Source of the DNA: a virus
Reading direction: 5' to 3' (one strand)
Virus record (IMG/VR): IMGVR_UViG_3300032116_000692
Location: 1 to 35,338 of that record
DNA length: 35,338 nt
The notes under the pieces were generated by a model. It saw only the letters and a list, made by a program, of their open reading frames with translations. It was not told where the DNA came from and searched no databases. How positions within the stretch are numbered: the stretch's first letter is position 1; each line of letters begins with the position of its first letter. The position numbers and the translations under genes were made by a program. Positions 1 through 35,338 of this stretch are shown piece after piece.

Positions 1-9
1 TAGGTCGTC

Positions 10-86
10 TAATTACCTTGGTCGGTAATTATCCTCCTACTATGTATAAGCCGGGATAAGGGGTGTTTATCCCACCCTAAGGGGTG
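10..86. repeat. Three consecutive short inverted repeats
   Basis: Three near-adjacent hairpins are visible. Positions 10-17 (TAATTACC) pair perfectly with 24-31 around a 6-base loop. Positions 53-59 (GGGATAA) pair perfectly with 67-73 around a 7-base loop. Positions 73-77 (CACCC) pair with 82-86 around TAAG. None is followed by a T run, so they do not look like simple terminators. Operator sites, an origin or an RNA leader are possible; the function is not known. Confidence 0.6.
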
Positions 87-310
87 TGATTTACCTCACA
101 GTCTATCCAATGCAGTCAAATATGGCTTTGACCTGCGGTTTTACTGTCTCGGATCCTATCAAAAATTTTAGAGTGGGTACATATATACACAGGGTGGTGG
201 CATATAAAGCACTCGGGTCATTTTGCCGGGGCGTGTCGAACCAGCTAGTTTACATAATGCATATTATCGGCGACCAGTTTGGGGGCATTTTGTGGAGACT
301 TGCAGGGCAT

Positions 311-520
311 GGCAGACCCTCAGGAACTAGGCACCTTTCAAAGTTCCCCAACTAACCAACCGCCTAGGGTCTCCAGTACTTGGCAGGGGGGGCAGGGGTC
401 AGGGGCAGGGGGCAGAACTGGCAGGGCAGACCTTCAACCTTTGACCCATTGGGCAGACCATCGCCACGGATCGCAAAGCATCCACGCCAAGGATCGAGAA
501 CCCTCCACGCTTGGCAGACC
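311..520 (+). repeat. Dispersed GGCAGACC 8-mer, four copies
   Basis: The octamer GGCAGACC occurs at 311-318, 425-432, 452-459 and 513-520. It is interleaved with variants of CCACGC followed by TTGG or CAAGG near 482, 505 and 537. All copies are on the same strand in the non-coding stretch before the rightward operon. Repeats of this kind can be protein-binding iterons, but spacing is irregular and no binding protein is identified. Confidence 0.45.
386..412 (+). promoter_or_regulatory. G-quadruplex-forming motif
   Basis: Four G runs occur in immediate succession: seven G at 386-392, four at 395-398, four at 402-405 and five at 408-412, separated by loops of 2, 3 and 2 bases. This meets the standard definition of a stable intramolecular G-quadruplex with four tetrads. 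It sits about 260 bases upstream of the first rightward gene, on the coding-sense strand, so it could act in DNA or in a long 5' leader RNA. Confidence 0.65.
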
Positions 521-669
521 CCAAGGGGAAGCAGTTCCACGCTTGGAACCCCTCGAGCTGGACTTCGAGCTACAGGAAAACCCTTCCCGAAATGCTTCCA
601 ATCTGACCCCGAAAATGGGAGAATGGAACCCTCGAGGGCATCCTCGAGACCTAGAGAAAAGGAATCAGA

Positions 670-981
670 ATGAAACTCAAGAACCAAGACCAAGCATCCG
701 AAGCAATCCAAAATCGAGAAGCGTTTCTTGCTTCTGCATTGTGGGCAATAGATGGAAGAAGCAACACCTACGGAATGCTCAACCCTGAAGAGATTGAACA
801 ATATGAAGCAGTTCGAGATTCGATTGACTTCGTGGTCATGTCTTACAAAACCCCAATCGCTTGGCACTCTTCTGCTGGTTGGTACATGGTCAAACAGAAG
901 TTTTCTGTGACTACTTCACGCCATCAGGGAATCGTTAGAAGGGCATTGAATAGCAAAGGATTAGTCGAGGTTTCACGATGA
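670..981 (+). CDS. Small phage protein, first gene of the rightward operon
   Basis: The product is 103 residues with no signal peptide or membrane segment. It has a distinctive central stretch, YKTPIAWHSSAGWYMV, followed by KFSVTTSRHQ at about residues 58-85, a pattern I associate with small uncharacterised phage proteins (DUF8033-like), without a known activity. The start is supported by AGAAAAGGAATC placed just before the ATG. The stop overlaps the next start as ATGA, so the two genes are probably translationally coupled. Its leader resembles those following the two ribozymes downstream. Function unknown. Confidence 0.7.
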   Translation: MKLKNQDQASEAIQNREAFLASALWAIDGRSNTYGMLNPEEIEQYEAVRDSIDFVVMSYKTPIAWHSSAGWYMVKQKFSVTTSRHQGIVRRALNSKGLVEVSR

Positions 982-1349
982 AAACTTTCACCGCTTTCAT
1001 TGTCTGCCAATCGTTAGACATTCAAGCCGAAACAATCGAAGAAGCAGAGGAAAGATATTCAGAGTTCTTCGATGGAGGGGAATCATGTGCAAAGCATGAA
1101 GAAGATTGTGACTGCTTCTCCTTCGATGATTCAAATGTCTTTCATTACTTCGAAGAAGAAAACGAATCCGCTTCGTGGAAGTTGGTTCACCGATTGGCTT
1201 CTCAAATCTTCGAGAAGTTCGGAGAAACTGAATCATTTCTCTATCTTGTCGAACAGATAGCAGAAGCAACCGAAGAAGATCCCATGAAAACCCTCTACGA
1301 GGTCAAGGCATACACCGACCGACAAACAAGGGAGGACATGGCGAGTTAG
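978..1349 (+). CDS. Small acidic protein of unknown function
   Basis: The product is 123 residues and strongly acidic, with many Glu and Asp. Its N-terminus (MKTFTAFIVCQSLDIQAET) followed by a Glu-rich helix looks like the small beta-alpha fold seen in DpnD/PcfM-like phage peptides, but this is only a resemblance. Four cysteines fall between residues 10 and 46. The start overlaps the previous stop as ATGA. The TAG stop at 1347-1349 lies inside stem II of the first hammerhead ribozyme, so ribosomes finishing here would run into the ribozyme. No function can be assigned. Confidence 0.7.
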   Translation: MKTFTAFIVCQSLDIQAETIEEAEERYSEFFDGGESCAKHEEDCDCFSFDDSNVFHYFEEENESASWKLVHRLASQIFEKFGETESFLYLVEQIAEATEEDPMKTLYEVKAYTDRQTREDMAS

Positions 1350-1407
1350 TCGAAACCCCTTCGGGGGTCTTCGGTGGGGTGGTTCCCCCCGAACTGATGA
1401 GACAAAC
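1345..1407 (+). ncRNA. Type II hammerhead ribozyme, copy 1
   Basis: All conserved core parts are present in type II order. GUC at 1349-1351 pairs with GAC at 1401-1403 (stem II), extended beyond an A-A mismatch by GUU 1345-1347 with AAC 1405-1407. The core GAAA is 1352-1355. Stem III is A1355-U1368 plus CCCC 1356-1359 with GGGG 1364-1367, closed by a UUCG loop. The cleavage triplet GUC ends at 1369. Stem I is UUCGG 1370-1374 with CCGAA 1389-1393, a bulged U, then GGGG 1376-1379 with CCCC 1385-1388. CUGAUGA is 1394-1400. Predicted scission is between 1369 and 1370, in the intergenic gap, leaving the next gene with a 5' hairpin leader. Confidence 0.93.
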
Positions 1408-1426
1408 CACTAGAGAAAGGGTCAGA

Positions 1427-1684
1427 ATGTACGAAGTAAAGAAAGTCCGACTCTTCGAGAACTCTCGAGGAATGATTGGACACACTCTCCACATCTACAG
1501 AGGAGAGAAGGAAATCGGGGAGTCCACCCATGACGGAGATTCCCTCTGCTACGACATCCGATTTATCTACTCCAGCGAGGAATGCGACTTCCTTGCAGAG
1601 TTCGGGGATGCACAAGATGGAGTTGACCAACTCCTCACCGCTTACGAAGACCGACTCCTCCACGGATCGAAGAAGGGGGCGTGA
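1427..1684 (+). CDS. Small protein downstream of hammerhead copy 1
   Basis: The product is 85 residues starting MYEVKKVRLFENSRGMIG. I chose ATG 1427 because GAGAAAGGGTCAGA precedes it and because any longer frame would run through the ribozyme core. It is mixed alpha/beta with an acidic middle (YSSEECDFLAEFGDAQDG). There are no membrane segments or recognised motifs. The following gene starts at the stop codon (GTGA), indicating coupling. After ribozyme cleavage this would be the first cistron of its RNA. Function unknown. Confidence 0.7.
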   Translation: MYEVKKVRLFENSRGMIGHTLHIYRGEKEIGESTHDGDSLCYDIRFIYSSEECDFLAEFGDAQDGVDQLLTAYEDRLLHGSKKGA

Positions 1685-2139
1685 GGTTAGAGATGCAAAT
1701 CGAGCTACAGGAAAAAAGATTCCACGAATCTGTTGCACCTTGCAAAGATTTCGTGGCACATCCACACATGGTTGATTATGAAGTTCACGATATGAATGGG
1801 AACTTCCTACGGATGGAACACGGCGGTTGTTATGTCTGCCGATGTTCTTCTGTTGCTGAAAGTGATGGAAGCAATGAACTTGCTCTTGCTCTCGAAGATG
1901 CTGGCATCAAATGCCAAGTCGAACAGACTGGTGGGTTCTGCATGGTGGTCTATGTCTACTCAGAAGATATGAAGAAGGCATTGACCCTGACCACCGATGC
2001 CATTGGGTTCGAACCCGATGTCGAGGAAGGCATAGAGGAATGGGTTGACCTGACTCCAACTGAGGTTGCAGAAGGAAAGACTGCAATCGAAACGCTAGTC
2101 GAAACAACCAAGGCAAACCTTTGGAGGATTGGAAAATGA
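1681..2139 (+). CDS. Hypothetical cysteine-containing protein
   Basis: The product is up to 152 residues from GTG 1681, which overlaps the previous stop as GTGA; ATG 1693 is an alternative start. A central GGCYVCRCSS segment and further cysteines at about residues 21, 98 and 107 could bind metal but do not form a family pattern I recognise. The sequence is acidic overall and soluble. Its stop overlaps the next ATG (ATGA at 2136). Part of the string of coupled small genes; function unknown. Confidence 0.65.
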   Translation: MRLEMQIELQEKRFHESVAPCKDFVAHPHMVDYEVHDMNGNFLRMEHGGCYVCRCSSVAESDGSNELALALEDAGIKCQVEQTGGFCMVVYVYSEDMKKALTLTTDAIGFEPDVEEGIEEWVDLTPTEVAEGKTAIETLVETTKANLWRIGK

Positions 2140-2444
2140 AAACTGGAATGACTTACATCTGCTCAACTTGTTGGGCAGAAGCATCAACGAATGCTGATTA
2201 TGAAAAGCACATGGACATCTGCCAACCCGACAGAGTTCGAATGACTGACCGCAAGAACATCAAGGTCGGCGACCAATGGTTCGACATGATGTTCTTCTCA
2301 GATGGTTCGATTCAAAGAACTTGCATCTCTTATGTGATGAAGGATGGGAAGAGAGTGGCGATTCCAGATTGCCAAGCAAGGGTCTCTGATTGGGAAGCGA
2401 AGTGGCACTACTGCAAGAACTGCGATTGGAATCAAGCATCGTAA
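2136..2444 (+). CDS. Small zinc-finger-like protein
   Basis: The product is 102 residues from ATG 2136, chosen because it overlaps the preceding stop as ATGA. The N-terminus shows YICSTCW, then EKHMDIC about 16 residues later, a C-x2-C-xn-H-x3-C arrangement typical of a C2HC zinc finger. A second CxxC (YCKNC) lies near the C-terminus. It may bind nucleic acid or a host protein; that is inference from the fingers alone. The TAA stop at 2442-2444 is inside stem II of hammerhead copy 2, mirroring the arrangement at copy 1. Confidence 0.7.
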   Translation: MKTGMTYICSTCWAEASTNADYEKHMDICQPDRVRMTDRKNIKVGDQWFDMMFFSDGSIQRTCISYVMKDGKRVAIPDCQARVSDWEAKWHYCKNCDWNQAS

Positions 2445-2505
2445 GTCGAAACCTCCCTTCGGGGAGGTCATGGGGAACTGGTCAACCCCATCTGATGAGA
2501 CAGAC
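2441..2505 (+). ncRNA. Type II hammerhead ribozyme, copy 2
   Basis: It has the same architecture as the copy at 1345-1407 with different stem sequences. GUC 2445-2447 pairs with GAC 2499-2501 (stem II). GAAA is 2448-2451. Stem III is A2451-U2468 plus CCUCCC 2452-2457 with GGGAGG 2462-2467 around UUCG. The cleavage triplet GUC ends at 2469. Stem I is AUGGGG 2470-2475 with CCCCAU 2486-2491 around a 10-base loop. CUGAUGA is 2492-2498. Stems I and III differ from copy 1 while keeping pairing, which is covariation within one genome. Predicted scission is between 2469 and 2470. Confidence 0.93.
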
Positions 2506-2526
2506 CACTAGAGAAAAGGAACAGAT

Positions 2527-2679
2527 ATGAAACTAACGAAGAGAGGAAAGCGAGTTCGTGCAGTAGCAATACTTCTCGGGATCATCGCTATCTATTATGT
2601 AATGACCCACATTTGGTGGGTTGGAGACCACTACTGCTGGGGCAGTATGGTCGAGTGCTACTTCGAGGAGGGAAAGTAA
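2527..2679 (+). CDS. Small single-span membrane protein
   Basis: A 50-residue peptide with a basic N-terminus (KLTKRGKRVR) and one hydrophobic segment at about residues 11-33 (AVAILLGIIAIYYVM), followed by an aromatic and acidic C-terminus with two cysteines. The positive-inside rule suggests the N-terminus is cytoplasmic. AGAAAAGGAACAG gives a good ribosome binding site. It is the first gene after hammerhead copy 2. The stop overlaps the next start as TAATG. Function unknown; a membrane-targeted role is inferred. Confidence 0.7.
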   Translation: MKLTKRGKRVRAVAILLGIIAIYYVMTHIWWVGDHYCWGSMVECYFEEGK

Positions 2680-2951
2680 TGAACAAAGCTGAAACTTTCC
2701 TCGATATGAACTACAAAGAATGGGAAGCAAAGTACAAACCAATCGCCAGCGAAGATGGCTCTTGGTTCCATGACGATGCTGAGAAGTTGAAGACCTTCGA
2801 TCCTAAACAGATTTGGACTTGGGTCTCTGAGGGAGATAGCGATTGGATTTACAACGGATATCGCTGGATAAACAGACTCTCTTACCTAGTGACTGAAGTT
2901 GCTTGGCAAGAAGGCGAAGACATCTGTGTCGTAGTAAGGGAGACCAAGTAA
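2679..2951 (+). CDS. Small aromatic-rich hypothetical protein
   Basis: The product is 90 residues from ATG 2679, chosen because it overlaps the previous stop (TAATG) and follows GAGGGAAAG. It is rich in Trp, Tyr and acidic residues, for example WTWVSEGDSDWIYNGYRW. It has no membrane segment and no metal-binding pattern. Both borders are TAATG overlaps, so it is translated as part of a coupled chain. No homologous family is recognised. Confidence 0.65.
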   Translation: MNKAETFLDMNYKEWEAKYKPIASEDGSWFHDDAEKLKTFDPKQIWTWVSEGDSDWIYNGYRWINRLSYLVTEVAWQEGEDICVVVRETK

Positions 2952-3094
2952 TGACTGACCTAAACAATGAAGTGAAGGAACTTCACAAGTTGATTGGCGA
3001 TTCATATTGTCGCTATGAGTTATCAGAAGATGCTTACAACCATTGGTTGAAGTTGGCAGGAATACAGATACAGGAGGTATCAAGTAATGCCTAA
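2951..3094 (+). CDS. Small helical hypothetical protein
   Basis: The product is 47 residues from ATG 2951, overlapping the previous stop. The sequence (MTDLNNEVKELHKLIGDSYC and onward) is predicted to be mostly helical. It ends in the ribosome binding site of the next gene (CAGGAGG) and overlaps it by eight bases. No family recognised. Confidence 0.6.
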   Translation: MTDLNNEVKELHKLIGDSYCRYELSEDAYNHWLKLAGIQIQEVSSNA

Positions 3095-3260
3095 GTTCAA
3101 AGTGAAGTATGTGTATGAACGCTGGTATGACCTCGAGCTGGAGGCTTCGAGTCGAGAGGAAGCACTCGATAAGTTCCATGCCGGTGATTTCGAAATCGAA
3201 TCAAGGCTTGTCGGCGGCGAACTTCAAGATTCGGTGGTCATTGAGGAGGTCTTGGCATGA
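3087..3260 (+). CDS. Small hypothetical protein
   Basis: The product is 57 residues (starts MPKFKVKYVYERWYDLELEA). A strong ribosome binding site, CAGGAGGTATCAAGTA, precedes ATG 3087. The first part looks like a beta-strand pair, followed by an Ala/Glu helix (SSREEALDKFH), a layout shared with small DpnD/PcfM-like phage peptides; this is a weak resemblance. The stop overlaps the next start as ATGA. Confidence 0.6.
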   Translation: MPKFKVKYVYERWYDLELEASSREEALDKFHAGDFEIESRLVGGELQDSVVIEEVLA

Positions 3261-3418
3261 ACATTTATGACGAGAACAACAACTGCATCGAATGCATGGA
3301 GTACTTCTACGATCCGCATCAACCTGATTGCAAGTACTCAGATGTCTGTGGCATCTGCGATTGCAAATGGGAATCATTCAGCAAGTCACTTGCCATCCAT
3401 TGGAAGGTGAACAAATGA
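3257..3418 (+). CDS. Small cysteine-rich, probably zinc-binding protein
   Basis: The product is 53 residues starting at ATG 3257 (ATGA overlap with the preceding stop). Cysteines fall at residues 10, 13, 25, 31, 34 and 36 (CIEC, then DC, then CGICDC), with a histidine at 21. Two CxxC pairs suggest a zinc ribbon or knuckle. The C-terminus is basic and aromatic (KSLAIHWKVNK). No named family is recognised. The stop overlaps the next ATG. Confidence 0.65.
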   Translation: MNIYDENNNCIECMEYFYDPHQPDCKYSDVCGICDCKWESFSKSLAIHWKVNK

Positions 3419-3630
3419 ACCACGGAAAACGACTTGAGAGAATAGCCAAAGCCCAAGCCAAGGCTTTGATTGGAACTCTTACCTTGTTAGATGATGAAGG
3501 TCTAGGTGATAGCGACCTTTCTGCATTGCGAGGTTCACTTCGATCATGGATTGAACACATAACTCCTATCAGGGAAAGTAAATGGGATAGAAAAGTCCAC
3601 GATGATACAGACTGCGAGGTAGAAGAATGA
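3415..3630 (+). CDS. Small helical hypothetical protein
   Basis: The product is 71 residues starting MNHGKRLERIAKAQAKALIG. I use ATG 3415 because it overlaps the previous stop as ATGA. The N-terminal half is a basic amphipathic helix and the C-terminal end is acidic (DDTDCEVEE). No membrane segment or catalytic motif is seen. The next gene also starts in an ATGA overlap. Confidence 0.65.
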   Translation: MNHGKRLERIAKAQAKALIGTLTLLDDEGLGDSDLSALRGSLRSWIEHITPIRESKWDRKVHDDTDCEVEE

Positions 3631-3815
3631 CTGAAAAGCTACAGAGAATCATCGTGTCCATCTATTCAAGCGATAACAATCTCCTTCTTGGAGACCTATC
3701 TCGCCGACTCGATGGGTTGGAATGGTGGATTACTGACCGCCAATCCATCGAACTTGGTGAAGAAACAATCAGAGTCATAGACACAACCAAATGGAAAGAG
3801 GAGGGTCAGGAATGA
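3627..3815 (+). CDS. Small hypothetical protein
   Basis: The product is 62 residues (MTEKLQRIIVSIYSSDNNLL start). It begins inside the stop of the previous gene and ends overlapping the next start, so it belongs to the coupled chain. It has alternating hydrophobic strands and a WW pair in the middle (GLEWWITDRQS). Function unknown. Confidence 0.6.
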   Translation: MTEKLQRIIVSIYSSDNNLLLGDLSRRLDGLEWWITDRQSIELGEETIRVIDTTKWKEEGQE

Positions 3816-3997
3816 AGTACACATTCAATGCGGTATTCGAAACCAACAGACCGCTAACACAGAAAGAGTTCGATGACATCGAGAACACATTGCGATTGCA
3901 ACTCGATGAACCTTGGGTCGAACAAGGTGATGGACAATGGGATGATGCCGAGTTCGATCTATCGGTGATCACCTGTGAGATGAAGCAGGAGGGTTGA
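3812..3997 (+). CDS. Small hypothetical protein
   Basis: The product is 61 residues from ATG 3812 (ATGA overlap; GAGGAGGGTCAGGA ribosome binding site). It starts MKYTFNAVFETNRPLTQKEF and is predicted alpha/beta and acidic. An N-terminal strand followed by a helix with FDDIENTLRLQL resembles many small phage peptides without known activity. The stop TGA shares its last base with the next ATG. Confidence 0.6.
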   Translation: MKYTFNAVFETNRPLTQKEFDDIENTLRLQLDEPWVEQGDGQWDDAEFDLSVITCEMKQEG

Positions 3998-4125
3998 TGG
4001 GGTATGTACTCTTCTTCCTTTCCTTCTTCACCTTCCCACTTGGTATGAGTGAAGACTCACCCATACTGATGACGATTCCCTTCCTTGTATGGACAGGGGC
4101 AATCCTCTTTGGAGGAGAAAGGTAA
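3997..4125 (+). CDS. Tiny two-span membrane peptide, holin candidate
   Basis: The product is 42 residues. The ATG at 3997 overlaps the TGA of the previous gene (TGATG) and follows AGGAGGGT. Two hydrophobic segments are visible, at about residues 3-17 (YVLFFLSFFTFPLG) and 23-38 (ILMTIPFLVWTGAILF), separated by a short acidic turn (SEDSP). It ends three bases before the ATG of the Rpf-like muralytic gene. Small two-span proteins beside a lytic enzyme are often holins, which form pores in the cytoplasmic membrane; the assignment rests on context and topology only. At 42 residues it is shorter than usual holins. Confidence 0.55.
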   Translation: MGYVLFFLSFFTFPLGMSEDSPILMTIPFLVWTGAILFGGER

Positions 4126-4128
4126 ACA

Positions 4129-4539
4129 ATGCACCGACTTATCATCGGTGGTCTCTTGTTGGGGGCGGTACTCATATCGCCCCCACTCAAGACCATTGAA
4201 ACCAAAGCTGAAACAAACCTCGTGGTTCAAGACATTCCAGTCGTGATTCACTACGAGGATATGACCTTCGATCATCTGCCACCGGCATGGCAGAAGCTGG
4301 CTATGTGTGAGAGTAGCGGCAGATCGAACGCAGTAGCAGGAACAAAGAAGCAGTTCCAAGGCTACTTCCAAATCGAATATCCCCGGACTTGGGTTGCTCA
4401 CGGCGGCGATAGCGGCACACCACCCAAGAAGGCAACCCTGATGGAGCAGTTCCATGTGGCACTACACATCTATGCTGACCGAGGATCGAAGCCGTGGCCA
4501 TACTGTGGCAAGTTCCTGAAGGCGGAATACGGCAAATAG
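4129..4539 (+). CDS. Rpf-like transglycosylase (resuscitation-promoting factor domain)
   Basis: The product is 136 residues with an N-terminal hydrophobic segment (residues 4-19, probable signal peptide or anchor) and a C-terminal domain of about 85 residues with the Rpf pattern: W54, LAMCESSGR 57-65, GYFQI 78-82, TW 87-88, a GG and the PWPYCG end. Glu61 matches the catalytic glutamate of the lysozyme-like fold, and Cys60 and Cys126 match the conserved disulfide. The family cleaves the glycan backbone of peptidoglycan and is typical of Actinobacteria and their phages, which supports the host call. It is the last gene before the operon terminator and may act in lysis or in host cell-wall opening. 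Confidence 0.88.
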   Translation: MHRLIIGGLLLGAVLISPPLKTIETKAETNLVVQDIPVVIHYEDMTFDHLPPAWQKLAMCESSGRSNAVAGTKKQFQGYFQIEYPRTWVAHGGDSGTPPKKATLMEQFHVALHIYADRGSKPWPYCGKFLKAEYGK

Positions 4540-4554
4540 TGGTACGATAAATGT

Positions 4555-4610
4555 AGTGGATCTGATCCTCCACTCTAGGGAAAGGCCCCCTCTTCGGAGG
4601 GGGTTCTTTC
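4555..4610. terminator. Hairpin terminator between convergent operons
   Basis: CCCCCTC at 4586-4592 pairs perfectly with GAGGGGG at 4597-4603 around a UUCG tetraloop, followed on the + strand by TTCTTTCATTT. The reverse complement is equally stable, so the hairpin can serve both the rightward operon ending at 4539 and the leftward operon ending at 4609. A smaller hairpin (AGTGGA 4555-4560 with TCCACT 4569-4574) sits just upstream. Confidence 0.82.
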
Positions 4611-4800
4611 ATTTACGGAAGTTATCTGTAGAGTAGAAGCCAGTAGCTTTGAATATCGTAGGTGTAGCTGAATACTTTCTCACCAATGTATTGCCACACT
4701 CTCTAGTTGGACAATCATAATCTTCTTCAGGATCGTTGAACCCACGGACAATCTCAACAACATTGCCACAACCCGGGCATTCGTAATCATACCTAGCCAT
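4609..4800 (-). CDS. FmdB-type zinc ribbon protein
   Basis: The product is 63 residues. It opens MARYDYECPGCG, continues with DPEEDYDCPTRECG and ends with a Phe/Gly motif TIFKATGFYSTD, which matches the FmdB-family putative regulatory zinc ribbon from end to end. Paired cysteines at 8/11 and about 30/35 should hold one zinc. Members are often found in phage and bacterial genomes as small presumed regulators. It is the last gene of the leftward module, overlapping its upstream neighbour by eight bases, and abuts the terminator. Confidence 0.82.
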   Translation of the reverse strand: MARYDYECPGCGNVVEIVRGFNDPEEDYDCPTRECGNTLVRKYSATPTIFKATGFYSTDNFRK

Positions 4801-5266
4801 AGTAACCTCTAAACTTTCTCAACTTATCCTCAGGTACACAATAGATCTCAGGTCTACGCCAGTCAGGTTTATCCAACCACTCTTCCTTCTTTGCTTCGGC
4901 ACCCATAATCCAACCGATGAGTTCGTAGTTCGGCATACCACCACGGACAAGAACAAACTTGATGTCATCCTTTGCATCTGGTCTGACTAACAATCTGCCC
5001 TGCTCATGTCGTGTGTACTTCACATCTATATTCGGTTCAATATCAACACCACCTTGACCGAATGCACCAGACCAATAGACACCTAAGTATTTGGCGACAG
5101 CAATCTCTGCTCCGCATCCATCGACATCAAGAAGTATTCGCTGCCATGGATCGAGGTCACCAAGACCACGCATCTGTTGGTTCTTCATCGTAGATACATA
5201 TCGTTCTACTGCTGTGTTCACCGCCATTACAACCTCATATCTTTCGAGGTTGATCTTTACGCCCAC
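4793..5266 (-). CDS. Putative PD-(D/E)XK-like nuclease fold protein
   Basis: The product is 157 residues from a GTG start at 5266; ATG 5227 is an alternative after GAGGTTGTA. The central region shows an Ala/Glu helix (CGAEIAVAKYLGVYW), then GGVDIEPNIDVKYT, where Asp, Asp and Lys are spaced like the metal-binding residues of the PD-(D/E)XK fold, then a strand FVLVRG. A family of such small phage proteins is known to me without biochemical proof. The start overlaps the stop of the sigma-like gene. Catalytic function is inference. Confidence 0.5.
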   Translation of the reverse strand: MGVKINLERYEVVMAVNTAVERYVSTMKNQQMRGLGDLDPWQRILLDVDGCGAEIAVAKYLGVYWSGAFGQGGVDIEPNIDVKYTRHEQGRLLVRPDAKDDIKFVLVRGGMPNYELIGWIMGAEAKKEEWLDKPDWRRPEIYCVPEDKLRKFRGYYG

Positions 5267-5892
5267 GGCGTTGGCCCTCCAAGGTGGTCAATAATCTTTC
5301 GAAGTATCTTCTGAATCCTGCGATCTACTGTGGAGTCAGAGACTCCCATCGCTTTGGCTATATCAGATAGTGTCATTGGGGAAGCTCCGTATCTGAGGTC
5401 GAGTATGTACTGTTCATCTTTATCAAGTAGTTCAAGTGCTGATCGAATGTCAATCACCATGGCAAGAAGATTGCCACCCTCATTGGGTGCTGGTGAGCGG
5501 CGTGGTTGTCCATCGTCTACCTTGTCAACGAGAACTACACCCTTCGAATCAAACTGAAATGCAACAGGAAGAAGTTCTGCTACCTTGGCGGTGTCGTAGA
5601 AGAACTCATCACCTGTTGAATAGCCAAGCATTGTTGCCTTCTCTTTACGAGAATACTTTTCGATATGACGGCGGAACCTAGCCATAATCTTCCGGGCAAC
5701 CCACTTGGTTTCATCTTTGCTGACTGTGTAAGAAGCATCAAGATCTTCTTCAAGTTTGGGTCGTTGAAGTACATAGACATTCAACTCTTGAACCAAGTCT
5801 TTATACTCTACATAGCCAGCAAATCTGCGGTGGATAGTATGAGAAGAGATGTTGATTAGATCGGCAAGATGTTCTTTGGCTCGATCACTCAT
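5257..5892 (-). CDS. Sigma-70-like regulator with C-terminal helix-turn-helix
   Basis: The product is about 211 residues. I prefer ATG 5892 because ATGAGTGA overlaps the stop of the upstream membrane peptide, the same coupling signal used at 6426; an in-frame ATG at 5907 would add five residues. The N-terminal half carries a helical region (YVEYKDLVQELNVYVL) like sigma region 2. The C-terminus has DKDEQYILDLRYG then MTLSDIAKAMGVSDSTVDRR, a good sigma region 4 helix-turn-helix. It could redirect host RNA polymerase to phage promoters. The region 2 match is weak, so a sigma-like HTH regulator is the safe call. Confidence 0.7.
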   Translation of the reverse strand: MSDRAKEHLADLINISSHTIHRRFAGYVEYKDLVQELNVYVLQRPKLEEDLDASYTVSKDETKWVARKIMARFRRHIEKYSRKEKATMLGYSTGDEFFYDTAKVAELLPVAFQFDSKGVVLVDKVDDGQPRRSPAPNEGGNLLAMVIDIRSALELLDKDEQYILDLRYGASPMTLSDIAKAMGVSDSTVDRRIQKILRKIIDHLGGPTPWA

Positions 5893-6004
5893 CGAGTAAA
5901 TCACCATCTTCTATCTCTAGGATTGCATCAATCACAAACCTGACTGCAAAATACAACGATGTAATTACAAGAATCGGAACCAAAAAAAAGAGGAGCTTCT
6001 TCAT
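5885..6004 (-). CDS. Tiny membrane peptide
   Basis: The product is 39 residues, starting MKKLLFFLVPILVITSLYFA. The ATG at 6004 overlaps the TGA of the Nmad1-like gene (ATGA), and its own stop lies inside ATGAGTGA of the sigma-like gene, so it is embedded in the coupled chain. It has one hydrophobic span at about residues 4-25 and an acidic tail (EIEDGDLLDE). No function known; small phage membrane peptides of this kind sometimes act on host membrane processes, which is only a guess. Confidence 0.6.
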   Translation of the reverse strand: MKKLLFFLVPILVITSLYFAVRFVIDAILEIEDGDLLDE

Positions 6005-6426
6005 AGCTTGTTCGCTGGCCACTTTCCACGCTGAACCATCATGGCAATGATGGCGTAGTTGGCTAGATCTTTGAATGAATCTTCGATTGGTTCATGCTGT
6101 GGCTTGCCATCACCGAATGCAAACAGGTTCTTCAAGCGTTCAAACTTGTCACCCATACGAACAAGCAGACCATTCATCGGGCCACCGAAGGCATTGTTGA
6201 TATTGCCCGGGCCGTAATCCCTTTGCTTGCTTATCAGAAGATTGCCAAGTTCATCGATGATATCCCACACATCGGTGACGAACTGGTTCATCTCTGGATC
6301 GGAGGAACTCGAACTGTTATCTCTAGGCCCGAAGGTTGATTGCTTACCTTTACCACCGTTAGGCCATGACTTTCTAATAATCTTTTCAAAGTCTCTATTG
6401 TCTCTTGGTTTTCCATGGTCACTCAT
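6001..6426 (-). CDS. Nucleotide modification associated domain 1 (Nmad1/DUF1599) protein
   Basis: The product is 141 residues. After a polar, low-complexity N-terminus it shows the DUF1599 signature: KQRDYGPGNINN, then LLVRMGDKFERLKNL, then EDSFKDLANYAIIAMMVQRG at the C-terminus. The family is all-helical and has been predicted from gene neighbourhoods to take part in modified-nucleotide metabolism; I know of no detailed mechanism. Here it shares an operon with a cytosine methyltransferase and a glycosyltransferase, which fits a DNA base modification role. Start ATG 6426 overlaps the primase Toprim stop through ATGAGTGA. Confidence 0.78.
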   Translation of the reverse strand: MSDHGKPRDNRDFEKIIRKSWPNGGKGKQSTFGPRDNSSSSSDPEMNQFVTDVWDIIDELGNLLISKQRDYGPGNINNAFGGPMNGLLVRMGDKFERLKNLFAFGDGKPQHEPIEDSFKDLANYAIIAMMVQRGKWPANKL

Positions 6427-7066
6427 CTAGCCCTAACCTCTTTCGTAGTCCTTCTAATCCTTCTTCTAGTACAACAGAGTTGACATCAGAGCCTTGTGGC
6501 AATGGTATCAGTTCTGCGTGTTCGACTTCTTGTAATACCTTTTCGGCGAGTTCCATACCCGGATTGCTACCATCCTTCTTTCCTTCGTCATTATCTGCAA
6601 GGACAAGTACTCGTTTGTATCCTCCGAATAACCTGTTGAAGTGTGGTCGCCACGCTTTGACACCCGGTACTCCAACTGAAGGCAACAGTTGGCTGGCAAT
6701 AATTGCATCGAGTTCTCCTTCGCAGATTGCAACAACATCTGAAGCTTTCTGTAGATCGATGGCATTGAAGAGTCTTGCTGGCTGATGCATTGGAGCCATG
6801 TACTTAGGGCCCGGAGATCCATCGACTCTTCGGAACTTGAATCCTGCCACCCCATTGACAACTCTGTATGGGATGGATAACCAACCGATAAATTGCACAT
6901 GGCTCGGGTCACAATCGACTGGTACGGTGCCTAGCAGATGAGTCTCCGCCAGTTCTTTTCCGAACCCTCGACCCTGTAAGTAAGCCACCGTCTCTTCGCT
7001 TATCTTTTTGTGATAAGTCGATGCCAGATCGTTTAGCAATGTCAGCCGCTCTATCGATAGCAACAC
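6419..7066 (-). CDS. DNA primase, Toprim part (frame-shifted from the zinc-finger part)
   Basis: The open frame gives 215 residues from a TTG at 7066 with no good ribosome binding site. It has ISEETVAYLQGRGFG as in primase cores, then a Toprim domain: CEGELDAIIASQ at about 115-126 (catalytic Glu) and LVLADNDEGKKDG at about 155-166 (metal-binding Asp pair). The upstream 157 bases overlap the CHC2 zinc-finger frame. Dropping one A from the A run at 7005-7009 would join the two into one polypeptide of the usual primase order. It is therefore either half of a split primase, the product of a +1 frameshift, or affected by a homopolymer error. Role: RNA primer synthesis. Confidence 0.8.
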   Translation of the reverse strand: MLLSIERLTLLNDLASTYHKKISEETVAYLQGRGFGKELAETHLLGTVPVDCDPSHVQFIGWLSIPYRVVNGVAGFKFRRVDGSPGPKYMAPMHQPARLFNAIDLQKASDVVAICEGELDAIIASQLLPSVGVPGVKAWRPHFNRLFGGYKRVLVLADNDEGKKDGSNPGMELAEKVLQEVEHAELIPLPQGSDVNSVVLEEGLEGLRKRLGLDE

Positions 7067-7289
7067 GAAAATCTATCCCTTCTCTCCACATCAACAACGA
7101 ATATGCATCTCCACCTATGCCACAGGTGTGGCAGAAGTAAAGCCCAGCCTTCTCTCCATCGGTCGACATAACTGCCGACCTTCGAGTGTCGTCATGGAAA
7201 CAACACTTGACTGCCCTTGAATAACCATCACGGACTTCACCACCGTAATGGCGTATAACAGCTTTCAGTAGTTCGGGATCACTTGCCAT
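6909..7289 (-). CDS. DNA primase, CHC2 zinc-finger part
   Basis: The product is 126 residues. It carries a CHC2-type zinc finger: Cys30, His32, then CHTC at 53-56, in the standard context CCFHDD and GLYFCHTCGIGGDAYSLL. After about residue 95 (DLSQK) the sequence turns into an Arg/Gly/Ser-rich tail unlike primases, while the other frame continues with a primase-like sequence. This places the natural junction near the A run at 7005-7009. The zinc finger contacts template DNA in primer synthesis. The start overlaps the methyltransferase stop by 11 bases. Confidence 0.82.
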   Translation of the reverse strand: MASDPELLKAVIRHYGGEVRDGYSRAVKCCFHDDTRRSAVMSTDGEKAGLYFCHTCGIGGDAYSLLMWREGIDFRVAIDRAADIAKRSGIDLSQKDKRRDGGLLTGSRVRKRTGGDSSARHRTSRL

Positions 7290-7992
7290 ATGAGTCTACG
7301 ATTCTGTCGCCAATCCACTTGGCTACATTTACTGTGACCGCATTGCCCATCTGTTTGTATCTCTGACTATCTGATTGTTCATCAGTCCACCCATCAGGGA
7401 ATCCTTGCAACCTCTCACATTCCAGAGGGGTTAGTCTCCTGATAGTTTGACTGAAGATTGTCTGATCATTGACACCTTTGAGGGTGAATGATTTCTCAGA
7501 GAACATTGCACCCTTGCCACCACCGGGTTTACCTTCTCGTTCTCTGATAACGATGGCGTGTGGTGAGGTGGTATCGATGGTGAACATAGGTTCTCCTTCA
7601 TCAGTATGACCCCGACCATTAGGCCCAGCAGTATCTGATCTACCAATGACTGTGTTCTGTATAGCATGAACCATTGGTGTGTTCAGTCCTCCTGTTCCCA
7701 TGTAACTGGTCAATGTATTTACTGTGTCTCCTTGGAGTCTGACTCCATCAGATCGATGGGGATGAAAGACGATAACGCTTTCTGATCCACCGCCAAGGTC
7801 TCCTCCATCTGCTCTCAAAGTTCCAACTCCTTCTCTGTAATTACCGAATGATGATGGTGTGTAGACAAGGACTGTGGCTCTAACATCTCCATTGTTTTCA
7901 AATGCATTCAATGTAGGTGTCACCCCTCCTTCAACCCAAGTCTCGTAATCATCTTTAGTCTTGGCTCTGCTGGCTTTGGTGAACCAATGCAT
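7279..7992 (-). CDS. DNA (cytosine-5) methyltransferase, C-terminal fragment
   Basis: This frame of up to 237 residues carries a long variable region, expected to be target recognition, and the last two conserved motifs of C5 methyltransferases: RRLTPLECERLQGFPDGW (motif IX region) at about 186-203 and KQMGNAVTVNVAKWIG (motif X) near the C-terminus. It lacks the AdoMet site and catalytic Cys, which lie in the separate frame at 8058-8612. The apparent ATG at 7992 falls inside the gene and is probably not a true start. With the other frame it would make an enzyme of roughly 430 residues; as written the gene is broken. Confidence 0.78.
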   Translation of the reverse strand: MHWFTKASRAKTKDDYETWVEGGVTPTLNAFENNGDVRATVLVYTPSSFGNYREGVGTLRADGGDLGGGSESVIVFHPHRSDGVRLQGDTVNTLTSYMGTGGLNTPMVHAIQNTVIGRSDTAGPNGRGHTDEGEPMFTIDTTSPHAIVIREREGKPGGGKGAMFSEKSFTLKGVNDQTIFSQTIRRLTPLECERLQGFPDGWTDEQSDSQRYKQMGNAVTVNVAKWIGDRIVDSYGK

Positions 7993-8057
7993 CTTCTAAC
8001 GCTTTCGGTAGTACCTTGCCCCTACGATTGGCTCTACGAAGGATCCCTTCGCAAGCC

Positions 8058-8612
8058 TTACTGCTCAAGAAGTATCGGGGATTTGATGTCTTCTCGAGAA
8101 CTTCCAACAATGAAGATTCTACGGCGGCGTTGGGGAACTCCGAAGAACTGCGAATCCAAAACTCTCCACTCGATGTGGCGATACCCTGAGTCGGCCATTT
8201 CAGAGATAACGACTCCGAAGTCGCGGCCTTGGTTGCTTGAAAGTAATCCCGGCACATTCTCCAAGATGAGCGTGTGTGCTTTGACTTCCCTAGCAAATCG
8301 AATGGCATCCCAGAAGAGTCCACTTCTTGCCCCAGCGATACCAGCTCTTCTGCCAGCGACTGAGACATCTTGACATGGGAATCCTCCGCATACGATGTCG
8401 ACATTTCCTACCAATCCTTTCTCGTTTGCCCAATCGGTTGCTGTTGTTACATCATCGTGAAGAGGAACATCGGGCCAATGTTTCTGCAACACCTTCTGAC
8501 AATGCTTATCAATCTCAACCTGACCAACGCATTTCATTCCTGCTTGTTCAAAGCCAAGATCAAACCCACCTACTCCAGCGAAGAGAGAAACAAATGTAAG
8601 TTGCTTCATCAC
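8058..8612 (-). CDS. DNA (cytosine-5) methyltransferase, N-terminal fragment
   Basis: The product is 184 residues with motif I FAGVGGFDLGFE (11-22, AdoMet binding), motif IV GGFPCQD (76-82, catalytic Cys80), motif VI ENVPG (118-122) and motif VIII QRRRRIFIVG (161-170). It stops at 8058 soon after SREDIKS. The next frame (7955 to about 8076) continues with YFLSSKACEGILRRANRRGK, the usual sequence at this point of phage enzymes, and a third frame holds motifs IX and X. One extra C in GGGG/CCCC at 8077-8080 explains the first break. Intact, it would protect phage DNA from host restriction or mark it for another purpose. Confidence 0.82.
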   Translation of the reverse strand: MMKQLTFVSLFAGVGGFDLGFEQAGMKCVGQVEIDKHCQKVLQKHWPDVPLHDDVTTATDWANEKGLVGNVDIVCGGFPCQDVSVAGRRAGIAGARSGLFWDAIRFAREVKAHTLILENVPGLLSSNQGRDFGVVISEMADSGYRHIEWRVLDSQFFGVPQRRRRIFIVGSSREDIKSPILLEQ

Positions 8613-8809
8613 TTCTTCTTTGTTGTCTTCTTTGCTGGTGCCTTGGTGATGGTCTCAATACTCTTGATGTACTCCTCGAACTTTGCAATCTCTTCCTGAT
8701 GCTTCCATTCGTAGAACTTGTCTTCGATCTTGTAGTAACCCCACTCAAGGAAGTGATAAAGGGATACACCTGCTGTCACGATAAGTACACTTGCTAGGAC
8801 TTCATTCAT
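8609..8809 (-). CDS. Single-span membrane protein with charged tail
   Basis: The product is 66 residues. It has an N-terminal hydrophobic segment (VLASVLIVTAGVSLYHFL, about 4-21), an aromatic/acidic stretch predicted to be a coiled coil (KIEDKFYEWKHQEEIAKFEE), and a Lys-rich end (PAKKTTKKK). It overlaps both neighbours: its start lies inside the nuclease gene and its TGA overlaps the methyltransferase ATG. Function unknown. Confidence 0.65.
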   Translation of the reverse strand: MNEVLASVLIVTAGVSLYHFLEWGYYKIEDKFYEWKHQEEIAKFEEYIKSIETITKAPAKKTTKKK

Positions 8810-9167
8810 TTATTAACTCCATAAATTCATCTAGTTGGATTATGACAAACGCTTTACTGACATTGCTTTGCCTACGCTTGGCAATGACCAGAGGAACAAC
8901 CTTCCCACTATTCTTTCTTCGCTTCTTCCAGTTATCCCTTTCAAGCACCGCTTCTTGCATCCAAGGCCCGGGCTTGAAACCTTTTTCATTCTTTGCTTCT
9001 ACTACGAAGTAGATCTGATTGGCATAGAACCAAAGATCCCCTTCATCATAATTACCAGAGAGTCGTAACCTCTCCGATATCAATTCCAATGATCGGAAAT
9101 ACTCAACAAGGTCGGTCTCCCATTGAGACCCCTTGCGTTTGTTTGCCCTAGATTGCTTCGTGTCCAC
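8802..9167 (-). CDS. Holliday-junction-resolvase-like PD-(D/E)XK nuclease
   Basis: The product is 121 residues from GTG 9167. It shows the order typical of small resolvase-like nucleases: RKGSQWETDLVEYFRS with an N-terminal Glu helix, then RLSGNYDEGDLWF (first metal Asp), then IYFVVEAKNEK (E-x-K), then an aromatic helix (WMQEAVLERDNW) and strand VPLVIAKRR. This is the PD-(D/E)XK core in correct spacing. In phage replication modules such enzymes resolve branched DNA before packaging. It overlaps the helicase gene by 20 bases. The branched-DNA substrate is inferred. Confidence 0.72.
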   Translation of the reverse strand: MDTKQSRANKRKGSQWETDLVEYFRSLELISERLRLSGNYDEGDLWFYANQIYFVVEAKNEKGFKPGPWMQEAVLERDNWKKRRKNSGKVVPLVIAKRRQSNVSKAFVIIQLDEFMELINE

Positions 9168-9996
9168 GCCAGTAAATCAATCCCGGTCTTACATCAGCTC
9201 GACCTTGTGCATCTCCGTCTGCAATCTGTACCCTCGATGGATCGATGAGTAGGGTTGCATACTTAGTGCCATCTGCTGAGTGTTCACCGAATCGGTTCTT
9301 GACTGCGGCAACTTTGAGTTGCCCATATTCAGGGTTCATTGCAATGGACAAAATCATCGAAGGCAACTGAGATGCCTTACCTAAGATTGCTCTTCGTGGT
9401 GCTGGCTTATCTGCTTCGTAGTCTCTTTGCTCAGACATATGTGTAAGAGCAAGGACACAGGCACCTGTCTTTCTAGCAACATGATGAAGTTCGGACATGA
9501 TTGCCCTTATGCCTGACCATTCTTCCCCTGTAACGGACACGCAATTCATCAGGTTATCTATCACGACAAGTGCCGGTGCCATGCCGTAGACCTCACCATA
9601 GGCAAGGATCTCTAGTTCAATCGTATCGATGTCGGGTGACGGATCAAAGACCCACCTAATATGTGAGCCTTTCTCATGCAACATCAGATCGAAGAAGTGT
9701 GAGTCTTGATCTAGGTTCGTTTCTACTTGTTGTTGTGGTATCCCACTCAAAGCTGCAACGGTACGAAACATCTGTGTGATTGGATCCGTATCGGCAGAGA
9801 AGTAAAGCGTTGGCACTCCACTCTTGAGAGCGTAGACCAATGCCATAAGACTCTTACCGGAGTTTGGTTGCCCAGCGATTAGGCATAATTGTGATTGACG
9901 GAACCTCATCCCATAGCTCTTCAATGATTCCCACACATCGGGCAATGGTTTCGCTGATGAGTTTGTACTGTGTACTGCTTGAAGTAGGTTCAACAT
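9148..9996 (-). CDS. DnaB-like replicative helicase ATPase (RecA fold)
   Basis: The product is 282 residues, essentially one RecA-type ATPase domain. Walker A is AGQPNSGKSL at 41-50. A strand with YFSADTD follows, then Walker B ALVVIDNL at 142-149, and the sensor strand VLALTHMSEQ at 181-190 as in DnaB/RadA proteins. The N-terminal DnaB scaffold domain is missing, which is common for short phage versions. It should unwind DNA ahead of the fork or act as a recombination ATPase; the primase fragments two genes downstream favour the helicase role. The start overlaps the WhiB stop as TAATG. Confidence 0.82.
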   Translation of the reverse strand: MLNLLQAVHSTNSSAKPLPDVWESLKSYGMRFRQSQLCLIAGQPNSGKSLMALVYALKSGVPTLYFSADTDPITQMFRTVAALSGIPQQQVETNLDQDSHFFDLMLHEKGSHIRWVFDPSPDIDTIELEILAYGEVYGMAPALVVIDNLMNCVSVTGEEWSGIRAIMSELHHVARKTGACVLALTHMSEQRDYEADKPAPRRAILGKASQLPSMILSIAMNPEYGQLKVAAVKNRFGEHSADGTKYATLLIDPSRVQIADGDAQGRADVRPGLIYWRGHEAI

Positions 9997-10325
9997 TATG
10001 CGGCTATGCTTCGCTTTCTTTCGATATTGTAAATCCTACGAATATGTTTTCGATCATGTGCAGAAGATCCTCCCCAATAGTGGAAGTCTTCATTATGTAA
10101 TGCCCAGTTGAAGCAAGCCTTCAAGAGTGGACATTGACTACAGACACCTCGAAGAACTTCATAGTGACTGAAGTCTTTCTCATCGGTACAGAACATCTCT
10201 GATCCGATGGAGGCACAGGGTTCTTTGCCGGTGAATGCCGGGTACTTTGGTGTACCCGGCTCCACCAACTGAGCTAAGAAGCGTTGGCTCTGTAGTCGCA
10301 TTGCTGACCCTGTGGTCGTTGGCAA
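9996..10325 (-). CDS. WhiB-family iron-sulfur transcription factor
   Basis: The product is up to 109 residues; ATG 10301 (MRLQSQRF) is a possible shorter start. It has the family cysteine pattern: Cys46, then Cys62-x2-Cys65-x5-Cys71 (CSQCPLLKAC), ligands for a 4Fe-4S cluster. The hallmark turn is FHYWGGSS at 81-88, followed by a basic tail (DRKHIRRIYNIERKR) for DNA contact. WhiB-like proteins are restricted to Actinobacteria and their phages and act through the primary sigma factor, so this is strong host evidence. Phage versions can repress host whiB genes. It overlaps the upstream gene. Confidence 0.92.
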   Translation of the reverse strand: MPTTTGSAMRLQSQRFLAQLVEPGTPKYPAFTGKEPCASIGSEMFCTDEKDFSHYEVLRGVCSQCPLLKACFNWALHNEDFHYWGGSSAHDRKHIRRIYNIERKRSIAA

Positions 10326-10681
10326 GCATAGAAAGCACGATAAGGCTTTCCACTTGATTTAGATACACCAGCAGGAACTAACTTTGCTGGTTCTCCATGC
10401 TTACAAACAGGGCCAGAAGCAGGGGCTGAAGCTACCTGATTGGCAGCACCACCCCATTTATCTGTTGAGATCACAGTTCCACCCAATGCTTGGGCAATCT
10501 GTGCAGTATTCATTGGCTGTCCAGCAAAGGCGGTTTGCATCGCTGATAGAACCGCATCTGCACCAGCAGGATCCAAGGCTTCTGCTAACTTCTGTGCAAA
10601 GCCTGTGTATGTTGCATCAGCAATGACAAAGATGGTTCCATCTGCTGTCTTTGTTGATACTTGAAAGCCGAGTTCGGCCAT
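10274..10681 (-). CDS. Phage replication-module protein with C-terminal zinc-binding domain
   Basis: The product is 135 residues. The N-terminal half is a small alpha/beta domain (QVSTKTADGTIFVIADAT). An Ala/Gly-rich linker leads to a C-terminal segment with CKHG at 93-96, SGKPYRAFYAC at 110-120 and QQC at 126-128. This Cys-His-Cys-Cys layout with KPYRAFYAC is seen in actinophage proteins next to Cas4-like nucleases and resembles GRF-type zinc fingers that bind single-stranded DNA. The stop codon is within the WhiB gene. An accessory DNA-binding role is inferred from the domain and neighbours. Confidence 0.6.
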   Translation of the reverse strand: MAELGFQVSTKTADGTIFVIADATYTGFAQKLAEALDPAGADAVLSAMQTAFAGQPMNTAQIAQALGGTVISTDKWGGAANQVASAPASGPVCKHGEPAKLVPAGVSKSSGKPYRAFYACQRPQGQQCDYRANAS

Positions 10682-11637
10682 TACTTTACCTCCGTGTGTT
10701 TGATCGACAACCGTACTGATTCTTTTCCGGCTGTCTTCTTTGGAACGAAACCCAATTTAGCAAGCACTTCACTCTCATCAATCGTTTGGCGTGGAGCCAC
10801 AGTTGTCCAGTTGATTTCTACACCGGACAATGTACGACCGAAGACACCCTCAAGAGAAGATTTGAGTTCATCGGATTTCGCTTCGAGTTTCTTCAACTCG
10901 TTGTTGATTTGTAGGTACTCCAAGGCGTTGGAGTCAATGTTGGGATCATCAATCAGAACTTCTGACGGAGTGATTCCAGTTTTTTTTAGACCAGAACAAC
11001 CAAGCTCACCGCTTGCATCAAAGTACTTGCAGTAGAACTGGCAGTAACTAGCATCCTTTCCGGGTGCTGGTGCTTCAGTAGAGTTCTTGATGGCTTGCAA
11101 CCATTCAAGTGCTTCCTCTGCTACTGATCTATCGTATGGTTCTGAGTGAACCTTGATGTCTCGTTCATCCCCATCTCGTGGGATTGCTACGAGGTTTACG
11201 GTCTTGACTGTGTATCCAGCTTCGTTGAGAAGCAGACCATAAACTTGAACCTGCCAACGCTGTTGCTTCGATGGGAAGAAGTTAAGGTTCTTTGACTTAA
11301 CACTCTTCCAGTCCACAACTGCACCAGTAGATCGGACATAGAGATCGACATGGGCTTTAATCCCAAATGCTTCGACCTCTTGCTCAACGAGATACTCTTT
11401 GTGTTCTGGATCTGCAAGTTCGATTGCCTCTTCTATGGCTCCGTGGATTGCAGTACCCATAATTGCAGCGAGTTTCAACTCGTTGTTATTGGTTTCAGGT
11501 TGTTGATTCAACCTGTACCAAACCTTTCTTGCACAACCACCAAGTTCTGATGGCCCGACTTGAGTCTGTAATGATCGACCTCGAGAAGCATCCTTTGCTT
11601 TGAGGAGATCAACTACGATCTCTTTAATTTCCTTCAT
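10681..11637 (-). CDS. Cas4/RecB-like exonuclease
   Basis: The product is 318 residues from ATG 11637, which follows GGAAGGATCAA; a longer frame to 11727 runs into the upstream gene without support. PD-(D/E)XK residues are visible: GTAIH 61-65, HVDLY 96-100, VVDWKSVK 107-114 (D109, K111) and QVQVYG 129-134. Four cysteines, Cys35 in GGCARKVWYRL plus Cys199, Cys203 and Cys214, match the iron-sulfur cluster of Cas4/AddB nucleases. The C-terminal 100 residues are a helical extension. Probably a DNA-end-processing exonuclease for phage recombination; no CRISPR genes are nearby. Confidence 0.85.
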   Translation of the reverse strand: MKEIKEIVVDLLKAKDASRGRSLQTQVGPSELGGCARKVWYRLNQQPETNNNELKLAAIMGTAIHGAIEEAIELADPEHKEYLVEQEVEAFGIKAHVDLYVRSTGAVVDWKSVKSKNLNFFPSKQQRWQVQVYGLLLNEAGYTVKTVNLVAIPRDGDERDIKVHSEPYDRSVAEEALEWLQAIKNSTEAPAPGKDASYCQFYCKYFDASGELGCSGLKKTGITPSEVLIDDPNIDSNALEYLQINNELKKLEAKSDELKSSLEGVFGRTLSGVEINWTTVAPRQTIDESEVLAKLGFVPKKTAGKESVRLSIKHTEVK

Positions 11638-12385
11638 TTGATCCTTCCACTTCTTCTGCTTCAGCTTCTGCCTTCGCTTGCATCTGCCGTTCGTACTCTT
11701 TCCAATACAAACCATAGTACGCCACATCGAAACTAAATCGCTTCATATGTTGAGCCAATGCACCGGTGTGTGCAAAGACTTTGATACCGGCTTGCTTTAG
11801 TTTACGGAAGAAGATGATGTCTTCACCCACAAACTTTTCATTGCCAAGATCTTTCTCAGCAAAGAATGATTGATCCGGGAACTTCTTGCGAAGTACTGGA
11901 ACTATTGACTTGTGCATTAGAACTAAACCCATACCTGCTGAATCAACAGGAATGACTTCATTATACGGCAATGGATGGATGAAGTTCATCAAGTACTCAT
12001 CCTCTGGATGATCGAGGAACAACGCTGGCATCGGTGTCATCAATGTTCCTTCCATTGCCTTGGATACAAAGTACACCCCAGTTACGACAGGTCGTGTCAT
12101 TTTGTCGGCAGTATCCCAAAGTTTCTTCAAGATATCTGCTGTGAGAACTACATCAGAATCAACCCACAATAACCAATCAGTACCCACATGATCAGCCCAC
12201 AGCTCGAGAAGATCCATACGCTGTCTTGCAATCTGATTACCCTGCACTCGAATAGCATTGTTGATAAATATCCCATGCTTTGCAGATGTTAGAGATGTGT
12301 AAAGTAATCCTTCGGTAAACTTTCCATCAGTCATACCATTATCACACCAACCGATTGAAAGAGTTTCTTTGCTGCTATGCGGCAT
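11624..12385 (-). CDS. Glycosyltransferase, GT-A type
   Basis: The product is 253 residues. A GT-A-like core is visible: GNQIARQRMDLLELW, then DWLLWVDSDVVLTADIL with a DxD metal motif at about 76-80, a middle SAGMGLVLMHKSI, and GEDIIFFRKLKQAGIKVFAH where the acidic pair would be the catalytic base region. This is the layout of family 2-like enzymes transferring a sugar from a nucleotide sugar. The target is unknown. Its place among replication and modification genes makes DNA-base glycosylation one option; cell-surface modification is another. The acidic, Ala/Glu-rich tail is unusual. Confidence 0.78.
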   Translation of the reverse strand: MPHSSKETLSIGWCDNGMTDGKFTEGLLYTSLTSAKHGIFINNAIRVQGNQIARQRMDLLELWADHVGTDWLLWVDSDVVLTADILKKLWDTADKMTRPVVTGVYFVSKAMEGTLMTPMPALFLDHPEDEYLMNFIHPLPYNEVIPVDSAGMGLVLMHKSIVPVLRKKFPDQSFFAEKDLGNEKFVGEDIIFFRKLKQAGIKVFAHTGALAQHMKRFSFDVAYYGLYWKEYERQMQAKAEAEAEEVEGSNEGN

Positions 12386-12602
12386 TTACTTTCCACTCCT
12401 TCCAATGCGGAACATCTTTACCTTCAGGTTGTGTAGCCTTCCACGCTTTCCACTCTTCACGCTTTGCGTGATTTGCAGGAGACCTGCCATTAACACGATT
12501 GCCTTTTGACTTCGGCTTCTTGGGATGTTTCTTCCAAGCTTTGCCATTTGGCCTGTTCGAATTTCGATCACCTTTACCACTACCTCTCTTCGGTTTGCCC
12601 AT
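12375..12602 (-). CDS. Small very basic protein
   Basis: The product is 75 residues from ATG 12602 (after AAAGAGAGAAG); a GTG at 12626 would add eight. It is strongly basic and rich in Gly, Pro, Asn and Trp (KPKRGSGKGDRNSNRPNGKA, later WKAWKATQPEG). It is probably disordered and nucleic-acid binding. Its start lies inside the upstream small gene and its stop inside the glycosyltransferase gene. No family recognised. Confidence 0.6.
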   Translation of the reverse strand: MGKPKRGSGKGDRNSNRPNGKAWKKHPKKPKSKGNRVNGRSPANHAKREEWKAWKATQPEGKDVPHWKEWKVNAA

Positions 12603-12741
12603 CGCTTCTCTCTTTCTTGAGTACACCTATCGCATATTCCAAGCCATCTACTAAACCTTGTTTGTACTCAGTATCTGGTAGCGGTTCTGCTTCTTTGATC
12701 TTCTTGCAAAACTTATCGATGTAGAAATCCTTAAGTAACAT
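12580..12741 (-). CDS. Small hypothetical protein
   Basis: The product is 53 residues (starts MLLKDFYIDKFCKKIKEAEP). The ATG at 12741 lies just inside the end of the upstream gene, whose TAA is at 12731-12733, and the stop overlaps the next gene by 23 bases. It is amphipathic helical, with charged residues at a regular spacing. Such tight overlap on both sides supports it as a real gene in the chain. Function unknown. Confidence 0.55.
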   Translation of the reverse strand: MLLKDFYIDKFCKKIKEAEPLPDTEYKQGLVDGLEYAIGVLKKERSDGQTEER

Positions 12742-13090
12742 TCTGATATCCCTTGATGTAGTTTTCTACGAGTTTAGAAATCTTGGCTTCACCATCAATA
12801 GGTTTCCAAACAATCATAGTTCCCGGCAGTATTAAGTTTTTCTCTTCGGGTAATGGAACAAGACTAACCATCTTGTCTGCAATAAGGAACCCCTCATGGA
12901 ACCAATCAACAAGATCGAGCTTGCCCAATAGGTACTGGCTTGATTCATAGGCATGATCCCACCAGATAGATATACCACCATCCCTGCCATAAGAAAAGCC
13001 CATAACCCAAGGATGAGGTCGTAGCGAGGTCTCAGACAATTCAGACATCTGTGCATAAATGTTGTCGACCTCTATAAGTTTTTCACTCAT
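12731..13090 (-). CDS. Hypothetical protein, first gene of the replication module
   Basis: The product is 119 residues, alpha/beta, with aromatic motifs (PHPWVMGFSYGRDGGISIWW). It has no catalytic pattern I recognise and no membrane span. It begins right after the structured non-coding stretch 13091-13336 and so is probably the first gene read from a leftward promoter located there. No function assigned. Confidence 0.65.
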   Translation of the reverse strand: MSEKLIEVDNIYAQMSELSETSLRPHPWVMGFSYGRDGGISIWWDHAYESSQYLLGKLDLVDWFHEGFLIADKMVSLVPLPEEKNLILPGTMIVWKPIDGEAKISKLVENYIKGYQNVT

Positions 13091-13280
13091 GCCATAAGTG
13101 TGACACAGGGGTCTGACAAAGTGTGGGATTTCGGCGTGTCGTGATATTGTTGGGTCACCTCGTAAGAGGTGGGGCAGAAACTTCAGGCGACACTATACGG
13201 TGTAGCACCTAACCAACCATAAGTTTTTTATGGGGGGTAGGGGGGCATTTCTTAGGCTCTCCTGCCGGTGTAGTTTTAAG
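13091..13280 (-). promoter_or_regulatory. Structured intergenic leader of the replication module
   Basis: No gene is seen here. Inverted repeats are present: CACCTC 13156-13161 with GAGGTG 13166-13171 around GTAA, and CCATAA 13217-13222 with TTATGG 13228-13233. CGACAC/GTGTCG elements flank the first hairpin. Two runs of G lie at about 13232-13245. Lying after a terminator and before the first replication gene, the stretch probably contains the leftward promoter and a structured 5' leader. I could not fix -35 and -10 boxes with confidence. Confidence 0.5.
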
Positions 13281-13284
13281 CAAC

Positions 13285-13313
13285 AAAAAAAGGGGCCACC
13301 CGAAGGTGGCCCC
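13285..13313 (-). terminator. Strong intrinsic terminator, leftward
   Basis: Read leftward, GGGGCCACC pairs perfectly over nine bases with GGTGGCCCC around a UUCG loop (stem positions 13305-13313 and 13292-13300), followed directly by seven U (A run 13285-13291). This is a textbook intrinsic terminator. It would end transcripts of the lysis-like and perhaps virion genes that enter from the right. Confidence 0.93.
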
Positions 13314-13336
13314 AATGTTTTGCCGATATTAAGTTG

Positions 13337-13558
13337 TTAGTCGAGATCCTCTGGATCAGTCCAAAGGGCTGCTTCCGTCTTTTCATTCTCGACTCTCTGA
13401 GCATACTCACCTAGACCCAAAGATGACAAGACAAAGATAATTGCTTGCTCTACTGGAATCTCTGGTGAGATGTAAGAGACTACTAATGCAACAGCCGAGG
13501 AGATGAATGCAGCTACTCGAGCAGGGTTGCGGTGGATCAATGATTTGATCTTTTCCAT
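13337..13558 (-). CDS. Holin-like small membrane protein
   Basis: The product is 73 residues: a basic N-terminus (MEKIKSLIHRNPAR), a hydrophobic span at about 15-33 (VAAFISSAVALVVSYIS), a second weaker one at about 37-50 (VEQAIIFVLSSLGLGE), and a charged C-terminus (RVENEKTEAALW). Small proteins with this RVAAF and GLGEYAQRVEN pattern are common beside actinophage lysis enzymes. The M15-like peptidase gene ends one base upstream, which supports a holin role. Not proven; it is the last gene before the strong terminator. Confidence 0.65.
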   Translation of the reverse strand: MEKIKSLIHRNPARVAAFISSAVALVVSYISPEIPVEQAIIFVLSSLGLGEYAQRVENEKTEAALWTDPEDLD

Positions 13559-14044
13559 TTAGCCCTCCTTAGGACTTGGTACTTCACATTTCTGTGGGTT
13601 TCGATTCTTCAGACTTTGAATTACAGCATCTGGAGAACTGAACACTTTCTTCTTTGTCCAAGGGAACCAAGAGCTTGTGTCTTTGTCGTGCTTTGGATCG
13701 ATGGATATATGCATATGTTTTGAGTGTGGGTTCGATCCGGTGTACCGGCGGTCACCCTCACTTGCTCTGGCACGAGACCAGATCTTGCTATCAAAAATCA
13801 AGTAGACAACTCTCTTGTCCTGCTTAAATTTCTGAAACAGTTCGTGACAGTCTACCCCTGACTTCGGATCATGGGTGAGATCTACTGCGTGTCCTGTGTT
13901 GTGGTCTGAGTTAGGACTGGCCGCAAGATGTGCAGCCGAAGGGAGTAATCCATCGCTGGCTTTCGCCCTCTTTGGCCACAGCTTGGTGGCTTGTCTCAAG
14001 ACTGATTTGGCAGCAGGTGTCGCCGTCTTTGCAACAGGTTTCAT
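13559..14044 (-). CDS. M15-like zinc peptidase, probable endolysin
   Basis: The product is 161 residues. The core shows SDHNTGHAVDLTHD at 46-59 (H48, D55 in the HxxGxAxD pattern) and SKHMHISID at 108-116 (H110, H112), the zinc-binding arrangement of D-Ala-D-Ala carboxypeptidase/VanY-type peptidases. These cut peptide bridges of peptidoglycan. There is no signal peptide, so release would need a holin, and a holin-like gene follows directly. With the Rpf-like enzyme at 4129-4539 the phage has a peptidase and a glycan-cleaving enzyme in different operons. The start overlaps the methyltransferase stop (ATGA). Confidence 0.82.
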   Translation of the reverse strand: MKPVAKTATPAAKSVLRQATKLWPKRAKASDGLLPSAAHLAASPNSDHNTGHAVDLTHDPKSGVDCHELFQKFKQDKRVVYLIFDSKIWSRARASEGDRRYTGSNPHSKHMHISIDPKHDKDTSSWFPWTKKKVFSSPDAVIQSLKNRNPQKCEVPSPKEG

Positions 14045-14613
14045 TCATTCTTCCTAATCCATATCTGGGAGCCAGAGTCAATCAACTCCATCTCTTCCTT
14101 TAGTAAGGTCACAAACAGGTCTATAGCCGGCTGTGGCCGCTTCTCGAGGGGTAATTCAGCCCCCCAAAGGTAATCATCAAAGGCCATAATTCCACCCGGT
14201 TTAAGGGCTTTCCAGCCGTTTATGGCATCGTAGAAGACAGCCTGAGCCGTATGATCCCCATCGATGTAGATGAAGTCGTATATGGCAACCTCATCAAGAT
14301 CGGTGAAGAACCTAAGGCTAGGCATCTTGGCTTTAATAATCCTGTGGTAATCCTTAGTCTTCCAGTCATAGGTCTTCTCGACATCGGTGAAGTCCATCTT
14401 GTGATGAACCTCTTCGTCAGATCCCTGCCAAGTGTCTACATCGGTCAGGACTGATCCCTTACCAGTCAGTACATTCTGCATTAGCCACAAACTGGCATCG
14501 CCTGTGAATGCCCCTATCTGTAGATAGTTCAGGTTCTCTTGATCCTTGAACCTAGATAGGTGCTTATCAAAGTATGCAACTGCATAGCTTGCGAACCAGT
14601 TAGGGTAAGTCAT
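14041..14613 (-). CDS. Class I SAM-dependent methyltransferase
   Basis: The product is 190 residues. The Rossmann-like features of Methyltransf_24-type enzymes are visible: LNYLQIGAFTGDASLWL (motif I, about 28-44), LTDVDTWQGSDE (acidic end of strand 2), YDFIYIDGDHTAQAVFYDAI (about 111-130) and LKPGGIMAFDDYLWG. The IDGDH motif is shared with FkbM/cephalosporin hydroxylase-like relatives acting on sugars or small molecules. The acceptor is unknown. It lies between a membrane peptide and the endolysin gene with four-base overlaps on both sides. Confidence 0.78.
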   Translation of the reverse strand: MTYPNWFASYAVAYFDKHLSRFKDQENLNYLQIGAFTGDASLWLMQNVLTGKGSVLTDVDTWQGSDEEVHHKMDFTDVEKTYDWKTKDYHRIIKAKMPSLRFFTDLDEVAIYDFIYIDGDHTAQAVFYDAINGWKALKPGGIMAFDDYLWGAELPLEKRPQPAIDLFVTLLKEEMELIDSGSQIWIRKNE

Positions 14614-14804
14614 TTCTGAATCAGAAACTCGTATAGTTTGTCAACCTTTGCCTCTAATCTGTCGACCTTATCACGGATCGAAGATCCACCATTGGGTTTA
14701 AGTTCAGCAAGATAATGCTTTACTAACCATCGGATTGCACCAGCGAATGCGGTGACGATTGTTGTTACGGCGACCGCAAGGCCAGCCCAGTCCAAGTAGT
14801 TCAT
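14610..14804 (-). CDS. Small membrane protein with coiled-coil tail
   Basis: The product is 64 residues. One hydrophobic span occupies about residues 5-28 (DWAGLAVAVTTIVTAFAGAI), followed by KHYLAELKPNGGSS and a short heptad helix (VDRLEAKVDKLYEFLIQ). This topology is common in phage peptides near lysis genes and may be a second holin or an anti-holin. It overlaps the tail gene (TAATG) and the methyltransferase gene (ATGA), so it bridges the virion and lysis groups. Confidence 0.62.
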   Translation of the reverse strand: MNYLDWAGLAVAVTTIVTAFAGAIRWLVKHYLAELKPNGGSSIRDKVDRLEAKVDKLYEFLIQK

Positions 14805-16813
14805 TAGACAACCGTTCTCATTGTGATAGTGATGATTCCCCCAAAGTTCTCATTATTCTGAGATGGAGGAGTCATGCGAGTGAATGCGATTTCTTCGATG
14901 ACAGTATCGAAGTTTTCACCAGAGGTGAAATCCTGTACGAGAACGGTGGCACCCGATGACTCGAGTTGCTCAAGTGCTGCCAAACGGATCTTAGCTCCGT
15001 CTTCAGTTCCGAATCTGACACCTCTTCGATCGGTCTCAAAGTCGTAACACATAATAGGCATTTGGATAAGTCGTGAACGAGTAGGCGATGGAATTGCCTT
15101 GATTGCATAACCCCTAAGTTCTGCACCCTTGGTTGCATCTGTAGAGTTACGATAAAGAGTAAATGTGAGTTGACCATTAACCTGTGGTTGAACGAATGCA
15201 GCAGAGATATCAAAGTCTGTGTTGTATTCGTTGCCTTCAGTCAAGGTAACAATCTGTGATCTTCCTTCAATGGAGTCACCATAGACTTCAATCTTTCCTT
15301 GGAGAGTCTCAGTCTCAATACGAACACGCTTCCACGCTTTCTTCTCAAGAGTTCCCCAGTTAACGATTGCTGTCTGGATTGTTCCTTCTGCTACCAGTTG
15401 TGTTGCGTGTTCAATCCACACACCACTTGCTGTGATCGAGAAGAACAACTGACCAGTTGTTGGGAAGAAGCCAAGGTTATCCACAGCTCCGGTAGCACCA
15501 GAAGCATAGATATCGCTGGCATATGGGTAGCCACCATCATCGAGTAACTGACCTAGATAGATTCGGTAGGTGCCAGATGCACCACCGATTCCTTGTCTTA
15601 CTCCTGCCCAGATGTATGAGTCACGAGCTGCAAAGGAGACTACCGGGTATGTAGTTTCAAAGATTATTGGGCCATAAACAATGGTTGCATCATCGGCAAT
15701 GGCTGCAATACGAACACCACGAGATGTACCGATTGCAAGATATGTGCCAAGATAACCAAAGATAGTACGGACAGTTTCACCTAATGGGATATCTGCCACA
15801 GAGATGGCAGGGCCAAGGTTACCTGTCGTTGCATCTGGTTGAATCTTAAAGATTGCAGATTTATCTCCAGCATAACCAGAAACATAGATAGCTCCACGAC
15901 CATCAGCAATACCAGTCCATTTCCAATCATTCGGTACTGTCTTGGTATTAGCAACAGCAGTTACTGATGAAAGATTTGAAAGGCTGCTATGGTTTGAGAA
16001 AGTAAGTTCATATACTCCAGCAATGGTTGTTCCTGAAGCAAAGGTAATACCTGCAAGCAATCTGTTCTTTACGAATTTAAGAGTCACATTAGATGCAGAA
16101 GCAATAGATGCAATGTGATAATGCTGATGAAGTGTTGGACTTCCAGAAGTAAGATTGATGTCATAGATATAATCTGCGGTAGCGATATAAAGAGAAGATC
16201 CATCTGTTTCGGCAGCAAGGATTTCAGCAGATAGATCTGCACCAGTAAGAACTGTCGTAGCGGATCCAGCAGAGGTTATCTTAGATACACGAACAGCAGA
16301 TGAAGAAGTAGAAGTAGATGTGCAGTTAATGGCAAGAACATAATCTATGTCATTAAGAGTTGCTGGGATAGCAATAGTTCTAGCAGTAGATGAAGTGCTG
16401 GTTACATTGTAAAGCTTTGAGGTGTCCTTAAGGAGAGAAAGTTCACCAGTAGTCCATGGGTTGATACCTGTGGATGTGAAGTAACGGAAGCGAAGAAGAT
16501 CGGGATTACCTTCAAGAGCTTCTTGAAACTGAATACCTGCACCAAGATGCCATGATGTCTGAGATCGAACCCAAAGACCTGAGTCAAGGGTCTGTTCACC
16601 CGGTTCTCTGGCTTGGTCAACACGCTCATACTTCCATCGGGCAGTTGATCTACGATAAGGAACTGTGTCTGTGATGTTGTAGAGGAATGGCAAACCACCA
16701 ATAGCAACATCAAAGGCATAGGTATCTGGATCGTAGTACTGAGATGTACGACCAGTAAGATCGACAATGACGGATTCTGTAATATCCGGTGACTTAGATA
16801 CCTTTAATACCAC
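14804..16813 (-). CDS. Large minor tail/virion protein, propeller-like
   Basis: The product is 669 residues from GTG 16813, with AAGGAG six bases upstream. The N-terminus (SVIVDLTGRTSQYYDPDTYA) and the region RSQTSWHLGAGIQF match minor tail proteins of actinobacterial phages. The middle is a series of short beta repeats with Gly/Ser/Thr-rich loops, as in a beta-propeller. The last 150 residues look like a beta-sandwich (KIEVYGDSIEGRSQIVTLTE). There is no catalytic motif. It is probably part of the adsorption apparatus. Upstream, 16814-16904 is a short gap with a weak hairpin and this gene's ribosome binding site. Confidence 0.72.
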   Translation of the reverse strand: MVLKVSKSPDITESVIVDLTGRTSQYYDPDTYAFDVAIGGLPFLYNITDTVPYRRSTARWKYERVDQAREPGEQTLDSGLWVRSQTSWHLGAGIQFQEALEGNPDLLRFRYFTSTGINPWTTGELSLLKDTSKLYNVTSTSSTARTIAIPATLNDIDYVLAINCTSTSTSSSAVRVSKITSAGSATTVLTGADLSAEILAAETDGSSLYIATADYIYDINLTSGSPTLHQHYHIASIASASNVTLKFVKNRLLAGITFASGTTIAGVYELTFSNHSSLSNLSSVTAVANTKTVPNDWKWTGIADGRGAIYVSGYAGDKSAIFKIQPDATTGNLGPAISVADIPLGETVRTIFGYLGTYLAIGTSRGVRIAAIADDATIVYGPIIFETTYPVVSFAARDSYIWAGVRQGIGGASGTYRIYLGQLLDDGGYPYASDIYASGATGAVDNLGFFPTTGQLFFSITASGVWIEHATQLVAEGTIQTAIVNWGTLEKKAWKRVRIETETLQGKIEVYGDSIEGRSQIVTLTEGNEYNTDFDISAAFVQPQVNGQLTFTLYRNSTDATKGAELRGYAIKAIPSPTRSRLIQMPIMCYDFETDRRGVRFGTEDGAKIRLAALEQLESSGATVLVQDFTSGENFDTVIEEIAFTRMTPPSQNNENFGGIITITMRTVV

Positions 16814-16904
16814 GCCAGACTCCTTGGGTTAGAAAGATTGATAAGGGTTCTTACTTACGACATTAGGCGAGGACACCCTTGAAACTGCCTCTGTTTCGAA
16901 CTAA

Positions 16905-17270
16905 TTAGGCAGGTGTTATGTCAACCCAAGACTGATTTGATTCATCCCATGAATACATTTTTCCGTCTACTGGTTGTGCAATAGGTGCTTCCCATCGGCA
17001 AGTAATTTCATTTAGATTCCAAGAGGGAAATGGTTTTTCTGAAATAAATGCATCTCTGGATGCATCATAAGTAAAACCAGTTCCGGGATAATTTTTTCTG
17101 ATTGATCCATTATATGAACATTGTTTCCAATAGGTATGTCCATAAAGTCCTATTAAGAAATCAATACCAGCTTGTTCAGACTCAACACCGTCTACAGTAA
17201 TGACTTCGTTGTTGACTACATGAACAGCAAGCACGATGTTGTTCTCGTCAAGCTTTGCGAAATGTGCCAT
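16905..17270 (-). CDS. Conserved virion-associated protein of aquatic phages
   Basis: The product is 121 residues, starting MAHFAKLDENNIVLAVHVVN. It has WKQCSYNGSIRKNYPGTGFTYD and ends with DGKMYSWDESNQSWVD. This pattern is very recurrent in structural regions of marine and freshwater phages, including cyanophages, but its role is not established to my knowledge. Its position next to adhesins and fibres suggests a tail-fibre-associated role. AAGGAG precedes the ATG at a good distance. Function is unproven. Confidence 0.7.
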   Translation of the reverse strand: MAHFAKLDENNIVLAVHVVNNEVITVDGVESEQAGIDFLIGLYGHTYWKQCSYNGSIRKNYPGTGFTYDASRDAFISEKPFPSWNLNEITCRWEAPIAQPVDGKMYSWDESNQSWVDITPA

Positions 17271-17281
17271 TTGTTTTCTCC

Positions 17282-18193
17282 TTAGAAGGTAATTGATCCA
17301 TCGCCTGTAAATTTATACACACGATAGCCTGTTGGATTTGTAACTGTTGGTGATCCTGTTGTTGAAGCTGCTGCTGGATATGTATCTGGATAACGAATAA
17401 TAACTATCCCAGATCCTCCAGCTTTGCCATCTCCTGATGTACGGCCACCACCACCGCCGCCTGTGTTTGCAGTTCCAGCAGTTGATGCAGGAGATCCTGA
17501 ATAATTGTTATCTGCTCCAGTTCCCCCACCACCTTGGCCACCTGCACAGGTTCCAAATGATCGAGAGTATGGGCCGCCTCCGCCACCTCCAGCATAGTAA
17601 GTAGCAGTTCCGGTTATAGAACTTTGTATTCCATCTCCACCTAAACCACCATTGGTTGATGTGCCTTCTTTACCGGGGGCTCCTGCTCCACCACCACCAC
17701 CGCCAGCATAGTAACCAGAATTGGTGCCAGCATTTCCGCCATTATGTCCTTCGCTTGGCGAATAAGTTCCATTATTTCCTTGACCACCAGAACCAATATT
17801 GCCAGAGTTTTCTCCTCCTCCGCCACCAGATCCACCATTTCCACCATCGTATGGAGTTGAACCGCCAGATTTTCCGCCGCCCCCTCCGCCAGATGAAGTG
17901 ATAGTAGAAAAAACAGAGTTACCACCTGTGCCTCCAGCACCACCACCAGTACCAGCAGTACCACCGTTTCCAACAGTAACAGTTAATGCAGACCCAGCAG
18001 TTACGGCGAGTTTGCCATCACGATAACCACCTGCACCACCACCGCCACCAAGTCCACCACCAGCGGCTCCACCTCCACCACCTGCTACAACTAAGTATTC
18101 AACATATGGTGTTTTGCTCAAAGAGGATGCACTAATAGTAGGAAATTTAACACCAGTAGATATAGATGATTTAGAAAATAGTCTATTAGCCAT
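17282..18193 (-). CDS. Glycine-rich tail adhesin, copy A
   Basis: The product is 303 residues. After a short variable start it has VEYLVVAGGGGG and AGGYRDGKLAVTAGSALTVTV, a long body of polyglycine clusters broken by Ser, Tyr and Asn, and a C-terminal ASTTGSPTVTNP...YRVYKFTGDGSITF. Glycine-rich sandwiches of this sort occur in phage receptor-binding adhesins such as T4-like gp38. A paralogue lies immediately upstream (18193-19080), joined by TAATG. It probably binds the host receptor. Confidence 0.75.
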   Translation of the reverse strand: MANRLFSKSSISTGVKFPTISASSLSKTPYVEYLVVAGGGGGAAGGGLGGGGGAGGYRDGKLAVTAGSALTVTVGNGGTAGTGGGAGGTGGNSVFSTITSSGGGGGGKSGGSTPYDGGNGGSGGGGGENSGNIGSGGQGNNGTYSPSEGHNGGNAGTNSGYYAGGGGGGAGAPGKEGTSTNGGLGGDGIQSSITGTATYYAGGGGGGPYSRSFGTCAGGQGGGGTGADNNYSGSPASTAGTANTGGGGGGRTSGDGKAGGSGIVIIRYPDTYPAAASTTGSPTVTNPTGYRVYKFTGDGSITF

Positions 18194-19080
18194 TAGAAAG
18201 TAATGCTCCCATCACCAGTAAATTTGTAAACTCTAAAGCCATCAAAAGTAGTAACAGTTGGAGATCCTGTAGTTGAAGCAGCAGGATCATAGTAAGAAGG
18301 ATATTTAATAACTACAATTCCTGAACCACCATTAGGGCCAGCATTTGCATCACCTGCTCCACCTCCACCGTTACCGGTATTTGGTGCAGCATTTGTTCCT
18401 CTTCCATTCTCTCTTCCGTCTGATCCTGTAGTTCCTCCAGATGGGCCAGCAGCACAAAGGGAACCCCAACTTCCGCCACCACCGCCACCAATGGCGTATT
18501 CAACAGCAAAACCGGTTATTGAATTAGTAATACCCGGGCCTCCAGTTCCAGATGGCCCAATGCCACCGCTTGAACCGCTTGTGCCAGCACCACCTGCACC
18601 ACCACCCCCACCACCGGGATATGGTGCTGCATTGATTCCATTAGCACCAGCATAACCTTCTACAGGAGTATACCCACCAGAGTTTCCACTTCCGCCAGTT
18701 CCTGTATGAACGCTTGCTCTACCAGCACCACCGCCAGAACCGCCTGATTGTGCATTCTGAGTGTTTACTTGTCCACCCCCACCACCTCCCGAAGAGGTGA
18801 TCGTAGAAAAGACAGAGTTACTTCCATTAGATCCACGATTTGTTGTTGGCCCATTTGTTCCAGCTCCACCTCCACCAACGGTTACAGTTAGTGCTGTACC
18901 TACGGTTATGGCAAATGATGTGTTTGTTCTATACCCACCTGCTCCACCACCTCCTGAACCGCCACCGCCACCACCGGCAACAACTAAACATTCAACAGTT
19001 GGTGTTTTACCACCCTTAACAGATGGGTATTTAGATAAACCATTGTTAATTGATGATGTTGTAAATTTAGAAATAGCCAT
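18193..19080 (-). CDS. Glycine-rich tail adhesin, copy B
   Basis: The product is 295 residues and a paralogue of the copy at 17282-18193. The N-terminal VECLVVAGGGGG, the strand TALTVTVGGGG, the FSTITSSGGGGGG block and the C-terminal VYKFTGDGSITF are shared. The central glycine-rich loops differ in length and in interrupting residues (TNRGSNGSN, QNAQSGG). Constant ends with variable loops fit receptor-specificity determinants. Gene duplication of the adhesin is the simplest reading. Confidence 0.75.
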   Translation of the reverse strand: MAISKFTTSSINNGLSKYPSVKGGKTPTVECLVVAGGGGGGSGGGGAGGYRTNTSFAITVGTALTVTVGGGGAGTNGPTTNRGSNGSNSVFSTITSSGGGGGGQVNTQNAQSGGSGGGAGRASVHTGTGGSGNSGGYTPVEGYAGANGINAAPYPGGGGGGAGGAGTSGSSGGIGPSGTGGPGITNSITGFAVEYAIGGGGGGSWGSLCAAGPSGGTTGSDGRENGRGTNAAPNTGNGGGGAGDANAGPNGGSGIVVIKYPSYYDPAASTTGSPTVTTFDGFRVYKFTGDGSITF

Positions 19081-19102
19081 GAATGATATTACCTTTCAGT
19101 AA

Positions 19103-19435
19103 TTAAGCAGAAAGTTCAGAACCAAAAGCTGTAAATGTAAGCGATGAAGCAGCAGATGCATAGCATCTTACTGAATTTCCAGCAGCAAGGGTAATTCCCA
19201 AAGTTAATGCTACTGAATCATTAGCTGCAATAGCTACATCATATGCAATGTAGTGTTCATCAGCAATAGTTGTACCAGAAGTTGGCTTTACAGACAAACG
19301 ATAGGTACGAGCAGATGCTGATCTATTAGCAATCACAATAGAAGAAACCACCGCTGCTGAAGAAGATGGAACAGTATAAAGTTCCTCTTCTGTCGTTGCG
19401 GCCGCAGCCTTGCGACCAAGTACTTTATATGCCAT
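19103..19435 (-). CDS. Small conserved virion protein, fibre-associated
   Basis: The product is 110 residues starting MAYKVLGRKAAAATTEEELY. It contains VVSSIVIANRSASARTYRLSV, HYIAYDVAIAANDSVALTLG and ends VRCYASAASSLTFTAFGSEL. This beta-rich sequence is a recurrent small structural protein of marine and freshwater phages located among tail-fibre genes. It is probably a beta-sandwich capping or linking module. No enzymatic motif. Confidence 0.68.
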   Translation of the reverse strand: MAYKVLGRKAAAATTEEELYTVPSSSAAVVSSIVIANRSASARTYRLSVKPTSGTTIADEHYIAYDVAIAANDSVALTLGITLAAGNSVRCYASAASSLTFTAFGSELSA

Positions 19436-19437
19436 AT

Positions 19438-19641
19438 TTATGCTCCCATGAGTAAGAACGGATCTAAAGCCCCACCGGCTTCAGAAGCTTTGGCTAATGG
19501 TATTCCACCAGCCGTAGACCCATCGTGAACCACGATAGTCTTTTTGTCTGTATCGACTGTTACCTCTCCAGACAAACCTGTAAATGTAGAGTGCTGACTT
19601 GTTGTGCCTCTACGCAGTTGTATTGCAAATGAACTAGGCAT
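19438..19641 (-). CDS. Mtd-N-like tail fibre fragment
   Basis: The product is 67 residues with FAIQLRRGTTSQHSTFTGLS, then EVTVDTDKKTIVVHDGSTAG. This is the short beta module usually found at the N-terminus of tail fibres and of the major tropism determinant. Here it stands alone, ending in LDPFLLMGA. The neighbouring fibre gene ends LPDVFMMMGA with the same DNA (TATGCTCCCAT) around the stop, so the two share a C-terminal tag. Confidence 0.7.
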   Translation of the reverse strand: MPSSFAIQLRRGTTSQHSTFTGLSGEVTVDTDKKTIVVHDGSTAGGIPLAKASEAGGALDPFLLMGA

Positions 19642-19642
19642 C

Positions 19643-21256
19643 TTATGCTCCCATCATCATAAATACATCTGGCAATGGATCAGTAGTGATCGATGCCCAA
19701 GATGCACTTGAACCATTTGTTGTTAAATACTTACCAGAGTTGCCAGTCTGTGATGGTAATACATCAACGGCTGCCCAAGATGTAGCAGATCCATTTGTTG
19801 TTAAGAATTTGCCAGAATTACCAGTTTGAGATGGAACTACATATCCTGCCGCCTCAGTAGCACTTGCAGCAGCACTTGTTGCACTTGTAGCAGCAGATGA
19901 TGCTGAAGTAGATGCTGAGTTAGCAGATGTCAAAGCAGACGATGCAGATGTACTTGCACTAGTTGCCGATGTAGCAGCCGAAGTTGCACTTGTGGCTGCA
20001 CTAGAAGCAGATGTAGCTGCACTATTAGCAGAAGTCTGAGCATTAGATGCAATAGTTGAGATATTGATATAGGTCGATGTAGTTGTGTCTGCATCTGTAA
20101 TAGATCCCATATCACGGACAATGCCAGCACCTGTTAGACCAGTAATTGAGGTATAACTATTGGCTGCTGAGGTAGCCGATGTCGCTGCTGAAGAAGCAGA
20201 GGTTGCTGCTGAAGTTGCCGATGTAGCAGCCGAAGTGGCTGAGGTGGCGGCAGAACTTGCTGAGGTTGCTGCACTTGATGCAGAGTTTGCGGCAGAAGTA
20301 GCAGAGGTAGCAGCAGAAGAAGTCGATCCAAAGACTGTATCGATATAAGACTTAGGTACAGCATCGGTAGATGCAGTAGGTGTAGCAAGATCAGTAATCT
20401 TGTTATTACCCATGGACAAGGCACCAGTCATGCTGTCGCCAGCCTTGGCTACCTTGGTTGCAATCGAGTTAGTTACTGTGGTTGAGAAGCTTGCATCATC
20501 ATTGATTGCAGCAGCCAACTCATTGAGGGTATCTAAGGCACCCGGAGCTGCATCAACCAAGTTAGAGATCTGAGTATCTACATAGGACTTAGTGGCAGCA
20601 TCTGTGTTAGCAGATGGAGTACCAAGACCAGTTACTTTGTAACCACCAGCAGCAAGGTCTGTACCTAAAGTTGCACTAGATAGTGTCTTGCTTGAAAGGG
20701 TAGAAGCAACCCCATCAAGGGTTACTGTACCTGTGGCATTAGGAAGAGTGATTGTTCGATCTGCCGTTGGGTCAACCACAGTAAGGGTTGTCTCAAAACC
20801 ATCGGCAGTTGCACCTTCAAATACGACTCCTGCTCCAAGAATTTCTGGAGCTGTAAGTTTCTTATTTGTAAGTGTCTGTGAATCAGTATCACCAACAACA
20901 TTACCTGTGATGCCGTGGATTCCAGATGTTGTTGGGCTTGCTGTTGATCCAAGGTGAGCGGAAAATTCATTGAAGTCACGACCCGAAATAATGTGACGAA
21001 CTGTTGCACCAGCAGAGTGGGCAACATTTGAGGTACCGTCTTCTCCACGAGTGACATTGAGTGTCGTTCCACCACCAGAAGAAGTGACCGTAATGATTTC
21101 TTCTTTGTTGGTATCTGGATCGATAACCAGAGAATATGGATAGTTGGTTGGGAAGCCAGTCGTTAGATCCAAAGTAATCGAGGTAACAACACCATCGATT
21201 GAGGATGATAGCGAGGCTTGCTTTGCCGTTGAGGCATAGTATCTAGTTTGTGCCAT
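19643..21256 (-). CDS. Tail fibre protein with Ala/Ser/Thr repeats
   Basis: The product is 537 residues. The N-terminus has SSIDGVVTSITLDLTTGFP and EEIITVTSSGGGTTLNVTRG, probably an attachment domain. Two TDAATKSYVDTQI-like and AVPKSYIDTVF segments, typical of phage fibre repeats, occupy the middle. The rest alternates SAATSA-type triplet-heptad repeats (about residues 310-370 and 400-455) with GNSGKFLTTNGSATSWA-like repeats near the end. A long trimeric fibre is likely. The terminal MMGA is shared with the adjacent small fibre gene. Confidence 0.82.
   Translation of the reverse strand: MAQTRYYASTAKQASLSSSIDGVVTSITLDLTTGFPTNYPYSLVIDPDTNKEEIITVTSSGGGTTLNVTRGEDGTSNVAHSAGATVRHIISGRDFNEFSAHLGSTASPTTSGIHGITGNVVGDTDSQTLTNKKLTAPEILGAGVVFEGATADGFETTLTVVDPTADRTITLPNATGTVTLDGVASTLSSKTLSSATLGTDLAAGGYKVTGLGTPSANTDAATKSYVDTQISNLVDAAPGALDTLNELAAAINDDASFSTTVTNSIATKVAKAGDSMTGALSMGNNKITDLATPTASTDAVPKSYIDTVFGSTSSAATSATSAANSASSAATSASSAATSATSAATSATSAATSASSAATSATSAANSYTSITGLTGAGIVRDMGSITDADTTTSTYINISTIASNAQTSANSAATSASSAATSATSAATSATSASTSASSALTSANSASTSASSAATSATSAAASATEAAGYVVPSQTGNSGKFLTTNGSATSWAAVDVLPSQTGNSGKYLTTNGSSASWASITTDPLPDVFMMMGA
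19860..20330 (-). repeat. Low-complexity Ala/Ser/Thr repeat tracts in the fibre gene
   Basis: Two blocks (about 20163-20330 and 19860-20040) consist of repeated codon groups for SAATSAT and SAANSAS variants, visible as recurring GCAGAGGTAGC-like units on the + strand. They encode the rigid shaft of the fibre. Repeat number could vary by slippage, which would change fibre length. Confidence 0.65.
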
Positions 21257-21259
21257 TCG

Positions 21260-22162
21260 TTACCTCTTATAGTGGAGTCGGGGAGGATAAAGATCTCGTA
21301 GTCCAGCAGCTTCTTGCTGAAGTCGCTGAGTGTAAAGACCAAGGTAGAACCGAGCCGTTGAGGATCCTGCCCCAATAGGCTTGGTTTGATCGAGCATATC
21401 TGACTCGACAGATTGTGCAGGTACTCGAGCTGCATCGATATTCATAAGCAGACGAGCCATGGCACCGTATGTAATACAGTCAACTGAACTTGATGGGAAA
21501 CCTGTAACGGTTTCATACACATCACTATCAGAAGTCAGTACTGATGGAGCTTTAGCATAGACAACCTGAACTGTACGACCCGGATCGATAGAGTCAAAGA
21601 TATTGATTGTCTTGCCATTGGCAAACTCTGTTGTGTTGGCTACCTTATCGGTATTGTAACGCCGAACATTGAGCCATTCTTTAGTAGATCCAATGGTCTG
21701 CCACTTAACATCAAGAACATATTCTGTAGTCGCTGGAAGCGAGTAAGTAGTTACTGCTGAGTTGAAGGAGAAGGTGTGGGTTCCTACTGCAAAGAGTTCT
21801 GGGTAGGAAGCCTGAATAGTATCGTTGATTGCATCCTTGATGAGTTTACGAGGATAGACAGGAGCAATAAGAACCTTGGCATTATTGGCAGCAGTTGCTG
21901 CTGTAGTACCACGGAATCCTCGACCCCAAGGTGCAACGGTGACAGTCTTGGTTAGGTTGTCGACCTTATCTACATAGATGAGTTCATCACCAATCTCGAT
22001 AAGACCACGACCCATCTGGTTGGTTTCATTCACAATAAATGTGGTAGCAGATGAAGTGATACCAGCCGCTTGATTGATCCAAGTAGCAGTCTCTTGTTGA
22101 GCTGCACCACTTTGGATATTGAATGCAACCTTATCTACGAGTTGACCAAAAGTAATTGACAT
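21260..22162 (-). CDS. Putative neck/connector-type virion protein
   Basis: The product is 300 residues. An N-terminal helix-rich part (FGQLVDKVAFNIQSG) is followed by a beta insert (LIEIGDELIYVDKVDNLTKT, GRGFRGTTAA) and then PRKLIKDAINDTIQASYPEL, as in head-tail connector/adaptor proteins that line the portal exit. The C-terminus is helical (LYTQRLQQEAAGLRDLYPPR). Position between head and fibre genes agrees. The match is by layout only; tail tubular protein A-like is an alternative. Confidence 0.55.
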   Translation of the reverse strand: MSITFGQLVDKVAFNIQSGAAQQETATWINQAAGITSSATTFIVNETNQMGRGLIEIGDELIYVDKVDNLTKTVTVAPWGRGFRGTTAATAANNAKVLIAPVYPRKLIKDAINDTIQASYPELFAVGTHTFSFNSAVTTYSLPATTEYVLDVKWQTIGSTKEWLNVRRYNTDKVANTTEFANGKTINIFDSIDPGRTVQVVYAKAPSVLTSDSDVYETVTGFPSSSVDCITYGAMARLLMNIDAARVPAQSVESDMLDQTKPIGAGSSTARFYLGLYTQRLQQEAAGLRDLYPPRLHYKR

Positions 22163-22431
22163 TATGACTCTCTTGCTCTTAGGGCAGCAGCAGGAGCCTT
22201 ATCGGTTGTGCCACCAAGTTGATTACATACACCACGAAGGTCTTTGTAATTAGGTCTGGTATTACCAGCCTTGACATTCAAGGCACCAACGACATCCAGA
22301 CCAGTTGTGCCAGCCCAAGTGTTTGCAGCCAATGCATCATCAACATAACTCTGTAACGCTGGATAAGTGCCACCATTAGCAAGACGATTAAGTTCTGCTG
22401 TAAATGTGCTTCCGTTAGTACCTGTTGCCAT
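22162..22431 (-). CDS. Small virion-module protein
   Basis: The product is 89 residues (MATGTNGSTFTAELNRLANG start). It is Ala/Gly/Asn-rich with a helical centre (YVDDALAANTWAGTTGLDVV) and a conserved-looking NYKDLRGVCNQLGG. This type of protein recurs between connector and basic small genes in aquatic phages. The function is not known. Its start overlaps the upstream stop as TAATG. Confidence 0.6.
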   Translation of the reverse strand: MATGTNGSTFTAELNRLANGGTYPALQSYVDDALAANTWAGTTGLDVVGALNVKAGNTRPNYKDLRGVCNQLGGTTDKAPAAALRARES

Positions 22432-22592
22432 TACTTACCCTTCCTCATAACTGCCGCATTGTCGACAAGATTTGGATACTTGCGACCTGCTGCTTTGGCA
22501 CGAGCCTTAGCCTTTGCCTTCTGAGTAGGTGTTAGTTTGGTTGATTTCTTCTTTGGGTTCTTCTGATCCCAGAATGCTTTCTTCTTCACCAT
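22431..22592 (-). CDS. Lysine-rich small protein
   Basis: The product is 53 residues (MVKKKAFWDQKNPKKKSTKL start). It has KAKARAKAAGRKYPNLVDNA, a pattern I recognise in small basic proteins of phage structural regions. It is highly positively charged and probably binds DNA or the acidic inner capsid surface. The ATG at 22592 overlaps the end of the DUF6321-like gene and the TAA overlaps the next ATG. Confidence 0.65.
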   Translation of the reverse strand: MVKKKAFWDQKNPKKKSTKLTPTQKAKAKARAKAAGRKYPNLVDNAAVMRKGK

Positions 22593-22861
22593 TTCACCTT
22601 ATCTGCCCAATAGGCTGCTGACATCTTTCCTTTTGCAATGTTCTTTGCATGACGAGCCTTAAAAGACTTCTGTCGTTTAGTTGGTTGCCGATCACCAGTA
22701 ACACCTTGCTGACCAAATCTAATGGTCTTAACTTGTGAACCTTCTTTGGCTACGACCACATGAGATTTAGTTGGATGAGAAGGTGTTCTTTTCGGCTTGT
22801 TGAAGCCAGATACCCCGGCTCTTTTCAACCGGGGATCTGCCTTACTTCTTTTTGCCGCCAC
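22586..22861 (-). CDS. DUF6321-like basic protein
   Basis: The product is 91 residues from GTG 22861. It contains ADPRLKRAGVSGFNKPKRTP, HVVVAKEGSQVKTIRFGQQG and KARHAKNIAKGKMSAAYWAD, the recurring signature of DUF6321, a family of basic proteins from phage and environmental genomes. The role is unknown; DNA condensation or packaging-related binding is possible given the charge and location. The start overlaps the preceding Lys-rich gene by 20 bases. Confidence 0.75.
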   Translation of the reverse strand: MAAKRSKADPRLKRAGVSGFNKPKRTPSHPTKSHVVVAKEGSQVKTIRFGQQGVTGDRQPTKRQKSFKARHAKNIAKGKMSAAYWADKVKW

Positions 22862-22973
22862 TCTTCTTTGCCTTCTTGACGACCATCTTCTTGCCTGATT
22901 TCTTTGCTTCTGCTTTAGCCATAGCCATACCTTTTGCAGTATATGGATATTCTTTCTTTCCGACCTTTGGCAT
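22842..22973 (-). CDS. Tiny lysine-rich protein
   Basis: The product is 43 residues: MPKVGKKEYPYTAKGMAMAK followed by KAEAKKSGKK-type repeats and a KKK end. The PYTAKGMAMAKA motif recurs in short basic phage peptides. The ATG at 22973 overlaps the preceding TAA (TAATG). Likely a nucleic-acid-binding or capsid-internal peptide; unproven. Confidence 0.62.
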   Translation of the reverse strand: MPKVGKKEYPYTAKGMAMAKAEAKKSGKKMVVKKAKKSGGKKK

Positions 22974-23101
22974 TATTTCTTCTTTCCGGGCTTCTTCTTG
23001 CCCTTTTTTCCGTATTCCATCATGCGTTCTTTTTTGCCCTCAGACTTTTCGTGCTTCATCTTTGCCTTTTTGGACTTGTACTTTTCGCCTTTTGCTGACA
23101 T
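22973..23101 (-). CDS. Tiny lysine-rich protein, overlapping the protease gene end
   Basis: The product is 42 residues (MSAKGEKYKSKKAKMKHEKS start, Lys-rich end). The ATG at 23101 has GAGAAGGCAG upstream. Its first 62 bases overlap the 3' end of the proteasome-like gene in another frame, so this stretch encodes two basic peptides at once. It is one of four consecutive basic genes. Confidence 0.6.
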   Translation of the reverse strand: MSAKGEKYKSKKAKMKHEKSEGKKERMMEYGKKGKKKPGKKK

Positions 23102-23681
23102 CTGCCTTCTCCCTTTGAGTGATTACCTTGACTTTTCCACCTGTGTTTATGTCAAACGAAGCGGAAATCTCTATTGCTTTTCTGGCCTCATTGGCCGCTA
23201 CTTTTGTATTCGTTATTGAAATCGTAGCTCTTGATAGAGAACCTGCTGCATAGGATCCACCAGATCCAACTGCATATATTCCTCGATCATCTCTGCACCA
23301 AGAGAAGTCATTGTCTATCTGATAGATCCTGCCACGGATACATATAAGGGCATCAAAGCCAGCATCCTCATTAGGCATTCCATCTTCCTTCTTTGGAGAA
23401 GGATCGTATCCATAATCTGCATACGCTTGACGAAGTGATGGAAGAAGATCCGTCATCATAAACTTATCTAAGTTGACCACCTTAGGTATCTTCGGTGGAG
23501 TCCAACTAAAGTTTGCTATATCCCCGGCGATTGCATCGCCAGCAAAGGCAAATACATACTCGCCTTTTTCTATGACCTTATCCATACCAGTTGCTATGAA
23601 CTTCTGGCCACCTGCCACCATCAAGGAATCCGCTGCTATAAGGCCCCAGCCTTTGCCTTGGATTCCAACGATGGTTGTCAT
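23040..23681 (-). CDS. Proteasome-like Ntn hydrolase, candidate prohead protease
   Basis: The product is 213 residues. The N-terminus MTTIVGIQGKGWGLIAADSL fits a proteasome beta/HslV-type fold. If the initiator Met is removed, Thr becomes residue 1, Asp falls at 17 (AADS) and Lys at 34 (MDKV), close to the Thr1/Asp17/Lys33 catalytic set. GIYAVGSGGSYAAGSL at 134-149 matches the conserved Ser/Gly turn of these proteases. A basic tail follows. The family cleaves proteins in ring assemblies. Located among head genes near capsid and scaffold, it could process the prohead. Self-activation and substrate are inference. Confidence 0.75.
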   Translation of the reverse strand: MTTIVGIQGKGWGLIAADSLMVAGGQKFIATGMDKVIEKGEYVFAFAGDAIAGDIANFSWTPPKIPKVVNLDKFMMTDLLPSLRQAYADYGYDPSPKKEDGMPNEDAGFDALICIRGRIYQIDNDFSWCRDDRGIYAVGSGGSYAAGSLSRATISITNTKVAANEARKAIEISASFDINTGGKVKVITQREKADVSKRRKVQVQKGKDEARKV

Positions 23682-23683
23682 GT

Positions 23684-23956
23684 CTATTCCTTAAAACTAT
23701 TGGTGTTGGCATCGAAGGCTTTACCAGCCATATTCGATAACTCAACAGCTCCTCGAATGTCTTTCATATTCGTTGTTGCTGGTTCAATGCCTTGGTCAAT
23801 CGCTGACTTGTAAGCATTGAGTTCTGCATCCCAAGACTTCTGAGACATCGTTCTCCTGCTATTGGCATCACCTGTATTAACTTGTAGACCTGAAGCTCTT
23901 AGGCACTCTCCCCAGTTTTCGTGATCTTGTGTGGGGCAACCTGTTCTACACGGCAT
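23684..23956 (-). CDS. Conserved small head-region protein
   Basis: The product is 90 residues starting MPCRTGCPTQDHENWGECLR. The Cys-rich N-terminus (C3, C7, H12, C18) could bind a metal. The C-terminal half, KSWDAELNAYKSAIDQGIEP, is helical. This short protein with a CPTQDH...ECLRASG start recurs near capsid genes of actinobacterial and aquatic phages. Role unknown. The start overlaps the upstream stop (TAATG). Confidence 0.65.
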   Translation of the reverse strand: MPCRTGCPTQDHENWGECLRASGLQVNTGDANSRRTMSQKSWDAELNAYKSAIDQGIEPATTNMKDIRGAVELSNMAGKAFDANTNSFKE

Positions 23957-24267
23957 TATGACCTCAATACTAGAAATCCACTATGTGCTTCATCCGATGC
24001 TGCATCGGCTTCTGCTTGAGTCTTTATTGTATATCCAAGACCTACCAAAACATCTTTAACCGCTTCGCTTACGACATGGCTTCTTCCACCGAGGAAGACA
24101 TAATCGTAGTCTTTCAATTCATCTTCAGTTACTGCTCGAGATGTAGTCACAGTTGATCCATCAATCAAGACTGCCACTCCTCGTGGAGATACAACTCTCC
24201 TCCACCACTTGTCTCGTAGTGGGAAACCTTCCATCACTTGCGGTGGGTAAAAGGTATAAGTTGCCAT
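23956..24267 (-). CDS. Hypothetical protein downstream of the capsid gene
   Basis: The product is 103 residues, alpha/beta, with FPLRDKWWRRVVSPRGVAVL and YVFLGGRSHVVSEAVKDVL. There are no membrane segments or catalytic motifs. It directly follows a stable hairpin behind the major capsid gene and has an AAAGGAGAG ribosome binding site. A head-completion or decoration role is possible from position only. Confidence 0.62.
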   Translation of the reverse strand: MATYTFYPPQVMEGFPLRDKWWRRVVSPRGVAVLIDGSTVTTSRAVTEDELKDYDYVFLGGRSHVVSEAVKDVLVGLGYTIKTQAEADAASDEAHSGFLVLRS

Positions 24268-24284
24268 TTCTCTCCTTTAGTAGA

Positions 24285-24310
24285 GAGGGGGTGAGTTGCC
24301 CCACCCCCTC
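24285..24310 (-). terminator. Stable hairpin after the capsid gene
   Basis: Read leftward, GAGGGGGTG (24310-24302) pairs perfectly over nine bases with CACCCCCTC (24293-24285) around an 8-base loop. It starts 16 bases after the capsid stop. No U run follows; the next gene's ribosome binding site comes almost at once. It is therefore better read as a partial terminator or mRNA 3'-end stabiliser that raises capsid relative to downstream genes. Confidence 0.7.
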
Positions 24311-24326
24311 AACTAATTAGCTCCGA

Positions 24327-25250
24327 TTAAAGAGCAGATGCACCAGTTTCCAAACGGCAAACTGCTGCATCACGGAAGATGCCCCAGCCACCGAAGTACT
24401 TCCAGCCGAGTGCTGACTTACGGCGAAGGATGTCGATCTGAGGTGCAATGACGGTTTGTACATCATAAACATTAGCCTCAAGAAGAGCTTCCTTACCAAC
24501 TGCAACAGCCTTGTAAACAGTTGCAGATGCTGCACCGTCTGCACCTGAAGGAACACGAGTTGTCTGAACAACTTGGAATCCTTCAAGAACACCGATGGTG
24601 CCAGTCAATAGGTTGCCAACATTCTCGGTTGTGTACTTGTGAATGTCAACGAATCCGCCTGATCCGGTTTCGGCACGAAGGTCGAAAGCCTGACGAGGGT
24701 GGATGAACAAGGTGTAAAGATCACCGATACGAGGCTGTGCTGATGCCTCAAGAAGGGTGGTCTGAGCCTTACGAAGCATTGTTGTTGAAAGAACATCAGA
24801 TGCTGTAAGAGTTGCTGTTGATGTACGAGTTCCGCCGTACTTAACAACAGTTCCGCCTGTAAGGGCAGTAGCAACAAGCTTGTCGAGAGTATCGGCAGCG
24901 TTGTATGCAATAGCATCACCGATCATTGTGTCAATGTCAGAGAATGCTGCAAGGTTTACCTTCTCAGTTTGCTCAACTGCATTACCGTATTCGGTAACAG
25001 TTACAGTAACTTGAGATGGGTTACCCAATGCAACTGGAGTTACATCGGATGTTTCGGTTAGAGCTGTGGTAGCAGCAGTCAAGTTGTCGTAAACGGCAAA
25101 CTTGAGAGTTGTACCCGGGTTGGTCATAGAGACAGGGCGTAGATCTGCAACAGAACGCATAACAGGAAGTGAGCGGAGTGCAGCACGAACATATGTGTCA
25201 TATGCATTGACTACGAGGTTGCCTAGACCAGAGATTTGTGTAGTTGCCAT
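24327..25250 (-). CDS. Major capsid protein, N4-gp56 family
   Basis: The product is 307 residues. It has MATTQISGLGNLVVNAYDTY, then LTETSDVTPVALGNPSQVTV, EYGNAVEQTEKVNL and NAADTLDKLVATALTGG, the typical order of N4-gp56-type capsid proteins with an HK97-like fold. The helical spine is around residues 105-170 and the C-terminus carries an IDILRRKSALGWKYFGGWGI strand. Scaffold-like protein lies immediately upstream, consistent with head assembly order. AAAGGTGGTAG precedes the ATG. No separate delta domain is evident. Confidence 0.85.
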   Translation of the reverse strand: MATTQISGLGNLVVNAYDTYVRAALRSLPVMRSVADLRPVSMTNPGTTLKFAVYDNLTAATTALTETSDVTPVALGNPSQVTVTVTEYGNAVEQTEKVNLAAFSDIDTMIGDAIAYNAADTLDKLVATALTGGTVVKYGGTRTSTATLTASDVLSTTMLRKAQTTLLEASAQPRIGDLYTLFIHPRQAFDLRAETGSGGFVDIHKYTTENVGNLLTGTIGVLEGFQVVQTTRVPSGADGAASATVYKAVAVGKEALLEANVYDVQTVIAPQIDILRRKSALGWKYFGGWGIFRDAAVCRLETGASAL

Positions 25251-25274
25251 TTGGCACTACCACCTTTCTATGGG

Positions 25275-25757
25275 TTAGTAACCCTGCTTACCTAGATCAG
25301 CAAAGAGCTGCTTGAGGGCTTCTGGCCCCTTTGCAGCGGCTTCCTCCATCTGGGCTTGAATCAATCGTTCTCTGTCGGCTGTGAGACCGGCATCGACTGT
25401 TGACTGAGCCTTGATGTAGTTTTCCTTGAAACCTTCTGGCAAGTTTGGGTTTGGTTGATTTGAACTTTGACTTGAGACACCGAAGACTTCTCCGTTTTCT
25501 TCAAGCCATTTCGACAACGATTCCTCCGTGAGGTCGATGTCCTGCGGAATGAATGAAGCAATCTTCGGATTCACTCCTCGAGCCGACAAGGTTTCTTTGA
25601 TAGTTCGATCTCGTTTTTCCTTACGCAGTTCGGCAAGCTCTGCCTGAATTTCCTTCAGTTGCTTGTCTTTTTGCTTATTTGCTTTGCGTAGGTTGGTGAA
25701 GCTATCTTCTTGACCTTCGTTTTCGAAGTCATCCTCATCGTATTCGTAATTGGACAT
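25275..25757 (-). CDS. Scaffolding protein
   Basis: The product is 160 residues. It has an acidic start (NYEYDEDDFENEGQEDS), a strong coiled coil (KQKDKQLKEIQAELAELRKE), a middle IASFIPQDIDLTEESLSKWL and a Gln/Ala-rich helical C-terminus. This matches phage scaffolding proteins, which guide capsid assembly and then leave. It lies directly upstream of the major capsid gene. GGGAGTAGGACAA gives the ribosome binding site. Confidence 0.82.
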   Translation of the reverse strand: MSNYEYDEDDFENEGQEDSFTNLRKANKQKDKQLKEIQAELAELRKEKRDRTIKETLSARGVNPKIASFIPQDIDLTEESLSKWLEENGEVFGVSSQSSNQPNPNLPEGFKENYIKAQSTVDAGLTADRERLIQAQMEEAAAKGPEALKQLFADLGKQGY

Positions 25758-25794
25758 TTGTCCTACTCCCTTTTTGTTTGTTTGTCGCTGGCCT

Positions 25795-25818
25795 CAAATA
25801 GATCGGGGAATCTACTTG
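25795..25818 (-). promoter_or_regulatory. Leader hairpin upstream of the scaffold gene
   Basis: CAAGTAGAT and ATCTATTTG (read leftward, 25818-25810 and 25803-25795) form a nine-pair stem with one G-U around a 6-base loop. It is about 40 bases before the scaffold start, in a 167-base gap. It may influence translation or mRNA stability of the head operon. Confidence 0.6.
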
Positions 25819-25872
25819 GCTCCAACTTCCGGGCTAATACTCACCTCAAGTTCCGGCATTTCAAGAGATGGA

Positions 25873-25914
25873 GTGGGTGTCTGGGTCTCGAACCCAGATG
25901 ATTGCCAATCACCC
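25873..25914 (-). ncRNA. tRNA T-arm/acceptor-like element
   Basis: Read leftward, CTGGG-TTCGAGA-CCCAG (25897-25881) is a perfect T-arm with canonical TTCGANN loop. It is followed by ACACCCAC, as in the 3' acceptor strand of a tRNA. Upstream, GGGTG (25914-25910) pairs with CACCC (25879-25875), enclosing a small hairpin (GATT-GGC-AATC). No D-arm exists, and the inner hairpin has no proper variable loop, so it is not an intact tRNA. Options are a tRNA relic, a mimic in the mRNA, or an attP core matching the 3' end of a host tRNA gene (C at the discriminator would suit tRNA-His). Confidence 0.45.
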
Positions 25915-25924
25915 TGTCATTCAA

Positions 25925-27559
25925 TTATTGGGCCCTTTGCCTCAATGCTCTTTGACCTACTCCTGAGGTGCCAGAGAACTGTGCAAGGTTAGTTGCTTTT
26001 AGTCTTTCCATAATTTGCTGTGATGCAGTATCTGCACCGAACTCAGCAGCAATGGCTTCCTTGGCTCCGAAGTTCTCACCATAGATCTCAGCAAGGTTTC
26101 CGTATTGCTGGATGTTCTGTGAAACTTGTGAATACTTCTGGCGTTGAGTTCCATAGGCAAGAGATCCTGCACCGTATTGCTGTGCAATATCTGCTTGTTC
26201 CTTAGTCAAACCTTCTAGCAATGCAGCGGCAGTATTGAGATTCTTACCGGTGATTGACTCAAGGATTGGCTGACCTCTCTCTGGGTCAGCAAAGTATGCT
26301 GTCAACATATCATCGTTGATTCCATAAAGGTCACGAAGTTGTCCACGAATTGTTGGATTAGTTGACTGCACAAAGTCTCTATATGCTTGGAATACATTTG
26401 ATACATCGACTGCTGTGTAGTTGTTCTTTAGGAACATCTGGAAGTCTTTGGTCTGATCGTAAAATCCCTTTGGTGCATTGTATGAAGTAAGCACCTTCTG
26501 GTATTCATCTTCCATTCCAACGATTGTCTTCTCATCTAATGATCGATAACCAGCAGCCAAACGAGCTTCGTTTACTTGACCAAATCTTTCATAGTATGGC
26601 TGGGTCTGGATTAACTGTAGATAGAAACCTTCTGAGGTTGTAGGGATTTCGTCAAACTTATTGCCCCTGCGGTCTACACCTTCACCACGGAAGATCTTGG
26701 CAATAACATCTCCAAACTCTGGAACACCCATTTGAGTGAATCGTTCTGTAATGATGTCATAAGCAGACTTGCGTTCTTTGGCTAACTGATCGAGACGAGC
26801 CTTATCTGCTGCTGCTTGCTGTGCTTTAAGTTGTGCTTCGAATCCTGCTGTTGCTTTAGCAATAGCAGCATCGATTGCTTTTTGGATATCTTCTGGTGTC
26901 ATTCCACCAGTTGAACTATCTGGTGATGGAGTATCGCTAAATGTTCCATCATCATAATAGGTACGAATTACACGATTTGCACCAGATCCAAGGATTTCAG
27001 TTCTAACAACTTTTTTACCTGTAGGGGTTCCAATTACTTCAGTAGTTCCATCATCATAAGTTACGGTTACTGTTCCATCAGCATTTGTAACTCGAGAAAC
27101 AATTTTCTTTCCGCCAGTACCGCCAGTACCTCCTGTACCGCCAGTACCGCCAGTACCACCATCTCCACCAGTACCACCATCGCCGCCTGTACCGCCTGTA
27201 CCACCAGTACCACCTGTGGGAGTTACGCCAGTTACATCTGTAATTTTGTCTGGAGCATTCTCAAACATTCGGAATGAACCGGGATCAAACACACCAGATG
27301 TACTTGCTACATTTGAAATAGGATTAGAGCCAGTACCAAGACCTGCACCAGTACCTGCTTGACTTGCACCATAAGGGTTTGTTGCTGTATCAGGTGCAGT
27401 AATCTTTACCTTTGTACCACTATAAAGAACTGTCTGACCAGCAGATGCACGAGCTGCAAGTGTTGGGTTATCTGCAAGAATTTGTGCAACAGTAGTACCG
27501 TTTGCCTTAGCAATACCAGAGAGGGTATCGCCTTTCTTAGCCGTGACTCTTTCTGCCAT
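25925..27559 (-). CDS. Internal virion protein with N-terminal LysM domain
   Basis: The product is 544 residues. Residues 4-52 form a LysM peptidoglycan-binding module (VTAKKGDTLSGIAKANGTTV). A Gly/Thr/Asp repeat (116-150) and KKIVSRVTNADGTVTVTYDD lead to a long helical C-terminal region of about 330 residues (for example KARLDQLAKERKSAYDIITE). It is one of four large consecutive genes upstream of the scaffold and resembles ejected internal proteins of podoviruses. LysM suggests contact with the host cell wall during DNA delivery. That function is inference. Confidence 0.68.
   Translation of the reverse strand: MAERVTAKKGDTLSGIAKANGTTVAQILADNPTLAARASAGQTVLYSGTKVKITAPDTATNPYGASQAGTGAGLGTGSNPISNVASTSGVFDPGSFRMFENAPDKITDVTGVTPTGGTGGTGGTGGDGGTGGDGGTGGTGGTGGTGGTGGKKIVSRVTNADGTVTVTYDDGTTEVIGTPTGKKVVRTEILGSGANRVIRTYYDDGTFSDTPSPDSSTGGMTPEDIQKAIDAAIAKATAGFEAQLKAQQAAADKARLDQLAKERKSAYDIITERFTQMGVPEFGDVIAKIFRGEGVDRRGNKFDEIPTTSEGFYLQLIQTQPYYERFGQVNEARLAAGYRSLDEKTIVGMEDEYQKVLTSYNAPKGFYDQTKDFQMFLKNNYTAVDVSNVFQAYRDFVQSTNPTIRGQLRDLYGINDDMLTAYFADPERGQPILESITGKNLNTAAALLEGLTKEQADIAQQYGAGSLAYGTQRQKYSQVSQNIQQYGNLAEIYGENFGAKEAIAAEFGADTASQQIMERLKATNLAQFSGTSGVGQRALRQRAQ
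27110..27214 (-). repeat. Tandem Gly-Gly-Thr coding repeat
   Basis: About twelve consecutive nine-base units encode GGT or GGD triplets (residues 116-150 of the LysM protein), seen on the + strand as recurring CCACCAGTA and CCGCCAGTA. It is collagen-like low-complexity DNA and likely a flexible hinge between the LysM domain and the rest. Copy number may be unstable. Confidence 0.75.
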
Positions 27560-27562
27560 GTC

Positions 27563-29209
27563 TTATAGTCCTAACATTTCTTTCAGTTGTAGTGTGATTG
27601 TGTCTGCCTTACCTCTAGCGTTAGATGTGTACTGCCAACGACTGTCTTTGTATAGGCCCTGCTCAAACATCCACAACGGAACGGTTTCGTAAGAAGTTGA
27701 ATTACCTTTAGCATCCGTAATTGCTTTGCCTTGCATAGCTTTACGGATGGTTGGATCTTCCAGATCGAGACCACCTTCTGGGATCTCAAGGATACGAACC
27801 ATTGCTTGGATGTAAGGACTTGCAATGGATAGTGGAGATTCTCCATTAAGGATTCGATCACGGAATGCTGGGAAAGCAGCGATGGCTTGCTGACGAAGGT
27901 TCTCATCAATCTGCTCATTGTTAGAGTCGCCAAGGAAAACATTCTTAGCAAGGTTGTTTGCTGCTTCATCTGTAATGCTCAAACCATACTGGCGGTACTT
28001 AGTCTGAACCATGAGTTTATTAGCATTGATTTGCTGTTGAACCTGTGGCTGTGATAAGTACTTGTCAGTACGGCGAAGTTGCTTAGTAAAGTCTCCAAGG
28101 TCTGATGACTTGGTTAGAAGGCTCTGGAAGAGTTGGTCATTGACCGTAAACTGAGAAGCTGCAATCTGGAAGTTAGTCCGATAGATCTCAATATAGTCGG
28201 CTGCTGCTTGATTGAAATCAAGACCTGCCCTCATTGCTCGGGCTACATCTGGCTTGACTGTATCAAGTTGGAACTTCTGAATAGACATCAAACGGATGTC
28301 ATATTGAATCTCTTCACGATCCTTGACCTTGGCAAGGAGTTGATCTCTAAATGCAGTCTGTTGATCTGATGTAAGAGTTACACCGTTAGCCAATGAGTAT
28401 CCACCGATAGTGGCATTGACTCTCTGGTTTACATCTTTGTACCAAGTGGTATTGCGAAGGAATCCTTCGACATTGGCTGTGGATTCATTAACCTTAGCAA
28501 AGTCAATAAGCTTGTTGTAAATCGTTGGATAGTTGGACTTGAAATACTCAAGAAGATACTTCGATCCATAGGTACCAAGTGTTGCTTCCTGCTTGGCAGT
28601 AAGACCTGCTCCCTCTTCTTCGGCTTTTGTAAGAACACCATTGGTGTACTTCTTGCCTTGGTATGTACCTGTAAAAGGAGTACCATTTTTAGTTAAAGGA
28701 TCTTTGTCGCTTCCTTTACCCTTGTAAACAATGTTACCGCTAGTGTTATTAACCTTCTTGTTACCACTTGAATCAACTGTAACATCTGGTGTTACGGTCT
28801 GATCTCCAGCAACATTAGTGGCTAATGGTTGACCACCAAATGGTCTACTACCCATTGAAACTCCACCATCGGCAGTAACAGGTGCAGGTTTTGGTTGAAG
28901 TTTTTCAATTTCAGCATCAACATCTGCGGTTGATTGGCCTTGATCGACTAAACGCTGCTTCTTCTCTTGAAGAGATTTAAGTTTGTCTGATGTCTTCTTG
29001 TCAGATTTAGCCTTTTCAGCATCAGACTTAATCTTCTTAATTTTGGATTCAATACCCGGAAGTGCAGCCTTAGCGGTATCGTAATTCTTCTTAGCAGCCT
29101 TATATGCAGTAGATCCAACCTTAGATGAATCCATCTTGGCTTTGGCTTCACCAAGCATTCTAGTGAAGTTATATCTCTGTTCTTCTAACTTAAATAGATC
29201 TTCAGCCAT
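27563..29209 (-). CDS. Large helical internal virion protein
   Basis: The product is 548 residues. It starts with a long coiled coil (about 5-105, e.g. EAKAKMDSSKVGSTAYKAAK), followed by a Gly/Thr/Asn-rich linker (TVTPDVTVDSSGNKKVNNTS) and a mostly helical C-terminal 340 residues (QQINANKLMVQTKYRQYGLS). No catalytic motif is visible. It belongs to the run of internal-virion-like genes and shares with its downstream neighbour a helical C-terminus following a low-complexity linker. The stop is three bases from the LysM gene start. Confidence 0.6.
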   Translation of the reverse strand: MAEDLFKLEEQRYNFTRMLGEAKAKMDSSKVGSTAYKAAKKNYDTAKAALPGIESKIKKIKSDAEKAKSDKKTSDKLKSLQEKKQRLVDQGQSTADVDAEIEKLQPKPAPVTADGGVSMGSRPFGGQPLATNVAGDQTVTPDVTVDSSGNKKVNNTSGNIVYKGKGSDKDPLTKNGTPFTGTYQGKKYTNGVLTKAEEEGAGLTAKQEATLGTYGSKYLLEYFKSNYPTIYNKLIDFAKVNESTANVEGFLRNTTWYKDVNQRVNATIGGYSLANGVTLTSDQQTAFRDQLLAKVKDREEIQYDIRLMSIQKFQLDTVKPDVARAMRAGLDFNQAAADYIEIYRTNFQIAASQFTVNDQLFQSLLTKSSDLGDFTKQLRRTDKYLSQPQVQQQINANKLMVQTKYRQYGLSITDEAANNLAKNVFLGDSNNEQIDENLRQQAIAAFPAFRDRILNGESPLSIASPYIQAMVRILEIPEGGLDLEDPTIRKAMQGKAITDAKGNSTSYETVPLWMFEQGLYKDSRWQYTSNARGKADTITLQLKEMLGL

Positions 29210-30039
29210 TAGAACTCACCTGCCAATCTTCCAATAACATCGCCATAGGAGTTGAGTCTCTTGTCAACTGCTTCTGCTTCTAAAGCAGGATTTTCCATAA
29301 CGGTTTCTTCGATAAGTTGCTGGGTTCCAGCAGCATTAAGACCACCAGTAGTGGTTGAACTGTAGACACCCGGGCTTACCATGGTCTGTGTTGTCACAGA
29401 TGGATTCTCTCTTTCGGCAGCGTTCAATGCTTTCACAAGCATCTTGCTTTCCTTCTCAGATGGATCTCTACCAAGGATTGCTCGTAATCCACTCTGTACG
29501 ATTCCTCGAGCTGCTATTGGATCAGAGATGTTGTAGGAGATATTCTTAGTTGGGCCTTGCTGACCACGACCAGCATCACCACTTGCAATCATCTTAAGCA
29601 TCTCTTGGTATGACATACCACCAGCAGAGTTTGCTTCTGCAAGAAGTTCACGAAACGCTTCAGTATCTTTCTGACCCCAATAGGCAGTCTGGAAATCAGA
29701 CTTGTTGAGGAAGCCACCTTGAACCATTAAAGATTTGATTTGGTTCTGATCGGCTGTAGTTAGGAAGTCAGTATTCTTGATAGCAATCGCTTCTTCGTTT
29801 GTTCCAGAGTAAAGGGCTGTAAAGAACTTACCTGTGACATCAGTCTTCTTACCTGTCTTTGGATCGACATAGGTAACGCCGGGTCTGAAAACATTTGTAC
29901 CCTTTGCAGGGAATGCAGAAGATCGTGCATACGGATTAGCTCCGACCGCAGGTGCTTGAATGACAGGAGCATTCTTATCTGGCACCGTTGGATTCGGATC
30001 AATCGAATCCGGGATACCGTCTTTGTCTATATCAGCCAT
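29209..30039 (-). CDS. Virion protein with N-terminal calcium-loop-like motif
   Basis: The product is 276 residues. It starts MADIDKDGIPDSIDPNPTVP, a DxDxDGxxDxxD loop of thrombospondin type 3 kind that often binds calcium. A Pro/Ala-rich linker follows, then FFTALYSGTNEEAIAIKNTD and helical segments to the C-terminus. It lies between the giant virion gene and a coiled-coil gene with one-base overlaps on both sides, consistent with co-translated structural components. The exact role is unknown. Confidence 0.62.
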   Translation of the reverse strand: MADIDKDGIPDSIDPNPTVPDKNAPVIQAPAVGANPYARSSAFPAKGTNVFRPGVTYVDPKTGKKTDVTGKFFTALYSGTNEEAIAIKNTDFLTTADQNQIKSLMVQGGFLNKSDFQTAYWGQKDTEAFRELLAEANSAGGMSYQEMLKMIASGDAGRGQQGPTKNISYNISDPIAARGIVQSGLRAILGRDPSEKESKMLVKALNAAERENPSVTTQTMVSPGVYSSTTTGGLNAAGTQQLIEETVMENPALEAEAVDKRLNSYGDVIGRLAGEF

Positions 30040-33000
30040 TAACTATTTCCTGTCTCGGTAGCAAATACACGCCAGTACATTACAGAGAACTCTGGGTGTT
30101 CAGCGATAACTTGATAAGCAGATTGGTTGAGCCATTCAGCCACATTGGCTACTGACTTTCCAGTAAGAGTCTTGAATCCTGCTTGTGCCACAGATTCCAA
30201 TGCTGCTTGACGATATAGCAAGAACTTAGCCAAGCCCTTACCTGATTCAGTCTCTGCAAACTTTGGATTATCTAGTGCAGCAGTTACTTCCTTGACGAGT
30301 GTCTCACGAGGAACACCAGCAGCTCTGAAGTCTGGTTGTCCACCAAACTCATCATCGAGTGCTGACTTCATCGTCAAGTAAACTTGATTAGCCATCTTAG
30401 GTTCTGCACCTTGCTGAATGGCTGTTGTCATATCTTGTTGAAGTTTAGCCTTACGAGCCGTGTAAACATATCGAGCCGCTTCCATCTGCATTTCGGCAGG
30501 TGATAGACGGAATCGCTGTCCACGCTGTTCTTGCCACTTTGCAAACTCTTGTGAGTATTGTCCACCGGGGAAGAAGAGGGCAAACGCATTTGGGAACTGG
30601 TTTGCATCATCACGGTTCGATGTATAGAACTGCCATGCTTCATCAGTAGGTGTAATACCACCACGAGTTCCAGATACCAATGAGAACAATGCGTTGTAGC
30701 CATACTTTTCTGCCCACTTAGCAACCGCTAGTTCGTAACTATCTGGGTTGTTAGCTCTCATCTGGATGAAGTCATTGAACATCAATGCCTGTACATGGAA
30801 CTCCCCTTCCTTGTCTTTAGCAAGGATCTGTGGAGAGATAGCTCCGGGAGAAAGGTTCTGGGTAATACCACGCCATAAGGCAAGGACTCGGTTGACTCGA
30901 CCAGCATCTTCAAGCAATCTAGCCTGAGATTGACCGTCAAGAGGGAAGTCTCCGTACTCACCAGTAGATGCAAGGTATGCCATCAATGGTCGAAGGGTAG
31001 AGACATTCTTTGCCTCATAGGAGTCCATACCAAGGCCGTAGAGGATACGAGAAGCCCATGCTGGGGTGAAGGTCTCAATGAGACCTACCTTGCCCTCTGG
31101 GGCCCCGAATGGGTAAATGATGTCTCGTAGTTGGTCTGCAATCCAGCCGTTCTGATCCTTGATGTATCGACCTAAGGAGAGCTGAATAGCAGGGCCTACA
31201 CCCGGCAATAACTCGTTAGAGAAAGCAAGGTTCAGAGATGGGATCGAGAGAGATACCGGCATACCCGGAACCTTCTCACCTGTGACTGTTCCAAGCATTG
31301 CACCAAGAATGTTGCCAGCAAGTGGCATAACAAATCTTGGATCTCCATAAGTTGGATCCTTATAGATAAATCCTTGTGATGGATCTGACCAGTTAGAGTT
31401 AGTCCACTCGTAGATAACACCAGTCTCTGGATGAGTCAAAAACTCAAAAGCATTAGCAGCCTTATAGGTACGAGCCTTACCTTGAAGACGGAATGTGTTA
31501 GCCACATCCTTAGTAATCAACTTGCTCCATACACCAATGGTGTTTGCCCATGCTTGAATAAACGGTGCAACCAAACGGAACTGAGCCGCATACTGCTTCT
31601 GGCGAGTTGCATCGTAATAAAGTTTACGAACCTGATCGGCAGCATAACGCTGACCGATAGCATCGATATCAGTCTTTGTAAGACCTCGATCATCAAGTGT
31701 CTTGACTGCCTCACGCATACGAACCAACGCTGGGTTAGTGGTACCAGATTTGATACCAAATACCTTGATGTCACGAAGTTCTCGTTCTGCAACCTTGAGA
31801 ATATCTTCTGCTTCTGCCTTAGATAACAAGTTGAAGTTATCTGCTACGCCGTTCCAATACTGTTGCTGGAACTCTGGGCCAAGTGCTGCTCTCTTTTCGA
31901 GTTGTGCAGATAGACGGAAGAATAGGTTTGCACCCTTATCCCATTGACCACGAAGAGAAGCAACTGCACGAATATCATCGGCAGGAAGTTTCAACTGACC
32001 AATAGCAGATGAGACATCTGTGGTCTGGCGGTAATCCTTGAGGATTCGACCAAGCCATACATCTTTAGCAGTTGTACCCTTTGGATCGAACTTCTGTACA
32101 TCACCCTTGATATCACGGATCTGCTTACCAGAGATGAAGTCACGAAGCTCTTGACGACCTGCTGCAAGGTTATCAATACCCTTATTGACGGTATCAAAGT
32201 ATGCAGCCATAGCCTTCTTGGCTACTGCTTCATCAGGTGAAAGTAACAATGCACGATTAGTCTCATCGACCTTAGCAATCTGTTCACGAAGTAGTCGACC
32301 TTGCTTTGTTTCAAACATGAAGTCGATAATGATTCGTGAGTAGTCACGAGATAGATCGAAACCTTGTGCTTGCTTCTTGATAATAAACTCTGGTGCTTCT
32401 GAGAACCAAGGCTTGAATACTCCACCCGGTTGAGTAAGTCCACCTTCAAGTCCACCTGCTGCTAGACGAGCAAGAGATGATTCACGGTACTGAAGGATTG
32501 CTCCAGCCCATGCACGATTGAATCCTTTTTCGGTGGAGTCAATGAATCGCATACCAGTACGAAGTGCTTGAGACAAGGACATAGTTCCTTGACCAACACC
32601 CATACCCATGCCACGAGTCATCATCGCCGCAAACTGATCTGCATCGGATAGGAGTGAACCCTTGAAAGATGCTGTGTCTACTTCTTTAGCAAGTTCATCA
32701 AAGCGAGTACCGAAGACATTCTTATCGAATCGAGAGAACTGACTTAGGAACTTCTTTGATCTTGTACCTGCTGGGTTACCAAGCATCATACCGATAAACT
32801 GCAATGGGTGGTTAAACAATGTTGATGATCCACCAAGGTATGCACGAACCTGCATATCACCGATGTTTCTTAGAACATAAGAGACACGATATACAAGAAC
32901 TGTCTGCTTGAAGAATGAATCGAAAAGATCTGTGCTTACTGCTCGGAACTGTTGGGCTGATGCATTCCTTGAGAGGAAGCGAGTCTTTCCAGATATCTGG

Positions 33001-35338
33001 CGGAAGGCATCGAGGTCAGGCCATTTAACAAAGTTAGCCAACTGAGAGTCGAGTAGTGGGTCAAGTGGGGAAAGTTTGAGTTTCTGTCCATCGATGATGT
33101 GTTCAACGGTTGAGGCTGTATTTCCATCAACTTGTGCCAAAAACCTTCTGTTAGCATCTTGTTCCTTCTTGAATACTCGTGCTGCATCATCAAGAAGTTT
33201 CAACTGCTCTTCGGTTAGATTCGGTGCCTTCTCTTTGACCAATGACTTGATCGTGTCGATGAAGATATTGAATCTTTCGGTGGATGTAGTCGCAGACATC
33301 ATTGCCTTGACTGAATCCTTTTGTAGACTTGGAGAAGCCTTTAGGAACGGCAATGTGTCATTCATCTGACGAACAAGTTCATCAACATCATCGAGATGGA
33401 TCAAATTCTTAGTAGGTGCAAATCGACCTAGAGGACTGTCCTTAACCTTGGCAAAACCTTTAGCGGTTACATCAAGGAAGAACTTCTCAAACAATGCATG
33501 GTGCAACTTGAGTGAGTTTGGAGAATAGATTCCAGACTTGAACTCTAATGCACGAGACTGAGAAGCAAGACCAAGACGAGTACCTGTTGAGATATCAAGA
33601 CCTGCTTCACGAGCAAGGATCTGTAGAACTTCCTTCTCAGATGTAGCAGCGGCAAGTCGCTTGGCTGTATCTACTGTGAGATCGCCATTGAATGCTCGCC
33701 AGACATCATAGAAGTCATCTGGGCCAAAGTGAACAGCAACCATCTTTGCAACATTCTGACCCAATGGGCCAAAGAATGCCTTGGCTGCTTGCTGATAATT
33801 GAGAAGTGATTTCTCACCAACAGACATCAAACCAAACTCTGCTTCAAGAGCTAGTCGTTCTGCACCTTTAGTCTCTGTGATCTTTTCAAGTAGAGCCTTT
33901 TGCTCCTTGATTCGATCTTCAATCATCTTGAGGTTATCAAGATAAGACTTGTTAGCCTTGGTATATTCTTCGTTAAGTAAAACCTTAACCTTCTCGACTT
34001 CAGAAATCTGTGTGTCGAGGTTAGCAATCTGTTGCTGAACAGTAAGTCGAGGTGTCGCTGCTGCTTCAGTAAGTCCTTGAACCTGCTGGGTGATACCCAT
34101 GCGAGTTGTATCAGCCTGTAGACCAAAGTCACGAACATCTGGAGATGCAATAGCATCAGCCTGAAGACGAGCAAAGTCTGTCAACTTAGCATCGAATGGA
34201 TCAACTGTTCGTGGGAAGTAAGCGAATCCGCCACCACCCATACCACGAGTTGCACCAACATTACTAAAACCTTGGATACCTGATCTTTCATAAGCCAGAT
34301 ATAACTGATCTGTAACACCTGCTCGTTGAGCTGCTGCTACTAGATCTCCGTGTGTTGCACCCGGTGTATCGATAACATCAAGAACATTTTGAAGTTTTGC
34401 TTCTTGGATACCTGCTGCTGTTCCAACATCAATTAGATTGGATCCAATTTCGTTACCAACTCGAGTAGCCTGTGGAGAATCTCCAGCCTTGATAAGACCA
34501 GACCACTTGATAAGTCGTGGCTTCTGCTTTGCAGCAACACGAACGACAACATCTGCACCATCACGAATACCTTGAGTTGCAGCTCTTGCACCCTTCTTGA
34601 GTGCTGCTTCTTCAACTGTGTGGATAAGTCCGGGAGCCAACTGCTCTTGACGAACAAGAGTTTCAGCAGACTGAGTGACTACATCAAAACCTTTATCGAG
34701 AACGCTTTGAACTTCTGCTGCACGACCAGCATTATTGAGTTCAAGACGGAATGCAATTAACTCTTCAGCCTTACGCTTATCTCCAACGAGTGCTTCAGAT
34801 CGAGAAGTCTCAGACTTGAGAGCAGAGAAAAGATCGTTACGCTTTCCAGCGAGGTCACCATAGGTAGCATCGAGTAGATCTGAATCCCACTTTGCTTGGT
34901 ATACAAGATCTCGATTACGAGATAACTCTGGAAGCAATGCTTGGTAATCATCTTGAAGTTTGATCAAGTCACCTTCGAGCATACGAAGATCACCAGATGC
35001 AGCCTTCTTACCTGCACGAACCTTTGCAAGTTCTGGCAATATCTCTTCTGCTTCACGAGCCACAGCCTTGATTGGAGCCTTCTTGGCTTCGGCTGCACGA
35101 GCTGCTGCCTTAGGGCCAATACGAAGTGTTACACCAAACTTACCTGCTTCTTTACCGATCTTGAGTAAACCAACACCGGGAACATAAGTCAATGGGTCAG
35201 CAGCAAGGTTAAGTACGAATCCAGATACTGCTTGGAAAGTTCTAGCAGCCTTAGTTTCTGGATCGTCAAAGAGTGCTTGAGTAAGTCCTGTGGAATAAGT
35301 CCAAGGAACTCCACCCTTCATCTTTGGGCCAGCAGCAA
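30039..35338 (-). CDS. Giant internal virion protein, 5' end beyond the window
   Basis: At least 1765 residues are encoded. The first Met in the window is at 35321, but codons upstream (AAGPK) stay open to the edge, so the N-terminus is missing. It includes a membrane-like segment (TFQAVSGFVLNLAADPLTYV), long coiled coils (about 430-500), and a C-terminal half with RVSYVLRNIGDMQVRAYLGG and LAGNILGAMLGTVTGEKVPG hydrophobic patches. Size, helix content and place before the other internal proteins resemble T7 gp16-type or polyvalent injected proteins. No transglycosylase motif was identified in the visible part. Confidence 0.65.
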   Translation of the reverse strand, partial: AAGPKMKGGVPWTYSTGLTQALFDDPETKAARTFQAVSGFVLNLAADPLTYVPGVGLLKIGKEAGKFGVTLRIGPKAAARAAEAKKAPIKAVAREAEEILPELAKVRAGKKAASGDLRMLEGDLIKLQDDYQALLPELSRNRDLVYQAKWDSDLLDATYGDLAGKRNDLFSALKSETSRSEALVGDKRKAEELIAFRLELNNAGRAAEVQSVLDKGFDVVTQSAETLVRQEQLAPGLIHTVEEAALKKGARAATQGIRDGADVVVRVAAKQKPRLIKWSGLIKAGDSPQATRVGNEIGSNLIDVGTAAGIQEAKLQNVLDVIDTPGATHGDLVAAAQRAGVTDQLYLAYERSGIQGFSNVGATRGMGGGGFAYFPRTVDPFDAKLTDFARLQADAIASPDVRDFGLQADTTRMGITQQVQGLTEAAATPRLTVQQQIANLDTQISEVEKVKVLLNEEYTKANKSYLDNLKMIEDRIKEQKALLEKITETKGAERLALEAEFGLMSVGEKSLLNYQQAAKAFFGPLGQNVAKMVAVHFGPDDFYDVWRAFNGDLTVDTAKRLAAATSEKEVLQILAREAGLDISTGTRLGLASQSRALEFKSGIYSPNSLKLHHALFEKFFLDVTAKGFAKVKDSPLGRFAPTKNLIHLDDVDELVRQMNDTLPFLKASPSLQKDSVKAMMSATTSTERFNIFIDTIKSLVKEKAPNLTEEQLKLLDDAARVFKKEQDANRRFLAQVDGNTASTVEHIIDGQKLKLSPLDPLLDSQLANFVKWPDLDAFRQISGKTRFLSRNASAQQFRAVSTDLFDSFFKQTVLVYRVSYVLRNIGDMQVRAYLGGSSTLFNHPLQFIGMMLGNPAGTRSKKFLSQFSRFDKNVFGTRFDELAKEVDTASFKGSLLSDADQFAAMMTRGMGMGVGQGTMSLSQALRTGMRFIDSTEKGFNRAWAGAILQYRESSLARLAAGGLEGGLTQPGGVFKPWFSEAPEFIIKKQAQGFDLSRDYSRIIIDFMFETKQGRLLREQIAKVDETNRALLLSPDEAVAKKAMAAYFDTVNKGIDNLAAGRQELRDFISGKQIRDIKGDVQKFDPKGTTAKDVWLGRILKDYRQTTDVSSAIGQLKLPADDIRAVASLRGQWDKGANLFFRLSAQLEKRAALGPEFQQQYWNGVADNFNLLSKAEAEDILKVAERELRDIKVFGIKSGTTNPALVRMREAVKTLDDRGLTKTDIDAIGQRYAADQVRKLYYDATRQKQYAAQFRLVAPFIQAWANTIGVWSKLITKDVANTFRLQGKARTYKAANAFEFLTHPETGVIYEWTNSNWSDPSQGFIYKDPTYGDPRFVMPLAGNILGAMLGTVTGEKVPGMPVSLSIPSLNLAFSNELLPGVGPAIQLSLGRYIKDQNGWIADQLRDIIYPFGAPEGKVGLIETFTPAWASRILYGLGMDSYEAKNVSTLRPLMAYLASTGEYGDFPLDGQSQARLLEDAGRVNRVLALWRGITQNLSPGAISPQILAKDKEGEFHVQALMFNDFIQMRANNPDSYELAVAKWAEKYGYNALFSLVSGTRGGITPTDEAWQFYTSNRDDANQFPNAFALFFPGGQYSQEFAKWQEQRGQRFRLSPAEMQMEAARYVYTARKAKLQQDMTTAIQQGAEPKMANQVYLTMKSALDDEFGGQPDFRAAGVPRETLVKEVTAALDNPKFAETESGKGLAKFLLYRQAALESVAQAGFKTLTGKSVANVAEWLNQSAYQVIAEHPEFSVMYWRVFATETGNS

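Follow-up and report, generated by a model that had tools for sequence, protein, structure and literature searches.

Why would a phage operon of small, tightly packed genes carry two RNAs with the hallmarks of self-cleaving ribozymes? We addressed this question in a 35,338-base virus sequence (IMGVR_UViG_3300032116_000692, hereafter "the window"), for which an initial annotation had proposed two type II hammerheads reading in the direction of the surrounding genes. A search of the window with Rfam returned Hammerhead_II (RF02276) at 2444-2509 (copy 2, 46.0 bits, E 1.7e-6) and at 1348-1411 (copy 1, 40.2 bits, E 5.5e-5), both on the plus strand and above the gathering score of 37 bits, and no other credible RNA family in the 35,338 bases. 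A descriptor composed of the core and the three stems gave exactly two matches in the window, the same copies, and none in approximately 0.7 Mb of shuffled sequence. Both copies match GAAA, GUC, and CUGAUGA exactly, in agreement with the type II invariants (GAAA, GUH, and CUGANGA), and stems I and III are closed by loops while stem II is open, which is the type II order. The predicted cuts at 1369/1370 and 2469/2470 agree with the Rfam core alignment. In each copy, loop I also forms a pseudoknot with the 3' tail (6 pairs in copy 1 and 5 in copy 2). Since this pairing had been missed earlier and extends the units, the elements stand but their limits do not: 1345-1407 and 2441-2505 become approximately 1349-1410 and 2445-2507.

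Stem I and stem III sequences differ between the two copies with pairing intact in both, as first proposed, and close relatives, which keep both ribozymes, also change both sides of pairs. Paired cells were counted on a structure-based parse because MAFFT, run on both copies jointly, aligned the tails wrongly. In the relatives, 4/18 pairs of copy 1 and 4/20 pairs of copy 2 (8/38) are changed on both sides, and 0/210 cells are unpaired across both copies. In L167, which is approximately 80% identical to the window in the operon, stem II changes from GUC/GAC to GGC/GCC (U-A to G-C) and the pseudoknot from UGGUU/AACCA to UGGCU/AGCCA (U-A to C-G). A stem I G-C is replaced by A-U in L006, and copy 2 of L272 has stem I pairs changed on both sides and a stem III one pair shorter. 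The catalytic core was inspected for loss in the relatives examined and is invariant except at the tolerant position 7 (U, A, or C). In L167, copy 1 carries one additional A between the core and stem II, which could weaken that ribozyme. Thermodynamic folding of the whole ribozymes against shuffles gave no excess stability (z of -0.11 and 0.14), so the evidence for ribozymes comes from the match to the core, from the family model, and from covariation. Taken together, the two copies are almost certainly genuine type II hammerhead ribozymes. The core CUGA is also complementary to UCAG 5' of the start codon; we took this as chance, since the pairing is absent in L167 and the leader is also found without a ribozyme.

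The rightward operon spans 670 to 4539 with approximately 15 small genes, and a terminator-like hairpin lies downstream of its last gene (Table 1). Its junctions are overlaps of 1 to 8 nt nearly throughout, and the widest gaps without a ribozyme are 8 and 3 nt. Only two gaps exceed 8 nt, and each of these (77 and 82 nt) consists of a ribozyme and a ribosome-binding leader. The stop codon of unit A (TAG 1347-1349) contributes its G to stem II of copy 1, and that of unit B (TAA 2442-2444) directly adjoins copy 2. Some gene calls inside ribozymes are gene-caller artefacts. The operon had been described as ending in lysis-type genes; this is supported for its last gene only, the transglycosylase-like gene at 4129-4539 (PF06737, 45.1 bits). 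No other operon protein tested had a Pfam match, and the first (670-981) was the only one with a PHROGs match, to families of unknown function. In L003, L009, and L167, an extra small gene (approximately 125 nt) precedes copy 2, and the ribozyme still adjoins the last stop codon. The extra gene, which is absent in the window, encodes a cysteine-rich, zinc-ribbon-like protein (L003:3534-3659, minus strand; L167:6459-6587). A gene has apparently been gained or lost precisely where the ribozyme marks the boundary.

Table 1. Coordinates of the operon, its hammerheads, and two-hairpin RNA sites of related loci (window positions unless a locus is named).
Feature	Position	Strand	Description and basis
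Hairpin and leader ACCUAGAGAAAAGG	631-669	+	Hairpin 631-648; ahead of gene 670; no ribozyme
Translation unit A	670-1349	+	Two overlapping genes, 670-981 and 978-1349; ORFs and gene chain
Hammerhead copy 1	1349-1410	+	Rfam RF02276 (40.2 bits), descriptor, compensatory changes
Copy 1 stem II	1349-1351 / 1401-1403		GUC / GAC
Copy 1 core	1352-1355; 1394-1400		GAAA; CUGAUGA
Copy 1 stem III hairpin	1355-1368		UUCG loop; C17 is 1369
Copy 1 stem I hairpin	1370-1393		
Copy 1 pseudoknot	1379-1384 / 1405-1410		Loop I GUGGUU / tail AACCAC
Predicted cleavage site, copy 1	1369-1370	+	Bond after C17, from core alignment
Leader UAGAGAAAGGGUCAGA	1411-1426	+	Ribosome-binding site AAAGGG 1416-1421, ahead of ATG 1427
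Translation unit B	1427-2444	+	Genes 1427-1684, 1693-2139 (or GTG 1681), 2136-2444
Hammerhead copy 2	2445-2507	+	Rfam RF02276 (46.0 bits), descriptor, compensatory changes
Copy 2 stem II	2445-2447 / 2499-2501		GUC / GAC
Copy 2 core	2448-2451; 2492-2498		GAAA; CUGAUGA
Copy 2 stem III hairpin	2451-2468		UUCG loop; C17 is 2469
Copy 2 stem I hairpin	2470-2491		
Copy 2 pseudoknot	2479-2483 / 2503-2507		Loop I UGGUC / tail GACCA
Predicted cleavage site, copy 2	2469-2470	+	Bond after C17, from core alignment
Leader	2508-2526	+	Ribosome-binding site AAAAGGA 2514-2520, ahead of ATG 2527
Translation unit C	2527-4539	+	Ten small genes; junctions overlapping or ≤3 nt
Transglycosylase-like gene	4129-4539	+	Last of operon; Pfam PF06737, 45.1 bits
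Intrinsic-terminator-like hairpin	4584-4605	+	End of rightward operon
Two-hairpin RNA	L274:3269-3341; L271:3980-4052; L284:2196-2270		Among other sites
Two-hairpin RNA	L289 (G010):1055-1130, 2197-2267, 3387-3459		

The leader of gene 670 is almost the same as the leader downstream of both ribozymes and is kept in L167. A sigma-70 promoter scan of positions 1-5000 found sites no more frequent than in shuffles; with no operon promoter found, a single transcript is an assumption. On the minus strand, 5257-5907 encodes a sigma-factor-like protein (phrog_351, E 2e-13), and phage promoters may thus differ from sigma-70 sites. A nucleotide search of named phages gave a single match of 66 bases, to Streptomyces phages, which leaves the operon with no annotated relative among them. 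Among named phages (1,451 records), helicase matches fall almost entirely on actinobacteriophages, which makes an actinobacterium the probable host. In the relatives L003, L007, and G010, approximately 5.1 kb separate the two ends of the window (1 and 35338); the window probably lacks this part of a full genome of approximately 40.5 kb.

Is the position of the two ribozymes particular to this operon? Scans with a type II pattern found at least 119 loci in IMG/VR and 50 in bacterial genomes; the pattern held a single stem II sequence (GUC/GAC), and the survey therefore does not sample all hammerheads. Among the matches listed, 146 of 180 distinct viral hammerheads with flanks had a stop codon within 10 nt upstream, compared to 10% of random places, and in 122/180 the first strand of the ribozyme lay on the stop codon or within 3 nt of it. 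Taking one ribozyme from each of 112 independent sequence clusters, again among the matches listed, we found a stop codon within 10 nt in 83 and, in 72, a start codon within 60 nt as well. This combined setting was found in 2/112 cases on the opposite strand and at 57/2240 random places (2.5%). The comparison shows a strict general placement rule of stop, hammerhead, ribosome-binding site, and start. Among the matches listed, a single copy was the commonest case, and all 55 loci with at least two hammerheads had every copy on one strand. The longest arrays listed held 8 (L071 and L125), 7 (L046), and 6 (L230) hammerheads, mostly one ribozyme per gene. L071 (8125-11317) and L125 (3617-6699) are viral contigs, and L230 (8-2844) is contig NZ_BLYC01000024.1 of a Bathymodiolus gill symbiont genome. 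The first of the eight L071 descriptor matches (8127), with its long stem III, falls slightly short of the Rfam cut-off; it is likely a hammerhead. Pseudoknots of at least 5 Watson-Crick pairs formed with a loop's own tail in 50% of cases and with a swapped tail in 7% (198 unique loops among the matches listed).

We used the operon-end gene to collect 80 related loci. Where the hammerhead is absent, a gap of like kind (77-109 nt) holds a two-hairpin RNA in the order stop, long GC-rich hairpin, short hairpin, ACCUA, ribosome-binding site, and start. Across 16 sequences, 12/20 of its pairs are changed on both sides and 95.9% of cells are paired, with a covariation score of 0.492 compared to 0.210 for shuffled and at most 0.130 for slid sequences. 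All 51 distinct copies checked adjoin a stop codon, and 48/51 precede a start codon. We dropped the reading that this RNA is another known ribozyme class because Rfam at permissive E-values gave no ribozyme and no other credible family at G010 and seven further two-hairpin loci. It was also rejected as a decayed hammerhead; no trace of the core is left in it, and in its commonest form it lies after another gene (the p3627 homologue). The palindromic words CTCGAG and GATC are very abundant in the G010 operon (L168:15300-20700, minus strand), in contrast to its homologue in the window.

A covariance model of the two-hairpin RNA matched only in hammerhead-free operons and gave no match in the window; we discounted its minus-strand matches, which mirror the same hairpins. 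The 80 loci comprise 13 with hammerheads only, 51 with the two-hairpin RNA only, none with both, and 16 with neither, and all 16 of the latter are short fragments in which the upstream sequence does not exceed 1,656 nt. In the tree of the operon-end protein, the hammerhead loci L272 and L283 are nested in the two-hairpin clade, which implies at least two switches between element types. L272, which has two hammerheads, has also lost the two-hairpin element that its relatives carry after the p3627 homologue. The junctions are not strictly equal, with the hammerheads preceding the 1427 and 2527 genes and the commonest two-hairpin RNA following the 3627 homologue. The operons thus have a principle in common and not an exact site, and the switch probably accompanied the exchange of a gene module. 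Both element types follow the order stop, hairpin, hairpin, leader, and start, and the predicted hammerhead cut would fall between its two hairpins. The two-hairpin RNA seems to do the same job as the hammerheads. That it is itself an undescribed self-cleaving RNA or an undescribed dedicated processing site, such that these phages exchange unrelated modules for RNA cutting at their operon boundaries, is a speculative extension that we consider rather unlikely.

Our model, which we regard as probable, is that co-transcriptional cutting punctuates the polycistronic phage mRNA into units with structured ends. The operon would be transcribed as one RNA to the terminator near 4605. Each ribozyme would fold on leaving the polymerase, held by the loop I/tail pseudoknot, a pairing with covariation support, and would cut at the sites predicted from the intact core. 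The upstream mRNA would then terminate in stem III, a stable UUCG hairpin bearing a 2',3'-cyclic phosphate, no more than approximately 25 nt from its stop codon, and the downstream mRNA would start with a 5'-OH directly on the stem I hairpin, its tail pseudoknot lying beside a strong ribosome-binding site. As the likeliest outcome, the rightward transcript would be divided into three RNAs, turning an otherwise coupled gene chain into three units with protected ends that could be translated and degraded independently. In the sister phages, the two-hairpin RNA has the corresponding placement and excludes hammerheads, and it may serve the same function at unit boundaries.

The two-hairpin RNA can also be turned against this model. 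It has no recognisable catalytic core, occupies the same stop/RNA/start setting, and never occurs with hammerheads, and the essential part may therefore lie elsewhere than in cutting. The fold between stop and start codons might itself block re-initiation and coupling or shield the RNA, cleavage being incidental. A catalytic core maintained only for its fold would drift, yet both copies in the relatives examined preserve it (bar position 7) at approximately 20% nucleotide divergence; we consider this explanation unlikely. Cleavage might instead lower expression, the exposed ends speeding decay and setting a low level or a time limit for the unit. Ribozymes can down-regulate, with glmS a known natural case (cited in PMC3088659). 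However, both new ends would be structured, the 3' end by stem III with its UUCG loop and the 5' end by stem I, directly ahead of a ribosome-binding site. Stem III hairpins among the matches listed often have UNCG (64 of 250) or GNRA (50 of 250) loops, and the hammerhead insulator RiboJ increases transcript and protein (PMC6206723). Lowered expression is to us an improbable purpose.

We hold it equally improbable that cutting is regulated, with terminating ribosomes or a phage or host factor holding the ribozyme open so that cleavage reports translation or the stage of infection. The first strand overlaps the stop codon or begins no more than 3 nt away from it in 122/180 of the listed matches, and a terminating ribosome there would cover stem II and GAAA. 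However, the other operon junctions overlap, and general tight packing explains the spacing without regulation; there is also no attached ligand-binding domain. By far the least plausible proposal is that the two cuts free segment 1370-2469 to be ligated or circularised. One segment flanked by two hammerheads does recall circular RNA replicons, but Perreault et al. sought spliced and circular products and found none (PMC3088659), and most loci among the matches listed have a single copy.

Cutting of polycistronic phage messages has precedents to which our model can be compared. In phage T7 early mRNA, RNase III cuts intercistronic structures to leave stable mRNAs ending in hairpins. Intercistronic RNA structures would serve as cut points in both systems, with the difference that T7 relies on a host protein and the RNA here bears its own predicted catalyst. 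Closer still are the prophage clusters of type II hammerheads described in 2011 by Perreault et al., which flank genes or short gene blocks (PMC3088659). The likeness covers the core, stem order, short stem II, and loop I/tail pseudoknot, itself already published there, as well as the position between same-strand genes in phage DNA with several copies per operon. Tandem hammerhead transcripts were reported there to cleave in vitro, and an Agrobacterium triple array in E. coli. With two coding-strand copies flanking gene blocks, the window pair belongs to this published kind, and the initial annotation overrated the tandem arrangement as notable. The window differs in being a probable actinobacterial phage from the IMG/VR collection, and the passages of PMC3088659 consulted do not describe the stop/ribozyme/ribosome-binding-site/start rule, arrays of 6 to 8, or alternation with another RNA. 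In the open-access papers searched, we found neither these placement statistics nor such arrays, nor the alternation with an unclassified covarying RNA. The HDV-like theta ribozymes of gut phages are likewise self-cleaving RNAs in phage genomes but of another class, tied to tRNAs and recoding and not to protein-gene junctions (PMC10879173). RiboJ, an engineered ribozyme insulator that raises transcript approximately twofold in E. coli, also places a hammerhead 5' of a ribosome-binding site and leaves a 5'-OH transcript, as predicted here (PMC6206723). It is synthetic, uses another hammerhead, and acts in a single promoter-gene context, whereas the present ribozymes are natural, intercistronic, and duplicated (PMC6206723).

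The role of hammerheads in bacteria and phages was an open question in a 2017 review (PMC6155905). It becomes testable through the placement rule, arrays of as many as eight ribozymes, and most of all the natural swap with a second RNA within one operon family. If our model is true, these phages would punctuate their long messages with RNA catalysts, as a natural equivalent of the RiboJ insulator.
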